Positions 1-64,000 of a stretch of 64,000 nucleotides of DNA are shown piece after piece. Below the pieces are notes generated by a model. The model had not been told where the DNA came from. It was given only the letters and a program-made list of their open reading frames with translations, and did not search any database. Numbering within the stretch: position 1 is the stretch's first letter; each line of letters starts with the position of its first letter. The translations under genes and the position numbers were made by a program. Origin of the DNA: Pseudooceanicola sediminis (GTDB lineage: Bacteria; Pseudomonadota; Alphaproteobacteria; Rhodobacterales; Rhodobacteraceae); NCBI RefSeq assembly GCF_003575965.1, contig NZ_QWJJ01000014.1, positions 62,001 to 126,000 on the forward strand. Direction: 5' to 3'.

Positions 1-1776
1 CTGGAAACGGTCGAGATCACCCGGGGCTCGGATGGCAGCGCGGCTGGTGCGGGCGCTGCGGGCGGCACGATCAACCTGAATTCCAAGGTGCCGCAGCCGG
101 GGACGTTCGACGACGTGTCGCTGACCTATGGCACCGGCAACTACAAGCGCGCGACGCTGGATTCGAACCGTCAGATCGGCGATCTGGGCGTGCGGCTGAA
201 CCTGATGTACCAGGATGCCGACGACCTGGGCGGCAAGGAGGGCAAGACCTCCAAACGCTATGGCATCGCGCCCAGCCTGAGCTATCAGATCGACGAGGAT
301 ACCAAGGTCACCGCGGGTCTGTATTACTACAAGAACGAGGACATGCCCGATTACGGTGTGCGGATGTCCAACGACAACGTGCCGGACGCCTATCGCGTCG
401 GGTCGGGCACCGCGGAAGATCCGTGGCAGCCGATCGATGTGCCGACGGATACATTCTATGGCACGCCGGGGCGCGATTTTTCCGACAACGAAACCCAGAG
501 CGCCTACGTGCGGCTGGATCACGACTTTGCCAGCGGGCTGAGCTTTGCCGCGACGCTGCGGGCGACCCATGACGAAACCCGCTATCTGGTGACGCAGCCG
601 GGCATTTCCAGCACGGACGAGATCAGCCGGGGCGCAAAATCCGGCAACCGCGAGAACGACACGCTGGCCTTCAACGCGCAGATCAAGGGCGAGAGCGATA
701 TCCTGGGTCTGAACCACAGCTTTGCGTTCGGCCTCGACGTGTCGAAATCCGACGCGACACGGTTTGGCGGCTACAGCTATTCGCCGACGCCGGGCAACGT
801 GGCCTATGTGAACCCCGATCTGGGCAACTGGACCGGCACGATCACGGCGGGCGACGCGAACCAGTGGCATACGACGCGGTCGACCACGCTCTATGCCTTT
901 GATACCGTCGATCTGTCGCCGCAGTTCGAGGCGTCCTTCGGGCTGAGCCTGAACCGCTATGACGTGACCAGCGACACCGAGACCACCAGCGACACGACGA
1001 AATCCGACCTGGTGAACGGTTCGCTCGGGCTGGTGTACAAACCAACCGAGCAGGGGCGCATCTATGCCTCGATCAACAGCGCCTCGACCCCCGGCGGGCA
1101 GGGCGCGGGCACGGGCGGTGAATCGGCGGATGACAGCCTGAACGACCTCGATCCCGAACAGACGATCACCTACGAGGTCGGGACCAAGTGGCTGATGTTC
1201 AACGATCAGCTGATGCTGTCGGCCAGCCTGTTCCGCACGGAAAAGGACAATGCGCGCGTCACGACGGAGCTGGGCGAAGAGGAGAACATCGGCAAGACCC
1301 GTGCACAGGGTGTCGAGCTGGGCTTTGCCGGGCAGATCACCGACCAATGGGGGATTTCCGGCGGTTATGTCTACCAGGACGTCAAGCTGGTGGATGGCGG
1401 TTACAGCACGCCACGCGGGGGCGGCACGCCCTATCCGAACCCCGGCAACGGCAAGCAGCTGACAAAGATCCCCAAGAACACCTTCTCGCTCTGGACGACC
1501 TACGAGGTCAACGACGCCCTGACCTTTGGCGCCGGGGCGAGCTATGTGGACGAGCGTGTGGCGAGCTATTCCACCGACGGATCGGTCGCGGGGCTGATCC
1601 CGTCGAGCTGGCAGGCGGATCTGATGGTGTCCTACAAGTTCAACCAGGACACGTCGCTGCAACTGAACGTCAACAACGTGTTCGACGAACATGTGTATGG
1701 CGATTCCCACGTCACCCAGCACGTCTATACCGAGCCGGGCCGCAACTTTGCGATCACGCTGAAACATTCGTTCTGA
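1..1776 (+). CDS. TonB-dependent siderophore receptor (5' truncated by window edge)
   Basis: Outer-membrane beta-barrel receptor importing a ferric siderophore or similar chelate using TonB energy. The frame is open from base 1. The first residues (VEITRGSDG...GGTINL) match the end of the plug domain, where family members read IEVLRG...GGTINLVTK, so the signal peptide, TonB box and most of the plug lie outside. About 560 barrel residues follow, rich in alternating aromatic strands, ending in the terminal aromatic motif FAITLKHSF used by the BAM machinery. A rho-independent terminator follows within 20 bp. The iron-associated hydroxylase PiuC lies directly downstream, a common pairing that supports an iron role. 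The ligand cannot be told from sequence. Confidence 0.93.
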   Translation: METVEITRGSDGSAAGAGAAGGTINLNSKVPQPGTFDDVSLTYGTGNYKRATLDSNRQIGDLGVRLNLMYQDADDLGGKEGKTSKRYGIAPSLSYQIDEDTKVTAGLYYYKNEDMPDYGVRMSNDNVPDAYRVGSGTAEDPWQPIDVPTDTFYGTPGRDFSDNETQSAYVRLDHDFASGLSFAATLRATHDETRYLVTQPGISSTDEISRGAKSGNRENDTLAFNAQIKGESDILGLNHSFAFGLDVSKSDATRFGGYSYSPTPGNVAYVNPDLGNWTGTITAGDANQWHTTRSTTLYAFDTVDLSPQFEASFGLSLNRYDVTSDTETTSDTTKSDLVNGSLGLVYKPTEQGRIYASINSASTPGGQGAGTGGESADDSLNDLDPEQTITYEVGTKWLMFNDQLMLSASLFRTEKDNARVTTELGEEENIGKTRAQGVELGFAGQITDQWGISGGYVYQDVKLVDGGYSTPRGGGTPYPNPGNGKQLTKIPKNTFSLWTTYEVNDALTFGAGASYVDERVASYSTDGSVAGLIPSSWQADLMVSYKFNQDTSLQLNVNNVFDEHVYGDSHVTQHVYTEPGRNFAITLKHSF

Positions 1777-1794
1777 GCGCGCCTCGGAGCAGGG

Positions 1795-1821
1795 AAAGGG
1801 CGGCTTTGGCCGCCCTTTTTT
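1795..1821 (+). terminator. Rho-independent terminator of the TonB receptor gene
   Basis: Perfect 10-bp stem (AAAGGGCGGC / GCCGCCCTTT) with a TTTG loop, running into a T tract. It starts 19 bp after the receptor stop codon. Confidence 0.9.
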
Positions 1822-1925
1822 CGTCGGGGGGTGGTTGAATAATTCCTGACAGAAACACTTAACTTTTCGCGGCGCAGCGGGTAGCGTCGCGCCAGATACA
1901 CGCGCCAGAGACAATGGAGCCTGCC

Positions 1926-2609
1926 ATGCTTGTCACGATTCCCGATCTGCTGACCCCGGAGGAAGTCGCCTTTATCCGCCAGGTGCTGGAGGGGACCGAC
2001 TGGGTCGACGGGCGGCGCACGGCCGGCGATCAGGCCGGCAAGGTCAAGCACAACCTGCAGGTCCCGGTCGAGAGCGACGAGGCGCGCGAGCTGGGCAACA
2101 TCGTGCTGCGCGCGCTGGGGCGCAACGCGACCTATTCCTCGGCTGTGCTGCCGCTGCACGTGCTGCCGCCGATGTTCAACCGCTATGACGAGGGCATGAC
2201 CTTTGGCGCGCACGTCGACGGGTCGATCCGGGTCGCGCCGGGCAGCGGGCAACGGCTGCGCACGGATGTGTCGACGACGATCTTTCTGACCCCGCCCGAA
2301 GACTATGATGGGGGCGAGCTGGTGGTGCATGACACCTACGGCGAACACCGCGTCAAGCTGCCTGCAGGGCAGGCGGTGATCTATCCCGCAACCAGCCTGC
2401 ATTCGGTCACGCCCGTGACGCGCGGATCGCGCTGGGGGTCGTTCTTTTGGGCGCAATCGATGGTGCGCGACGACTGGCAGCGCCACATGCTGTACGACCT
2501 CGACCAATCGATCATGCGAATCCGGTCGATGCTGCCCGACGACGACCCCGGCGTCACCGGGATCACATCGCATTATCACAACATGATCCGGCAATGGTCC
2601 GAGCTGTGA
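1926..2609 (+). CDS. piuC: Fe(II)/2-oxoglutarate PKHD-type hydroxylase (PiuC/YbiX family)
   Basis: A 227-residue dioxygenase of the PiuC/YbiX family, found beside TonB siderophore receptors; its substrate is undetermined. The jelly-roll iron site is visible: H96-x-D98 (GAHVDGS) and H159 in SLHSVTPV, with R169 (GSRW) as the 2-oxoglutarate ligand. Length equals the usual ~226 residues. I place the start at 1926 (MLVTIPDLL) because GGAG sits 6 bases upstream and family members begin this way; an ATG at 1914 would add four residues and overlaps that ribosome-binding site. It lies 105 bp beyond the receptor terminator, so it needs its own promoter. Confidence 0.9.
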   Translation: MLVTIPDLLTPEEVAFIRQVLEGTDWVDGRRTAGDQAGKVKHNLQVPVESDEARELGNIVLRALGRNATYSSAVLPLHVLPPMFNRYDEGMTFGAHVDGSIRVAPGSGQRLRTDVSTTIFLTPPEDYDGGELVVHDTYGEHRVKLPAGQAVIYPATSLHSVTPVTRGSRWGSFFWAQSMVRDDWQRHMLYDLDQSIMRIRSMLPDDDPGVTGITSHYHNMIRQWSEL

Positions 2610-3166
2610 TCCCCGGGGCGCGCAGGCAGCAAAACCTGCGCTGCCGCGACGCGGATGTGGATGTGACACCGAGGGCGGGCCCGCAAGGGCGGGCAATGCG
2701 CGCGGGCAAGGTGGCGGCGGGCGTATTGCAGGGAAGGTGAGTGGGCCCGCGCGAACGGCATGACGCGGGGCGGGCCTGCGATCGGCGAGCTGCGGAGGCC
2801 CGGCGCCGCCGGAAAAGGCGCGATTGACGCATAACCGCTTTTTCATAAACGCCAGCCAGAACGGGTCAACTGCGCAGAAAGCCTGCGCTTTCTTTTGCGA
2901 CATGGCGGCTATGCGCTGGCGGAAGACTTTCCGGGCGGGCCGGGGTCTTGCGCCCGGCAGGAATGCATCCGAAACAGGACGAAAGGCGAGTCTGGGGCTG
3001 TCGGTCTGGTGAATGGGTCAGCCGTGCCGTGCCGCCTCCCCCCGTCAAAGTCACCCGCGCCGGATCGTGCGTGCCACATCAGCCGACCCACAGGGGCGCG
3101 GCCGGGAGGGCAGAGCGACCGGGCCATAGATTGCGTGCGGACGGGTCCGCACCTCGGAGTAGCCAG
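2610..3166. other. 557-bp intergenic stretch without a supported gene
   Basis: No convincing reading frame. A short inverted repeat CGCAGG/CCTGCG (2621-2640) just after piuC could be a weak hairpin but has no T tract. The 3' part must carry the MFS promoter, but I see no good -35/-10 pair. Confidence 0.5.
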
Positions 3167-4357
3167 ATGTCAGACGATACGACCGCCACGCGCCGCGGGC
3201 TTGTCATGCTTGCCCTTGCCCTTGGCGGTTTCGCCATCGGCGTCGCGGAATTCGCCACGATGAGCATCCTTCCCTATTTCTCGCGCGAGTTCGGCGTGAC
3301 CGAGGCGGCCGCGGGCCGGGCGATCAGTGCCTATGCGCTTGGCGTCTGCGTCGGCGCGCCGGTGATCGCGCTGCTGGGGGCGCGGGTGTCGCGGCGCGGC
3401 CTGCTGGTGGCGTTGATGGCGTTCTATGCCCTCAGCAACGCGGCCTCGGGGCTGATGCCGGGCTGGGGCGGGTTCACCGCGTCGCGCTTTTTCGCCGGGT
3501 TGCCGCATGGCACCTATTTCGGGGTCGCCGGGCTGATGGCGGCGTCGATGGCGCCAAAGGGCAAACGGGCACAGGCGGTGTCGCGGGTGATGCTGGGGCT
3601 GACGGTGTCGACCATCCTGGGCGTGCCGCTGGCCAATATCTTTGGTGCGCAACTGGGGTGGCGGTGGAGTTTCGCGCTGGTCACCGTGCTGGCGACGGCC
3701 TGTGCCACGCTGGTCTGGCTGTATGCGCCGAAACTGCCGACACCGGCGGACGCCAGCCCGATGCGAGAGCTGTCGACGCTGAAAAGCCGGCAGATCTGGC
3801 TGACGCTGGGGATCGGGGCGGTCGGGTTCGGGGGCATGTTCTGCGTCTACACCTACCTCGCCTCGCTGGTGATGGAGCATGCCGGGGCGCCGGAGAGCGT
3901 GGTGCCGCTGATGCTGATGATCTTTGGCGTGGGCATGACGGCAGGTCAGTTCATCTTTGGCTGGGCGGCGGACAAGTCGCTGATGGGGTCGGCGGCGGTC
4001 TGCCTTGTGGTCAGCGCGATTGCCATGGTGGTGTTCTGGGCGGTGGCGGGGAACATCTGGCTGATGGCGCCGGTGCTGCTGGTGATCGGCATCACCGGCG
4101 GGCTGAGCACGATCCTGCAAACCCGCCTGATGGACCTGGCGGCGGATGCGCCGACGCTGTCGGCGGCGCTGAACCACAGCGCCTTCAACTTTGCCAACGC
4201 GCTTGGCCCCTGGATGGGGGGCATGGCGCTGGCTGCCGGGTTCGGCTGGCCTTCGGTCGGGCTGGTCGGCATGGGGCTGTCGCTGGCGGGGCTGGGGGTC
4301 TGGGCGATCGCGATGATCGACGATGCGCCGCGCCGTCGCGGGGTCGTGCCGGGCTGA
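3167..4357 (+). CDS. MFS transporter (DHA1, AraJ/YdhP-like efflux family)
   Basis: Inner-membrane proton-driven exporter of 396 residues with about 12 hydrophobic helices. Early segments (GGFAIGVAEFATMSILPYF, AISAYALGVCVGAPVIALLG) and the charged loop GARVSRRGLL after TM2 (motif A position) match the DHA1 drug/arabinose exporter group. The start at 3167 (MSDDTTATRRG) has GGAG 8 bases upstream; the frame is open about 220 bp further upstream, but that part has no family-like sequence. The substrate is unknown. It stands alone, with long non-coding gaps on both sides. Confidence 0.87.
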   Translation: MSDDTTATRRGLVMLALALGGFAIGVAEFATMSILPYFSREFGVTEAAAGRAISAYALGVCVGAPVIALLGARVSRRGLLVALMAFYALSNAASGLMPGWGGFTASRFFAGLPHGTYFGVAGLMAASMAPKGKRAQAVSRVMLGLTVSTILGVPLANIFGAQLGWRWSFALVTVLATACATLVWLYAPKLPTPADASPMRELSTLKSRQIWLTLGIGAVGFGGMFCVYTYLASLVMEHAGAPESVVPLMLMIFGVGMTAGQFIFGWAADKSLMGSAAVCLVVSAIAMVVFWAVAGNIWLMAPVLLVIGITGGLSTILQTRLMDLAADAPTLSAALNHSAFNFANALGPWMGGMALAAGFGWPSVGLVGMGLSLAGLGVWAIAMIDDAPRRRGVVPG

Positions 4358-4431
4358 ACCGGCGCGCGCAGGCCTGGGCGACGGGCGGCTTTTCGGGCGT
4401 GATCCAAAGGCGCGCTGGCGTGTTTTCCGCC

Positions 4432-4466
4432 GGTCGCCGGACACTGGTCACTGGTCGCCGGACACT
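4432..4466. repeat. 14-bp direct repeat
   Basis: GGTCGCCGGACACT occurs at 4432-4445 and 4453-4466, a 21-bp period, in the gap before tesB. Probably local slippage. Confidence 0.6.
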
Positions 4467-4601
4467 AAGGCTACCTCGGCGCTACGGGTGCCCTGGCGGG
4501 TGCGCGGGCCAAGAGGTCTTGCAATGTCGCGGCATTTCGCGATTTTGGTGCGCCGAGCCCCAAGGCGGGGCGTGCAGTCTGAACAACCCGGAGGCCGAGC
4601 C

Positions 4602-5486
4602 ATGAATGTAGACCCCCCCGAGGTCGATGACACCCTGACGCCCATCCTGACGGTCGAGCGGATCGAGGAGGATTTCTATCGCGGAATCGCCACTCCGGGC
4701 GGCCGTGGTCGCAGTTTTGGCGGACAGGTCATCGCCCAGGCGCTGATGGCGGCGAGCCATACCGTGGGGCCGGAGCGGCGCAATCATTCCCTGCACGTCT
4801 ACTTCATGCGGCCCGGCAAGGCGGTCGAACCCGTACTGTACCGGGTGTCGCGCGACATGGACGGGCGCAGCTTTGCGACCCGGCGCGTTGTCGCCATCCA
4901 GGGGGGCAAGCCCATCCTGACGATGGCGGCGTCGTTCCAGGTCGAGGATGCGGGCCTGTCGCATCAGGAAGCGTTTCCCGACACGATCACCCCGCCGGAG
5001 GAGCTGGAAAACGAATTGCAGCTGGCAGAGCGTCATCCCGAGGTGCTGAACGCAGAAACGCTTGCCTTTCTACGGCTGAACCGCCCCATCGAGGTGCGCC
5101 CGGTCGGCCCGACACCGCCCTTCGACATGGCCCCGCGCGAGGGCACGCAGTATCGCTGGATCCGCACCCGGTTCCCCCTGGCGGACGATCCGATCCTGCA
5201 CCGCGCGGCGCTGGCCTATACCTCGGACCTGGGGTTGTTGCAGGCGGCGCTGACGGTGCACGGGCGCAGCTGGATCGACCCCGGTGCCAAGGTCGCCTCT
5301 CTGGATCATGCGCTGTGGCTGCACGGGGATTTCCGCATGGACGATTGGTTGCTGTATGCGATGAACAGCCCCTGGGCGGGCAATTCGCGCGGCATGACAT
5401 TCGGCAAGATCTTCACGCGCGACGGGCGGCTAGTCGCCTCGGTCGCGCAGGAAGGGATGCTGCGGGTCGAGGACGCGGCGGGCTGA
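4602..5486 (+). CDS. tesB: Acyl-CoA thioesterase II
   Basis: Hydrolyses medium and long acyl-CoA to free acid plus CoA. The 294-residue double-hotdog protein is close to E. coli TesB (286). N-terminal hotdog features RSFGGQVIAQALMAA (38-52) and HSLHVYFMRPG (62-72) are present. The catalytic set is D209 (AYTSDLG), S233 (SLDHALWLH, usually Thr) and Q283 (AQEGML). GGAGG lies 7 bases before the ATG at 4602. It appears monocistronic, with a terminator downstream. Confidence 0.93.
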   Translation: MNVDPPEVDDTLTPILTVERIEEDFYRGIATPGGRGRSFGGQVIAQALMAASHTVGPERRNHSLHVYFMRPGKAVEPVLYRVSRDMDGRSFATRRVVAIQGGKPILTMAASFQVEDAGLSHQEAFPDTITPPEELENELQLAERHPEVLNAETLAFLRLNRPIEVRPVGPTPPFDMAPREGTQYRWIRTRFPLADDPILHRAALAYTSDLGLLQAALTVHGRSWIDPGAKVASLDHALWLHGDFRMDDWLLYAMNSPWAGNSRGMTFGKIFTRDGRLVASVAQEGMLRVEDAAG

Positions 5487-5826
5487 CCCCCTGTTGTGCG
5501 ACCGGTGCCGGGGGCGTTTGCATCTGCCCGGGCATATCGTGCGACACCGGCCCACGCGAAACAGCAAGAACGAATTCGGGCGGAGGTCGCAGACCTGCCG
5601 CCCGTTTTCGTGCTGCAAAAGGAATTGATCCTTGTCTATCCGCCGCAGGTGACAGCGGTATGTCAGCGCCGTGTCGCTGCCATGATCCTTGGCATTCGCT
5701 TGGGTGACATTGATCCCCGGGCGACCTTTTGCCCCCCGGACAGGCCTGCGCGGTTCCGCGTCGGCCGACGCCCGCGCATCCGCCGTTCGCCGTCGGCCGC
5801 CCGGGTGGTGCCGCCTGACGCGCGCG
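5487..5826. other. 340-bp convergent intergenic region
   Basis: Between tesB and the converging DUF1045 gene. It contains the hairpin annotated at 5578-5608; nothing else is supported. Confidence 0.5.
5578..5608 (+). terminator. Probable terminator of tesB
   Basis: Stem GGGCGGAGGT / ACCT-g-CCGCCC (one bulged G, 5-nt loop) followed by GTTTTC, about 90 bp after the tesB stop. Confidence 0.6.
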
Positions 5827-6537
5827 TCATGTCAGGTGCGGATCGGGTGCGGCCAGCAGGGGCAGGCGTTCGATCAGGTGAAACCGCCCATCGGTATCTT
5901 CCCCGGCAAGGCACAGGCTGGTGATGTTGAACGGGGCCATGTCGATCGCGGCCAGGTGCGGCGCAAGGGCCTGCGCCGTCTGTTCGGCCTCGTCGGGGGC
6001 AAGGCGACCTGTCAGGGTCAGGTGAAAGCGGAATTCCTCAAGCACATAGGGATACCCCCAGTCGCGCAGCAGCGCCTCTTGTCTGGGGCTGAGGCCGGCC
6101 TTTCGGCGGCGGGCCAGCTCTGCCTCGGGGGCGGCGGCGCGAAAATTGTCCAGGCCCCGCACCATGGTGCCGGCCAGGTCGGCCAGAGGTCCGGCGTCGC
6201 CTTCTGGCGTCAGGGCCAGGAAGGCGCCGAGACGATGCAGGCGCAATCCCGCCATGCGAACCGGGGGGCGCGTCGCGCAAAGCGCCCGCGCGGCGCTGCG
6301 CAGGGCGGCGACGCTGTGCCCGTCCGCCAGGCGGAACGGCGGCTTGATCGTGCCGTGAAACCCATATTTGCGCGGAGTCGCGGTGATCTGGTCAAGCGGG
6401 CGCGGCAGGCCTGCGATGTCGGGGTGCGGGGTCACACGCCCGGCCTGCGCATCCCAGCCAAGCCATGCGGCCCCGAAATCGGCCAGCGGGCCGGGATCGG
6501 GCATGTAATAGAGGGCGTAGCGGCTGAAATCTGTCAT
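5827..6537 (-). CDS. DUF1045 protein, 2H phosphoesterase superfamily
   Basis: A 236-residue putative phosphoesterase. DUF1045 members often sit in phosphonate (phn) clusters and belong to the 2H superfamily, defined by two H-x-T motifs; both are visible here, H61-G-T63 (YGFHGTIKPPF) and H172-L-T174 (FRFHLTLTG). The start at 6537 (MTDFSRYALYY) follows AGGA by 7 bases and matches the family N-terminus. No phn lyase or PhnP genes are in this window, so a phosphonate role here is only inferred from the family. A PhnD-like binding protein occurs 55 kb away. Confidence 0.85.
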   Translation of the reverse strand: MTDFSRYALYYMPDPGPLADFGAAWLGWDAQAGRVTPHPDIAGLPRPLDQITATPRKYGFHGTIKPPFRLADGHSVAALRSAARALCATRPPVRMAGLRLHRLGAFLALTPEGDAGPLADLAGTMVRGLDNFRAAAPEAELARRRKAGLSPRQEALLRDWGYPYVLEEFRFHLTLTGRLAPDEAEQTAQALAPHLAAIDMAPFNITSLCLAGEDTDGRFHLIERLPLLAAPDPHLT

Positions 6538-6859
6538 TGATGGGTCCTGATCCGGGGCCACGGTGGCATGTGCGTCTGATAGCGCAGCCAGCACGACAGG
6601 GAAATGACGGAGCGTCGGCGGCAAACGGGCGATCAATTTTTCGCGTGCCCAAAACGGTCCGAGCGATTGCCCCCGATGTGGGTCGCGGCGCCCCGAAGCC
6701 GCGCAATTGCTGAGGTTTCGCGCGGCAGCGGCACGGCCCCCGTCAACCATGCCGTGGCAAAATCGCCACCTGCCCTTGCGGCTGATCCGGCGCAATACTA
6801 AGACTCTGTTAGGGTCTGATCGATAGGGATCGGATGAGAACATCAAGAGCAGGGCGAGC
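6538..6859. other. 322-bp divergent promoter region upstream of clpP
   Basis: Lies between the divergent DUF1045 and clpP genes. CTTG at 6775-6778 followed after 17 bases by TACTAA resembles an alphaproteobacterial RpoH promoter only loosely. No gene seen. Confidence 0.4.
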
Positions 6860-7492
6860 ATGCGAGATCCGGTAGACTTTTACATGAACAATCTGGTGCC
6901 GATGGTTGTCGAGCAGACAAGCCGTGGCGAACGGGCCTACGACATCTTCTCGCGGCTGCTGAAAGAGCGGATCATCTTCCTCTCCGGTCCGGTGCACGAC
7001 GGCATGTCGAGCCTGATCGTGGCGCAGTTGCTGCACCTTGAGGCGGAGAACCCGTCGAAGGAAATTTCCATGTATATCAACAGCCCCGGCGGTGTCGTGA
7101 CCGCTGGTCTGTCGATCTACGACACCATGCAGTACATCAAGCCGAAGGTATCGACGCTGGTTGTCGGTCAGGCGATGTCGATGGGGTCGCTGCTGCTGGC
7201 CGGTGGCGCCGAGGGGATGCGCTTTTCCCTGCCCAACTCCGAGATCATGGTGCACCAACCCTCTGGTGGCTATCAGGGGCAGGCGACGGATATTATGATT
7301 CACGCCGAACATACCAAGAAACTGAAAGAGCGGCTTAACCGTATCTATGTCAGACATACCGGGCAGAGCTACGAAAAGGTGGTGGACGCGCTGGAACGCG
7401 ATAACTTCATGAGTGCCGAAGAGGCGAAAGACTGGGGCCTGATCGACGAGATCGTGGCAAGCCGCGACGCACTTCCCGACGCTGCCAAGTAA
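6860..7492 (+). CDS. clpP: ATP-dependent Clp protease proteolytic subunit
   Basis: Cytosolic serine protease forming the tetradecameric chamber fed by ClpX or ClpA. At 210 residues it has the normal length. The catalytic triad is S107 (GQAMSMGS), H132 (IMVHQPSGG) and D181 (ERDNFMS). The active-site motif reads AMSMG where most ClpPs have AASMG, a mild change beside the nucleophile. N-terminus [19 protein letters not shown] matches the alphaproteobacterial form, with GGGCGAG as a plausible ribosome-binding site. clpX follows after 161 bp in the classic arrangement. Confidence 0.98.
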
Positions 7493-7653
7493 ATTTGCCT
7501 GGCCCCTTGCCCGATAGGAGGGGAGGGGCCGAAGCGTAACTTTGGCGTTGTGGCCACGCAGGGGCTGACTTAGTCTGTCCTGCAAGCCAAGGGGGACGGC
7601 GCCCCCGAACGCGAGAGAAAGGCCCCACGAGCGGGCGAAAGGTAGAACGTAAG

Positions 7654-8919
<1,266 letters not shown>

Positions 8920-8948
8920 CGCAGACGGCGACCCGCAACGCAGATTTC

Positions 8949-8980
8949 AAAAGGCCCCGCCCGACCCGGTGGGGCCTTTT
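8949..8980 (+). terminator. Rho-independent terminator of clpX
   Basis: Perfect 10-bp stem AAAAGGCCCC / GGGGCCTTTT with a 12-nt loop, ending in a T run, 29 bp after the clpX stop. Confidence 0.88.
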
Positions 8981-9188
8981 CGCTTTTCCGGGGTCGCTTT
9001 TCCCTGCCGGGGCGGCGACGGAGTGGCATCAATCTGCCGCCGGGGGCGGTTGGGTCCGGCGTCGGCCTTGTGCATTTTGATAGAATCATCGGAATTTGGC
9101 GGCGTCTGACGGCGCGATACCGCTGCGCGGCTCTGGACCTTCGCGCCCGAATGGGCCATATCGGAAGCAACAGACATCGGAGGCTTTG

Positions 9189-9572
9189 ATGGGCGTTCTG
9201 AACACTCTACTGCGCGCGGCAACCTGGTGGAACGGCTCCACTCTGAACACCGCGCTCTATACCCGCCGCAAGGGCACCAAGGTCGGAGAAGACGACCAGG
9301 GCAACGTCTATTATCAGAGCGCGGACGGCAAACGCCGCTGGGTCATGTTCAATGGCGAGATCGAGGCAAGCCGCGTCAACCCCGACTGGCACGGCTGGTT
9401 GCATCACACCTTCGACACCACGCCCGCTGATCGCCCGCTGGTGCACAAGACCTGGGAAAAGCCGCACCAGGAAAACCTGACCGGCTCTCCTCTGGCGTAT
9501 GCGCCTGCGGGGTCGTTGCGCCGGCCCGTGCCTGTCGCACGGGAAGATTACCAGGCGTGGTCGCCGGAATAA
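9189..9572 (+). CDS. NADH:ubiquinone oxidoreductase accessory subunit, NDUFA12 family
   Basis: A 127-residue accessory subunit of respiratory complex I, the bacterial counterpart of mitochondrial B17.2/NDUFA12, found in Alphaproteobacteria. Family features: [31 protein letters not shown], and the W-H-G-W-L-H-H segment near residue 72. GGAGG lies 5 bases before the ATG. First in the NDUFA12-mlaD-DUF2155 order widely conserved in Rhodobacterales. Confidence 0.93.
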
Positions 9573-9631
9573 GCGTGTGACCGGCGGCACCGCCGCCGGC
9601 AAGGTGCCGCCGCGCCGCCAGCATCCCGACG

Positions 9632-9659
9632 TTGACATGGCCGGGCTGCACACCAGATT
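9632..9659 (+). promoter_or_regulatory. Possible sigma-70 promoter before mlaD
   Basis: Perfect -35 TTGACA (9632-9637), 16-bp spacer and a weak -10 CAGATT (9654-9659), about 70 bp before the mlaD start. The -10 is poor. Confidence 0.3.
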
Positions 9660-9730
9660 GTCGGAACGGAACACGGGCCGGCCGCGTATGGCCTGATCCG
9701 GTTTGGGACCAGAACGGGAAACCACGGGAT

Positions 9731-10189
9731 ATGTCCGAAAACACCACCGAAGTCGTCGTTGGCGCTGGCGTTCTGGCCATCGCTGCGGCGTTCCTGATCT
9801 ATGCAGCACAGATGAGCGGTATCGGCAGCGGCACCGGGGGATACCCCCTGTTCGCGTCCTTCCGTTCTGCCGAAGGGGTCAACGTTGGCACCGACGTGCG
9901 CCTGGCGGGGGTCAAGGTGGGGACGGTCACAGGCATTTCCCTGGACCCGACGACGTTTCGCGCGCGCACCGATTTCACCCTGCGCGACGGCATCGACGTG
10001 CCCGACGACAGCCAGGCGATCATCTCGTCCGAGGGGTTGCTGGGGGGCAATTATGTCGAAATCATGCCTGGCGGATCGACCTTCAACTATGCCGCGGGGG
10101 ACGAGATCCTGGATACCCAGGGGTCGGTCAGCCTGATCACGTTGCTGTTGAAATTTGTTGCCGGCAGCGGGGATAGTTCGAGCCAATGA
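9731..10189 (+). CDS. mlaD: Outer-membrane lipid asymmetry protein MlaD (MCE domain)
   Basis: Periplasmic, membrane-anchored MCE-domain protein that binds phospholipids for the Mla pathway. 152 residues: one N-terminal anchor (about residues 8-27, VVVGAGVLAIAAAFLIYAA), then one MCE domain with LFASFRSAEGVNVGTDVRLAGVKVG and the core GLLGGNYVEIMPGG. Start at MSENTTEVVVG, 9731. The stop overlaps the next start as ATGA, indicating coupling with the DUF2155 gene. The partner genes mlaE and mlaF are not in this window. Confidence 0.92.
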   Translation: MSENTTEVVVGAGVLAIAAAFLIYAAQMSGIGSGTGGYPLFASFRSAEGVNVGTDVRLAGVKVGTVTGISLDPTTFRARTDFTLRDGIDVPDDSQAIISSEGLLGGNYVEIMPGGSTFNYAAGDEILDTQGSVSLITLLLKFVAGSGDSSSQ

Positions 10190-10659
10190 TGCGTTATGCC
10201 CTCGCACTCGCCGCCGCCGTTTTCGCGGCCACCGGCCTCGCTGGTACGTCCCAGGCACAGGAAGATGTCAGCCTGGGCACCGGGGTTCTTTTGCGGGGGC
10301 TGGACAAGATCGACGGCGACACCACCGACCTGCAAATTCGCAATGGCGAGGTCGCGCGCTTTGGCAGTCTTGAAATCGGGCTGCGTGATTGCCGTTACCC
10401 GGTTGGCAACCCGTCGGGCGATGCCTTTGCCAGCCTGACGATTCAGGAAACGGACGCAGGCGAACAGAAGGTGCTGTTCGACGGCTGGATGATCGCGTCA
10501 TCGCCCGCGCTGAACGCGCTGGATCATTTTCGCTATGATATCTGGGTCCTGCGTTGCACCGTTCCCGCCGGTGTTCAGGACCCGGCGCAGCAGACCGCCC
10601 CGCCGCCACCGGGCGAAGACGACCTGCCCCCCGATAGCGAAGCGGCACCCGTCGACTAA
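10186..10659 (+). CDS. DUF2155 periplasmic protein
   Basis: A secreted 157-residue protein of unknown function. It has a signal peptide with likely cleavage after TSQA (about residue 24). The DUF2155 core has two cysteines (GLRDCRYPVGNP and VLRCTVPAG) that could form a disulfide. The C-terminus is low-complexity and Pro/Asp-rich (PPPPGEDDLPPDSE). It is translated from an ATGA overlap with mlaD, so an envelope role is likely, but none is established. Confidence 0.88.
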   Translation: MMRYALALAAAVFAATGLAGTSQAQEDVSLGTGVLLRGLDKIDGDTTDLQIRNGEVARFGSLEIGLRDCRYPVGNPSGDAFASLTIQETDAGEQKVLFDGWMIASSPALNALDHFRYDIWVLRCTVPAGVQDPAQQTAPPPPGEDDLPPDSEAAPVD

Positions 10660-10719
10660 TTAATTGCCCGGAGCTGCCAAGGTCCCTGATCTGCCTCAGG
10701 GCCTGGCTGTCCGCCCAGC

Positions 10720-11385
10720 TCAGCCGCCGTGCGACAGCCCCGCGTTTCGTGCAAGCAGGCCCTCGACCGTCTGGACGAGGCCGGGAGGGTCGAATTCCGC
10801 CGCGCCCTGCAGCGCTTCGGCCAGCATCGCATGATACCTCGCCCGGCTGACCTCGATCGCGCCCAGAGAGGCGAGGTGCGTTGTCAGGAATTGCGTGTCA
10901 AAGACGGTAAAGCCCGTCAGGTTCAGCCGATCCACCAGCCAGGCCAGTGCGATCTTGGAGGCGTTGGTGCGGCGTGAAAACATGCTCTCTCCAAAGAATG
11001 CCCGCCCCAGTGTCACGCCGTAGACCCCGCCGACCAAGGTGTCGTCCATGTCCCAGACCTCGACCGATCCGGCATAGCCGCGGCGGTGCAGATCGAGGTA
11101 CAGGTCTGCAATCTCGTCGTTGATCCATGTTTCCGCACGGTCTGCGCACCCCTCCAGCACACCGGCGAAATCCGTGTTGACCGACACGCGGTGGTCCGGT
11201 CGGCGCAATGCCCGCGCCAGGGACCGCGAGATGTGGAATTGATCGAGTGGAAAGATGCCCCGACGGCGTGGGTCGACCCAGAACAATTCGGTATCGTCGC
11301 GGCTTTCGGCCATCGGAAAGATGCCCGACATGTAGGCCTGTAGCAGCAGTTCGGGCGTAATGCGTTCGTCGTCTTGATCTTTCAT
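10720..11385 (-). CDS. aat: Leucyl/phenylalanyl-tRNA--protein transferase
   Basis: Adds Leu or Phe from aminoacyl-tRNA to N-terminal Arg/Lys of proteins, making N-degrons read by ClpS/ClpAP. 221 residues (E. coli 234). Family motifs: LLLQAYMSGIFPMAES, the FWVDPRRRGIFPLD segment, GGVYGVTLGRAFFGESMF and FTVFDTQFLTTHLASLG. The gene converges on DUF2155 with a 60-bp gap and lies downstream of accC on the same strand, beyond a large palindrome. Confidence 0.96.
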   Translation of the reverse strand: MKDQDDERITPELLLQAYMSGIFPMAESRDDTELFWVDPRRRGIFPLDQFHISRSLARALRRPDHRVSVNTDFAGVLEGCADRAETWINDEIADLYLDLHRRGYAGSVEVWDMDDTLVGGVYGVTLGRAFFGESMFSRRTNASKIALAWLVDRLNLTGFTVFDTQFLTTHLASLGAIEVSRARYHAMLAEALQGAAEFDPPGLVQTVEGLLARNAGLSHGG

Positions 11386-11504
11386 GTGGCACCCATCGTT
11401 GCGGGCCAGCCTGCGCCCGTCGGGTAAAGATCGCGTTGCGCGGCCCGGATCCGACCGTGCGTCATGAGGGACCAGATCACCCGGGGCCCAGATGGGCCGA
11501 TGAA

Positions 11505-11574
11505 CCGGGGCCCGGTCACGCGGCGGGACAGGATCATCAGCGCGATCCTGCCCCGCCGAGGTGACGGGCCCCGG
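11505..11574. repeat. 70-bp two-tier palindrome downstream of accC
   Basis: Inner arms at 11521-11535 and 11544-11558 pair over 15 bp with one A-C mismatch around an 8-nt loop. Outer arms 11505-11519 and 11561-11574 (CCGGGGCCCGGTCAC against GTGACGGGCCCCGG) continue the pairing with one missing base. It begins 6 bp after the accC stop. No T tract on either side, so it may be a 3'-end stabiliser, a factor-dependent terminator or a mobile palindromic unit. Confidence 0.85.
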
Positions 11575-11580
11575 CCGGTG

Positions 11581-12930
11581 TCAGCTTGCGTAGGTCCGCT
11601 CCAGCCATTTTTCCAGCCAGTGGATGTTGTAGGTCCCGGCGTGGATATCGGGGTCCTGCAGCAGGCGCACGAACAGCGGCACGGTATTTTCGACACCATC
11701 GACGATCAGTTCGCCCAGGGCACGGTCCAGACGGGCCAGGGCCTCGCGGCGGTCGCGGCCATGCACGATCAGCTTGCCGATCAGGCTGTCGTAATACGGA
11801 GGGATCGAATAGCCGTCATAGAGCGCCGAATCCATCCGCACACCCAGCCCGCCGGGCGCGTGGTAGGCGGTGATCTTGCCGGGGCGCGGGGCAAAGGCCG
11901 GAACCGTTTCGGCGTTGATGCGCACCTCGATGGCGTGGCCGTTGATTTGCAGATCGTCCTGGGTGAAGGACAGCGGCAGGCCCTCGGCTACCCTGATCTG
12001 TTCGCGCACAAGGTCGACACCGAAAATCGCCTCGGTCACGGGGTGTTCGACCTGAAGACGGGTGTTCATCTCGATGAAATAGAACTCGCCGTTTTCATAC
12101 AGGAATTCGATCGTACCGGCGCCGGCATAGTTGATCGCGGCGACGGCGTCGGCGCAGACCTTGCCGATGCGGTCGCGCTCTTCCTGGGTGATGGTGGGGC
12201 CGGGGGCCTCTTCCAGCACTTTCTGGTGGCGCCGTTGCAGGGAACAATCGCGTTCGCCCAGGTGAACGGCCTTGCCCTTGCCGTCGCCAAAGACCTGGAT
12301 CTCGATGTGGCGCGGAGTGGTCAGGTATTTCTCGATATAGACTTCGTCATTGCCGAACGCCGCCTTGCCCTCGGAGCGCGCGGTATGAAAGGCGCTTTCC
12401 ATCTCGCTTGCGGTCTGGGCCACCTTCATGCCGCGACCGCCACCGCCAGCGGTGGCCTTGATGATCACGGGATAACCGATTTCCTCGCCGATGCGGCGGG
12501 CATCGGCCAGCGTCGGCACACCCCCATCCGAACCGGGCACGCAGGGCACGCCGAGCGCCTTCATCGTGTCCTTGGCGGTGATCTTGTCACCCATGATGCG
12601 GATGTGTTCGGCGCGCGGGCCGATAAAGCTCAGCCCGTGGTCTTCGACGATCTGCACAAAGGCGGCATTTTCCGACAGAAAGCCATATCCGGGGTGAATC
12701 GCCTGCGCGCCGGTCACCTCGGCGGCGGCCATGATCGCGGGGATCGACAGGTAGCTTTCGGTGCTCGACGGGGGGCCGATGCAGACACTTTCGTCGGCCA
12801 TGCGCACATGCATCGCGTCGCTGTCGGCAGTCGAGTGGACGGCGACGCTGCGAATGCCCATCTCGCGCGCGGCGCGAATGACACGCAGGGCGATTTCGCC
12901 GCGGTTGGCGATCAGGATCTTTTCGAACAT
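11581..12930 (-). CDS. accC: Acetyl-CoA carboxylase, biotin carboxylase subunit
   Basis: Carboxylates the biotin of AccB with ATP and bicarbonate, the first step of malonyl-CoA and fatty-acid synthesis. 449 residues, the same as E. coli AccC. N-terminal [23 protein letters not shown]-grasp glycine loop GGGGRGMKV; catalytic-region signatures [19 protein letters not shown] and [16 protein letters not shown]. It lies 8 bp after the accB stop, clearly one operon. A large palindrome follows the stop codon. Confidence 0.98.
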
Positions 12931-12938
12931 GGGATGCC

Positions 12939-13439
12939 TTACTCGATGATCATCAGGGGCGAGCCGTATTCCACTGCGGCCTTGTCTTCGACGAGGATGC
13001 GCTTGACCACACCGGAGCGGGTCGCGGGGATATGGTTCATGGTTTTCATGGCTTCGACGATCAGCAGGGTGTCGCCTTCGGATACCGTGTCACCGACCTT
13101 GACGAAAGCGGGCGATGTCGGTTCGGGCTGAAGGTAGACCGTGCCCACCATGGGCGACGTAACAGCACCGGGATGATCGGCAGGATCGTCCGACGCGGCC
13201 GCGGCTGCCACGGGCGCGGGGGCCGGTGCGGCGACGGGCGCGTGGGCCGGTGCCGGGGCGGCAGGGGCCGGGATCGCCATGGTGGCGGTCACTTCGGATT
13301 TGCGGCTGACCCGGACGTTCAGCCCGTCATCCTTGGCGTATTCGCGTTTGACCTCAAGTTCGGTCAGATCATTCTCGCGCAGCAGTTCTGCCAATGCCTT
13401 GATAAAGGCCACGTCTGCTTCATGCGTCTTGTCAGTCAT
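12939..13439 (-). CDS. accB: Acetyl-CoA carboxylase, biotin carboxyl carrier protein
   Basis: Carries biotin between AccC and the carboxyltransferase. 166 residues: helical N-terminus, Ala/Pro-rich linker (about 60-90), then the biotinyl domain with the EAMKTMNH motif, biotinylated K132, 34 residues from the end as usual. I start at 13439 ([16 protein letters not shown]) with GAGGG 5 bases upstream; an upstream in-frame ATG would add an atypical 16-residue extension. Confidence 0.97.
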
Positions 13440-13806
13440 TGCACCCTCGATCGGATATACCGCCCCCCCATACCCGGAGGCACTCATATGATTGCACCGC
13501 TTATAGAGAAAGCCGTTCCGAGTGAAAAGGCGTCGATGTCAGCGCAGGCTGGGGAATCGGTTTCCCGCCGTTCATGCGGTGGGGTTCCCATGGCGGTAGC
13601 GCTGACGCAGGGCCTTCAGGGGGTGCCTTCAAGCGATCCTCACCGACGCAATCCGACTCTCGCCGTGCGCCGAGGCGGGGGCGGCACAAACCGGACGGGA
13701 CAAAGCGTACGGGGCAAAGCGAAAATGGGCCGCTCCGATCAGGAGCGGCCCATGGTCAGGTCCGGCTATCAGGTCCGGCTACAGGCCCGCAGGCCGCAGC
13801 GTCGGA
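13440..13806. other. 367-bp intergenic region upstream of accB
   Basis: Contains the terminator of the PRC-barrel gene (13722-13753) and must contain the accBC promoter, which I cannot place. A tandem 13-bp duplication TCAGGTCCGGCTA lies next to the terminator (13755-13780). No gene is supported. Confidence 0.5.
13722..13753 (-). terminator. Terminator of the PRC-barrel gene
   Basis: Perfect 12-bp stem ATGGGCCGCTCC / GGAGCGGCCCAT with a 5-nt loop; on the minus strand it is followed by TTTTC. About 55 bp after the PRC gene stop. Confidence 0.8.
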
Positions 13807-14445
13807 TCAGGATTTGCCCAGCATGACGGGTTCGTCGTCATTGACTTCGGTGGCGTTGTCGTCGTCGAACTCGGCCATCGCCTCAAGCTCGGACTTGGTA
13901 TAGCCCTCGGCCCAGACGTCGGTGCCGTCAAAGGTCAGATCGGACAGGGGCAGCGCGACGTCATGTTCGCCCAGGCCCAGGAAGCCGCCGATACCGACCA
14001 CGGCCATGGCGTTGCCGTTGATCAGGACGACGCTGTCGATCTCGCCGATGTCATCGCCATTGGTGGTCTTGACGGAGTAGCCTTCCAGATCTTCGGCGGT
14101 CATCGTCATCGGGGCGACGTCTTCACCGACGTTCTCGGCAACCTCGTCAGTGGCTTCGTCCACGGTGGCCTCGGTGTCGTTGGCCATTTCCGTGCTTTCC
14201 TCGGCAACCTCGTCGGTCGCGTCATCGAAAGCTTCGGCCGTGGCGTCCGCGCCGTCGGCAATGGCATTGCCGGTTGCGTCTGCAACATCACCAAGCTCTT
14301 CGCCAACGCCGTCGACCTGCGGGTCGGCCTGAACGCTGGTCGAGGCTTCGGCATCGACTTTGGTGCTGGTGGTTTCGGCCATCACGGGGGTGGTCAGCAG
14401 GGCGATTGCGGCGGCACCGGACAGCAGAGTTTTCATCGTGGTCAT
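13807..14445 (-). CDS. Secreted PRC-barrel domain protein
   Basis: A 212-residue exported, strongly acidic protein. It has a signal peptide (MTTMKTLLSGAAAIALLTT, likely cleavage after VMA, about residue 23), then a long Ala/Asp/Glu/Thr-rich segment, then a PRC-barrel fold from about residue 118 (MTAEDLEGYSVKTTNGDDIG, GGFLGLGEHDVALPL). PRC-barrels mediate protein or nucleic-acid contacts; periplasmic examples are common in Alphaproteobacteria and often stress-induced. Start at 14445 with AAGGAG 7 bases upstream. A possible EcfG-type promoter lies about 60 bp upstream. Own terminator downstream, so monocistronic. Confidence 0.85.
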   Translation of the reverse strand: MTTMKTLLSGAAAIALLTTPVMAETTSTKVDAEASTSVQADPQVDGVGEELGDVADATGNAIADGADATAEAFDDATDEVAEESTEMANDTEATVDEATDEVAENVGEDVAPMTMTAEDLEGYSVKTTNGDDIGEIDSVVLINGNAMAVVGIGGFLGLGEHDVALPLSDLTFDGTDVWAEGYTKSELEAMAEFDDDNATEVNDDEPVMLGKS

Positions 14446-14501
14446 CTCGGGTCTCCTTAACTTTGTTTCGTTCGACGTATCGTGTCGTCGTCTGCTCACC
14501 C

Positions 14502-14527
14502 AACCCTGCGCACCCGTCGGAAGTTCC
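14502..14527 (-). promoter_or_regulatory. Possible EcfG-type (general stress) promoter of the PRC gene
   Basis: Minus strand reads GGAAC, 17 bases, GGTT. The alphaproteobacterial general stress consensus is GGAAC-N16/17-cGTT. The -10 end is 56 bp from the start codon. The spacer is at the long limit and the first -10 base deviates. Confidence 0.4.
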
Positions 14528-14608
14528 AACGAATTTTAATGGCCCGCCATCGCCTGGGCCCCTGTTCCAGACATGGGGACGCCGGCGGGAGGATGGTGCC
14601 GCATATGC

Positions 14609-14642
14609 GAACGGCCCCGGAGCGATTGCGCCGGGGCCGTTC
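14609..14642 (-). terminator. Hairpin after acs
   Basis: Perfect 12-bp stem GAACGGCCCCGG / CCGGGGCCGTTC with a 10-nt loop, 21 bp beyond the acs stop. No clear T tract, so efficiency is uncertain. Confidence 0.6.
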
Positions 14643-14663
14643 CAACAGACTGATTTTGTATGC

Positions 14664-16616
<1,953 letters not shown>

Positions 16617-16715
16617 CGCGGTCTCCTCATCGCGCGGTCAGCTTAGGGCGCGGGCGCGGCCAGCCGCAACCCGTCCTTTCGGCGCATGCCCGCAAGGTCG
16701 GGCAAAAAGCGCAAT

Positions 16716-16725
16716 CTTTGCAAAG
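16716..16725. promoter_or_regulatory. Candidate ScfR/RamB operator upstream of acs
   Basis: CTTTGCAAAG is a perfect 10-bp palindrome with the TTTGCAAA core known for RamB/PccR-type regulators. It lies 100 bp upstream of acs. A second copy at the usual short spacing is not visible, so this would be a single site. An ScfR-family gene lies at 22274-23614. Confidence 0.5.
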
Positions 16726-16736
16726 TGCTGCGGGCG

Positions 16737-17492
16737 TCAGATCGCCAGATATTCCGACCGCAACTCTTCATTCCCCAGAACTTCTGCCGCCGCGCCGTCA
16801 AACACAATGGTCCCGGTATCCAGGATGACCGCCCGGTCGGCCAGTTCCAGCGCACGCACCGCGTTCTGTTCGACAAGGATCGTGGTGATGCCCTGTTCCT
16901 TGATGATGCGCAGGGTCTTTTCGATCTCGTCCACGATCACCGGCGCGAGGCCCTCGTAGGGTTCATCCAGCAGCAGGACCTTGATGTCGCGCGCCAGCGC
17001 GCGGGCGATTGCCAGCATCTGCTGTTCGCCACCCGACAGGGTCACCCCCTCCTGCTTGCGGCGTTCACCAAGGCGCGGAAACAGTTCATAGAGCCGTTCC
17101 AGAGACCAGCCGACGGGCGGGGCGATCTGCGCCAGTTGCAGGTTCTCCTCTACCGTCAGGCCGGGGATGATGGCGCGGTCCTCCGGCACCAGCCCGATCC
17201 CCGCGCGCGAGGCCTCATAGCTGGCCATCTTGTGCAGCGGCTGGTGGTCCAACCAGATTTCGCCGCCCGTCACCTGTGGCGCATTCATCCGCGCGATGGA
17301 GCGCAGGGTGGTTGTCTTGCCCGCGCCGTTGCGCCCCAGCAGCGCCAGAATCTCGCCCTCGTGCACGTTGAAGGAGATGTTCTGGACGATATAGCTCTCG
17401 CCGTAATAGCTCTCCATGTTCCAGACCGACAGAAAGGCGGGCGCGCTTTCCGCGTAGTTCTTGCCCTTGTTGAAATCGGGTTTGACGTTCAT
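16737..17492 (-). CDS. Branched-chain-type ABC importer ATPase (LivF-like)
   Basis: One of two ATPases of the importer encoded by the five genes up to 22058. 251 residues: Walker A GRNGAGKT, signature LSGGEQQM, Walker B VLLLDEP. It has an N-terminal extension of about 25 residues (MNVKPDFNKGKNYAESA) that is longer than in standard LivF. Last gene of the importer operon, 57 bp after the LivG-like gene. acs follows on the same strand. Confidence 0.92.
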   Translation of the reverse strand: MNVKPDFNKGKNYAESAPAFLSVWNMESYYGESYIVQNISFNVHEGEILALLGRNGAGKTTTLRSIARMNAPQVTGGEIWLDHQPLHKMASYEASRAGIGLVPEDRAIIPGLTVEENLQLAQIAPPVGWSLERLYELFPRLGERRKQEGVTLSGGEQQMLAIARALARDIKVLLLDEPYEGLAPVIVDEIEKTLRIIKEQGITTILVEQNAVRALELADRAVILDTGTIVFDGAAAEVLGNEELRSEYLAI

Positions 17493-17549
17493 CGCATTGG
17501 TTCCTTTTGCCCCGCCCTGCCGCGCGTGCGACAGAGGGGGAATACGGGG

Positions 17550-18311
17550 TCAGGCGGGCGTGCTTTCGCCCAGGTAGGCTTCGCGCACCTTGGGGTGGCC
17601 CTTGATCTTTTCCGGCACATCCTCGACCAGGGGCGTGCCCTGGGCCAGCACCGTGATCCGCTGCGCCAGCGAAAAGACGACGTGCATGTCGTGCTCGATG
17701 ATGACGATGGTGATGTCGCGGCTGGCCTTGATCTGCTTCAGCAGGTCGATGGTGTTGTTGGTGTCGGCCCGCGCCATGCCCGCCGTCGGTTCATCCAGCA
17801 GCAAAAGGCGCGGCTGCTGCGCCAGGCACATCCCGATCTCCAGCCGCCGCTTGTCTCCGCGCGACATGGATGCGGCGTGCATGTGCCGCTTGTCGGCCAT
17901 GTTCATGTCGACAAGCATCGCCTCGGCCCGGTCCCGGATGTCGCCCTGTCCCTCGACGCTGCGGATCACGTTCAGCTTGAAGGCCCCGTCACGCTTGGCA
18001 AAGCAGGGGATCATCATGTTTTCCATCACCGTCAGATCGCCAAAGATCTCGGGCGTCTGAAACACGCGGCTGATCCCCATCTGGTTGATCTCGTACGGCG
18101 TGCGCCCCAGCACCGACTGGCCGTCGAACATGACAGAGCCGGTGTCGGGGATCAGCTTGCCCACCAGGCAGTTCAGCAGCGTCGATTTGCCCGCACCGTT
18201 CGGCCCGATGATCGCGTGGACCGAATTTTCCGCCACGCTCAGGTTCACGTCACCAAGGGCCTGCAACCCGCCAAAGCGTTTGTTGACGTTCTTGACCTCT
18301 AGAATTCCCAT
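17550..18311 (-). CDS. Branched-chain-type ABC importer ATPase (LivG-like)
   Basis: Second ATPase, 253 residues: Walker A GPNGAGKST, Walker B LLLLDEPTAGM with the LivG-type TAGM extension. The ABC signature is altered to MSRGDKRRLEIG instead of LSGGQ; related GDKRRLE variants occur in urea/amide-type (UrtD-like) ATPases. This points to a non-leucine substrate. Starts 9 bp after the permease gene stop. Confidence 0.92.
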   Translation of the reverse strand: MGILEVKNVNKRFGGLQALGDVNLSVAENSVHAIIGPNGAGKSTLLNCLVGKLIPDTGSVMFDGQSVLGRTPYEINQMGISRVFQTPEIFGDLTVMENMMIPCFAKRDGAFKLNVIRSVEGQGDIRDRAEAMLVDMNMADKRHMHAASMSRGDKRRLEIGMCLAQQPRLLLLDEPTAGMARADTNNTIDLLKQIKASRDITIVIIEHDMHVVFSLAQRITVLAQGTPLVEDVPEKIKGHPKVREAYLGESTPA

Positions 18312-18320
18312 TGTGCGCTC

Positions 18321-19523
18321 CTATTCAGCGGGTTTGGATTGCGCGGATTTCTCGTCGGCCCGCCTGGTTTTGCCACGGATCAGCCGACCGATGCGCGTGC
18401 CGCCCTCGACCAGCCCGCCGGGCAGGAAGGTGACGACCAGCATGAACAGCAGGCCCAGCGTCAGGTGCCAGCCCGAGCCGACGAAATGTTCGGCCACCCA
18501 GACCAGGCCATTCTCCAGCCCCTCGGGCAGACCGCCGAACCACTGGTGCAGCACGTTGTCGTTGATCTTGGAGAAGATGTTTTCGAAGTACTTGATGAAG
18601 CCCGCGCCCAGCACCGGCCCGATCAGCGTACCGGCCCCGCCAAGGATGGTCATCAGAACCACCTCGCCCGACGCCGTCCACTGCATCCGTTCGGCCCCCG
18701 CCAGAGGGTCCATCGACGCCAGCAACCCCCCGGCCAGACCGGCATACATGCCCGAAATCACGAAAGCCGCCAGCGTATAGGGCCGCGTGTTCAGCCCGGT
18801 ATAGTTCAGCCGCGTCTGGTTCGACTTCACCGCCCGCAGCATCAGCCCGAAGGGCGAGCGGAAGATGCGGATCGAGATGTAGAAGGACACCAGCAACAGC
18901 ACGGCGCAGAAGTAATAGCCGTTGGAAAACTGAAAGGCCCAGTCGCCAAAGTACATCGTCGTCGTTTCGCGCATCTCCAGGCCGAACAGGTTGGTTACGG
19001 GAATGCCGCCCGTGTCACTGACCGAGGTCCCGAGGACGCGCGGATCGTCCAGCGACAGTTGCAGCCCGGTTTCGCCGTTGGTGATCGGTGTCAGCACCGA
19101 ATAGGCGAGGTTGAAGCTCATCTGCGCAAAGGCCAGCGTCAGGATCGAAAAGTAGATGCCCGATCGCCGCAGGCTGATGAACCCGATCAGCAGCGCGAAC
19201 AGCCCCGCCACGATGACCGACAGGATGATCGCGGGGATGACGTTCATGCTCAGCAGCTTGAACATCCAGACGGCGGAATAGGACCCGACCCCGAGAAAGG
19301 CGGCGTGTCCGAATGACAGGTAGCCGGTCAGCCCGAACAGGATGTTGAACCCGACGGCAAAGATGCCGAAGATCACGAAGCGTTGCATCAGGTCGGGATA
19401 GCCCGCGTTGAACTGCGCCATGGCGCTGTCCTGCGGGAACGGGTTCAGGATGAAGGGGGCGCAGAGTGCCAGCACGGCAACGACACCCAGTAGGGTCAGG
19501 TCTTTTCCTTTGATACCCAGCAT
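18321..19523 (-). CDS. Branched-chain-type ABC importer permease (LivM-like)
   Basis: Inner-membrane permease of 400 residues with about nine hydrophobic segments, including [21 protein letters not shown] and [20 protein letters not shown], the hallmark LivM regions. The C-terminus is a hydrophilic, charged tail ([18 protein letters not shown]). The loop around residues 150-200 is long, as in amide/urea-type members. Starts 3 bp after the LivH-like stop. Confidence 0.92.
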
Positions 19524-19526
19524 GGG

Positions 19527-20558
19527 TTACTCCTCCATCACGCCCTTGCGGCCCATCAGGCCCCGCGGACGTGTCAGCAAAATGATGATGGCGGCCAGGT
19601 AGATGATGATCTGGTCGATGCCGGGAATGATGGACTTGATCTCGTTCATCGAGGCAAAGCTCTCAAGGATGCCCAGCAGGAACCCCGCCAGCACTGCACC
19701 GGGCAGGGATCCCATGCCGCCGACGACGACCACGACAAAGCTCAGCACCAGAAAATCCATGCCGATGTGATAATTGGGCGAATTGATCGGTGCGTACATC
19801 ACGCCCGCCATGCCCGCGACTGCGGCGGCCAGGCCGAACATGATGGTAAACCGCTTGTCGATATTGATGCCCAGCAGGCCGACCGTCTCGCGGTCCGCCA
19901 TGCCGGCGCGTACGACCATGCCGAAGGTGGTGAATTGCAGGAACGCAAAGACCGCGCCGATGATCACGGCGGCAAAGGCGAAATAGACCAGCCGCCAGTA
20001 GGGATAGATCACAACGTTCGGATCCATCCCCAGCATCGCGCCGAAATCGAAGCTGCCGCGAAAGGCGTCCGGGGCAGGGGTGGCGATCTGGTTGGCGCCG
20101 AAATAATGCTTGATCAGCTCTTGCAGCACGATGGCCAGGCCAAAGGTCACCAGGATCTGGTCGGCGTGGGGGCGGCGATAGAAATGCTTGATCAGGCCCC
20201 GCTCCATGATCACGCCGATCAGCAGCATGATCGGGATCGCGAACAGGATGGCCAGCGGCACCGACCAGTCGATCAGGGCCGCGCCTATGTCGGGGCCGAA
20301 CCAGCTCTCGACGTAAGGCGTCTTGATCTGCGCGGGATTGCCCAGAAAGTCGGTCTTGGTCGGGTCCAGCGTGATTTTCGACAGTGTCAGGACTTTCTGC
20401 ACCGTTACCGCGCAGAAGGCCCCGATCATGAACAGCGCACCATGCGCAAAGTTCACCACGCCCAATGTGCCAAAGATCAGCGTCAGCCCGAGCGCGATCA
20501 GCGCGTAGGCCGAGCCCTTGTCCAGCCCGTTCAGGATTTGCAGAAGGATCGCTTCCAT
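19527..20558 (-). CDS. Branched-chain-type ABC importer permease (LivH-like)
   Basis: Second permease, 343 residues, with LivH signatures GLDKGSAYALIALGLTLIFG, VNFAHGALFMIGAF and VVVVGGMGSLPGAVLAGFLLG. I start at 20558 (MEAILLQILNGL); the frame extends 13 codons upstream without family-like sequence. The loop between TM2 and TM3 is enlarged (about residues 50-80). A stable hairpin separates it from the binding-protein gene. Confidence 0.91.
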   Translation of the reverse strand: MEAILLQILNGLDKGSAYALIALGLTLIFGTLGVVNFAHGALFMIGAFCAVTVQKVLTLSKITLDPTKTDFLGNPAQIKTPYVESWFGPDIGAALIDWSVPLAILFAIPIMLLIGVIMERGLIKHFYRRPHADQILVTFGLAIVLQELIKHYFGANQIATPAPDAFRGSFDFGAMLGMDPNVVIYPYWRLVYFAFAAVIIGAVFAFLQFTTFGMVVRAGMADRETVGLLGINIDKRFTIMFGLAAAVAGMAGVMYAPINSPNYHIGMDFLVLSFVVVVVGGMGSLPGAVLAGFLLGILESFASMNEIKSIIPGIDQIIIYLAAIIILLTRPRGLMGRKGVMEE

Positions 20559-20670
20559 TGTCACCACTCGCGTTTCTTGGAAGTTGCGATGCACCACAGG
20601 GGCCGCCTCTGGCCCCTGTCCTGGTCGTTCGGCATCGAAATCGAAAAGGGGCCGGCAGCCGGCCGCAAAG

Positions 20671-20701
20671 ACCGGCCGCGCGGTTCCCTCGCGCGGCCGG
20701 T
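20671..20701 (-). terminator. Intercistronic hairpin between binding protein and permease genes
   Basis: Perfect 12-bp GC-rich stem (ACCGGCCGCGCG / CGCGCGGCCGGT) with a 7-nt loop, 13 bp after the binding-protein stop. Such hairpins commonly stabilise the upstream message or partly terminate, giving more binding protein than permease. Confidence 0.7.
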
Positions 20702-20714
20702 CAGGATCGGCGCG

Positions 20715-22058
20715 TTATGCGCCGGGGTTGCACTCGCCCAGGGCGCCGCCCGCGAACATCGGATGCTCGGGGTCGTAGGTGACCTGATCAACCGGCGTGA
20801 CCTCGACGATTTCCACCAGGTGGAATTCGTCCTGCGGGTCCTCGGCGCCCTTCACGACCAGCACGTCCTTGAAGCACTGGTGGTCATCGGCGCGGTACAG
20901 GGTCTTGCCGTTGCCCAGGCCGTCGAACTCGAACCCTGCAAGGGCTTCGCCCACGGCGCAGGGGTTGAACGACCCGGCACGCTCGACCGCGTCCGCGTAC
21001 AGCAGTGTCTGCGCATAGCAGGTCTGTGCAGCCTGGCTTGGCGGAAAGCCGTACTTGGTGCCAAAGCTTTTGACAAAGGCGGCGGTGCCCTCGTCGCTCA
21101 GCTTCCAGTCCCAGTTCTGCGATCCGACGATGCCCTTGATGTTCTGACCGGCACCCTTGGCCATCAGCTCGGAATACAGCGGCACGACGATCTCGAAGTT
21201 CTTGCCGTTGACCTGCTTTTCACGCAGCCCGAACTGCACGGCGTTGGTGAGCGAGTTCACCATGTTTCCGCCGTAGTGGTTCAGGACCAGAACGTCGGCA
21301 CCCGAGTTCAGCACGGGTGCGATGTAGGACGAGAAGTCGGTCGCCGCCAGCGGGGTCAGCACGTTGTTGACCGTGGTCCAGCCAAGGGCCTCCGTCGCGG
21401 CCTGGATCGATTCCTGCTGCGTCCAGCCCCAGGTGTAATCCGCCGTCAGGTGATAGGCGGCACGGTCGCTGCCATAGAGCTTTTCCAGCACGGGCGCCAG
21501 CGCCGCCGCCGACATGTACGCGTTGAAGAAGTGCCGGAAACCGTTGGCCTTCTTGTCCTTGCCGGTGGTGTCGTTGGAGTGTGTCAGCCCGGCCATGAAG
21601 ATCACGCCCGCTTCCTGGCACAACCCCTGCACGGCCACCGCCACGCCCGACGACGAACCGCCGGTGATCATGATCGCGCCATCTTTTTCGATCATCGACT
21701 TGGCACTGGCGCGCGCCGCATCGGATTTGGTCTGGGTGTCGCCGGTCACATAGGCGACCTTCTTGCCCATGATGCCGTTGCCGCCAAGCGCCTTGGAGCT
21801 GAAGGTGTTCAGCATCCCGCCGTCGCCTTCGCCGTTCAGATGCTCGACCGCCAGTTCGTAGGCGCGCAGCTCGTCCGCGCCCTCGTCGGCATAGGGGCCG
21901 GATTGGGGAACGTTGAAGCCCAGCGTGACGGTGCCGCCCGTCGGTTCATTGGTAAAGGCCGAGGCCGAGGACGCGGTGAAGATGGTCGGCAGGGCCAACC
22001 CCGCGCCACCCACGGCACCGGACTTCAGCAGCCCTCGGCGTGTCAGTAATTTCGACAT
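20715..22058 (-). CDS. Tat-exported periplasmic binding protein of the ABC importer
   Basis: First gene of the importer operon. 447 residues, Peripla_BP_6 (LivJ/AmiC-like) fold. The N-terminus carries a twin-arginine signal (LLTRRGLLKSG, then a hydrophobic stretch to about residue 35), so it folds before export. Body features: VTLGFNVPQSGPYADEG, SMIEKDGAIMITGGSSSGVA, DYTWGWTQQES. GGGAGGA lies about 5 bases before the ATG at 22058. It is divergent from the ScfR regulator, which probably controls it. The ligand is unknown; a short-chain carboxylate or amide is plausible from the acs context. Confidence 0.9.
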   Translation of the reverse strand: MSKLLTRRGLLKSGAVGGAGLALPTIFTASSASAFTNEPTGGTVTLGFNVPQSGPYADEGADELRAYELAVEHLNGEGDGGMLNTFSSKALGGNGIMGKKVAYVTGDTQTKSDAARASAKSMIEKDGAIMITGGSSSGVAVAVQGLCQEAGVIFMAGLTHSNDTTGKDKKANGFRHFFNAYMSAAALAPVLEKLYGSDRAAYHLTADYTWGWTQQESIQAATEALGWTTVNNVLTPLAATDFSSYIAPVLNSGADVLVLNHYGGNMVNSLTNAVQFGLREKQVNGKNFEIVVPLYSELMAKGAGQNIKGIVGSQNWDWKLSDEGTAAFVKSFGTKYGFPPSQAAQTCYAQTLLYADAVERAGSFNPCAVGEALAGFEFDGLGNGKTLYRADDHQCFKDVLVVKGAEDPQDEFHLVEIVEVTPVDQVTYDPEHPMFAGGALGECNPGA

Positions 22059-22110
22059 GAAAATCCTCCCTTGGATTTGGTGCGGCAGCGCCTCCTCCGC
22101 GCTGGTCGCG

Positions 22111-22124
22111 TGCACGAACGTGCA
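22111..22124. promoter_or_regulatory. Inverted repeat in the importer/regulator divergent region
   Basis: TGCAC-N4-GTGCA, 53 bp upstream of the binding-protein start; the right half continues as GTGCAAA. Candidate operator only. Confidence 0.35.
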
Positions 22125-22186
22125 AAGGGATCATCGCACCGGTGGCGAAAATTCTGCAACAACTCCTTTTGATTGCTTGATTTTTT

Positions 22187-22229
22187 TGTAAATAAATAAA
22201 CAATGAAGCCGTGAGGTCTGTAAATAAAT
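22187..22229. promoter_or_regulatory. Direct repeats TGTAAATAAAT, 32-bp period
   Basis: Exact 11-bp copies at 22187-22197 and 22219-22229 within an AT-rich island in an otherwise GC-rich window. The 32-bp period is close to three helical turns, so both copies face the same side of the DNA. They sit between the divergent importer operon and the ScfR gene. Confidence 0.5.
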
Positions 22230-22273
22230 TCTATCGCACCGCAGAAATTCGTTGAAATAGCAGGGGAATTTGC

Positions 22274-23614
22274 ATGGCCCGAACGCTGACCGGCACACGC
22301 ATTCGTGACCGAAGGACGATGCGCGGGATGCGTCAGGCGGATCTGGCGCGCCTGTCGGGCATATCGGCCAGCTACCTGAACCTGATCGAACACAACAAAC
22401 GCAGAATCGGCGGCTCGCTGCTGCTCTCCATCGCCGCCGCGCTGGACGTCGAACCCTCGGCCCTGTCCGAAGGGGCCGAGGCGGCCTTGCTGGCGACCCT
22501 GCGCCAGGCGGCCGCCGATCGCGCCGAAGCGGGCGCCGAACTGACCCAGGTCGAGGAATTCGTCGGCCGCTTTCCCGGCTGGGCGCAATTGCTGGCCGCA
22601 CAGCAACGTCGCCTTGGCGCGCTGGAACAGGCGGTCGAAGCCCTGACCGACCGGCTGGCGCATGACCCCCACCTTGCCGCCTCGATGCACGAGGTGCTCT
22701 CGACCGTCACGGCCATCCATGCCTCGGCAGAAATCCTTGTCGCGGAAACCCGGATCGAACCGGAATGGCGCGAACGCTTTCATCGCAACATCGCGGAGGA
22801 CTCGGCGCGGCTCGCCGAAGGGGCCCGCCGCCTGGTGGACGAGATCGAGGCCGGAGGTCAGCGCGATGCGACCCTCTCCTCGCCCCAGGACGAGGTCGAG
22901 GCCTTCCTGTCCGATCATGACTTTCACATCCCCCTGCTGGAAGAGACCCCCACCCCGGACGCGGTCGAGGGCGTGCTGGCCCAGGCCGGTGGGCGCCTCT
23001 CCACCGCCTCGGCCCGCCTGATCGCGCGCCGTTTCCTGGATCTCTATGCGCTCGATGCCCGCGCGCTGCCGCTGGACACGGTCGCGCAGGCCATTCCTGA
23101 GGCCCCGGCGCGGCTTGATCCGGCACAGCTCGCCACCCGCTTTGGCGTCGATCCGGGGCGGATGATGCGGCGCTTGGCGACGCTGCCCGGCGCGGTTCTG
23201 GCCGATCTGGGACAGCCGCCCCTGGGTCTGGTGGCCTGCGATGCCTCGGGTACGCTGACCTTTCGCAAGCCGCTCGCGCCGTTCCCGTTGCCGCGCGTCG
23301 GGGCGGCCTGTCCGCTCTGGCCGCTGTTCCAGGCCCTCAGCCGGCCGATGATGCCGCTGCGCCAGGTGATCCGGCTGGCCGGGCGGTCAGAGGGGGTGTT
23401 CCTGACCCATGCCATCGCCCAGCCCTATGGCCCGCAGGTGCCCAACCGCGATCCGATGTTCGAGGCGCACATGCTGATCCAGCCCACCACGGTCGACCCC
23501 GCCCAGGATCCGGCGTCGGATGATCTGCCGCGCGTCGGCGTGACCTGCCGGATCTGCCCCAAAGCCGGGTGTCGGGGGCGGCGCGAGCCCTCGATCATGG
23601 CCGAGGCGCTCTGA
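22274..23614 (+). CDS. ScfR/RamB-type short-chain fatty acyl-CoA transcriptional regulator
   Basis: A 446-residue regulator of the XRE-type ScfR family (RamB, PccR, MccR), which senses acyl-CoAs and controls acetate or propionate genes. Residues 9-65 form a Cro/C1 helix-turn-helix (MRQADLARLSGISASYLNLI, then RIGGSLLLSIAAAL). The C-terminus has the family cysteine cluster C425-x2-C428-x4-C433 followed by GRREPSI. Residues about 132-192 resemble a histidine-kinase dimerisation helix pair (SMHEVLSTVTAIHASAEIL). It is divergent from the importer and 5.6 kb from acs. Confidence 0.88.
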   Translation: MARTLTGTRIRDRRTMRGMRQADLARLSGISASYLNLIEHNKRRIGGSLLLSIAAALDVEPSALSEGAEAALLATLRQAAADRAEAGAELTQVEEFVGRFPGWAQLLAAQQRRLGALEQAVEALTDRLAHDPHLAASMHEVLSTVTAIHASAEILVAETRIEPEWRERFHRNIAEDSARLAEGARRLVDEIEAGGQRDATLSSPQDEVEAFLSDHDFHIPLLEETPTPDAVEGVLAQAGGRLSTASARLIARRFLDLYALDARALPLDTVAQAIPEAPARLDPAQLATRFGVDPGRMMRRLATLPGAVLADLGQPPLGLVACDASGTLTFRKPLAPFPLPRVGAACPLWPLFQALSRPMMPLRQVIRLAGRSEGVFLTHAIAQPYGPQVPNRDPMFEAHMLIQPTTVDPAQDPASDDLPRVGVTCRICPKAGCRGRREPSIMAEAL

Positions 23615-23769
23615 TCCGCGGCTGTGTCGGGTAAAAATACAGCCCACAGGCATGTGAATGTTTCCCCACTCGCGCAAAGGCTGCTACCACTACGCCGATT
23701 GCTGTACCGCGCGGTGCCGATTTCCGTGGCGAAAATGGCCAATCGCTCTTCTGGGAGGGGGAGGAACGA

Positions 23770-24138
23770 ATGGGCAAATCTGTTCTCGTGATCGAGGATG
23801 AACCCAATATCATCGAGGCGATCAGCTTTATCCTGTCGCGGGATGGGTGGCATGTCGCGACCCATTCCAACGGCATCGACGCCGTCGAGGCGGTGCGCGC
23901 GCGGCGTCCCGATCTGGTGATCCTGGATGTCATGCTGCCGGGCCGCTCTGGCTACGACATTCTGCGGGAATTGCGTGCGGGGCCGGAAACCGGCGGATTG
24001 CCGGTGTTGATGCTGACCGCGCGCGGCCAGCCAAAGGACCGCGCGATGGCCGAGCAGATCGGCGCCAGTCGCTTCATGACGAAACCGTTTTCCAACGCCG
24101 AGGTGCTGGAGGCCGTCAACGACCTGATCCGCGCATGA
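23770..24138 (+). CDS. Single-domain response regulator receiver
   Basis: A 122-residue stand-alone receiver with no output domain. Acid pocket D10/E11, phospho-acceptor D53 (VILDVMLPG), T83 and K105 (FMTKPFS) are all present. The start has GGGAGGGGGAGGAACGA upstream. Its stop overlaps the next gene (ATGA), and the SLC5-histidine kinase follows, so it is the likely phosphorylation partner. With no DNA-binding domain it must act by protein contact or as a phosphate relay, unlike CrbR of gammaproteobacterial CrbS/R systems. Confidence 0.92.
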   Translation: MGKSVLVIEDEPNIIEAISFILSRDGWHVATHSNGIDAVEAVRARRPDLVILDVMLPGRSGYDILRELRAGPETGGLPVLMLTARGQPKDRAMAEQIGASRFMTKPFSNAEVLEAVNDLIRA

Positions 24139-24779
24139 GCCCGCGTCCCGGACCCCTGTTCCTGGAGCGGCGCGGGTATCGTCAGCGCCGCATGACCGAT
24201 GCCGCGCGCGTGCTGCCGATGCTGGGTCTGGTGCTGCTGGCCATGCCGTTGCTCTGGCCGCAGGGCGACGGGACATCGCGCGCTGTCGCGGTCGGGTCCG
24301 ATGTCGGGTCCGATCTCGCGTCCGATGCGTTCCCGGCGGGGGCCGATGCGTTCCCGGCGGGGGCCGATGCGTTTACGGCAGGTGGTGGGGTGGATACGGC
24401 CTTTGCCGGGGCGGATGTGGCCACCGGACTGGCTGCGCCGCAGGTCATGGCGACATCGCACGCGATGATCTACATCTTCGGGGTCTGGGCGTTGCTGGCG
24501 CTGGCCTCTGCAATCCTGGTCAGCCGCCTGTCGGACGAGGCGATCTTTGACCCCGACGCGCTACCCCGCCCACCCGACGCCGGGCGCGATGCCGCCGCAG
24601 GCGGACACGCGCGCCCCGATGCGGCGACACGGCAAGGAGAGGCCGCAGGCACGCCAGCTGCGGCGGTGCCCACCCCCGACCGCACGGCACCTGCCGCCGC
24701 AATGTCGCCTGATGATCCGGCTTCGGAACGCCCGCTTCCCGACGGAACTGCGCCGTCACATGATACCGGGGGGCGCTGA
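24135..24779 (+). CDS. Small two-helix membrane protein with internal repeats
   Basis: Not recognised. 214 residues from the ATGA overlap (a second ATG at 24192 is possible). Hydrophobic helix 1 (VLPMLGLVLLAMPLLW, about 27-42) and helix 2 (MIYIFGVWALLALASAILVS, about 112-131) flank a repetitive loop with GSDVGSD and GADAFPA units. The tail is Ala/Pro/Asp-rich and disordered. Both junctions overlap (ATGA with the receiver, TGATG with the kinase), so it is translated with that pair and probably works with it, perhaps as a small kinase accessory subunit (inference). Confidence 0.7.
   Translation: MSPRPGPLFLERRGYRQRRMTDAARVLPMLGLVLLAMPLLWPQGDGTSRAVAVGSDVGSDLASDAFPAGADAFPAGADAFTAGGGVDTAFAGADVATGLAAPQVMATSHAMIYIFGVWALLALASAILVSRLSDEAIFDPDALPRPPDAGRDAAAGGHARPDAATRQGEAAGTPAAAVPTPDRTAPAAAMSPDDPASERPLPDGTAPSHDTGGR
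24324..24380. repeat. 21-bp tandem repeat inside the small membrane protein gene
   Basis: Two exact 21-bp copies (24324-24344, 24345-24365) and a partial third, encoding GADAFPA-type heptads. In-frame expansion or contraction would change loop length without a frameshift. Confidence 0.75.
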
Positions 24780-27466
24780 TGGCCTCGCTCAACCTGCTGG
24801 TTGCGGTCAGCCTCATCTACGTGGCCTTCCTGTTCGCCGTTGCCTTCGGCGCGGAACGGGCGGCGATGAAGGGGCGGGCAGGGTGGCTGCGCTCTCCGGT
24901 CGTCTACACGCTGTCGCTGTCGATCTATTGCACCGCATGGACGTTTTATGGCGCGGTCGGGTACGCGGCCCGCTCGGGGCTGGAATATCTGACGATCTAC
25001 ATAGGTCCCTCGATCGTGATGATCGGCTGGGTCTGGGCGCTGCGCAAGATCGTGCGCATCGGCCGCAGCCAGCGCATCACCTCGGTCGCGGACCTGATCT
25101 CGTCCCGCTACGGCAAATCCAACCTGCTGGCCGTCGCCGTGACGCTGATCGCGGTTGTCGGCACCACGCCCTATATCGCGCTGCAACTGCAATCGGTGAC
25201 GCAAAGCGTCGCGGCCTTTGCGGCCGCCGACCCTTCGGTGGTGATCCCCGCAGACAACCGCGCCACCGCGCTCTGGGTGGCGGCGGGGCTGGCGGCCTTC
25301 ACGGTGCTGTTCGGCACGCGCAACCTCGATTCCAACGAACGCCATCACGGCGTCGTCATGGCCATCGCACTCGAGGCGGTGGTCAAGCTCTGCGCGCTGC
25401 TGGCCGTCGGCATCTTTACCGTCTGGGGCATCGGCGGCGGGGTGGGCCAGACTCTGGCGCGCATCGATGCCTCGGCCCAGCTGGGCCAATGGCAGATGGC
25501 GCCGGGGCGCTGGTCCGGCCTGATCTTCCTGTCCGGCGCGGCGCTGCTGTGCCTGCCGCGCATGTTCCAGGTCCTGGTGGTCGAGAACGAGGACGAGCGC
25601 CACCTGCGCACCGCCTCCTGGGCCTTTCCCGCCTACATGATCGCGATGAGCCTGTTTGTCATGCCGATTGCCGTCGCCGGCCTGTCGATGCTGCCCGACG
25701 GCGCCAACCCCGACATGTTCGTCCTCACCCTGCCGCTGTCCGAGGGGCGCACGGGGCTGGCGGTGTTTTCCTTCCTGGGGGGCTTTTCCTCGGCCACTTC
25801 GATGGTGATCGTCGCGGCCATCGCGCTCTCGACCATGGTGTCGAACCATATCGTCATGCCGATCTGGCTGTCGCTCAACGGCAAGGGCGCGATGGTGTCG
25901 GGCGACGTGCGCCACGTCGTCATCATGGCCCGCCGCGTCTCGATCATCGGGGTGCTGTTCCTGGGCTACCTCTATTACCGCCTGTCCGGTGGGGGCACGG
26001 CGCTTGCGGCGATCGGGTTGATCTCGTTTTCGGGCGTGGTGCAGTTTCTGCCCTCGATGCTGGGCGGCATCTTCTGGCGCGGCGCCACGCGCAACGGCGC
26101 GCTGGCGGGGCTGATCCTGGGCTTTGCGACCTGGCTCTGGTGCCTCTTCCTGCCGTCCTTCGGGGATGGCGTCGTCCTGCCTGCCGGGGTGTTGGCCCAC
26201 GGCCCCTGGGGCATCGGCTGGCTGCGCCCCTATGCGCTGTTCGGCATCACGGGCCTCGACCCGCTGGTGCATGGGGTCCTCTGGTCCATCCTGCTGAACA
26301 CGCTTGCCTTTCTCGGCCTGTCGATCTTTTCCTTCCCCTCCCCGATGGAGCGGCTGCAAGGCGCGCAGTTCGTCAACGTCTACCAGCATTCCGCCAGCCC
26401 GCGTGGCTGGTCCGGCGGCATCGCGCAAAGCGAGGACCTGATGATCATGGCGCAGCGCCTCCTCGGGGCGCACGAGGCGCAGAAACTGTTCCAGTCCGAG
26501 GCCGCGCGCCAGGGCGTGCAGGGCTATTTGCCCGATCCCAACGCCGCCTTCCTGCAACGGCTTGAGAGAGAGCTTTCCGGTTCGGTCGGGGCGGCCACCG
26601 CGCATGCCATGGTCGGTCAGATCGTCGGCGGTGCGGCCGTGTCCGTCGAAGACCTGATGGCCGTGGCCGATGAAACCGCGCAGATCATGGAATATTCCAG
26701 CCAGCTCGAGGCGAAGTCGGATGAACTGGTGCGCACGGCCCGCCAGCTGCGCGTCGCCAACGCCAAGCTGACCCAGCTTTCGGTGCAAAAAGACGCGTTC
26801 CTCAGCCAGATCAGCCACGAACTCCGCACCCCCATGACCTCGATTCGCGCCTTTTCCGAAATCATGCGCGACGCCCCCGGCCTGACCGAGGGGCAAAAGC
26901 ATAAATATGCAAACATCATCCACGACGAAACCGTGCGCCTGACGCGCCTGCTGGATGATCTGCTGGACCTTGCGGTGCTTGAAAACGGCCAGGTCAGCCT
27001 GAACCTGACGCGCGCCCGGCTCGGTGATATCCTGGATCATGCGGTGGCGGCGGCGAACGGCGATCACAGCACGATCAAACTGCGCCGCGACCGTGCGCAA
27101 GAAGCGATCTGGCTACAGACCGACAGCGACCGCCTGGCCCAGGTCTTCATCAACCTGATCGCGAATGCGGGCAAGTATTGCGACGCCCGCACCCCGGAAC
27201 TGCGCATCGCGGTGCGCCGCGCCGACGCCGCCCTGATGGTCGATTTCATCGACAACGGCGCGGGCATCGAAACCGAACAACAGGGCCTGATATTCGAGAA
27301 GTTTTCGCGCATCGGTGATCAGAAGGCAGGCGGCGCGGGCCTCGGCCTTGCCATCTGCCGCGAGATCATGTCGCGCCTCGGCGGGTCGATCACCTATCTG
27401 CCCGGGCAGGGGGGGGCGGCATTCCGTGTCACCCTGCCGTTGCAGGCGGCAATTGCTGCGCAATAG
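24779..27466 (+). CDS. SLC5 (sodium/solute symporter)-sensor histidine kinase fusion
   Basis: An 895-residue hybrid. Residues 1-~520 are a sodium:solute symporter domain with about 13 membrane segments (GRSQRITSVADLISSRYGKS, GFSSATSMVIVAAIALSTM). A linker with coiled-coil character (about 620-665) leads to HisKA with H680 (FLSQISHELRTPMTSIRAF) and an HATPase with N, G1 and G2 boxes (INLIANAGKY, DNGAGIE, GGAGLGLAICREI). The layout matches CbrA/CrbS-type kinases; CrbS senses acetate metabolism and drives acs in Vibrio and Pseudomonas. No PAS domain seen. Its start overlaps the previous stop. Confidence 0.93.
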   Translation: MASLNLLVAVSLIYVAFLFAVAFGAERAAMKGRAGWLRSPVVYTLSLSIYCTAWTFYGAVGYAARSGLEYLTIYIGPSIVMIGWVWALRKIVRIGRSQRITSVADLISSRYGKSNLLAVAVTLIAVVGTTPYIALQLQSVTQSVAAFAAADPSVVIPADNRATALWVAAGLAAFTVLFGTRNLDSNERHHGVVMAIALEAVVKLCALLAVGIFTVWGIGGGVGQTLARIDASAQLGQWQMAPGRWSGLIFLSGAALLCLPRMFQVLVVENEDERHLRTASWAFPAYMIAMSLFVMPIAVAGLSMLPDGANPDMFVLTLPLSEGRTGLAVFSFLGGFSSATSMVIVAAIALSTMVSNHIVMPIWLSLNGKGAMVSGDVRHVVIMARRVSIIGVLFLGYLYYRLSGGGTALAAIGLISFSGVVQFLPSMLGGIFWRGATRNGALAGLILGFATWLWCLFLPSFGDGVVLPAGVLAHGPWGIGWLRPYALFGITGLDPLVHGVLWSILLNTLAFLGLSIFSFPSPMERLQGAQFVNVYQHSASPRGWSGGIAQSEDLMIMAQRLLGAHEAQKLFQSEAARQGVQGYLPDPNAAFLQRLERELSGSVGAATAHAMVGQIVGGAAVSVEDLMAVADETAQIMEYSSQLEAKSDELVRTARQLRVANAKLTQLSVQKDAFLSQISHELRTPMTSIRAFSEIMRDAPGLTEGQKHKYANIIHDETVRLTRLLDDLLDLAVLENGQVSLNLTRARLGDILDHAVAAANGDHSTIKLRRDRAQEAIWLQTDSDRLAQVFINLIANAGKYCDARTPELRIAVRRADAALMVDFIDNGAGIETEQQGLIFEKFSRIGDQKAGGAGLGLAICREIMSRLGGSITYLPGQGGAAFRVTLPLQAAIAAQ

Positions 27467-27544
27467 CGTCGGCTCTAAAGGCGATGGTAACCTTCTGGCC
27501 CCTACAACCGAGGGGATTGTCCGCATGAGGCGGTGGCGGAGCGT

Positions 27545-28783
27545 ATGGTAAACGGCAATTCAAATGCAGTGCTGCGCAGAAAGGCGGTGGCTGCGCGCGA
27601 GGTCTATCAGGCCCGTGCGATGTCGCCTGAAAAAGCCTTGCGTCTGGCCCTGTCCAAAAGCGCGGATGATCTGCTGGATCTGCCGCTTGTCGTGATGTCG
27701 ACCGAGTACGAATTCATCGCGGCCGAAGCACTCAGCGCCATGCTCAGCGATGAAGAGCTGCTGATGCTGCTGGATGGGCACGGCGGGACCGCGGGTGCGG
27801 TGTCGCTGGATCTTCAGGCAACCTCGGCACTGGTCGAACAAAGCACGATGGGCCGTGTCAGCCCGCTGGCCGCCGATCCCCGCGCAACCACCGCGACCGA
27901 CGCCGCGCTGGTCGCTCCTTTGCTTGACGATGTGTTGCTGCGCGCCGCGATGATGCTGGAGGGCGACCCGGCGGCGGACTGGCTCACCGGGTATTGCTTT
28001 GGCGTGCGCATCGAAAACAAGCGGCTGCTGGGGTTGGCGCTGCGCGCGACCGACTTTCACGTCTTCCGCATTCAGATCGACCTGGCCGGGCTGAAACAGG
28101 GCCGCATCCTGCTTGCCCTTCCCGACCGCGAGGCGATCCCGGACGAGGCCGCCTTGCAGGAAGGCGCGGATCGGGACCGCAGCAATATCAGTGCGGCTGT
28201 CATGTCGGCCCCGGCTGTCATCGACGCCGTGCTGCATCGCCTGTCGATGCCGCTGGCGCAGGTCACGCGCCTCAAACCTGGCGACATGATCCCGATTTCG
28301 CGCGAGGCGCTGTCGTCGACGCGCCTGGAAACGGGCCGTGGGCAATGCCTGGGCAAGGTGCGGTTGGGGCAGGTCAACGGATTTCGTGCGGTGCGCCTGA
28401 CCATGGATGGCCTGGCCGAAGCGCGCTCCGCGATCGAGGCGGGCGAGGGCGATGGCCTGGGCACCTCTGCCTTTGGCGGCGGGCGTGGCCTTGGCGCAGA
28501 TGCGGACGATGCCGACGAACTGCCGATGCTGGGCGGTCTGCCGGGCGCGGATGATCTGCCCGATCCGGGCGATTTTTCCGCCGACGCCGCTGTCGGGGAA
28601 ACAGAGACCGACGATCTGCCCGCACTCGGCGATTTTCCCGCGATGGGCGACCTTCCCGACCTGCCGGACCTGTCCGACCTGCCGGAACTGTCCGGCGGCG
28701 ACGACACGGACGAAGAAGATGGCGGATTCGCCGGCGGCTTTCCGATGATGTCCATGGGCGACCTGCCAGACCTCGAACCCTAG
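27545..28783 (+). CDS. Orphan FliM/FliN (SpoA)-domain protein with acidic repeat tail
   Basis: About 412 residues. The middle (about 220-300) carries a SpoA surface-antigen-like domain as in FliM/FliN (HRLSMPLAQVTRLKPGDMIP, then LGQVNGFRAVRL). The C-terminal ~100 residues are acidic, with repeated D-L-P motifs (DLPALGDFPAMGDLPDL). The start is uncertain: ATG 27545 has GGAG close upstream; a GTG at 27533 is possible. It lies 78 bp after the kinase on the same strand. No other flagellar genes are in the window, so whether it joins a motor C-ring or another complex is open. Confidence 0.75.
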   Translation: MVNGNSNAVLRRKAVAAREVYQARAMSPEKALRLALSKSADDLLDLPLVVMSTEYEFIAAEALSAMLSDEELLMLLDGHGGTAGAVSLDLQATSALVEQSTMGRVSPLAADPRATTATDAALVAPLLDDVLLRAAMMLEGDPAADWLTGYCFGVRIENKRLLGLALRATDFHVFRIQIDLAGLKQGRILLALPDREAIPDEAALQEGADRDRSNISAAVMSAPAVIDAVLHRLSMPLAQVTRLKPGDMIPISREALSSTRLETGRGQCLGKVRLGQVNGFRAVRLTMDGLAEARSAIEAGEGDGLGTSAFGGGRGLGADADDADELPMLGGLPGADDLPDPGDFSADAAVGETETDDLPALGDFPAMGDLPDLPDLSDLPELSGGDDTDEEDGGFAGGFPMMSMGDLPDLEP

Positions 28784-29294
28784 ATGGCGCGCATCGGGTG
28801 ATGTCCCAGCAAGCCGAGCGATTGTCGCCCCACCGCTGAACGACCGCGGTGCTGGCGCGCATGGCCCCTGTCATGGCGGCTGTCCGATGATCAGGGATCA
28901 GCGACCCGCCAATTTGACCCGCCAGATTTCCCGCGCTCGGGGCACCTTGGAGGCGAGGTTCGGCGCCGGGCTGCGCAAAGGCGTCGTCCCGCCCCGGACT
29001 GTTCCGGCCATCGCAAGAGGCTCTTGCCTTTGGTGGTCACCCGGTGCGTTGCGAACGCGCCCGCCGGATATGGGGCCGGGGGACCGTCCCATCAGACCTC
29101 GCACCGCCACGCCGACCCTCATCTGGGGCTTGCGCCTTTGGTCGCGCCTTGGCCACCCCGCGTCACGGGCGTGATCCGGGGCGCCTGCTGGCGTGTCTTT
29201 GATGGGGCACTTCAGGCGACAGACACCGCCTTGTTACCGCCCAAATACCGACGTGAATACCGCCGCGAATTTGCGCCGTTTCGTGGCGTCGACT
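28784..29294. other. 511-bp region without a supported gene
   Basis: Lies between the SpoA-domain gene and the converging persulfide operon. No frame with family features and no clear terminator hairpin seen. Confidence 0.5.
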
Positions 29295-29720
29295 CTATTC
29301 GGCCAGCTGTGCCAGACGGGGCCGCAAACCGGACAGGTCATAGCCGGCCTTGGCCGCGGTCGACAGGATCTCGTCGACATCCCCGCCCGCCGATGCCTGT
29401 CCCAGCGACCAGATTACCGTGCAGCGGGTGCCCGATGCGCAATAGGCCAGAACCGGCCCACCCGCCGAAGCTGCGGCGTCCATCTGCTTGGAAATGTTGT
29501 CAGAAGTCATGGTGTCATGGGTCAGAGGCAGGACGAAAAAGTCGATACCTGCGGCCTTTGCGGCCTCCGCCATGGCGGCGGCCTGCAAGGGTTCGGGGTT
29601 CTCGCTGTCGGGCCGGTTGCAGATCACACGGGCGAACCCGGCATCCTTGAGGGCCGTGAAATCAGACGGCTCGATCTGCGGCGAAACGGCGTATGCGGGG
29701 GTGATCTGACGAATATCCAT
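29295..29720 (-). CDS. DUF442 (TIGR01244) beta-lactamase-hydrolase-like phosphatase/sulfurtransferase
   Basis: A 141-residue protein of the DUF442 family, a dual-specificity-phosphatase-like fold often fused to or encoded beside persulfide dioxygenases (Blh proteins). The active-site loop is C94-ASGT-R99 (YCASGTRC), with a second cysteine at C100 and D69 (LPLTHDT) as possible general acid. Last gene of the sulfide/persulfide operon, 9 bp after the DUF6691 gene. Likely handles persulfide sulfur rather than phosphate (inference from context). Confidence 0.88.
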   Translation of the reverse strand: MDIRQITPAYAVSPQIEPSDFTALKDAGFARVICNRPDSENPEPLQAAAMAEAAKAAGIDFFVLPLTHDTMTSDNISKQMDAAASAGGPVLAYCASGTRCTVIWSLGQASAGGDVDEILSTAAKAGYDLSGLRPRLAQLAE

Positions 29721-29729
29721 GACTGATCC

Positions 29730-30161
29730 TTAGTCCGCCGGAACCGACCTGTCCAGCCAGCTCCGCAGCTTCGGCGCCGCGCCCATGCCGATCAACATCG
29801 CGATGAGGAAAACCGCGCCGCTTGTTCCACCATAGGTAAGTGACGCGACAGCGGGGCCAGGGCAGAGGCCGACCAGACCCCAGCCGATTCCGAAAAGGAC
29901 CGAGCCTATCACCAGTTTGCGATCAATCGATCTGTTGGGTACCGGAAAGGCCTGTCCAGCATAGGGCCGCGCCATCCGTCGTGCGATCTGCCAGGCGACC
30001 GCCATCGGCAGGATCGCCCCCCCCATGACAAAGGCCAATGTCGGATCCCAGTCGCCAAAAACATCGAGCCAGCCCTGAACCTTGCTTGTGTCGGTCATGC
30101 CGGAAATGAAAAGGCCTGCGCCGAAAAGGCCGCCAGCCAATGCGCCGATCCGCTTTTTCAT
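29730..30161 (-). CDS. DUF6691/YeeE-type half permease, C-terminal type
   Basis: A 143-residue membrane protein with four hydrophobic segments, half of a YeeE/YedE sulfur transporter. The conserved cysteine C100 is in GLVGLCPGPA, the motif thought to relay sulfur in YeeE proteins. I start at 30161 (MKKRIGALAGGLFGAG), where ATG overlaps the stop of the companion half (TGATG); sequence further upstream in frame is antisense-like. Confidence 0.9.
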   Translation of the reverse strand: MKKRIGALAGGLFGAGLFISGMTDTSKVQGWLDVFGDWDPTLAFVMGGAILPMAVAWQIARRMARPYAGQAFPVPNRSIDRKLVIGSVLFGIGWGLVGLCPGPAVASLTYGGTSGAVFLIAMLIGMGAAPKLRSWLDRSVPAD

Positions 30162-30586
30162 CAGATCCACCCCAGGAGATGCCGAAAGAAAACAATCGAG
30201 AGACCGCCCGCCAGAATATAGAACACCGTAGCGACGATCCCGCGCAGCGACAGGCGCGATATGCCGCAAACACCGTGACCGGAGGTGCAGCCATTGGCGA
30301 TACGGGTTCCGGTGCCAACCAGCAGTCCGGCCGCGATCAACGCCCACACGTTCGCCGTGGCGTGCGTGTCCGGGAGCTGGGTGAACAGGCCAAGCAGCAA
30401 CGGCACGAGGAGCATGCTTGCCAGAAATGCCAGTCGCTCTCCGAGGTTGCCGCGTCCTGATCCGTCGACCACACCGCCAATGAGGCCGCTCGCGCCCATG
30501 ATCCGACCGTTGCCCAGCAGGTAGACGGCGCCGCCGGTGCCAATCAGCAGGCCTCCGATCAGCCCTAAAATCCAATCAATATGCAT
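30161..30586 (-). CDS. YeeE/YedE-type half permease, N-terminal type
   Basis: A 141-residue membrane protein with four hydrophobic segments. Conserved cysteines C100 and C107 lie in ANGCTSGHGVCG, the thiosulfate/sulfur relay motif of YeeE. It pairs with the downstream half by an overlapping start/stop and itself overlaps the dioxygenase gene by 11 bp. Together the two halves should form a sulfur-compound channel feeding or draining the persulfide dioxygenase. Confidence 0.91.
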   Translation of the reverse strand: MHIDWILGLIGGLLIGTGGAVYLLGNGRIMGASGLIGGVVDGSGRGNLGERLAFLASMLLVPLLLGLFTQLPDTHATANVWALIAAGLLVGTGTRIANGCTSGHGVCGISRLSLRGIVATVFYILAGGLSIVFFRHLLGWI

Positions 30587-31472
30587 CGCTTATCCCTTGA
30601 TGTTTCTGTGACAGCTTGTTGATCGGAACCTTGAGAAAGACGTTGCCGTCCTTGTCCGGCGCGGGCATCCGGCCGCCGCGCATGTTCACCTGAAGCGACG
30701 GTATGATCATCTTGGGCATGGCCAGCGAGGCGTTGCGGGCATCGCGCATCAGGATGAAATCTTCGGCTGACTTTCCGGTGGCGACGTGGATGTTCAGCGC
30801 CTTCTGCTCGCCGACCGTGGTTTCCCAGGCATAGGTGTCGCGGCCGGGCGCCTTGTCGTCATGCCCGACGAAAATCCGGGTCGAGTCCGGCAGCGCCAGA
30901 ATTTTCTGGATCGAGTTGAACAGGACGCTGGAGGAACCGCCGGGGAAATCGCAGCGTGCCGTTCCAAAATCCGGCATGAAAAGAGTATCACCGACAAAGG
31001 CGGCGTCACCGATCACATAGGTCAGACAGGCCGGAGTGTGCCCAGGCGTGTGCAATACCTGCGCCTGCAAGGCGCCGATGTTCAGGACGTCGCCTTGGCT
31101 GAAGAGCTGGTCGAACTGGCTGCCATTGCGCTGAAACTCGGTGCCTTCATTGAAGACCTTGCCGAACGTGTCCTGCACCTCTGTGATCTGATCACCGATG
31201 CTGATTTTACCGCCCAGGTGTTCCTGGATATAGGGTGCGGCTGAGAGGTGATCGGCATGGACATGGGTTTCCAGCAGCCAGTTCACATGCAGGTCATGAT
31301 CGGTGATGAATGCGATGATCGCGTCCGCGGAGCGTGTATCGGTACGGCCCGAGGCATAGTCAAAGTCCAGCACGGAATCGATCACGGCGCAGGCGTCGCC
31401 CGTCGGGTCGCTTGCAACATAGGAAATCGTGTTGGTTGCGACGTCGAAGAATGCTGTCACGTCCGGTTTCAT
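30576..31472 (-). CDS. ETHE1/Blh-type persulfide dioxygenase (MBL fold)
   Basis: A 298-residue metallo-beta-lactamase-fold dioxygenase oxidising glutathione persulfide to sulfite, detoxifying sulfide. Metal motif H70-V-H72-A-D74-H75, H145 (HTPGH) and D162 (VGDTLF) are in place, and DFGTARCDFPGG is the ETHE1/Blh signature. I choose 31472 (MKPDVTAFFD) because GAGG lies 6 bases upstream; an ATG four codons earlier has no ribosome-binding site. First gene of a four-gene operon. No BigR/SqrR repressor gene is present in the window. Confidence 0.92.
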   Translation of the reverse strand: MKPDVTAFFDVATNTISYVASDPTGDACAVIDSVLDFDYASGRTDTRSADAIIAFITDHDLHVNWLLETHVHADHLSAAPYIQEHLGGKISIGDQITEVQDTFGKVFNEGTEFQRNGSQFDQLFSQGDVLNIGALQAQVLHTPGHTPACLTYVIGDAAFVGDTLFMPDFGTARCDFPGGSSSVLFNSIQKILALPDSTRIFVGHDDKAPGRDTYAWETTVGEQKALNIHVATGKSAEDFILMRDARNASLAMPKMIIPSLQVNMRGGRMPAPDKDGNVFLKVPINKLSQKHQGISDAY

Positions 31473-31506
31473 GTCCTGCCTCATTGGTTGCACCAGATCA
31501 CGCGGT

Positions 31507-31532
31507 ATACATATAATAAAAACGGAATGTAT
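31507..31532. promoter_or_regulatory. AT-rich inverted repeat upstream of the persulfide operon
   Basis: ATACAT-N14-ATGTAT in an AT-rich patch 35-60 bp upstream of the dioxygenase start, where a sulfide-responsive repressor would bind. Arms are only 6 bp. Confidence 0.4.
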
Positions 31533-31570
31533 TGCAAGCCTCGACCTTGCAGGGGCACGTGTCGTTTTGT

Positions 31571-31610
31571 TTGGCATGCGAGAGGGGGCTTGGTTATAAT
31601 CAAACCAAGC
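31571..31610 (+). promoter_or_regulatory. Sigma-70 promoter overlapped by a perfect palindromic operator
   Basis: TTGGCA (31571-31576), 18-bp spacer, perfect TATAAT (31595-31600). A perfect 8-bp inverted repeat GCTTGGTT-N7-AACCAAGC (31588-31610) encloses the -10, so a bound repressor would block RNA polymerase. It drives the 74-residue gene at 31716. Confidence 0.7.
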
Positions 31611-31663
31611 TGGATCGCGGATGGAGGAGCGCCCGGCCCAATCGTTAAATCTTCGGGTTACGC

Positions 31664-31683
31664 CCTGTGTGCCACCACACAGG
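31664..31683 (+). promoter_or_regulatory. Leader hairpin in the 5' UTR of the 74-residue gene
   Basis: Perfect 8-bp stem CCTGTGTG / CACACAGG with a CCAC loop, ending 32 bp before the start codon. No T tract follows. It could stabilise the mRNA. Confidence 0.55.
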
Positions 31684-31715
31684 CCTGCATTCCCGTTAGT
31701 CGAGGAGGAGAAGGT

Positions 31716-31940
31716 ATGACGCCTACGACCACGCAAGAGTTGCAGAGAAAATTCGCTGATATCGCGGATCTGATCTCGGGGACACGGCCGGGCGCAAGAC
31801 ATCAACACCTGCCCAAACTGCATGAACTTGTTGGAGATTTTGCCCGCAAAGGGGTGGGCGTGCCAACAACGCTTCGCCAGATGCAGGAAGACCTGACCAA
31901 CGAGGCGATTGAATCACGTTTCGACAATATGCCTGTTTGA
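31716..31940 (+). CDS. Small helical protein, 74 residues, unknown function
   Basis: Not recognised. ATG with a very strong Shine-Dalgarno (GGAGGAGAAGG) directly upstream, preceded by a good promoter, palindrome and leader hairpin. The protein is hydrophilic and mostly helical (QELQRKFADIADLISG, KLHELVGDFARKG, RQMQEDLTNEAIESRF), with no membrane segment, cysteine or signal peptide. It is divergent from the persulfide operon, so it may be sulfide- or stress-responsive, but nothing in the protein tells its role. Confidence 0.7.
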   Translation: MTPTTTQELQRKFADIADLISGTRPGARHQHLPKLHELVGDFARKGVGVPTTLRQMQEDLTNEAIESRFDNMPV

Positions 31941-32202
31941 GACCGTTCGGCGCATCTGAAGTGCGCGCAGTCCCTAGGACGTTTGACCACGAAGCCCGGC
32001 GCGCAGAGATATCGCGGCGGGTTTTTCGTATTGGTACCAATGAGTTTCGCTGCTTTGCAGCACCGTTTGCGCACCTTCGATTCGAGCGCTGTTGGGCCGA
32101 AATCCGCCGTTTTAGTGCGCGATGAAGGGCCGATCGCTGCCTTGGCTGCTGGCATAAATTGTCGCAGGGCGCAGTAGCTGCGCTGCGAATGTATACGGCA
32201 CT

Positions 32203-32418
32203 TCAGCCAAGAGAGATCCCGGCGATGACCGCCATCAGGCCCAGAACCGACAGGAACATACCGCCCATGTTGTAGGGCATCGCTGCCCTAATTGCCGCGC
32301 GCAGAGCATCGTCGTCGGCGGCGCTGCGTTTGGCTCGGGCGACCATGACGATCGACCAGACCAGCGATGCCAGCCCGACGAGCGAAACACAGGCTCCGAT
32401 CCAGATCATCCATTCCAT
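32203..32418 (-). CDS. Small two-helix membrane protein, 71 residues
   Basis: Not assigned to a family. Helix 1 (WIGACVSLVGLASLVWSIVM, residues about 5-24), a charged loop (RAKRSAADDDALRAA) and helix 2 (MGGMFLSVLGLMAVIAGISLG at the C-terminus). Start 32418 has GGGAGG 9 bases upstream. Convergent with the 74-residue gene and divergent from gapR. Confidence 0.7.
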   Translation of the reverse strand: MEWMIWIGACVSLVGLASLVWSIVMVARAKRSAADDDALRAAIRAAMPYNMGGMFLSVLGLMAVIAGISLG

Positions 32419-32583
32419 GTTTCGGCGCCTCCCGATTGTCCGATATGCAACTGCGCGTAATCCAGTCACGTCAGTGTTGCAAGCCTCGGGCAAAGGGCTT
32501 CTCACCTCTTGCGGCAGGGGGCGGGGGCGGCTAGCAAGGGGCCTGCTGCCGATCAACACCTATCCGAAGACGCAAGGAAGACC

Positions 32584-32847
32584 ATGGAAGACGAAACCAG
32601 TGCCGATTCCAACTATCGCGTAACTGCTGGCGAGTTGCGCCAGTTCATCGAGCGGATCGAGCGTCTCGACGCGGAGAAGAAAGACCTCGCTGATCAGCAA
32701 AAAGAGGTCATGGCCGAGGCAAAGGGCCGTGGCTACGACACCAAGGTCATCCGCAAGGTCATTGCACTGCGCAAGCGTGAGCCCGACGATATTGCCGAGG
32801 AAGAGGCGGTGCTCGAGATGTATAAAGAAGCGCTCGGGATGAGCTGA
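32584..32847 (+). CDS. gapR: GapR nucleoid-associated protein (DUF2312)
   Basis: An 87-residue alphaproteobacterial DNA-binding protein that clamps overtwisted, AT-rich DNA ahead of replication and transcription and stimulates topoisomerases. The whole protein fits the family: RVTAGELRQFIERIERLDAEK coiled-coil helix, then AEAKGRGYDTKVIRKVIALR and the C-terminal EEAVLEMYKEALG. Start 32584 with AAGGAAG upstream. A hairpin terminator follows. Confidence 0.95.
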   Translation: MEDETSADSNYRVTAGELRQFIERIERLDAEKKDLADQQKEVMAEAKGRGYDTKVIRKVIALRKREPDDIAEEEAVLEMYKEALGMS

Positions 32848-32854
32848 GACGGTC

Positions 32855-32887
32855 GGCCCGGCCTGCGTCGCAAGCGCAAGGCGGGCC
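32855..32887 (+). terminator. Hairpin terminator of gapR
   Basis: Imperfect stem GGCCCGGCCTGCG / CGCAAGGCGGGCC about 8 bp after the gapR stop, followed by a modest T-rich stretch. Confidence 0.6.
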
Positions 32888-33060
32888 ACTTCGTTTGTTC
32901 TGCCGCGATTACTGTGCTCCGCCTTATGGCGGGGCGCGCTTTTATTACGTCCTTTGGCGAGATTGACAGCGCGGGCGTCCAGAGGTCAGCGGATGGAACC
33001 CGTTGTGTCGGATCATCGCAGATCTGGACAGGCCGGGCGGTTTAGGGCAACCAGTCGGCC

Positions 33061-34734
33061 ATGCAGCGCAACGCCTCCTCTTCCTCTTTTCCCGCGATCG
33101 GCGCCGCGCGCAGATGGCTTCGGAACACCGGACTGTGGTCCATTGGGGCGGCTCTGATCGCGCTTGTCGTTCTTGGGCCGATCCTCTCGGTGCTTTGGAC
33201 GGCGCTCTGGCCTGAAGAGAACATCTGGCCGCATCTGGTCGCCACAACCTTGCCGCGTTACCTCTCGAATTCGCTGATCCTGATGGCCTCGGTCGGGGCA
33301 CTGACGGCGGCGACTGGCACCGGGGCGGCCTGGCTGATCACACGCTATCGTTTTCCCGCCTCGCGCTGGCTGGAATATCTGCTGCTTTTGCCGCTGGCGA
33401 TCCCGGCCTATATTGGCGCCTACGCGCTGGTCGACTTTCTGGAATACGCCGGGCCGCTGCAAACCGGTTTGCGCGGACTTTTCGGTTGGTCCAGTGCGCG
33501 GGACTACTGGTTTCCTGATATCAGGTCGAAAACCGGCGCGATCATCGTGCTTTCAGCCTCGCTTTACCCCTATGTCTACCTTTTGTCGCGCGCGGCGTTC
33601 CGCGAGCAATCGGGCGGCGCGGAAGAGGTCGCGATGTCGCTGGGCAAGGGGCCATTCGCGCGATTTTGGAGCATAGGTCTGCCGATGGCGCGTCCTGCCA
33701 TCGCCGCAGCGGTTGCCATCGTGATGATGGAGACGGTCAACGACTTTGGGACGGTCGATTACTTTGCGGTGCAGACGCTGACGACGGGGATCTTTTCGGT
33801 GTGGTTGCAGAGCTACAATGCCGGCGGCGCGGCGCAGATTGCCTGTGTTATCCTCGGCTTGGTGGTGGCCCTTGTCCTACTTGAAAAATCGAGCCGCCGC
33901 CGTCTGCATTTCTACACGCTCTCAAGCAGGCATCGTCCAGTGACGCGCGTGCACCTGCCTGGCTGGCAGGGCCGGGTTGCAACGGTGTTGTGCGCCTTTC
34001 CATTCGTACTCGGCTTTGTGCTGCCCTGTGGAGTGATCCTGTCGCATGCCCTTTCGCAATCGGGCGGGTGGAGCGATCCGGGCCTTTTGCGCGCCCTCGT
34101 GCATACGGTCACCGTCTGCGGCATTGCGGCTGTGGTCACGGTGCTGGCTGCGGTGTTCCTGGTCTACGGTGTGCGGGTCTCCGGCGCGGGCCTGCCCAAA
34201 CTCCTGATGCCGGTAACAACAATAGGTTATGCCGCACCGGGTGCGGTGTTGGCCGTGGGTATCTTGATCCCGTTGGCGCTGATGGATCACCGCCTGGCCG
34301 ATGCGGTGGCCGCAGTGACAGGTCACGATCCCGGGCTGGTTCTGACAGGCACCGCCTTTGCCGTCGTGCTTGCGTATTGCGTGCGGTTTTTTGCCATCGC
34401 ACAGGGCGCCGCAGACAGTGCCATGGGGCGGGTGCCGCCATCCTTGCCGATGGCGGCGCGGTCGTTGGGGCGAAACCGGGCGGCCACTCTGCGCGAAGTG
34501 CATTTTCCCCTTATACGCGGCTCTCTTGCTTCGGCGCTGCTGCTGGTCTTCGTGGATTGCGTGAAGGAACTGCCAGCGACACTTTTGCTGCGTCCTTTCA
34601 ACTACGACACGCTCGCAACGCGTGTCTTTGAAAAAGCCAGCCTTGAGCGCCTGGGTGAGGCCGCACCAGCCGCCGTGCTTGTGATCCTGGTCGGACTGTG
34701 TGCGGTAGGGTTGCTGGCACGGACGAACCGCTGA
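33061..34734 (+). CDS. Iron(III) ABC transporter permease, fused two-domain (FbpB/SfuB family)
   Basis: A 557-residue inner-membrane protein made of two permease domains. Each carries an EAA loop for ATPase contact: EEVAMSLGKGPFARFWSIG (about 193-211) and AARSLGRNRAATLREVHFP (about 467-485). Length and duplication are typical of FbpB, which passes periplasmic ferric ion. The start at 33061 has only a weak ribosome-binding site. Neither the binding protein (FbpA) nor the ATPase (FbpC) is adjacent; the next feature is a tRNA. Its partners must be elsewhere. Confidence 0.88.
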   Translation: MQRNASSSSFPAIGAARRWLRNTGLWSIGAALIALVVLGPILSVLWTALWPEENIWPHLVATTLPRYLSNSLILMASVGALTAATGTGAAWLITRYRFPASRWLEYLLLLPLAIPAYIGAYALVDFLEYAGPLQTGLRGLFGWSSARDYWFPDIRSKTGAIIVLSASLYPYVYLLSRAAFREQSGGAEEVAMSLGKGPFARFWSIGLPMARPAIAAAVAIVMMETVNDFGTVDYFAVQTLTTGIFSVWLQSYNAGGAAQIACVILGLVVALVLLEKSSRRRLHFYTLSSRHRPVTRVHLPGWQGRVATVLCAFPFVLGFVLPCGVILSHALSQSGGWSDPGLLRALVHTVTVCGIAAVVTVLAAVFLVYGVRVSGAGLPKLLMPVTTIGYAAPGAVLAVGILIPLALMDHRLADAVAAVTGHDPGLVLTGTAFAVVLAYCVRFFAIAQGAADSAMGRVPPSLPMAARSLGRNRAATLREVHFPLIRGSLASALLLVFVDCVKELPATLLLRPFNYDTLATRVFEKASLERLGEAAPAAVLVILVGLCAVGLLARTNR

Positions 34735-34804
34735 AGGTTTTGTGGTGCACAAGGTTGAAATTAGCCTTGATCGTCGTTGTCGCACCGCGTAAATGGCAGG
34801 AAAT

Positions 34805-34880
34805 GCCCCTATAGCTCAGCTGGTAGAGCAACTGATTTGTAATCAGTAGGTCCGCGGTTCGAGTCCGTGTGGGGGCACCA
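34805..34880 (+). tRNA. tRNA-Thr (anticodon UGU)
   Basis: 76-nt cloverleaf: acceptor GCCCCTA pairing with TGGGGGC (one G-U), D arm with AGCTCAGCTGGTAGAGC, anticodon stem ACTGA/TCAGT with loop TTTGTAA (anticodon TGT), T arm with GGTTCGAGTCC, discriminator A and encoded CCA (34878-34880). Confidence 0.97.
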
Positions 34881-35548
34881 CTTTCAAGAAACTCATTAAG
34901 ACATTCAGTAACCTTTCAGTTTTGCCCCACCTGAAAAAATGGTGTGGTGCATCTCAGGTGTCGTCCGATTGAAAATTCCTTGGCAGAATCCGAGGCGGCC
35001 GTCGCTCTTCTGTGGCAAGCCGCCTTTTCGGTGTAGATTACCGTTGTGGCTGGCTAAGCATGTACCATCGCCCACGTGATCGGTTGTTGAGTGCCCCCGG
35101 CTTCGGTCAGAATCTCAAACATAGCATTGAACAAGCCATGCTGGCTTAGACCTTCCTCTTCAACTCCGGCGATCAATCGGCGTAGCCTTTTGTGCAGTAA
35201 TGCCGAGATGTGTAGTGGATGACCGGCTCTTCCGGCGAGTGACCATGACGCACAGCGCAATTATGCTCGGTGAATATTGCTATACCGGGCCGATAGGAAC
35301 CTGGATGCGCCGCGACGTCCTTCCCTCGACGCGAACATGGCGGCGTATCGGCCCTTACGTCTTCCGCTGGGGCAGGTAACGGGAGTCTTTCTCCTACATA
35401 GAGCCTGGTGCCTGTCCAACTTCCGTTAGGCATTTTGGATATTGGATGTGATGCGCTTACCCGCTCTTTTGCTTCGACAGAGAAGCTTTCGTCGAGGCCA
35501 ACGCGGACGGCTCCGAGGGAAACCGCCTTTTCGGCGGACTATCGGCCC

Positions 35549-35851
35549 ATGAGGCGCAGGCACGTGCGGATCGGCAGCGGCCTCAGCCTGACGGTGCCCC
35601 GGGTGCTTCCTTCTGTGTGCGGCGAGCGGCTCGACCTGCAGGACCGAAAATTGTTCAACCAGGTCTGCCTGAGAGAAAGGATGGCGTCGGAGATCCTGGA
35701 ACGGGCGAACTGGGCGCTGAGCTGGACCGCGCGGCGCAGCTGCACCGAAGCCATGGCCGAGGCGCTCGAGCGGATAATGGGCCCGGCGCGCGGGCAGGTA
35801 CTGGGGGTGGCGCACTTCGGCGACGACCCGCAGGCGATCTGGGCTGCCTGA
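35549..35851 (+). CDS. Possible hypothetical protein or gene remnant
   Basis: Not recognised. A 100-residue frame (MRRRHVRIGSGLSL ... GDDPQAIWAA) with strongly GC-rich third positions, unlike its surroundings. It includes a helical segment ERMASEILERANWALSWTA. No Shine-Dalgarno is obvious; the frame continues upstream to about 35408. It may be the 3' end of a decayed gene. Confidence 0.3.
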   Translation: MRRRHVRIGSGLSLTVPRVLPSVCGERLDLQDRKLFNQVCLRERMASEILERANWALSWTARRSCTEAMAEALERIMGPARGQVLGVAHFGDDPQAIWAA

Positions 35852-36266
35852 AGGCGAGCCCGGTCTGTTCCCTCGGGGGGCAATCTGAAAATCTCGGCGC
35901 ACCCGAAGTGACCGGTACGAAAGCAGCTGTTTCCATATGCGCGGCCTTTGAACAAAGCCTGACCGGACGGGGGGTGAGGTTCTTTCTGTTGTCAGCCAAC
36001 CTTCGAAATTCCGGAGAGGTCTGCTCAAGGGTCACTCCCTGCTTGGTGTTTTTGCAGCCCGTGGCATTGGCGCTCGCGTCGAGATGGTGCCGTCAGGTAG
36101 CGTCGATCCGCTGGGCGATCTGGATCATCACTCTGCCGGGCTTCGCACTGGTCGATGGGCGCGGAGACGTCATGACAGGAAGCAGAGCCAATGGCGTTGG
36201 CATGCCGAAGGTCAGGGGCGCGAGCGGGGCAATATCGACCACTGTTCGCGGATCCCAAGGGAGAGA

Positions 36267-36300
36267 GGTCCGCGCGCACCGTGTAGAACGCGCGCGGACC
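36267..36300 (-). terminator. Hairpin after katE
   Basis: Perfect 11-bp stem GGTCCGCGCGC / GCGCGCGGACC with a 12-nt loop, 9 bp after the katE stop. No T tract. Confidence 0.6.
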
Positions 36301-36309
36301 CGTTTCGCA

Positions 36310-38373
<2,064 letters not shown>

Positions 38374-38409
38374 CTGGGCCTACCTTTGATGTTGGGGTGC
38401 ATTTGGGAG

Positions 38410-38434
38410 AACAAGGCCCTGTTCCGATTGTTCC
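38410..38434 (-). promoter_or_regulatory. Candidate EcfG promoter of katE
   Basis: Minus strand: GGAAC, 16 bases, TGTT; consensus GGAAC-N16/17-cGTT. The -10 end is 37 bp upstream of the katE start and the element lies between the EcfG-like sigma gene and katE. Confidence 0.65.
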
Positions 38435-38468
38435 TCGGGGCAGAGCCTGACTGCGGAAAACCGCCGGG

Positions 38469-38999
38469 TTACGGTGGAGCCTCCGGTTCGGGTGGTTCGG
38501 GCGAAAGGTCGGCCATGACTAGTGCGCGGGCACGGCTGACGCGGCTTTTGATCGTACCGGTGGCGCAGCCGCAGATCCGCGCGGCGTCTTCGTAGCTTTC
38601 GCCTAGCGCGACAACCAGGAGCAGGGCTTGGCGAAAATGATCTGGCAAACGGTCGACGGCGGCCATCAGTTCGTTTCCTGCGACGGTCCAGTCCTGCGTG
38701 GCTTGGACGATAACCGTGCTGGCGACGCAATCCTCGACACCGGTGGGTTCGCGCGTACGCTTGCGGATATTGGTGTAGAAGGTGTTGCGCATGATGGTGA
38801 ACAGCCAGGCACGCAGGTTGGTACCTTGGTGGAACTTGTTGCGATAGCGGATCGCCTTGAGCAGGGTTTCCTGCACCAGGTCGTCGGCATCGTCGCGGTT
38901 GCGGGTCAGCGAGCGGGCAAAGGCGCGCAGTGCCGGGATCATCTGGACCACGAGATCCGGGTCGAGAGAGACCGACTGGGTCTGGGAGTCATGCGTCAT
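38469..38999 (-). CDS. ECF sigma factor, EcfG-like
   Basis: 176-residue RNA polymerase sigma factor. Region 2: ALRAFARSLTRNRDDADDLV and NLRAWLFTIMRNTFY. Region 4: LPDHFRQALLLVVALGESY followed by EDAARICGCATGTIKSRVSR, which matches the EcfG (ECF15) type governing the alphaproteobacterial general stress response. No NepR anti-sigma or PhyR regulator is in the window. Its start overlaps the preceding glycosyltransferase stop by 11 bp, so it is translated with the glycan cluster. Likely targets include the adjacent katE (inference). Confidence 0.93.
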   Translation of the reverse strand: MTHDSQTQSVSLDPDLVVQMIPALRAFARSLTRNRDDADDLVQETLLKAIRYRNKFHQGTNLRAWLFTIMRNTFYTNIRKRTREPTGVEDCVASTVIVQATQDWTVAGNELMAAVDRLPDHFRQALLLVVALGESYEDAARICGCATGTIKSRVSRARALVMADLSPEPPEPEAPP

Positions 39000-39969
39000 G
39001 CGTAGCGATTTGGGGCAGTCCAAAAGGGGAGATCCGTGTGTCACCTGCCAGAATGCCTTCCAGCCGGCGGATGTGGGGCGCGAGCTCGCTCGCGCGGAGC
39101 CGCTGGTCGGGCGGCAGATGCGGCGGCCAGACACCAAGTGTGCCCTGCGCGCGGTGCTTCACCAGCCAGTCCGGCGGCGGCAGGGCATCGTCGATCAGGT
39201 AGTCACTGCCGCAGGTGCGATCACGAAGCGCTGCTGCCATGCCACCCTTGGCGCGACCTGCAAGGCGGCATGACGCCTGTACCCGCACGTCGCCCGCATG
39301 ACGCACGCTATGACCGGCGGTTTTCAGGCGGCGGACAAGATCGCGGTCCTCGCCCGTGGCAAGAGCGCGGAAGCCGCCGACGGAGAGGTAGGTCGCGGCG
39401 CGCAGGGCAAGGCTGGCGCCTGCGGCTTCGCCATGGTGATCGGATGGGCTGGTGGTTTCGGGCGCGTGGGCGGCGTAGAAGGCCAGCACCAGCGCGCGAT
39501 AGCGGCCCTCCATCGTGGCAAGTTGTGCGTCCATCCGGTCCAAGATCGCGGCTTCACTGACCATCGGGGTAACGTGGCCACAAACGGCTTCGACTTCTGA
39601 CAGATGGCTCAAACTCCGCTCCAGCCAGTCGGGAGCGACTATGCAGTCGGCGTCGGTGGTCAGGATATGGGCCAGTCTGGGTTGGGTGCGCAGGGCGGCG
39701 GCGGCACCGCGGGCCCGGGCCGTTCCGACGCCCTGTGAGGGTGTCAGGCGCAGGGTCTGCACAAGGATCGGCACGGCGGTCTGGTCGGCGAAGGCGCGCA
39801 CACGCTCGGCGGTGTCGTCCGCGCTCTCGCCGGCCGTGTTGTTGACCACGACATGGATCGCGGCGCGGGTGCCGCATTGCGCAACCAGGGCCTGAAGGCA
39901 GAGCAGGATGCGCGCGGATTCGTTTCGCGCCGGGATGACGATGGCGGTGGGGCAGAGGAGGTCAGGCAT
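38989..39969 (-). CDS. Glycosyltransferase family 2
   Basis: 326 residues, GT-A fold: N-terminal TAIVIPARNESARI, DxD-type metal site TTDADCI (about 107-113), acceptor-side GGFRALATGEDRDLVRRL (E-D motif). Soluble, no membrane helices. Seventh gene of the eight-gene overlapping cluster: start overlaps the methyltransferase stop by 8 bp, stop overlaps the sigma start by 11 bp. Sugar donor and acceptor unknown. Confidence 0.88.
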   Translation of the reverse strand: MPDLLCPTAIVIPARNESARILLCLQALVAQCGTRAAIHVVVNNTAGESADDTAERVRAFADQTAVPILVQTLRLTPSQGVGTARARGAAAALRTQPRLAHILTTDADCIVAPDWLERSLSHLSEVEAVCGHVTPMVSEAAILDRMDAQLATMEGRYRALVLAFYAAHAPETTSPSDHHGEAAGASLALRAATYLSVGGFRALATGEDRDLVRRLKTAGHSVRHAGDVRVQASCRLAGRAKGGMAAALRDRTCGSDYLIDDALPPPDWLVKHRAQGTLGVWPPHLPPDQRLRASELAPHIRRLEGILAGDTRISPFGLPQIATHDA

Positions 39970-40525
39970 GATCGGCCCCCGTGGCTCGGTCTATGCGGTA
40001 TCCTTGGGTGCGGCGCAGGAGCGTAAAGCGGCGGGTCGGCATCGCGGCGGTAAAACAGGCCAGCGACTGCTCGCCGCTGAGCGCATGGCTGGTGTTGCCG
40101 AGGTAACTGACGCACAGCAACTCGGCCCTTGGCCAGCGCCCCTCGATGTCGCGCGCAAGGTCGGTGATTTCGTCGGCGTCGAGGAAATACAGGATCTCGG
40201 ACAGCACGATCAGGTCGAATCTGGTGGTGGGCAGGGCGCAAGGCAGAAACCCTTGTATGAAACGCCCCTGCGGGAGCGCGCTTTGCGCGGCCAGCAGTGC
40301 GGTCTCAACGGCATCCAGCCCGGTGTAGCTGTTGCAAAGCGGCGCAAGATGCCTGGCCAGAGCGCCATTCCCACAGCCCAGTTCCAGCGCCGCTTCGTAG
40401 CGGTCATGCGACAGGGCGGCACGGGTGGCGCGGAACTTTTCCTGCTCGTACGGGCTGGTGGCGAAATGCCACGGGTCATCGCCATTGGCATAGATCGCTT
40501 GTAAGGCGCTGGCGGTAACACTCAT
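39962..40525 (-). CDS. SAM-dependent methyltransferase (NodS-like)
   Basis: 187-residue class I methyltransferase. Motif I ELGCGNGALARHLA, motif II/III region TRFDLIVLSEILYFLDADE. The N-terminal DPWHFATSPYEQEKF resembles NodS-type N-methyltransferases that modify deacetylated sugars. Placement right after a PIG-L N-deacetylase (ATGA overlap) fits methylation of a freed amine (inference). Confidence 0.85.
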   Translation of the reverse strand: MSVTASALQAIYANGDDPWHFATSPYEQEKFRATRAALSHDRYEAALELGCGNGALARHLAPLCNSYTGLDAVETALLAAQSALPQGRFIQGFLPCALPTTRFDLIVLSEILYFLDADEITDLARDIEGRWPRAELLCVSYLGNTSHALSGEQSLACFTAAMPTRRFTLLRRTQGYRIDRATGADHA

Positions 40526-41268
40526 GCTCGGATTCTCCAGAAAATCTCGTCCTCGGTCAGGAATTTTTCGACAAAGCCGGGGGCGATGGTGAACCCGTCG
40601 GGGTCGTCGAAGACGCGTTGGCCAAGCTGGCTGGCGTGGGCTTGGATGGCTGCGCGTTTGCGCGCGTGCGCGGGGGCAGTACGCAGCAGAAACGGGCGGT
40701 GCCGCGCGATGGTCCGGGCGAAGTTCGGATCGTCCCAGCGGGACCAGACCGGATAGCTGTAAAGCCGCAGACCGGGGCAGAACGCCAGCACGCGGCGGGC
40801 GATGTCGGCGGTGACCTTGTGATCGGCGTGGTGATCTTCCTCGGCGGGGGCAAAGAGGCGGTGCGCGCCGAGGGTGCGGCAGATTTCGGCGATGCTGCGC
40901 GCGACGGCGACCCTGTCCGACAGGTACAGCCGACTGTCGGACAGGCCGAGCCAGGTCAGGTCCGTCGGCCAGCCGCCGAGGTGCACGATGGCCTGTTCCA
41001 GTTCCTGCCGACGCAGGCAGGACAGGCGCTGTGGCGGCCAGTCCTGGGAGCCCGGGTGCGAGGCGGCACCATCGCTGACGCAGATGACGTGGGCGCCGCG
41101 ATCAGCAAAGGCATGGGCCAGCAGAGCGCCGCAGCCAAGGGATTCGTCATCCGGGTGGGGGGCGAGCACGACGGTCGGGCGGGTGCCGGTCAGCGTGGCG
41201 GCGCTGACATGGCGGCCGGGCAAGGTGGTGGCGCGGGGCCGGTTCTGAGGAAGGTCATGCACACTCAT
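40522..41268 (-). CDS. PIG-L family N-deacetylase
   Basis: 248-residue zinc-dependent LmbE/PIG-L deacetylase, which removes N-acetyl groups from GlcNAc-type sugars. Zinc motif APHPDDESLGCG and the downstream EEDHHADH segment are intact. I start at 41268 (MSVHDLPQNRP), where ATG overlaps the stop of the preceding gene (ATGA). The NodS-like methyltransferase follows by another ATGA overlap, suggesting consecutive steps. Confidence 0.9.
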   Translation of the reverse strand: MSVHDLPQNRPRATTLPGRHVSAATLTGTRPTVVLAPHPDDESLGCGALLAHAFADRGAHVICVSDGAASHPGSQDWPPQRLSCLRRQELEQAIVHLGGWPTDLTWLGLSDSRLYLSDRVAVARSIAEICRTLGAHRLFAPAEEDHHADHKVTADIARRVLAFCPGLRLYSYPVWSRWDDPNFARTIARHRPFLLRTAPAHARKRAAIQAHASQLGQRVFDDPDGFTIAPGFVEKFLTEDEIFWRIRA

Positions 41269-42341
41269 CCGACCAGGTCCCACAGGGCGCCATCGCGCGT
41301 GAAGGCATGGTCGGCCAGCCGCATCAGCATTGCGTCGCGCGCCGCCTGGCGCATGTAGACCGACAGGTCCTGTGCCATCCGCAGCGTGGTGGAACCGGGC
41401 CCGAAATGGCCCAGCCCGAGGCTTTGTTCGACCGCGCGGACGGTGTCGAGGCCCAGCTCTTCGGTCATCAGACGCGTGGCTATGGAGGTGGCGACGCTAT
41501 CCTGCGCGGCCTCGCTGGCGGCGCATTGCGCGGCGTGGCGGACCAGCGTGGCCGCCGCCAGGGCGCGGGTCAACTGGGTGGCAAGGCGTGTCTTCTGCGC
41601 CTCGGCGGCCATGCGGTCTCGTCCGCGCAGGGTCTTGGCGGCAGTATCGAGCAACCCGAGCGCCGCGCCCAGTTGCAGCGCCGCGATGCGCCAGACGCCG
41701 CCGACGAAATGTGGTTCGCGCAGATAGTCGCCGGGTCCGCCGATCCAATCAAAGGCCGACAGCGTCAGCCCGTCGCAGTCGAAGCGGCCCGAGGTGGTGG
41801 CGCGCATACCGGGCATCTGCCAGGCGCTGGCATCGGAACGCGCGGCATCGCTGGCGTCGATCAGGGCCAGGCGCACCTGGGGGCCGGAGTTCACGGTGAT
41901 GATCGCATGGGTAGCGGTGCCAAGGCCCGAGGCAAAGACCTTGGCCCCGGTCAGGCAACCACGGGCGCTGTCCCAGGTGACGGGATCAGGGCCATCGGCG
42001 CCCCAGACGCCCAGCAGTCCGCCGGCCAAGATCAGCCTTTCGATGCGGTTTTGCTGCGCTGGTCTGGCGTGGGCACGCAACAGGGCCAGCGCGTTGACGT
42101 GCCCTTCCCACAGCCGCCCGAGCGAAAGGTTGACGGCGCCGATGCGCATCAATCGGTTCGCTGTCGCGTCCGGCGTGCGCAGGCCATCGTCAAGCATCAG
42201 GCCAGCGCGGTGCAGCAGCGCGACGGATCTGGCGATGGCGGCTGTGCCCGCGTCCTCTTGCTCGGCGTTCAGGGCGAGGGTGTCGAGGATATCGACAAGC
42301 TCGGTACGGGGGGCAGAGGTCGGGCGCAATGGCGAGGTCAT
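41265..42341 (-). CDS. Acyl-CoA dehydrogenase-like protein
   Basis: 358 residues with the ACAD fold: middle beta-domain (GCLTGAKVFASGLGTATHAI), C-terminal helices ending GLGHFGPGSTTLRMAQDLSV. It is divergent and I cannot place the usual catalytic Glu, so it may act on a carrier-bound or amino-sugar substrate or be non-dehydrogenating. Start at 42341 by ATGA overlap with the glycosyltransferase. Such ACAD relatives recur with PIG-L and glycosyltransferase genes in other bacteria, but the reaction is undescribed as far as I know. Confidence 0.8.
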   Translation of the reverse strand: MTSPLRPTSAPRTELVDILDTLALNAEQEDAGTAAIARSVALLHRAGLMLDDGLRTPDATANRLMRIGAVNLSLGRLWEGHVNALALLRAHARPAQQNRIERLILAGGLLGVWGADGPDPVTWDSARGCLTGAKVFASGLGTATHAIITVNSGPQVRLALIDASDAARSDASAWQMPGMRATTSGRFDCDGLTLSAFDWIGGPGDYLREPHFVGGVWRIAALQLGAALGLLDTAAKTLRGRDRMAAEAQKTRLATQLTRALAAATLVRHAAQCAASEAAQDSVATSIATRLMTEELGLDTVRAVEQSLGLGHFGPGSTTLRMAQDLSVYMRQAARDAMLMRLADHAFTRDGALWDLVG

Positions 42342-43369
42342 GCGGTCACCGCGCGCTGAGGGCAAAGGGCGGTTTCGTGCAGCAGTTGCGACCATTGTGC
42401 GGCGACGTTGCGCAGGCGGAACTGCGGGTTGGCCTGGACGTCGGGGGGTGTCGTCTGCCAACGCTGGATGACTTGGGCAAGGTGCGCGGTGTCAAGGGTG
42501 CTCAGGTACTGGCCGGGCGTCAGCACCTCTTCGTTGGCGCCAAGGGCGGCGCTTGCAAGGACCGGCGTACCAACCGCATTGGCCTCGGCCATCACGAGGC
42601 CGAAGGTTTCGGCAAAGCTTGTCTGGGGCATGAACAGGCAAAGCGCGCGGCGCATCTGGCGCATCAGCGCGCCGTGCGAAAGCGTACCGAGGAAGCGGAC
42701 GTTTTTGGGCACGGGTCCGGTGTTCCAGCGCAGGTAACCCGGATCGGCGACGGCAAGCGTGAGGTCAGGCAGCACCGCGCGCAGGGCATCGAAGCGGCCG
42801 AAAACCTCGGCCAGGCCCTTGTGCGGAGAACTGGCAAACAGCAGGCGGTTGGGATCGCGTCGGGTCGCGTCAGGCGCCAGCGTGTCGGCGATAGGGTTGT
42901 AGATGAAGCCGGTACGGGGCAGGGCGCCGTCGCCCAGAAAGGCGCGCAGCCAGTCCATGTGGCTGCGCGAGACGCAGATGATACGGACCCCGGCGGCATG
43001 AAGCGCCGGACCCATCTTGCGGTTGTGGCGACCCGGGCGAATGTGCAGCCACAGCAGGATCGCGGCTTCGGGGTGCAGCTTGCGCAGCTTGACCGCGACC
43101 TTCCAGGTGTTCAGCACGATTATCACGTCCGCCCCGGCCGGCCCCGCAGAAAGAGGTAGCATCAGCCCTGCTGAGGTGGCCAGCGGCTCGCGCCGGGTGG
43201 CCTGGTAATGGCGTACTTCAAAGTCGCGGGTTAGCGTGGCGCAGACGCGCAGCACGGTCGCCTCGGTCCCACCCAGGCCGCCACGGGTCAGCGACAGTGG
43301 ATCATAGGGCGCGCCGCAGCACGGATCGACGATGGCGATCCGCGGGCGGGACCGGTGCGGGCGGGACAT
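42338..43369 (-). CDS. Glycosyltransferase, GT4-like (GT-B fold)
   Basis: 343 residues. N-terminal GGLGGTEATVLRV is the donor-loop glycine motif; C-terminal nucleotide-sugar site includes SFAETFGLVMAEANAVGTPVLAS and the E-x7-E pattern. The LLFASSPHKGLAEVF segment is typical of GT4. Start at 43369 (MSRPHR) by TGATG overlap; an ATG at 43378 adds three residues. Part of the coupled cluster. Confidence 0.88.
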   Translation of the reverse strand: MSRPHRSRPRIAIVDPCCGAPYDPLSLTRGGLGGTEATVLRVCATLTRDFEVRHYQATRREPLATSAGLMLPLSAGPAGADVIIVLNTWKVAVKLRKLHPEAAILLWLHIRPGRHNRKMGPALHAAGVRIICVSRSHMDWLRAFLGDGALPRTGFIYNPIADTLAPDATRRDPNRLLFASSPHKGLAEVFGRFDALRAVLPDLTLAVADPGYLRWNTGPVPKNVRFLGTLSHGALMRQMRRALCLFMPQTSFAETFGLVMAEANAVGTPVLASAALGANEEVLTPGQYLSTLDTAHLAQVIQRWQTTPPDVQANPQFRLRNVAAQWSQLLHETALCPQRAVTA

Positions 43370-44376
43370 CAGGTGCATACGGCAGCCTTTTGGGGGGCGG
43401 AGAGCGGAGGGGAGACAAGCGCGGGCCCTTGGGCGAATTCCGCCAGCAGCCGGGTGATGCTTTGGTGCGTTGCCTGTGTGGTGGGAATATCGCGCCGCGC
43501 GAGCTGCGCGGGGTTCGTAACCTCGGCCAGCGCCAGACCGGGCAGGTCGATCTGCACTGGGGGAATGGTGCCGGTTGCGCGCCATCCGCGCACCTTGGCC
43601 CAAACGCGCTGGCGGTCGGCGCGACGGCGGTCGCTGTCGTAATCCGACGCGGCGGACTGTGTCAGGCTGTCGGGTGTCTCGATCTTCGTCAGCAGCAATT
43701 CGGGGATGACCCACATGATTTCGCCGTTCAACATCAGACGATTACGCAGTTCGCGATCCTCCTCGATGATGTCGTCGAAGCCGCCGTTACGGCGCAGCAC
43801 ATCGGTGTGGAACAGGCCAGAATTGATATGGGTCCATTCACCCGGCACGCGCGCGCCCATTTGCAGGTTGGGAAAGACGTCATCCAACAATGACAGATCA
43901 CGCCGAATCGCCACGCGCTGACCATCGGGCAGGATCAGCTCGTGATGCACCAGCGCCACGCCGACTTGGAGGCGGGTATCGGCCTGCCGTCCGATCAGCT
44001 GCCAGTTCAGGCAGGCATCGGCACCGATGTCCTGGCGTGTCAGTACGCGAACTTGGTGCAGCAGCTTGTCGCGGTGTGGAATGTCGTCGGAATCGTGAAA
44101 GGTGACGGCGGGACCATCGGTCAGCAGTAGCCCGGCGTTCTTGGCCTGCGCCGTGCCAACGTTGCGGGCCAAACGAATGTAATTGAAATCCGCACGATCA
44201 AAGAACGGCATCAGCGCCGCGCGGGTGTCGTCGTTGCTGGCGTCGTCGATGACTGTTACGCGGCGATTCCACCACGATTGTTCCAGCGCCGCACGCACGG
44301 CTGTCACGACCATGTGCGCCCGGTTGTAGGTGGGGATGATGATGTCGACGCAGGGAGCAAGTTCCGGCTGTGTCAT
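43369..44376 (-). CDS. Glycosyltransferase family 2
   Basis: 335 residues, GT-A: VDIIIPTYNRAHMVVTAVRA, D-x-D-like HDSDDIPHRDK (about 92-102), and GGFDDIIEEDRELRNRLML on the acceptor side. No membrane segments. Start 44376 overlaps the previous stop (ATGA). It probably adds one sugar to the growing glycan; specificity not readable. Confidence 0.88.
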   Translation of the reverse strand: MTQPELAPCVDIIIPTYNRAHMVVTAVRAALEQSWWNRRVTVIDDASNDDTRAALMPFFDRADFNYIRLARNVGTAQAKNAGLLLTDGPAVTFHDSDDIPHRDKLLHQVRVLTRQDIGADACLNWQLIGRQADTRLQVGVALVHHELILPDGQRVAIRRDLSLLDDVFPNLQMGARVPGEWTHINSGLFHTDVLRRNGGFDDIIEEDRELRNRLMLNGEIMWVIPELLLTKIETPDSLTQSAASDYDSDRRRADRQRVWAKVRGWRATGTIPPVQIDLPGLALAEVTNPAQLARRDIPTTQATHQSITRLLAEFAQGPALVSPPLSAPQKAAVCT

Positions 44377-45824
44377 GGCATGTCTTTCTGAAGGGCGCAG
44401 TCGACCGCGCGGCGGTAACTGTGCAGGTGGCGGGCGGTCAGCAGTGCGGCGGGCAGCGGCAGTATCAGCGCCAGCGTCGCAGCGCCGATCAGCGGCCCGA
44501 GATGCAGGGCTGTCGGAAGCGCGAGCAGTGCGGCAACCATGGGCAGGACGTGATGCGCCGAGATGTCGTGGCCGCGTCTTGCGGTGCGGGGTGATTTGTC
44601 GGTGACGGCAAAGCCCGTGCGGCGACCAAGCAGCGTGGCAAGCGTGGCCAGTGCCGCCACCGGGGTCAGCGCCAGGCGACTGGCCAGCGCGCTGGCGATA
44701 TGGCGCGTCGACAAACCGTCGCGGATGCCGCGGTAGATCAGCCGCCAACCGAGGTCATAGAGGCTGAGCAATATCGTCGCTGCGCTGAGCAACATAATCG
44801 GCAAGCTGCCCAGCCCGCTGAGCAGGCACAGGATGAGTATGACCGCGGGCAAAAGCGAGAGGTTCAGCCAGGCTGTCAATTGCGACAGAACGGCCAGACG
44901 TCTTGGCAGGCTGAGCCCGCAGCGCCGCGTGGCAAAAAGTGCGGTATGATGCAGCAGCGTCTGAAGGTTGCCGCTGGCCCAGCGATAGCGCTGCTTTTCC
45001 AGGCCGCGCAGGCTGAGAGGCAAAAGGCCCTTGCCGACCACTTGCGAGATGAAGTGCCCCGTATAGCCCGCCCGGCAAAGGTAGACGCCAGTATCCGCGT
45101 CCTCGGTGGTGGTGGCCATGGACCAGCCGCCGATTGCCAGCAGCGCGGGGTGCGATATGACGCAGAGCGTGCCGGTAAGCAGAACAGCTTCGGCCCCGTC
45201 GGCAAGCTGGGCGGCGGTGCGGAAATACTCCTCCAGATCGGCATCGACGCCAGGCGCGATTTCGGAGGATAGATCATATGCCTGTGGAAACTGTACATAG
45301 TCTGCACCTGTGTCGGCCAAGGCGCGGGCGGCGGCGCTCAGGAAATGTGGCGCGACCCGGTAGTCGGCATCGACGGTGACGATATGGGTGGCATCGGGAC
45401 GGGTCAGCGAAAGCGCGATGTTCAGTGCCCCCGCCTTTGCGCCGCCTACGCCCATGCGGTGTATGAAGTTGATGTTGCGGGGGCCGTCACAGAACTCTGC
45501 CACGGGTTGCCACAGCGCGGGATCGGCGGTGTTGTTGTCTATTACAATGATCTCATAATCCGCCTCGGCCCAGTCCTGCGCCAGGAGCGTGCGCAGGGTC
45601 TGGCACACCATGGCGGGCGGTTCGCTGTGGATCGCGACGTGAATCGAGAAGACAGGGGTACCTGATTGCCAGGTGGGCAGGGTGCGACCACTGCGGTCGG
45701 GCTTGCAGATTTCGCCAGCGAGACGCAGCGCGATCAGGACAACTTGCAATGCGAACACAAGTGAAGTGATCAGTAGCGCCGCGTTCGAGATGAACACCGA
45801 AAAGCTGGCAAGGCCAACGAACAT
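44373..45824 (-). CDS. Membrane-bound processive-type glycosyltransferase (GT2, BcsA-like)
   Basis: 483 residues and first gene of the cluster. One N-terminal helix (8-35), a cytosolic GT2 domain with VDADYR, TTTEDADTG and the QRYRWASG (QxxRW) motif, then several C-terminal helices. These are the cellulose/hyaluronan/NodC-type synthase motifs, so it may polymerise a sugar, possibly GlcNAc given the PIG-L gene downstream (inference). The upstream 220 bp should hold the cluster promoter; I see no EcfG-type site there. Confidence 0.88.
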   Translation of the reverse strand: MFVGLASFSVFISNAALLITSLVFALQVVLIALRLAGEICKPDRSGRTLPTWQSGTPVFSIHVAIHSEPPAMVCQTLRTLLAQDWAEADYEIIVIDNNTADPALWQPVAEFCDGPRNINFIHRMGVGGAKAGALNIALSLTRPDATHIVTVDADYRVAPHFLSAAARALADTGADYVQFPQAYDLSSEIAPGVDADLEEYFRTAAQLADGAEAVLLTGTLCVISHPALLAIGGWSMATTTEDADTGVYLCRAGYTGHFISQVVGKGLLPLSLRGLEKQRYRWASGNLQTLLHHTALFATRRCGLSLPRRLAVLSQLTAWLNLSLLPAVILILCLLSGLGSLPIMLLSAATILLSLYDLGWRLIYRGIRDGLSTRHIASALASRLALTPVAALATLATLLGRRTGFAVTDKSPRTARRGHDISAHHVLPMVAALLALPTALHLGPLIGAATLALILPLPAALLTARHLHSYRRAVDCALQKDMP

Positions 45825-46046
45825 CCTCCACCCCCTTAGGTGTTGTTATCGCTGCAATACCTCAGCATCACTCTTGAAAAGGAGGCAGGCACACGCCTCA
45901 GGCAACAGACGACGCGTGCAGTCTCCCGCGCCATACCAATGGTCGCGGGAAACAGAACGCTCGTCGCTGAGAGGGTATGCCGTCGGGGACGGTCGCGCTT
46001 TAAACTGGATTTAGGCGGATGATGATTTGGGTACCGATGCGCGGTA

Positions 46047-46796
46047 TCACGCCTGCGTGCCGTCGCTCGGCAGCCAGGAAATATCGATGTCGTCGTACCG
46101 ATTATGAAAGTCAGTCATCTCGCGAAGGCGGTCTTCGCGAAGGATTTGTATGTGGAGACCGTCACGGCGAATGTAGCCTTCAACCTCCATCCGCGAAAAT
46201 GTCTTGCTGATATAGACATTCGTCAGGCCGAGGTATTGGGCAATCTGGGTCTGGTTCAGCGGCAGGCGGAATCTGTCTGTCAGCTCGGAGCTGGTAATCC
46301 GCAGCCGCGCGATCAGATCCAGCAACATGTAGCCGATGCGTTCGAGCGCGCTCATCCGGCCCATGGCACGCAGCAGGTCGATCAAAACGACCTGATCGCG
46401 CAGGGCGAGGGACATCAGAAGTGCAGTCAGACGCGGAGACGTACGAAAGACCTCGTCCATCGCCTGCTTGGCGAACGGGCAAAGGACCACATTTTCGACG
46501 GCACACAACGAGGTTGAAACATCCTTCAGTGCGATATCGGTAAAGCCGACAATGTCGCCGGGATGATGAATTTTCACGATCTGTCGTCTGCCGTCCGGCA
46601 TGTCGGCATAGCTGATAAGCCAGCCGCGCTTGACGACAAACAGCTCCTTGTTGGTATCGCCGCCTTGATAGATTTCCTGCCCAGCCTGGTAATTCCGCTC
46701 GGACTTCTCGATCTCTCGCAACAAGGCGCGGTCGGTTTCGCTGAGGGGGACGTAATGCTGCAGCTTGGTGACGAGGCAGCTTGATGTCTTTTGCAT
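46047..46796 (-). CDS. Crp/Fnr family transcriptional regulator
   Basis: 249 residues: cyclic-nucleotide-like sensor domain (YQAGQEIYQGGDTNKELFVV, HHPGDIVGFTDIAL), long dimer helix, and a winged helix with LPLNQTQIAQYLGLTNVYIS. The N-terminal cysteine cluster needed for an Fnr iron-sulfur centre is absent (only C7 and scattered ones), so it is not an oxygen sensor of the Fnr type. It lies 222 bp upstream of the glycan cluster on the same strand and could regulate it; no binding site found. Confidence 0.9.
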   Translation of the reverse strand: MQKTSSCLVTKLQHYVPLSETDRALLREIEKSERNYQAGQEIYQGGDTNKELFVVKRGWLISYADMPDGRRQIVKIHHPGDIVGFTDIALKDVSTSLCAVENVVLCPFAKQAMDEVFRTSPRLTALLMSLALRDQVVLIDLLRAMGRMSALERIGYMLLDLIARLRITSSELTDRFRLPLNQTQIAQYLGLTNVYISKTFSRMEVEGYIRRDGLHIQILREDRLREMTDFHNRYDDIDISWLPSDGTQA

Positions 46797-47476
46797 TCTT
46801 CTTCCTAGTCTGTGTCAGGTTGCGGAGGACTGTGCAGGCGCGGCTGATCTGTCGTGTCCATGCCAAGGCTAGTGGTGCATGTTCAGCTGCACGTTAAACC
46901 CCTGAGAGGGCATTCGGTTCAGTCGGTCAAATTGGCATGTATGTGTGGGCAAATGCGTCAGGGCGGTGCTGCGGGGCATCATCCATAATCGATGCGGCCG
47001 GCTGGTCGCCCAGCAGAGGGATGCGCGAGGGAAGCGAACTTCGCAAGTCGGCTGTGCTGAGAAGAGGGACATGGTTCGCGCCGCGCTGCCGCGAACAAGT
47101 GGGGCCTTCGTACGCCGCGGACGCATCTCTTCCAGTTAACCATTGATGGTGCGGGGGACGTTTAACCTCGGTCCAATGGCCGCCGCGCCAAGTGCATGGC
47201 GCGGCGAGGGTAACTGTTGCGTTGGCCATTTGAATGCACGCCGCAGCACCTCGTTCTGCGGATTTCGCAAGGTGACGGGCCACGCCCGTTGTGGTCAAGG
47301 CGGCGCTTTGGCAGGAGAGTTGCCCGAGATTGGACATCTCGATCGCCGGCTGTCTTGCGAAGGACCCCGCGGATTTCCAGGCTGATGCTGGTATGGCGCA
47401 GCAGGTGAACGGTGATGCCCGACCCGACCGAAACCCCGGGCGCAACCGTCGTTGGAAAGGCGCATTGGTCCGTTTG
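46797..47476. other. 680-bp region without a supported gene
   Basis: No frame shows family features, a ribosome-binding site and coding-like base use together. Short open frames exist on both strands, including one of 192 codons on the minus strand that looks like an artefact of GC bias. A decayed insertion sequence is possible but I see no terminal repeats. Confidence 0.5.
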
Positions 47477-48523
47477 TTAAGGGGCCGTCTCCTCGGCCTT
47501 GGCAAACAAGCCCGTCAGGGCCGTTTGGATGATCGAGGTCACACGGGGGCGTCGACCCGGTGAGAACGGCATTGGACGGCAAACCTCCATGGCGGCGACA
47601 CCGACGCGGGCTGTCAGGGCGCCGTTGACCACGCCTTCGCCGAACCGCCGCGACAGGCGTGCCAGCAGGTTACCCCCAAGGACCGAATGCAGCATGTCAT
47701 CGCCCATGGCCACAGCACCCGTCGCGACGAGGTGGGACATCACGGCCCGCAACAGACGCCAGCTGCCCAGCGTCCCGGATCGCCCGCCATATACTTCGGC
47801 AATGCGGCGGATCATGCGCACATTAGAACTGAGCGCGGTAATGACGTCGGCAAACGCCAGGGGCACGAGCGCGGTGACAGTGGCAACCTGGCGGGCAGCC
47901 GCCTCGACTTCGCGGCGCGCGGCAAGGTCGAGAGGGGCAAGAAGCTCCGTTTCCGTCAGGGCCAGCAGCGCGGTGGCATCGAATTGTTCGTCCCGCCGCT
48001 CCGAAAGACGCTCGACATGCCACTTCAACTCGGGTCGCGTGGCATAGAGCGCTGAAAGGCTCTTGGAAAAATCGCGTGCCTTCGAAAGATCGTCGAGTGC
48101 CGCAGCTTCGGTCGCGCGGACATGCAGATGATCCATGCGCGCCAGTCGCGCGAAGGCAGACAGTTCCTTTACCACGATAGCGAGCGCGACGAGCAGGAAT
48201 GCCGCGATGAGGGCGGCGACACCATAGCCGAGCCAGGGCGTGCTGGTGACAAGGCCGATGACGAAATTCCAGGCGGCGGTGGAGATGACAACACCGATCA
48301 GCGCAGCAAGCAGGGACCAGAACCATCGGGCCAGACGCGAGGGCTTGCGGCTCGCCAGGACGGCGGCCGAGCGCATTGCGTTCCCGCGTGTCCCATACCC
48401 TGGCTCGTGCTCGGGCACTGGCGGGGCCGCATCGGGACCCGGAATGGTGTCCTCGTTGCCATATTCGATCAAAACGGGTCCGCGTGCGCGTGGTTCCGTC
48501 TGTTTCGAAGGGGTATCGCTCAT
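47477..48523 (-). CDS. TIGR01620/YcjF-like membrane protein
   Basis: 348-residue inner-membrane protein of the DUF697/YcjF group. Proline-rich cytosolic N-terminus, two helices (about 66-92 and 97-118), then a helical C-terminal domain (VATVTALVPLAFADVITAL). It is always found with YcjX, an arrangement linked to phage-shock/envelope stress in Gammaproteobacteria. Start at 48523 overlaps the GNAT stop by ATGA. Confidence 0.88.
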   Translation of the reverse strand: MSDTPSKQTEPRARGPVLIEYGNEDTIPGPDAAPPVPEHEPGYGTRGNAMRSAAVLASRKPSRLARWFWSLLAALIGVVISTAAWNFVIGLVTSTPWLGYGVAALIAAFLLVALAIVVKELSAFARLARMDHLHVRATEAAALDDLSKARDFSKSLSALYATRPELKWHVERLSERRDEQFDATALLALTETELLAPLDLAARREVEAAARQVATVTALVPLAFADVITALSSNVRMIRRIAEVYGGRSGTLGSWRLLRAVMSHLVATGAVAMGDDMLHSVLGGNLLARLSRRFGEGVVNGALTARVGVAAMEVCRPMPFSPGRRPRVTSIIQTALTGLFAKAEETAP

Positions 48524-49035
48524 GCCGTATCCTGCCTGTGAACCTGAGGTTTCTGCCAGATCATCAAAACTTCGGGCAAGGCTTCGTCATTGCCGCTGCC
48601 ATCGCCATAGGCGGCCGTTGAAAACCCTTCGGCGGCGTAAAAACGTCGCGCCGTGTTGCTCTCTACTGGTGTCCAGAGCGCGAGCAGCGTGCGGGTCGCC
48701 TTTGCCTCTGACAACAGGGCGCGGCCATGTCCACGGCGGCGCGCGCGTGCATGGACATAGAGAGCATGGATCAGATCGCCTTCGCGCGCGATAAAGGCGC
48801 AAGGGCCATCGTCGTCGCAGATCAGGCGGACGGAGCCGCGCAGTACCAGCCGGACCAGCAAAAGCACATCCATCCCCCGATGGCGGACCTGCGGCATCCA
48901 ATCGGTGTCACGGGTAAAGCTCCACAGGATGCGGGCAAGCGCGGGCACATTGTATAGGCGCGCGGGCCGTGGCACGACGTCGCGCCGGGTACGATCCGTG
49001 GCAGCGGCGAAGGGACGCAACGCGCGCGCGATCAC
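48520..49035 (-). CDS. GNAT family N-acetyltransferase
   Basis: 171 residues. The acetyl-CoA loop is ALYVHARARRRGHGRALLS (R/Q-x-x-G-x-G/A pattern). The start is a GTG at 49035 that overlaps the YcjX stop (GTGA); there is no suitable ATG before MPQVRHRG. Inserted between ycjX and the ycjF-like gene with overlaps on both sides, so it is likely co-translated. Substrate unknown. Confidence 0.83.
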   Translation of the reverse strand: MIARALRPFAAATDRTRRDVVPRPARLYNVPALARILWSFTRDTDWMPQVRHRGMDVLLLVRLVLRGSVRLICDDDGPCAFIAREGDLIHALYVHARARRRGHGRALLSEAKATRTLLALWTPVESNTARRFYAAEGFSTAAYGDGSGNDEALPEVLMIWQKPQVHRQDTA

Positions 49036-50450
49036 AACCTGTCCCCGATCAGGAATTGGGCGGCACGGTCCAGGCGAATGTGTGGCGGCCCTTCGCCGGG
49101 CTTCAACGATATATCGGCAGGTGCAAAGGACATGATGGAATAATCCTCGTCCAGCCACTGATCGCCGGACAAATGTCCGCGCGTTATGCGGCTGGGATCC
49201 TCCGGCAAGGCGCCGGGATACATGGCAGCCTGCTTCCCGGTGTCCAGCAGACGGCCACGAACCGCCTGCAGGGCGGCACCTTCATGCCGGATTGTCTCCT
49301 CGACTGTGGCGCGTAGCGACGCGATGGACATGGCCTGCGTTCTGGCACCGGCAAAATCGGCACGTGAGATCGCATTGCTGACCAGGGCTTCCATGATTGC
49401 GGTCAGGCGCGCGTGCTGAGTGTGATGCAGATGATCTGCCTTGGTGGCCGCGAACAGGATCTTTTCAACGCGTTTACCCAGCAGCAGACGTGACGCCCAG
49501 GCGTTGCGGCCGGGGCGGAAGGCCGACAGGATCCCCTCCAGCCCCCTGTTGAGGTCATCGACGGCTGCGGGTCCCGCATGAATTGCCGAAAGCGCATCGA
49601 CCAGGACGACCTGACGGTCGATCCGCGCAAAGTGTTGCTGAAAGAACGGCTTCACGACGCGGAATTTATAGGCCTCGTACCGACGCTCCATCTCTCGCCA
49701 CAGGCTTTTGCGCGGCGCGCTGTCCTGTGGCGGCAGCGGTGCGAAGGTCAGCACGGGCGAGCCCTCCATTTCACCGGGCAGCAGGAACCGACCCGGGGTC
49801 ACATCGGACATGCCTTCAAGCCGCGCCTGACGCAAGTAGGCCGTATAGCTGCGGGCAAGCGCCTGGGCGTCTGGTTCCTGCCAGGTCCCGGTGGCGGCAG
49901 CAGCCCGCGCAGCATCGAGAAAGTCGGAGCCGTAGGAGCGCGCGTCCATGCGCGCCAGAACTTCGCGGGACCACTCAGCGTAGGTCTTGTCCATCAGGGG
50001 CAGATCCAGCAGCCATTCGCCGGGATAGTCGATGATGTCCAGGTGCACGGTGCGCGGCCCGGACAGACCGGCGATCAGACCCGCAGGACGCACGCGAAAT
50101 GACAGGCGCAATTCGGAAATGGTGCGCGTGCTTTCCGGCCAGTGTGGCGCAGGACCGGTCAGCGCGGCGAGGTGAGCCTCATAGTCGAAACGGGGCAGGG
50201 TGTCGTCAGGTTGGGGTTGCAGGTAGGCGGCAAGGATGCGGTTGTCAGCCTCTGCCAGCAACTGCGGCATTCTTGAACGGTTCAACAGGTTGGCGACAAG
50301 AGAGGTAATGAACACGGTCTTGCCGGCACGTGCCATACCCGTCACGCCCAGGCGAATGACCGGTTCAAAGAACGTCTCGGATAACGTGTCACCAACAGTT
50401 TCAATCTGTCGTGTTATGCCATCGGTCAGCGAGGTAATGCCAAATGCCAA
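49032..50450 (-). CDS. ycjX: YcjX-family P-loop GTPase-like protein
   Basis: About 472 residues (E. coli YcjX 465). Walker [11 protein letters not shown], and [13 protein letters not shown] as the NKxD-like specificity element (TKAD). The start is unclear: the frame lacks an early ATG. I chose the TTG at 50450 (reading as [11 protein letters not shown]) with AGGG about 8 bases upstream, because family proteins begin GLTSLSDGI; a TTG at 50513 would lengthen it by 21 residues. First gene of a coupled trio, divergent from truA. Confidence 0.88.
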
Positions 50451-50573
50451 ACGTGTTGCCCTGCCAGTCTGTTGGGTTTTTACATAGATAGACGGGGTGC
50501 GCGCGGTTTCCAAGGTTGCGTGGCTGTGCAGGAAGGCATTGCCCGTGTCGCGCGGATTAAGTATTTGCCGGAC

Positions 50574-51356
50574 ATGCCCAGATACGCCTTGAAAATCGAA
50601 TATAACGGAGCGCCCTTCGCCGGTTGGCAGAAGCAGGCCGAGTTGCCCTCAGTCCAGAGGGCAATCGAGACCGCTCTGGACCGGTTGGAGGCAGGCGAGC
50701 ACCAGATCGCGGCGGCGGGGCGAACGGACGCCGGAGTGCATGCCCTTGGTCAGGTGGCTCATTGCGACACGACGCGCGAATGGACGCCCTTCCGTCTGCA
50801 AGAGGCCGTCAACTTTCACCTCAAGCCACATCCGATTGCGCTGGTCGATGTCGCCCCGGTCGCACCGGACTGGCACGCGCGCTTTTCAGCGCAGGAGCGT
50901 CATTACATGTTTCGCATCGTCATGCGCCGCCCCCCGGTGACGCATGAGGCCGGGTTGGTTTGGCAGGTCAAAAGGCCATTGGATATCGAACGGATGCGTG
51001 CCGGGGCGGCCCGACTGATTGGGCACCACGATTTCACGACGTTTCGCAGCACGATATGCCAGGCGAAAAGCCCATGTAAAACGCTGGATGAAATTCGGAT
51101 CGAGGAGTTCGACGGCGCGTCCGGACCGGAGATGCGCCTTTATGTGCGCGCCCGCAGCTTTCTGCACAACCAGGTTCGATCGATTGTCGGCACGCTTGAA
51201 AAGGTCGGCGTCGGGGCATGGGACCCCGAGGACGTCTCGAGGGCACTGGAGGCGCGGGATCGGGCGGCGTGCGGACCGGTCAGTCCGCCGCACGGGTTGT
51301 ACCTCGAAAGTGTCCGGTATCCCGAAGATCCGTTTGCCGGGATCTCCGGGGAATAA
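50574..51356 (+). CDS. truA: tRNA pseudouridine(38-40) synthase
   Basis: 260 residues, isomerises U38-U40 in tRNA anticodon arms. Catalytic D52 in [16 protein letters not shown]; other motifs [41 protein letters not shown]. Starts at 50574 ([10 protein letters not shown]). Converges on the DegT gene. Confidence 0.97.
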
Positions 51357-51502
51357 GGCGCTCCGTCTCCTGCCTGCTGTCTGTCGCCAATCGCGTTCTG
51401 CAAGATGACAGACCTTTGGCTGGCCGTCATCTTGCTTGATACGCTCACGTCAGAGGCATTTGCTGCCCTTCGACAGCAAGCTCTGCCCGCGCGAGGTGGA
51501 GA

Positions 51503-52720
51503 TCAGGTCCCGTACGCGATTTCCGCCGGTCGCATCACGTCTGCCGCCGCCGAGACAAGGGCGGCTGCGATGCTGTCGCAGTCAGCAAGTGTCAGGCGGG
51601 CAGGCAACCGGCAGTCGCAGGCGCGCATCAACATCGCACGCGTCTTCGGCAGCTCCGGCAGGTTTTCGATGAATTGCCAGTTCCAGAAGGCACGAGCATT
51701 GTCGGTCGACATGCCAAAGACCTGAACCTTGATCCCATAGCTGGCTGCGGCGGCCTGAAAGGCGAGGGTTTCCTCGTCGCTCATACCGATCAGGTTGAAT
51801 TGCAGGCTGTCAGGCGCGCGTTCCTCGGGCGCAAGTTTCGCGGGAACGTCGATCCAGGGACTTTGCGAGATGCACGCAGCCGTGTGGTCGTGGTTGCGAC
51901 GGCCATCGCTGATGCGGCGGGCGACCTCGGGCAGCTGGGCGCGTGCAATGGTGGCAGACATGTTCGACAGGCGCAGATTGTAGAGTGGCAATTGGTTCTG
52001 CCAGCGCTGCAGGGCCGTCACAAGTTCGTCAGAGTTTTCGCCTCGGCGGGCCTGGTGCTTTTTCCACATGTGTTCATAGGCGCCCGACATGATGATTGCG
52101 CGGGCCACCAGGTCGGCGTCGTCAGTGACCATGATCCCGCCTTCGCCGGAATTGATCATCTTGTAGCTTTGAAACGAGAAACAGCCGATCCGCCCGATCG
52201 TGCCGATATTCCGGCCTGCCCAGGTGGTGCCGAGGGAATGTGCGGCGTCTTCGATGACCGGAATGTCGCGCGCGTCACAAAGCGCCATGATTGCGTCCAT
52301 GTCAGAGGTATGGCCGCGCATATGAGAGATTATGACCGCCTGAACATCGTCGAGGCGCATCGTGAAATCATCGATATCGATCCGGTAATTATCGCCGACT
52401 TCGCAGAGCACTGGAATGCAATCGGCATGTACGATCGCGGAAGGAACTGCCGCAAAGGTAAAGCCGGGGATCATCACGCGCGCGCCGCGCGGCAGGTTCA
52501 GTGCCTTGAGCGACAGGAAAAGTGCAGCGGAGCAGGAGGAAACAGCCAGCGCGAAACGGCTGCCCATCATCTCGGCGAATTCGGTTTCCAGCAGGGTAAC
52601 GGGCGCGTTTTCAGGAGCCGTGTAACGAAACAGGTCGCCGGAGGTCAGCAGCCGCTCGATCTCGGCGCGGGCGGCTTCTGGGATCGGTTCGGCGTCATAG
52701 ACGTTCGGCGGCAGGGACAT
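51503..52720 (-). CDS. DegT/DnrJ/EryC1-family PLP aminotransferase
   Basis: 405 residues. PLP-lysine K187 (SFQSYKMINSGEGG), D158 (VIEDAAHS) contacting the pyridine nitrogen, and VSSCSAALFLSLKAL as phosphate-binding start. The family normally aminates keto-sugars, but SxxK with -GEGG is also found in non-sugar members; here it follows the polyamine-type genes on the same strand with a 155-bp gap, so its substrate may be an amine-derived aldehyde or ketone (inference). Confidence 0.87.
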   Translation of the reverse strand: MSLPPNVYDAEPIPEAARAEIERLLTSGDLFRYTAPENAPVTLLETEFAEMMGSRFALAVSSCSAALFLSLKALNLPRGARVMIPGFTFAAVPSAIVHADCIPVLCEVGDNYRIDIDDFTMRLDDVQAVIISHMRGHTSDMDAIMALCDARDIPVIEDAAHSLGTTWAGRNIGTIGRIGCFSFQSYKMINSGEGGIMVTDDADLVARAIIMSGAYEHMWKKHQARRGENSDELVTALQRWQNQLPLYNLRLSNMSATIARAQLPEVARRISDGRRNHDHTAACISQSPWIDVPAKLAPEERAPDSLQFNLIGMSDEETLAFQAAAASYGIKVQVFGMSTDNARAFWNWQFIENLPELPKTRAMLMRACDCRLPARLTLADCDSIAAALVSAAADVMRPAEIAYGT

Positions 52721-52875
52721 TATGTTCGGCTTTCCTGAAGGTGGTATTCGGGAAAGTTAAACGAAACCCGCCGGGATGCAAAATGAAATCTGTGTAACGG
52801 CGCGGAAAGGCTGCGCGCCGCTTGTCACCGATTTTGTGCTGTTCGGGCGGGATAGACCCGATCCCGTGTGCGAGG

Positions 52876-54180
52876 TCAGAGGCCGAGGCGGTCGCGGATG
52901 GCAAACCATGTCATCGCGAGAACCAGCAGCGGTGAACGCATGGCCGGGCCCCCTGGAAAGGGCGGTGCTGGCATTTTCGACATGGTGTCGAAACCCGCGG
53001 CCTGACCTTGGATGGCGAGGGCCATCAATTGCCCGGCATGTGTCGCCGTGCCGAGGCCATGCCCCGAATATCCCGAAGCTGTGAGGATATTGGGCGAAAG
53101 CCGGGCAAGGAAGGGAGCACGCTTCATGGTGATGCCGAGAGTGCCGCCCCACGCATAGTCTATCGCGACATCCTTGAGGTGCGGAAATATCTGCGTCATG
53201 GGCGCGCGCACCTTGGCGGCGATATCGTCAGGAAAACGGTATCCATAACTTTCGCCGCCGCCGAACAGCAGACGATGGTCTGGGGTCAGGCGGAAGTAGT
53301 TGACCACGAACTTGCTGTCCGCAACTGCAACGTCGCGTGTCAGCACCCGGTCGACGTCGTCGCCAAGAGGCTCGGTGACCGCAATGAAATTGTTGATCGG
53401 CATGACCCGGCGCGAGGGTTCCCTGTGCAGCCGCGTCATGTAGCCGTTCCCGGCAAGGATGACATGATCCGCCACTACCCTGCCCTGGGCAGTGTGCAAC
53501 GTGGCAGGCTGACCCTCATCCAGGGAAAGAACTTCGGATGCCTCGCAGATCCGCACACCTGCTGCGGTAGCAGCGCGGGCGAGGCCGAGCGCGAACCTGA
53601 GGGGATGCAGATGCGCTGCGCCGTGATCAAGGATGCCGCCAGCATAGGCGGGTGACGGGCAAAGTGCATGCGACGCGGCGGCGTCCAGACGTTCCATCTG
53701 GGTATAGCCATACCGGTCCTGCAACAGATCGGCGTAGTCGTGCAGGTGCTTGGCATCACCGGCGGAACAGCCGACCCAGGCAACGCCGGGCTTCAGATCC
53801 GCATCGATATCATGGTCGCGGATCAGGGATTTGACGAGGTTCTTCGCATCTTCGCCCAGCTGCCAGAGCGTGCCCGCATCCTCCGCGCCGAGCCATTTTT
53901 CGAGGTCGTCCTGATATGGACGTTGCCCCGATCCAAGCTGGCCCCCGTTGCGACCCGAGGCCCCGAAACCGACGCGCTGTGCTTCGAGAAGAATAACCGA
54001 AAGCCCGGCCTGGGCGGCATGGAGCGCGGCGGAGAGGCCGGTATACCCCCCGCCGACGATTGCGACATCCGCGCGCGCATCGCCTTCGAGCGGTGGAAAG
54101 GGGGGCAGCAGCGTCGCCGTTGCCGCGTACCAGCTGGGTGGGTAGGCACCTGTGGCATCGTTGGCATAAAGGAGTTTCAT
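52876..54180 (-). CDS. FAD-dependent amine oxidase, PuuB-like (DAO family)
   Basis: 434 residues. N-terminal dinucleotide motif VAIVGGGYTGLSAALHAAQ (about 38-56), FAD-binding GFGASGRNGGQLGSGQ typical of gamma-glutamylputrescine oxidase (PuuB/OrdL), C-terminal ASGYSGHGLGTATHAGQLMA. Start 54180 with GGAGG 6 bases upstream. It would oxidise a gamma-glutamylated amine to an aldehyde plus ammonia and H2O2. The aldehyde dehydrogenase step (PuuC) is not in the window. Confidence 0.9.
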   Translation of the reverse strand: MKLLYANDATGAYPPSWYAATATLLPPFPPLEGDARADVAIVGGGYTGLSAALHAAQAGLSVILLEAQRVGFGASGRNGGQLGSGQRPYQDDLEKWLGAEDAGTLWQLGEDAKNLVKSLIRDHDIDADLKPGVAWVGCSAGDAKHLHDYADLLQDRYGYTQMERLDAAASHALCPSPAYAGGILDHGAAHLHPLRFALGLARAATAAGVRICEASEVLSLDEGQPATLHTAQGRVVADHVILAGNGYMTRLHREPSRRVMPINNFIAVTEPLGDDVDRVLTRDVAVADSKFVVNYFRLTPDHRLLFGGGESYGYRFPDDIAAKVRAPMTQIFPHLKDVAIDYAWGGTLGITMKRAPFLARLSPNILTASGYSGHGLGTATHAGQLMALAIQGQAAGFDTMSKMPAPPFPGGPAMRSPLLVLAMTWFAIRDRLGL

Positions 54181-54310
54181 TGTCGGCCTCCGGTTGCTGG
54201 CCGCCTTCACGGGCGGCGACTTCGGCAAAAGTATCGGTGACGGAATTCTGAGGGCGGTGCGCGCAGGATGGCAAATGGGCCATCCCGCGGCCGCTCAAAT
54301 CTGGCGTGGC

Positions 54311-55672
54311 TCAGGCATTCAGCAGCAGGTGCTCGCGCTCCCACGGTGAAATCACGTTGAGGAATTCTTCGTACTCCGTGCGCTTCACGATCGAGTAGAC
54401 GCGCAGGAATTCGGGTCCCAGCACCTCGCCCAGGGCTGTGGCACCATCCATCACGTCGAGGGCTTCGCCAAGTGTGCGGGGGAAGTCTCCCTCTCCCTCG
54501 TAGGCATCGCCGCGAAATTGTTTCTCGGCCCGCTCCTCGTTCATCAGACCAAGATAACCCGCGGCGAGCGAGGCGGCGATGCCGAGGTAGGGGTTGCAAT
54601 CCATCCCGGCGACGCGGTTTTCGACGCGCCGGGCCTCCGGTGCGGAAATCGGGACGCGGATGCCGGTTGTGCGGTTGTCACGCCCCCATTCCAGGTTGAT
54701 CGGTGCTGCGTGATCCTTGACGTAGCGGCGGTAGGAATTGACGTAGGGTGCTAGCAGGGGGATCGCCTCGGGCAGATGTTTCTGCAAGCCACCGATGAAG
54801 GTGTAGAACGCATCCGTTTCGCCGCCTGCGGGGCCGGTAAAGATGTTCTTGCCGGTTTCGATGTCCATCACCGAGTGGTGGATGTGCATGGCCGAGCCGG
54901 GTTCGCCCGCGATGGGTTTCGCCATGAAGGTGGCAAAGCAATCGTGGCGCAGCGCAGCTTCGCGGATCAGTCGCTTGAAATAGAAAACCTCGTCCGCGAG
55001 TTTCACCGGGTTGCCGTGGCGCAGGTTGATTTCCAGCTGGCCGGCGCCGCCTTCCTGGGTGATGCCGTCGATCTCGAACCCCTGGGCCTCGGCAAAGTCG
55101 TAGATGTCGTCGATGACGGGGCCGAATTCGTCGACCGCCGTCATGGAATAGGCCTGTCGGGCGGCGGCGGGGCGACCCGAGCGGCCCATCATCGGCTCGA
55201 TCGGCTTGGCCGGGTCGATGTTGCGCGCGACGAGGTAGAATTCCATTTCGGGGGCAACCACGGGCTTCCAGCCTTGGGCGGCGTAGAGGTCGCAGACCCG
55301 TTTCAGGACGTTGCGTGGGCTGAAGGGGATCGGGCGGTCCTTGCGATCATAGGCGTCGTGAATGATCTGCAGGGTCCAGTCGCCGGTCCAGGGGGCGGCC
55401 GTCGCGGTAGAGTAATCAGGCTTGAGGATCATGTCCGGTTCGGTGAAGCCTTCGGCCCCCGCGGCATCGGACCAGTCGCCGGTGATCGTCTGGAAGAAGA
55501 TAGAGTTGGGCAGATGAAAGTATTTCTGCCGGGTGAACTTGGTGGCCGGCACGGCCTTGCCACGCGCGATGCCGGGCAGGTCCGAGATAATGCACTCGAC
55601 CTCGTCCAGGCGGCGGTTCTCCAGGTATTCCTGGGCGCTTTGCGGGATTTGTGTGGTCCAGTCGTCAGTCAT
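54311..55672 (-). CDS. Glutamine synthetase-like gamma-glutamyl-amine ligase (PuuA-like)
   Basis: 453 residues, GS fold. ATP/metal motifs: APEMEFYLV, GGAGQLEINL, MHIHHSVMDI, and the arginine segment NRTTGIRVPISAPEARRVENR. The adenylylation tyrosine motif of GlnA is absent. Residues near DLPGIARGKAVP match PuuA-type ligases that glutamylate amines rather than ammonia. Translationally coupled to the amidotransferase gene (ATGA overlap). Confidence 0.9.
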   Translation of the reverse strand: MTDDWTTQIPQSAQEYLENRRLDEVECIISDLPGIARGKAVPATKFTRQKYFHLPNSIFFQTITGDWSDAAGAEGFTEPDMILKPDYSTATAAPWTGDWTLQIIHDAYDRKDRPIPFSPRNVLKRVCDLYAAQGWKPVVAPEMEFYLVARNIDPAKPIEPMMGRSGRPAAARQAYSMTAVDEFGPVIDDIYDFAEAQGFEIDGITQEGGAGQLEINLRHGNPVKLADEVFYFKRLIREAALRHDCFATFMAKPIAGEPGSAMHIHHSVMDIETGKNIFTGPAGGETDAFYTFIGGLQKHLPEAIPLLAPYVNSYRRYVKDHAAPINLEWGRDNRTTGIRVPISAPEARRVENRVAGMDCNPYLGIAASLAAGYLGLMNEERAEKQFRGDAYEGEGDFPRTLGEALDVMDGATALGEVLGPEFLRVYSIVKRTEYEEFLNVISPWEREHLLLNA

Positions 55673-56349
55673 TTTGCTGTACCTTTGAATAGGGCGGCCA
55701 TGCGATCGGCCTCGGCCTGAGCCGTTGTAGGGGTGTCGACGGCGCGGGTAGCGGCCTCGATCAGATCGGGCGGCACGACGCCGGGCGCGCGGGTCGCGAG
55801 CAGAGAGGCGACGACCGGAGCGGTGAATTCGGGATGCGCCTGTACGGTGTAGATCTGGTCGCCGTACAGCAACGCCGCGTTTTCGCAGAACGGAGACGAG
55901 GCAACGACGCGCGCGCCCTGCGGCACCTGTGTCACCTGATCCTGATGCCAGGCATTCAGCGTGGCTTCGCCCAACTCTCCACTATAGCGGGTCGACCCGA
56001 CGGACCAGCCACCGGAAAACTTTTCGACTTTCCCGCCGAGCGCCTTTGCAATGATCTGGTGCCCGAAACAGACCCCGACCATCGGGCGCCCGGTGTCGCG
56101 GATGGCACGGATCAGATCCTCGAGCGGGGGGATCCAGTCGTGGTCCTCATAGGCGCCATGGCGCGAGCCGGTGATCAGCCAGCCGTCACAGGCCAGCGGC
56201 CCGTCGGGAAAGATCCCGTCGACCACCGCGTAGGTTTCGAAGGTGAAACCATGCCCGTCCAGAAGCTGGGCAAACAGTTTCGGATAGTCACCGATCGTGG
56301 CGCGCAGGTCGTCTGGCGCATGGCCGGTCTGGAGGATGCCGATTTTCAT
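55669..56349 (-). CDS. Class I glutamine amidotransferase-like hydrolase
   Basis: 226 residues. Catalytic C94 in VGVCFGHQ, H172 and E174 in QAHPEF. Stand-alone GATase1 domain, GuaA-N-like rather than the PuuD (peptidase C26) fold. By position between two glutamine-synthetase-like ligases it may cleave a gamma-glutamyl product or deliver ammonia (inference). Start at 56349 (MKIGILQTGHAPDD). Confidence 0.87.
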   Translation of the reverse strand: MKIGILQTGHAPDDLRATIGDYPKLFAQLLDGHGFTFETYAVVDGIFPDGPLACDGWLITGSRHGAYEDHDWIPPLEDLIRAIRDTGRPMVGVCFGHQIIAKALGGKVEKFSGGWSVGSTRYSGELGEATLNAWHQDQVTQVPQGARVVASSPFCENAALLYGDQIYTVQAHPEFTAPVVASLLATRAPGVVPPDLIEAATRAVDTPTTAQAEADRMAALFKGTAK

Positions 56350-56474
56350 GAAACACCGATGCTTGTCTTGCGGAGGGTAGTGGAGCGGAAGAGGGGCGGC
56401 AAGGGGCGCGCCTCGCGCTGCGTGCCATTTGGCGGCGCGACCATCGCGCCGTGCGACGGTTGCGCCGATCCGTC

Positions 56475-57791
56475 TCAGACCGTTTCGAGGTAGACCATCC
56501 AGTGTTCTTCGGGCGGCAGTTCGGCCAGGCGGCGGACCTCCTGACGTTTCGTCATCGTCAGGTTCTGGATCAGGTCCGGCGTAAAGATACGCGCCATCAG
56601 GGGATCGGTTTCAAAGCGATCTATGGCAGAGGCCCAGTCAGGCATGATACCGGGCAGATCCAGTTCGTAGGCGTTGCCGGTGATCGGTTCGGGGGGCACC
56701 ATGGCGTCTTCGATCCCGGCGAGGGCCGACCCGAGAATGGCCGAGAGCGTCAGGTACGGGTTGATGTCGCCACAGGCGACGCGGTGTTCGATGCGCCGCG
56801 CCTTGTGGGGGCCCGAAGGGATGCGAATGGCGGCTGTTCGGTTTTCGTAGGCCCAGCAGGCGCCAGTCGGCGCATGGGCACCGGGGGCAAAACGGGCGTA
56901 GGAATTGCCGTGAGGCGCCCAGAGCAGGGTGCCGCCGGGCATCCCTGCGATGCAGCCGGCCACGGCGTGACGCAACAGGTCTGTGCCCCTTGGGCCGCCG
57001 TCGTCGAAGACGTTGTTGCCATCCTCGTCGAGCACGGAAAAGTGCACGTGCATGCCGTTCCCGGAATCGTTGGGAAAGGGCTTTGCCATGAAGGTCGCCG
57101 CCATATCGTGACGCCGCGCCATGCCGCGCACCAGGCTTTTGAACAGCCAGGCGTCGTCGGCGGCAGCCATGGCGTCGCGATGTGCGAGGTTGATTTCGAA
57201 CTGCCCCAACCCTGCCTCGGAAGAGGCGGAATCGGCGGGGATGTCCATCGCGTCGCAGGCCTCGTAGAGGTCGGTCAGGAAGCTGTCGAAGGCATCGAGC
57301 TGGCGGATCGACAGAATGGCATTGCCAAACACGGGCCGCCCCGAGATCGGGTTCTGCGGCGCCGAGAGTTGATGGCCGGTATCGTCGACAAGGTAGAACT
57401 CCATCTCGACCGCCGCCTGCACGGTCCAGCCGCGCTCCGCATAGCGATCCAGAACGCGGCGCAGAGCGTGGCGCGGATCGCCCGCGAAGGGGCGGCCGTC
57501 GTCGTGGAACATCCACATCGGCACCAACGCCGAGGGGCTGTCGAGCCAGGGCATCGGCACCGGGCCATGCTCGGTCGGTTTCAGGACGCCGTCTTCGTCA
57601 CCGGTTTCGAACACGAGGGGGGAATCTTCGATGTCGGCCCCCCAGATATCGACGTTGAGGACGGACAGCGGCATCCGCGACCCTTCGGTATCAAGCTTGG
57701 CGTAGGCGCTTTGGGGCACGCGCTTGCCGCGCATCTGGCCGTTCAGGTCAGCGGCGGCAACGCGGAAGGTGCGAAACTGGTCAAATTGCAT
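56475..57791 (-). CDS. Second glutamine synthetase-like ligase
   Basis: 438 residues. GS motifs: AAVEMEFYLVDD, SEAGLGQFEINLAH, GMHVHFSVLDEDG, ENRTAAIRIPSGPHKARRIEHR. It starts at 57791 (MQFDQFRTFRV) with a weak ribosome-binding site. It differs clearly from the 54311 paralogue (for example RGKRVPQ versus RGKAVPA in the N-terminal domain), so it probably has a different amine substrate rather than being a duplicate. Confidence 0.9.
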   Translation of the reverse strand: MQFDQFRTFRVAAADLNGQMRGKRVPQSAYAKLDTEGSRMPLSVLNVDIWGADIEDSPLVFETGDEDGVLKPTEHGPVPMPWLDSPSALVPMWMFHDDGRPFAGDPRHALRRVLDRYAERGWTVQAAVEMEFYLVDDTGHQLSAPQNPISGRPVFGNAILSIRQLDAFDSFLTDLYEACDAMDIPADSASSEAGLGQFEINLAHRDAMAAADDAWLFKSLVRGMARRHDMAATFMAKPFPNDSGNGMHVHFSVLDEDGNNVFDDGGPRGTDLLRHAVAGCIAGMPGGTLLWAPHGNSYARFAPGAHAPTGACWAYENRTAAIRIPSGPHKARRIEHRVACGDINPYLTLSAILGSALAGIEDAMVPPEPITGNAYELDLPGIMPDWASAIDRFETDPLMARIFTPDLIQNLTMTKRQEVRRLAELPPEEHWMVYLETV

Positions 57792-57962
57792 AGGGGACTC
57801 TGTCTGCGCATGCCGATGGACCGGCACACTGGAAACCTTTTCGCAGCCCTGGCTTGGCGGGCGGCGGGACATCGTGTCAAACGCTCAGGACGCCCAGGGA
57901 GGGCGGGCCTGCCGATTGGCAGAGGATGGGGTGTCCGGTGAGAGATACGCCTGAGTCATACC

Positions 57963-58802
57963 CTATCTTAGCATGGCTGGCCGTGGGCGCAGCCTGCGTC
58001 TCGCGTTGGAGGGTAAATGGCGATTGAGGCGTCGATAGACGGCACCGTAGATCAGCACGACCGCCACCGTCAGCAGGATGAAATACATCGCCAGGATGGG
58101 ATAGGGGATGAAGGGGTTGAAGGTCTTGTCGGCAAAGTAGTTTGCGTAATACAGCGCATCGCCCTTTTGCTGGCGCGCGGGGAACGAGCTGAAATAGACC
58201 AATGTCGTGGCGTGGAACAGAAAGATGGCCTCGTTCGTGTAGGCGGGCCAGCCGAGGCGCAGCATGGTCGGAAAGGTGATGTGGCGAAACTTTTTCCAGC
58301 CGGAAAACCCATAGGCATCAGCGGCCTCCAGGTCACCCTTCGGGACCGACCGCAGCGCCCCGTAAAAGATTTCGCCCGCGTAGGCCGTGGTGTTGAGGAA
58401 CAGCACGATCAGCGCCCCCGCCCAGGCGCGGGTCAGCCAGCTGGTGTCGGCGGTCAGGGTGACCAGCCCGAGGTTCAGCGACAGACCTTCGCGCGGCAAT
58501 AGCGTGAAAGCCTCGTAGAAAAAGAAGAACTGGATGAACAGCGGTGAGCCGCGAAAGAAAAAGATGAACCAGTCCGCAGGTTTGCGGATGAAACGGTTTG
58601 AGACGTTGCGCGCGCAGGCCAGGGCGATCGACGCAAAAAAGCCGAGGAACAACGCCGCAATGCCGAAATAGAGGTTCCACACCATCCCCGATCCGATGAG
58701 CACGAACTGGTCGCACAGGGTAAAATCGCTGCGTGGCAACAGGCGTTCGCCCAGACCGATGGAGCGCAGACCATAGGTCTGGATGACGTCGATGCAGCTC
58801 AT
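57963..58802 (-). CDS. Polar amino-acid/amine ABC importer permease (HisM-like)
   Basis: 279 residues, about five membrane helices. EAA-type loop with DLEAADAYGFSGWKKFRHI (about 178-196) contacts the ATPase. Starts 13 bp after the companion permease. The last gene of the importer, followed by the first GS-like ligase 172 bp on, linking uptake to gamma-glutamylation. Confidence 0.9.
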   Translation of the reverse strand: MSCIDVIQTYGLRSIGLGERLLPRSDFTLCDQFVLIGSGMVWNLYFGIAALFLGFFASIALACARNVSNRFIRKPADWFIFFFRGSPLFIQFFFFYEAFTLLPREGLSLNLGLVTLTADTSWLTRAWAGALIVLFLNTTAYAGEIFYGALRSVPKGDLEAADAYGFSGWKKFRHITFPTMLRLGWPAYTNEAIFLFHATTLVYFSSFPARQQKGDALYYANYFADKTFNPFIPYPILAMYFILLTVAVVLIYGAVYRRLNRHLPSNARRRLRPRPAMLR

Positions 58803-58815
58803 CCGTGGACCCCGA

Positions 58816-59691
58816 TCATGATTTTGCCTGCGTCATGCCGGCCAGCGTCGCCTGCCCGCGCGAGAGGCGCTGGCCGAGGCGTTCGAACGCGATTTCCGAC
58901 AGTTTTGTCATGCCCAGGTAGAACACCAACAGCGCCATGAAATACCAAAGACGCCAGTCGCCGTGCGGATAGGCATAGGCGGTGGTCTTCATCCCGCCCA
59001 GTTCGCGGGCCCAGTACACGATATCTGTTATGCCCAGCAGGAACAGCAGCGGCGTTGCCTTGATAAGCACCATCCACAGGTTCGACAGGCCGGGCAGGGC
59101 ATAGACCCACATCTGCGGCACCAGAATGCGCCAGGTGATCTGGCGGCGGGACAGGCCATAAGCCTCGGCCGTTTCAAGCTGGGCCTTGGGCACCGCATTC
59201 ATTGCGCCGGACAGCACAAAGGCGGCAAAGGCCCCGAAAACAAAGGCGTAGGCGGCGATGGCCAGCGCAATCGCATAAAGGTCATGCACCAGGGGCGCAG
59301 CGCCCGATTGCGGCAGCTTTGCTGCCGCGCAGACCACGAAATCGTTGCCTTGGCGGATCGGCATGTCCCAATCGGGGCATTTGACCTTGTGACGCAGATA
59401 TTCGAGGCCCTGGTCAAGGGCGAGGGGCACGAACAGGAAGAAGGCGATGTCGGGGACGCCGCGCACGATCGATGTATAGCCGACCCCGATCCAGCGCAGC
59501 GGAGCCAGATGCGACCGGCGTGCCAGCGCCCCGCAAAATCCGACGGCAAGCGCAATGGGGGCCGTGACGGCAAGCAGGGCGATGACGACCAGAAAGCTTT
59601 GGTAGAACATGACCTGCTTGGCCGTCGTCAGATAGCAGGCCATCCACGGCAAGGTATCGAGCAGGGCAGGGTCGGCGCAGAAGTCAAACAT
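58816..59691 (-). CDS. Polar amino-acid/amine ABC importer permease (HisQ-like)
   Basis: 291 residues. EAA loop KAQLETAEAYGLSRRQITWRI. An unusual ~35-residue insert follows the second helices (KVKCPDWDMPIRQG region), periplasmic in topology and with two cysteines in the region. I start at 59691 (MFDFCADPALL); the frame is open further upstream but without family features. Confidence 0.89.
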   Translation of the reverse strand: MFDFCADPALLDTLPWMACYLTTAKQVMFYQSFLVVIALLAVTAPIALAVGFCGALARRSHLAPLRWIGVGYTSIVRGVPDIAFFLFVPLALDQGLEYLRHKVKCPDWDMPIRQGNDFVVCAAAKLPQSGAAPLVHDLYAIALAIAAYAFVFGAFAAFVLSGAMNAVPKAQLETAEAYGLSRRQITWRILVPQMWVYALPGLSNLWMVLIKATPLLFLLGITDIVYWARELGGMKTTAYAYPHGDWRLWYFMALLVFYLGMTKLSEIAFERLGQRLSRGQATLAGMTQAKS

Positions 59692-59956
59692 CGGGGCCCT
59701 CGGCGCGCAAAATGGGGGGGACGCTGGGCAGGCGCGGCCCGACAGGGCGCCCGCGGTGCTGCGGCGCTTGCAGCCTGCGTCCAGACGGACGCACGAGACA
59801 GGAACGGCACGCCAATGATTGCAGGCTGCGATACCCGTACCAGTGCCCGTGCCCGGCAATCCCGCCAAATGCGGCGGGCGCGGCCAAACGGGCCGAGTGG
59901 GCCGTCCGGGGGGCGGCTCTTTTATGAACTGGGGTGCGGGTCATTCGCTATTGGGA

Positions 59957-59978
59957 TGCAGGGCCCGAAGGCCCTGCA
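59957..59978 (-). terminator. UUCG-tetraloop hairpin after the binding-protein gene
   Basis: Perfect 9-bp stem TGCAGGGCC / GGCCCTGCA; the loop on the minus strand is TTCG, an exceptionally stable tetraloop. 10 bp after the binding-protein stop, no T tract. Likely an mRNA stabiliser giving excess binding protein. Confidence 0.75.
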
Positions 59979-59987
59979 AGGTTTCCC

Positions 59988-60707
59988 TCAGTAGGTCGAG
60001 GTTTCGTCGCCGAAATACTTCTTGAGCAGGGTATTCAGCGTTCCATCTTCCTTCATCGCGGTGATTGCGGTGTCGAACTTGGCTTTCAGCTCGGTGTCGC
60101 TTTCGCGCAGACCCATACCGATGCCGCCGCCCAGCGGGACCGGATCACCCACGACGACCAGCGAACCGTCGTCGGTGTAGGGAAGCAGGAAATCCTTGTC
60201 AGCAAAAACCGCATCGGCTTCGCCGTTCTTGACGGCCGCGATGGTTTCGTCGCCGGTCGCGAATTCCAGCAGGGTGGCGCCGGTTTCTGCAACGTGACCC
60301 GCCTGGATGGTGCCGGTTTGAGCCGCCACGACGGCGCCTTCGAGGTCGATATCACCTTCGGGCGCGAGGTAGATCGAGTCGGTCGGCGGATAGTAATCCT
60401 GGGTGAAGTCGATGACTTCGTCGCGCTCGTCGGTGATCGACATGCCCGCCATGATGGTGTCGTAGTTGCCGGAAACCAGGTTGGGGATGATCGAATCCCA
60501 ATCATTGGTGACCCAGGTGCAGGTCAGTTCGGCGCGGGTGCAGAGCTCATCGCCAAGCTCGCGTTCGAAACCGGCGACTTCACCGTTGTCGTCGATGAAG
60601 TTGTACGGAGGGTATGCGCCCTCGGTGCCCATGCGGATGGTGTCCTGCGCCAGCGCGCCGCCGGCGGTCAGCGCCAGAAGGGCAGTGCTGAGGATGAGTT
60701 TGTTCAT
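59988..60707 (-). CDS. Periplasmic amino-acid/amine binding protein (SBP family 3)
   Basis: 239 residues. Sec signal peptide MNKLILSTALLALTAGGALA with cleavage before QDTIRMG. SBP_bac_3 signatures: GTEGAYPPYNF, GFERELGDELC, DTIMAGMSITDERDEVIDF. The disulfide pair (C56, C63) is typical. Ligand is probably a basic amino acid or polyamine-like amine by context, not read from sequence. Confidence 0.92.
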   Translation of the reverse strand: MNKLILSTALLALTAGGALAQDTIRMGTEGAYPPYNFIDDNGEVAGFERELGDELCTRAELTCTWVTNDWDSIIPNLVSGNYDTIMAGMSITDERDEVIDFTQDYYPPTDSIYLAPEGDIDLEGAVVAAQTGTIQAGHVAETGATLLEFATGDETIAAVKNGEADAVFADKDFLLPYTDDGSLVVVGDPVPLGGGIGMGLRESDTELKAKFDTAITAMKEDGTLNTLLKKYFGDETSTY

Positions 60708-60784
60708 GAAATTTCTCCCGTTTCTTCAGTTTGGGCGGGTTGATCCCACCCGGATTGGCCCCCGTTTCGGAGGGCGAAAGGTTG

Positions 60785-61573
60785 TCAGGCAGTTTGCGTC
60801 GCGCTGAGAAATTGTTGCAGGCGCTCGGTCTTGGGGTTGCCGAAAATCTCGGACGGGGGGCCTTCCTCTATCAGGTTCCCCTGATGCAGAAAGACCACCT
60901 TGTCCGACACGTCCGCGGCAAGGCGCATGTCGTGGGTGACCAGCAGCATGGTGCGACCTTCGGCTGCCAGGGCCTTGATTACCTTGACGACTTCCTGCTC
61001 AAGCTCCGGATCCAGTGCCGAGGTCGGTTCGTCGAAAAGCAGGGCCTCGGGTTCCATGCAGAGGGCACGGGCGATGGCGGCGCGTTGCTGTTGACCCCCC
61101 GAAAGCTGGGCAGGCCAGGCATCGGCCTTGTCCGCGATGCCGACCTTGTCCAGATAGGCGCGGGCCTTGGGTTCGACCTCGGCACGGTCACGGCCCAGCA
61201 CGGTCAGAGGGGCCTCCATCACGTTTTGCAGGATGGTCATGTGCGACCACAGGTTGAACTGCTGAAACACCATCGACAGGTTCGTGCGGATGCGCAGCAC
61301 CTGGCGGGCGTTGCCCGGACGGCGCATTCCGCCATGGCCCTTCCAATGGACGGCTTCCCCCTTGAACAGGATTTCACCCTGCTGACTGTCTTCCAGAAGG
61401 TTGGCACAGCGCAGCAAGGTGGATTTGCCCGACCCCGACGAACCGATGAGGGAAATCACATCGCCACGCTGGGCACGCAGGGACACACCCTTGAGGACTT
61501 CCAGGGCGCCGTAGGCTTTGTGCAGATCGCGGATCTCTAGGACTGATGGGGTCTGGCTCACGTCAGGGTGCAT
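60785..61573 (-). CDS. Amino-acid/amine ABC importer ATPase (GlnQ/HisP-like)
   Basis: 262 residues. Walker A GSSGSGKST, Q-loop FQQFNLWSHMT, signature LSGGQQQR, Walker B ALLFDEPTSALD, H-loop VTHD. First gene of the importer set and transcribed towards the binding protein. Start chosen at 61573 (MHPDVSQTPSVLE); further upstream codons in frame look non-coding. Confidence 0.94.
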   Translation of the reverse strand: MHPDVSQTPSVLEIRDLHKAYGALEVLKGVSLRAQRGDVISLIGSSGSGKSTLLRCANLLEDSQQGEILFKGEAVHWKGHGGMRRPGNARQVLRIRTNLSMVFQQFNLWSHMTILQNVMEAPLTVLGRDRAEVEPKARAYLDKVGIADKADAWPAQLSGGQQQRAAIARALCMEPEALLFDEPTSALDPELEQEVVKVIKALAAEGRTMLLVTHDMRLAADVSDKVVFLHQGNLIEEGPPSEIFGNPKTERLQQFLSATQTA

Positions 61574-61657
61574 TTCCGGTTTTGCTTTCGCGAGAGTAGG
61601 GCGCAGAATCGGGCGGAAATCAACAGCTTCGCGACCGCTTTGCAATCTGACTTGACG

Positions 61658-62404
61658 TTAGCGGGCCGTCGGTGGGACCGGCGGCAGAGGAATGGCGAAA
61701 TATTCGGCGTCGGGGATCGCCACCAGCCGTTGAAACCCGATCAATGTGCGTTCGGCGGGCGAAAGCACGGAAATCGCGGCAGAAAGTGCCGTTCGCAGCG
61801 GCGCGGGATCGCGCCCGAGGGCCGTGATCAGGGGCAGGGCGGGCGTGGGCTGCGTACGGGCGATCACCCGCAGGGACCCGGCGAAGGGCTCGAAAGCCTC
61901 AAGCAGGTGCCATGTCAGCCGATCAAGCGCGGCCGCGTCGGCACCCCCGTCCGCCACGGCACGGGCCGAGGCGGCGTGACTGCCCGTCGGCAGCAGTGGG
62001 CCGAGGGGGATGTCATGCAGCGCGGCATGGGCGGCAAGCGCGGCCCAGCCCGATTGCGAGCCGGCCTCGTTATAAGCGAAACGCAGGCCAGCCAGGTCGG
62101 CAAAGCTGCGCGCAGGGGCATCGCGGTGCACCACGATCAGGCTGTGATACTGGCCGGGCGGCAAGCCGGGAAGGCCGGGGTCGGGCGTGCCGATCAGGGT
62201 GACGCGATCCTTGAGGCGTGAGCGAAAAGGCAGGCCGCAGGTTTGCGCAATCAGCAGGTCAGGGTTCTGCCAGGTGTGCCAAAGGTCACTGTCGCGCGTC
62301 ACCTTGGCGGGACCATAGCCCAGGGCGTTACGGGTTGCCTGCCACAGCCGATCATAGACGGGCGCGGTTTCGGGACGATCGTACATCTGAAAAGAGACAA
62401 TCAT
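61658..62404 (-). CDS. PhnD-like phosphate/phosphonate-type binding domain protein
   Basis: 248 residues, PF12974-like SBP fold: DLLIAQTCGLPF, ADLAGLRFAYNEAGSQSGWAAL, DAAALDRLTWHLL. No signal peptide at the N-terminus (MIVSFQMYDRPET), unlike true periplasmic PhnD, so it may be cytosolic. It lies upstream of the amine importer ATPase gene on the same strand, 84 bp away. Confidence 0.82.
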   Translation of the reverse strand: MIVSFQMYDRPETAPVYDRLWQATRNALGYGPAKVTRDSDLWHTWQNPDLLIAQTCGLPFRSRLKDRVTLIGTPDPGLPGLPPGQYHSLIVVHRDAPARSFADLAGLRFAYNEAGSQSGWAALAAHAALHDIPLGPLLPTGSHAASARAVADGGADAAALDRLTWHLLEAFEPFAGSLRVIARTQPTPALPLITALGRDPAPLRTALSAAISVLSPAERTLIGFQRLVAIPDAEYFAIPLPPVPPTAR

Positions 62405-62485
62405 TCCAGTATGTTGTACCTTTTCTGCGGGGCTGGTACGGGGGCAGATGGCGGGATCATGTCACAGGGGCGCGGCGCCGCAGGT

Positions 62486-62929
62486 TCACGGTGCGGTGCC
62501 CTGCGCGGTCTGGCGGGCGCGCGCGCTGTCGGGGTCCGAGATGCCCAGCAGGTTGCTGACAAGACGCAGCACCGCGTCTTCTTCGGCCTCGCGTTCGCCG
62601 TCGACCAGAACGACCTTCCACAGTTCCTCGACCACGGCCAGGCGGTTTTCGTAGGGAATGGCCTCCTTGATCGCGCGGGTAAAGCGCACGGTGTCGGGGG
62701 CCTGGGTTTCAAGCGTTTCGGCATCTTGCAGCAGCGCCTCGCATTCCGGCACGGACAGGGCATAGCGCTGCGACAAGATGCGCGCGATCATCGCCCGCTC
62801 GGCCTTGTCATAGATGCCATCCGATCGCGCCACGCGCACCAGAAGGGCAGAAAGCGCCAGCCGGGCATCCCCGTCGTCAAGGGGATCGGGCTGTGGCGCG
62901 ATGAGGCGGTTGAGGAAATCTGCAAACAT
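62486..62929 (-). CDS. TerB-like (tellurite resistance/DjlA N-terminal-like) protein
   Basis: 147 residues, all-helical TerB/COG4103 fold with conserved acidic metal-site motifs LLVRVARSDGIYDKAERAMI and VVLVDGEREAEEDAVLRLV. Start 62929 (MFADFLNRLI). Small cytosolic protein commonly found alone in Rhodobacterales; its role is not established. Confidence 0.85.
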   Translation of the reverse strand: MFADFLNRLIAPQPDPLDDGDARLALSALLVRVARSDGIYDKAERAMIARILSQRYALSVPECEALLQDAETLETQAPDTVRFTRAIKEAIPYENRLAVVEELWKVVLVDGEREAEEDAVLRLVSNLLGISDPDSARARQTAQGTAP

Positions 62930-63102
62930 GTAAAGGTATATAGGCGGCGCACGCCGCGCCGCCAATGCAGAAGATACGTCAGCCGTTCACGTATTTGCGC
63001 CTGACCGGTTTTGCGCCTGACCGATCAGGACCGTGAAATCGTGCCGTGTAACAGGCCGCCAAGCCGTGAAATGTGCGCGTGATCCCCGAATGTTCGATTG
63101 GG

Positions 63103-64000
63103 TCAGTATTTCGAGGGAACGTAAAGGTCGGGTGGCAGGACCGCGCGTTCGTAATCGCCGTTATAGACGCGGCTGGGCAAGACGACCTCTTCGTGAGGGA
63201 CATCGGCATAGGGGAACAGCGTCAGCAGGTGGTCCATGCAATTCAGGCGCGCGCGCTTCTTGTCGTTGCCGGGAACGATGTACCACGGTGCCTCTTCGAT
63301 GTTGGTGCGCGCAAACATCTCTTCCTTGGCCTTCGTATAATCCTCCCAGCGGACGCGGCTTTGCAGGTCCATCGGAGAGAGTTTCCATTGCTTCAGGGGG
63401 TCGTGTATGCGCATCAGAAAGCGCATCTGCTGTTCCTCGTCCGTGATCGAGAACCAGTATTTCACCACCCGGATACCGGAACGCACGAGCATCCGTTCAA
63501 ACTCGGGAACGTCGTCAAAGAACTGATTTACCTGAGAGTCGGTGGCAAAGCCCATCACCCGTTCCACCCCGGCGCGGTTGTACCATGAGCGGTCGAACAA
63601 GACGATCTCGCCCCCGGCGGGCAGGTGCGGCACATAGCGTTGGAAATACCACTGGGTTTTTTCGCGGTCCGAGGGCGCGGGCAGGGCGACGGTGCGCACG
63701 ACGCGGGGATTAAGCCGCTGCGCAATGCGCTTGATCACGCCGCCCTTGCCGGCACTGTCGCGCCCCTCGAAGATCACCACGACCTTTTCGCGATGATGCA
63801 CGACCCAATCCTGAAGCTTGATCAGTTCGGCCTGCAAGCGCAGGAGATTGCGAAAGTAATCCGCGCTTGGCAGCGATGGCGGATGGGCCTTGTTGTAGAT
63901 CTCGCGGATCTTCATCGACAGGATGGCATCTTCCAGCTCGATCTCGAAGTCCTCGTCCAGGGTATCGCGCAGCTCGGCCTCGAGCCAGTCTTCGGAGGGG
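63103..64000 (-). CDS. ppk2: Polyphosphate kinase 2 (5' end outside the window)
   Basis: At least 299 residues; the frame is open to base 64000, so the true start lies outside. It transfers phosphate between polyphosphate and nucleoside di- or monophosphates. Walker A FEGRDSAGKGG, lid-type loop DRSWYNRAGVE, and VVKYWFSITDEEQQ are class signatures. Upstream residues EDWLEAELRDTLDEDFEIEL form the acidic N-terminal extension common in class I PPK2. An internal ATG at 63915 is probably not the start. Confidence 0.94.
   Translation of the reverse strand, partial: PSEDWLEAELRDTLDEDFEIELEDAILSMKIREIYNKAHPPSLPSADYFRNLLRLQAELIKLQDWVVHHREKVVVIFEGRDSAGKGGVIKRIAQRLNPRVVRTVALPAPSDREKTQWYFQRYVPHLPAGGEIVLFDRSWYNRAGVERVMGFATDSQVNQFFDDVPEFERMLVRSGIRVVKYWFSITDEEQQMRFLMRIHDPLKQWKLSPMDLQSRVRWEDYTKAKEEMFARTNIEEAPWYIVPGNDKKRARLNCMDHLLTLFPYADVPHEEVVLPSRVYNGDYERAVLPPDLYVPSKY

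Follow-up and report, generated by a model that had tools for sequence, protein, structure and literature searches.

A conserved sugar-building and sugar-tailoring gene cassette, behind general-stress promoters in many alphaproteobacteria, and the EcfG-like sigma factor gene beside it in Pseudooceanicola sediminis

Accessory EcfG paralogues are known from several species (PMC8103513, in excerpt), and genes #3505 to #3509 of Sphingomonas melonis Fr1 are EcfG-dependent glycosyltransferase genes (PMC6599016, in excerpt). The latter excerpt also reports that approximately 40% of the EcfG-dependent genes of S. melonis have no assignable function, and neither “acyl-CoA dehydrogenase” nor “LmbE” occurs in the main text of that paper. 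No article joining the genes described here as one system was found among open-licence PMC papers; the relevant words occur in the excerpts of PMC7784981 and PMC3416667, but not as one cluster.

The window, a stretch of 64,000 nucleotides of the Pseudooceanicola sediminis genome, contains eight minus-strand ORFs (A to H) in which all seven junctions overlap, by 4, 1, 4, 4, 4, 8, and 11 bp from A/B to G/H (B/C overlaps by 10 bp if an upstream ATG of C is used). This confirms the layout, coordinates, and overlap lengths given in an earlier note on this DNA and supports its description of a single co-oriented glycan cluster. Short overlaps among A to G are also found in relatives, where annotation tables place small gaps at some junctions; the overlaps alone are therefore unremarkable. 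The cluster is more than a chance arrangement because the A-to-G order recurs in other genera. Genes A to G form a conserved, uncharacterized sugar-building and sugar-tailoring cassette, for which we favor, at a probability of about one-half, the production of a glycan or glycoconjugate with a tailored amino sugar within the alphaproteobacterial general stress response.

The core of the cassette consists of D (ACAD-like), E (PIG-L), F (NodS-like), and usually G (GT2) and is conserved in Pseudomonadota. E and F both lie beside D in 68 of 80 genome loci, several of which are same-genome pairs. When Pseudomonadota were drawn evenly, the same held for 23 of 29 loci, and four further D matches yielded no locus. 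Seven weak D matches (E of ~1e-3 to 1e-5) were set aside as generic ACADs. D-E-F is also present in Deinococcus and Nostoc. A, D, E, F, and G are all present in 27 of 117 cluster loci (24 distinct); the 117 represent 111 distinct loci, with six stretches counted twice, and exclude L015, a Methylobacterium plasmid locus with D but neither E nor F. The seven-gene A-to-G set occurs mainly in Rhodobacterales, often close to a KatE-type catalase gene and a Crp/Fnr gene. In the window these are a KatE/HPII-type catalase gene (36310..38373, minus strand) and a Crp/Fnr-type regulator gene upstream of A (46047..46796, minus strand), the latter in the same place in several relatives. Of the 80 loci, 19 have a KatE-type catalase gene in the flanking sequence retrieved, and in L026, L027, and L065 the gene lies inside the cluster itself. 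Several unlabeled groups of other recurrent neighbors were left unused because they resemble opposite-strand shadow frames. Co-occurrence elsewhere, the lack of which the earlier note named as refuting its reading, holds for A to G, with the D-E-F core reaching other phyla, but fails for H.

The glycosyltransferases of the window differ in type. A (44373..45824, minus strand; 483 amino acids) is a membrane GT2 of the BcsA/PgaC/NodC type, with a Glyco_trans_2_3 match, weak CelA/PgaC similarity, a QRYRW motif at residue 278, and four hydrophobic segments in a hydropathy scan; all 19 A proteins in the alignment have Q-R-x-R-W. This combination of QxxRW and membrane segments places A among processive GT2 enzymes. 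B (43369..44376, minus strand; 335 amino acids) and G (38989..39969, minus strand; 326 amino acids) are also GT2 glycosyltransferases, the top NCBIfam match of G being MftF at a score far below its cutoff. C (42338..43378, minus strand) is a GT4 glycosyltransferase of 346 amino acids from the upstream ATG at 43378 or 343 amino acids from the ATG at 43369.

E (40522..41268, minus strand; 248 amino acids) is a PIG-L/LmbE-family deacetylase (84.8 bits versus a Pfam cutoff of 28.2) with intact HPDDE and HHADH zinc motifs, and of the 74 E proteins aligned, 72 carry HPDDE or HADDE. Among its solved relatives, diacetylchitobiose deacetylases are the second and third matches, after an “uncharacterized protein.” F (39962..40525, minus strand; 187 amino acids) is a NodS-like S-adenosylmethionine (SAM)-dependent methyltransferase (51.1 bits versus a Pfam cutoff of 24), and its two PDB matches are 4isc (“Methyltransferase”) and, second, NodS 3ofj. 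These F matches, together with QxxRW in A, would suit a Nod-factor-like route in which A makes a chitin-like oligosaccharide, E deacetylates it, F N-methylates it, and the product is exported as a lipo-oligosaccharide. We regard such a route as highly improbable: A and B score 21.0 and 39.1 bits against an NCBIfam NodC cutoff of 550, F scores 61.7 against a NodS cutoff of 300, E belongs to PIG-L rather than to a NodB-type deacetylase family, no NodA-type family was matched among A to H, and 34 of the 48 loci retaining D-E-F-G have no A in the run. D also has no known counterpart in Nod-factor synthesis, and the cassette is conserved in many genera that are not known as nodulating symbionts. 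The Nod-factor resemblance suggested in the earlier note is therefore thin and the analogy weak.

The best NCBIfam matches of E and C are BshB1 (49.6 bits versus a cutoff of 182.5) and MshA (28.5 versus 462.5), which, with catalase as a frequent neighbor, could indicate a small soluble protectant in the style of mycothiol or bacillithiol, i.e., a glucosamine glycoside made by a glycosyltransferase and PIG-L and turned into an antioxidant by F and D. This is improbable, as every equivalog cutoff was missed, no MshC- or BshC-type ligase family was matched among A to H, and C lies outside the four-gene core.

D (41265..42341, minus strand; 358 amino acids) is an ACAD-fold flavoenzyme candidate, the fold extending over the whole protein. 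D alone has no Pfam match at an E value of ≤0.001 and a weak similarity to SfnB; at the same threshold, 21 of 63 family members match Acyl-CoA_dh_1, 13 match dh_2, 10 match dh_N, and eight match dh_M. Against PDB sequences, the D profile matches DszC at 1e-19, the best acyl-CoA dehydrogenase at 2e-11, and the sugar N-oxygenases DnmZ, KijD3, and ORF36 at 6e-9 to 9e-8. Among solved structures, D thus appears nearest in sequence to the group D flavin monooxygenases (DszC type). Foldseek also ranks group D flavin monooxygenases first, whereas VIA-align gives a tie with ACADs (SCAD/MCAD), and fold was not decisive as a discriminator between dehydrogenase and monooxygenase.

The column aligned to the catalytic Glu of the (Y/F)EGT-type motif, which in ACADs follows the last conserved Asp, holds Ala in 49, Pro in seven, Val in six, and Thr in one of the 63 members, as aligned via D325 to an ACAD of L018 (FEGT), where the step from D325 to Glu is a hand-made ungapped extension. 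D therefore seems, from these alignments, to lack the dehydrogenase catalytic Glu at this place, although some ACADs place it at another position. A true acyl-CoA or acyl-ACP dehydrogenase desaturating the fatty acyl group of a glycolipid would agree with the SCAD/MCAD tie and with the Acyl-CoA_dh_1 matches in the family; it is quite improbable given the substituted Glu column in all members, the lack of a Pfam ACAD match for D of the window, and the DszC-like nearest solved sequences. D is probably not a normal acyl-CoA dehydrogenase. Of the earlier label “acyl-CoA dehydrogenase-like,” the fold is retained and the catalytic residue is not. The annotated records consulted for the D subfamily carry acyl-CoA dehydrogenase names despite the absence of the usual catalytic base in aligned members.

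An EcfG-type motif precedes the operon in 25 of 73 nonredundant loci (the 80 loci minus two with <250 nucleotides [nt] upstream and five near-duplicates), compared with 41 of 4,231 same-strand control windows (Fisher P = 4e-29), and in 10 of 12 operons led by A. The relatives' motif, GGAAC-N16/17-YGTT, lies 100 to 109 nt upstream in 13 of the 20 relatives having it. The cassette is often near stress genes and lies behind a general-stress promoter in many alphaproteobacteria. In six loci outside the class of the window (L219 to L224), EcfG motif matches occur in L219, L220, and L221, and none lies just upstream of the cluster on the cluster strand. The window contains no strict EcfG promoter before A but only a degenerate form, GGAGAC...TGTT (45904..45926, minus strand). 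This element lies 102 nt ahead of the start codon of A and was equated with the relatives' motif by this position and by flanking sequence. An EcfG-type promoter candidate, GGAAC...TGTT (38410..38434, minus strand), lies between H and the catalase gene, 61 nt before the catalase start. The stress link drawn in the earlier note stands through the promoter enrichment ahead of relatives' operons, not through H.

H (38469..38999, minus strand; 176 amino acids) contains sigma-70 regions 2 and 4, with region 2 of the EcfG/PhyR type (PhyR_sigma2, 56.3 bits versus a Pfam cutoff of 27), as in EcfG/ECF15 factors. It is not encoded with nepR and phyR, as a primary EcfG would be, and is 50% identical to an EcfG on contig 41, where a PhyR-NepR-EcfG-type locus has, beside that other EcfG, the genome's only NepR match and its top-scoring PhyR_sigma2 match. 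H is an accessory EcfG paralogue outside the conserved cluster. Among the 117 cluster loci, a single one has an H-like ECF, which is encoded on the opposite strand at a distance of ~9 kb, and none shows the G/H junction. The nearest H relatives in the family draw (68 to 69% identity) are in genomes G137 and G097, for which no D match was found among the best few first-look candidates scored per genome; H and D relatives lie ~446 kb apart in G196 and on separate contigs in the same-genus genome G007. On this neighborhood count and the location of H relatives, membership of the sigma factor in the system, as claimed in the earlier note, was rejected, and with it stoichiometric sigma coupling as a general design. 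H looks like a local addition in the P. sediminis genome.

It is conceivable, though improbable in our judgment, that H serves this operon as a dedicated sigma factor under its own control and that the A promoter drifted to fit it (GGAAC to GGAGAC, with shorter spacing); this lineage would then have a glycan switch that amplifies itself. H is the last gene of the operon and shares its 11-bp overlap with G, the degenerate element lies near the place of the relatives' EcfG motif, and a window scan found no strict EcfG motif just upstream of H, versus one in eight of eight chosen relatives. The canonical GGAAC/CGTT elements before H relatives, however, suggest normal specificity, and the change is seen in one genome and may be plain decay.

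The favored reading, a tailored amino-sugar glycan of the general stress response, goes beyond the computed gene content, synteny, distribution, promoter enrichment, fold, missing Glu, and intact PIG-L and GT2 motifs to infer flavin use, promoter activity, substrate, step order, product, location, and benefit. The glycosyltransferases would assemble an N-acetylhexosamine-containing chain: the core contributes G, and the longer form adds B, C, and A, which would act as a processive membrane synthase. E would strip the N-acetyl group from the chain. D, using flavin, may then oxidize the exposed amine or a neighboring position, and F would methylate the product of D. In many alphaproteobacterial relatives the cluster would be transcribed from an EcfG-type promoter; in P. 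sediminis the promoter position before A may have decayed and the accessory paralogue H may have become the last operon gene. A bolder version, which we consider unlikely, is that D-E-F-G is an unrecognized pathway in at least three phyla, in which E exposes a sugar amine, D, as a new ACAD-fold subfamily, N-oxidizes it, and F methylates it, and that this operon captured its own EcfG paralogue as a switch that may self-amplify; if true, an N-oxidized, methylated amino-sugar conjugate would serve as a general-stress protectant. In many environmental bacteria this conserved cassette has catalase genes nearby and a general-stress promoter ahead of it; it offers a defined, testable enzyme set for what may be one of the protective outputs of the general stress response, and an ACAD-fold subfamily without the usual catalytic base in aligned members.

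Ser/Thr at the place equivalent to S163 of DszC is also usual in ACADs; the alignment of the F-x-S-G stretch of D to DszC F161-x-S163-G (residues counted on the HMMER alignment) is therefore not a decisive likeness to DszC/TdsC. D differs from these in being ~55 to 60 residues shorter (358 versus 414 to 417), with 15 to 20% identity, and in aligning Arg76 to DszC His92. No reductase family was matched among A to H in Pfam and NCBIfam searches. Flavoenzyme literature was drawn from excerpts of PMC5481743, PMC6165268, and PMC9832474; Ser163 and His391 do not occur in the last of these papers. E resembles the PIG-L/LmbE deacetylases (BshB, MshB, and diacetylchitobiose deacetylase) in family score and zinc motifs but falls below the equivalog cutoffs of BshB1, BshB2, and MshB and, as a further difference, adjoins an ACAD-fold enzyme and a methyltransferase. 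With Nod-factor synthesis (NodABC and NodS) the cassette shares a NodS-like methyltransferase, a processive-type GT2, and probable N-acetyl removal, whereas its ACAD-fold enzyme is extra and NodA and NodB are unmatched. Like the EcfG paralogues SigU and EcfG2, H occurs in a genome that also holds a PhyR-NepR-EcfG-type locus, but those paralogues stand alone behind an EcfG-type element, whereas H overlaps the final gene of a glycan operon. S. melonis #3505 to #3509, as excerpted, provide a further likeness as consecutive glycosyltransferase/exopolysaccharide genes under the general stress response.

Eight minus-strand genes (A to H) lie at positions 45824 to 38469 of the window, and their re-derived coordinates and junction overlaps (4, 1 or 10, 4, 4, 4, 8, and 11 bp) bear out the overlapping arrangement described in the earlier note. 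Pfam and NCBIfam profiles identify A, B, and G as GT2 glycosyltransferases (A with a weak BcsA/PgaC-like profile), C as a GT4 glycosyltransferase, E as a PIG-L deacetylase, F as a NodS-like methyltransferase, and H as an ECF sigma factor whose region 2 is of the EcfG/PhyR type. D, a candidate ACAD-fold flavoenzyme, has no Pfam match and a weak match to SfnB. A Crp/Fnr regulator gene precedes the cluster and a KatE/HPII-type catalase gene (K) follows it; upstream of the regulator gene are a DUF697 gene and a YcjX-like DUF463 gene (47477-48523 and 49032-50636, minus strand). The individual gene families are all known, and full-text searches of an open-licence library found no account of this combination, in keeping with the previous view that it is not known as one system. 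We rate the cluster as an uncharacterised, widespread, putatively stress-linked amino-sugar cassette.

D, E, and F form a genuine cassette, since E and F adjoin D in most plasmid, species-collection, and pseudomonadotal loci. A tblastn search of plasmids with D returned 45 records, including Sulfitobacter, Deinococcus, Paracoccus, sphingomonads, Methylobacterium, and one Nostoc; 11 of 12 inspected stretches have a PIG-L gene and a methyltransferase gene after D, as judged by annotation in ten and by similarity in the unannotated Nostoc stretch (L017). A helicase gene stands among these genes in D. radiodurans (L016), and Methylobacterium L015, also among the 12, has D without either. One scan of 84,980 species genomes with a single peptide pattern yielded 332 relatives; of the best 80, 74 have E within 3 kb of D, 73 have F within that distance, and 68 have both, while D, E, F, and G form a single run in 48. 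In an even draw of Pseudomonadota, D was present (E value ≤1e-20) in 34 of 398 genomes, the window's own included, and loci of ~4 kb, obtained for 29 of the other 33, contained E in 25, F in 27, and both in 23. Co-occurrence elsewhere holds for D-E-F but not for the sigma factor gene, an H-like ECF gene being found in 1 of 117 cluster loci (L109), on the opposite strand and ~9 kb from D. The Deinococcus ACAD-like protein (L012, 8591-9790; L016, 8777 onward) carries ~400 extra N-terminal residues, which in L012 have no Pfam match and are weakly similar to a nearby gene annotated as family 1 glycosylhydrolase.

The long form occurs mostly in Rhodobacterales; 27 of 117 examined loci (24 distinct) contain all of A, D, E, F, and G. 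Gene order differs by module, with A-B-C divergent in L092 and the order A-B-C-K-G-D-E-F in L026, L027, and L065, where the KatE-type catalase gene lies within the glycan cluster rather than merely adjoining it. D was found in 3 of 22 other genomes of the genus and in 24 of 295 in the family draw (E value ≤0.001; the count includes the window's genome and six weak matches). This patchy distribution, together with several cluster copies on plasmids, suggests horizontal movement. Elsewhere (L010, L057/L071, L072-L074, L086, L104, and L129), the long cluster lies in an island with cation:proton antiporter, MgtC-type, Crp/Fnr, and DUF892 genes, in a gene order common to several genera; no catalase gene was found within the fetched stretches of L086 and L104.

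The conserved cluster does not include the sigma factor, and possession of a sigma factor of its own is the feature of the earlier observation that does not generalise. H is 50% identical to a second EcfG of the same genome, which is grouped on contig 41 with the genome's NepR match and best PhyR_sigma2 match; this group is taken as the canonical general-stress locus. The genomes with the closest H relatives in the family draw (G137 and G097, 68 to 69% identity) have no D match among the matches listed, and in G196 an H relative and D are ~446 kb apart. Two of the 22 other genomes of the genus, G002 and G007, contain a strong H relative; no D match was found in G002, and in G007 the cluster and the H relative are on different contigs. 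An exact GGAAC-N16-CGTT element lies 72 to 107 nt before the aligned sigma start in all eight family relatives chosen from the eleven best genomes. Of the two genus relatives, L229 has an element of this type at a distance of ~180 nt from the aligned start, upstream of it, whereas in L230 the only such element is ~1.6 kb away. H would thus normally be a separate accessory sigma gene behind an EcfG-type element of its own, and has here probably ended up as the last gene of the operon. Accessory EcfG paralogues as such are already known (passages in PMC8103513). H-type accessory EcfG-like sigma genes in L179, L180, L183, L184, and L186 lie behind GGAAC-N16-CGTT elements and within ~5 kb of ligD-, MgtC-like, or DUF892-like genes.

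The putative stress link of the cluster rests on the promoter and not, as the earlier note had it, on coupling through H. Of 73 non-redundant loci, 25 have the motif GGAAC-N16/17-YGTT within 300 nt upstream of the operon, versus 41 of 4231 control windows (same strand, 300 nt, same loci; Fisher p = 4e-29), a conservative test because the controls may include other genuine stress promoters. A-led operons carry it in 10 of 12 non-redundant cases (13 of 15 counting near-duplicates), and with a slightly looser pattern it was found in 20 of 27 relatives of the wider A + D set, three of the 27 being stretches fetched twice. The strict motif was absent from these 300 nt in 48 of the 73 loci, including the sphingomonad/Brevundimonas C-B-C-D-E type, and a search before A in the window did not find it. 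What lies there, 102 nt before A, is GGAGAC...TGTT with shortened spacing, read as a putative decayed EcfG-type site; the distance is 100 to 109 nt in 13 of 20 motif-bearing relatives. The catalase gene has a candidate EcfG-type promoter of its own (GGAAC...TGTT, 38410-38434, minus strand), located 61 nt ahead of its start in the interval that follows H, and may be under general-stress control independently of the cluster.

In the proposed pathway, the glycosyltransferases would put N-acetylhexosamine into a chain or conjugate, E would take off the acetyl group, D would oxidise, and F would methylate. The QxxRW motif and hydrophobic segments of A fit a processive membrane synthase in the long form, but A is missing from the run in 34 of the 48 loci with D-E-F-G in a single run. 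A mycothiol-like small molecule is also a possible product, but there was no match to a ligase family. For the amino-sugar chain or conjugate, Nod-factor synthesis, the chemistry suggested earlier, is a poor model, because the NodC and NodS cut-offs were missed and the NodA and NodB families have no match among the eight genes. There is a precedent for EcfG-dependent glycosyltransferase genes in S. melonis Fr1, in which they also stand in a run (passages in PMC6599016).
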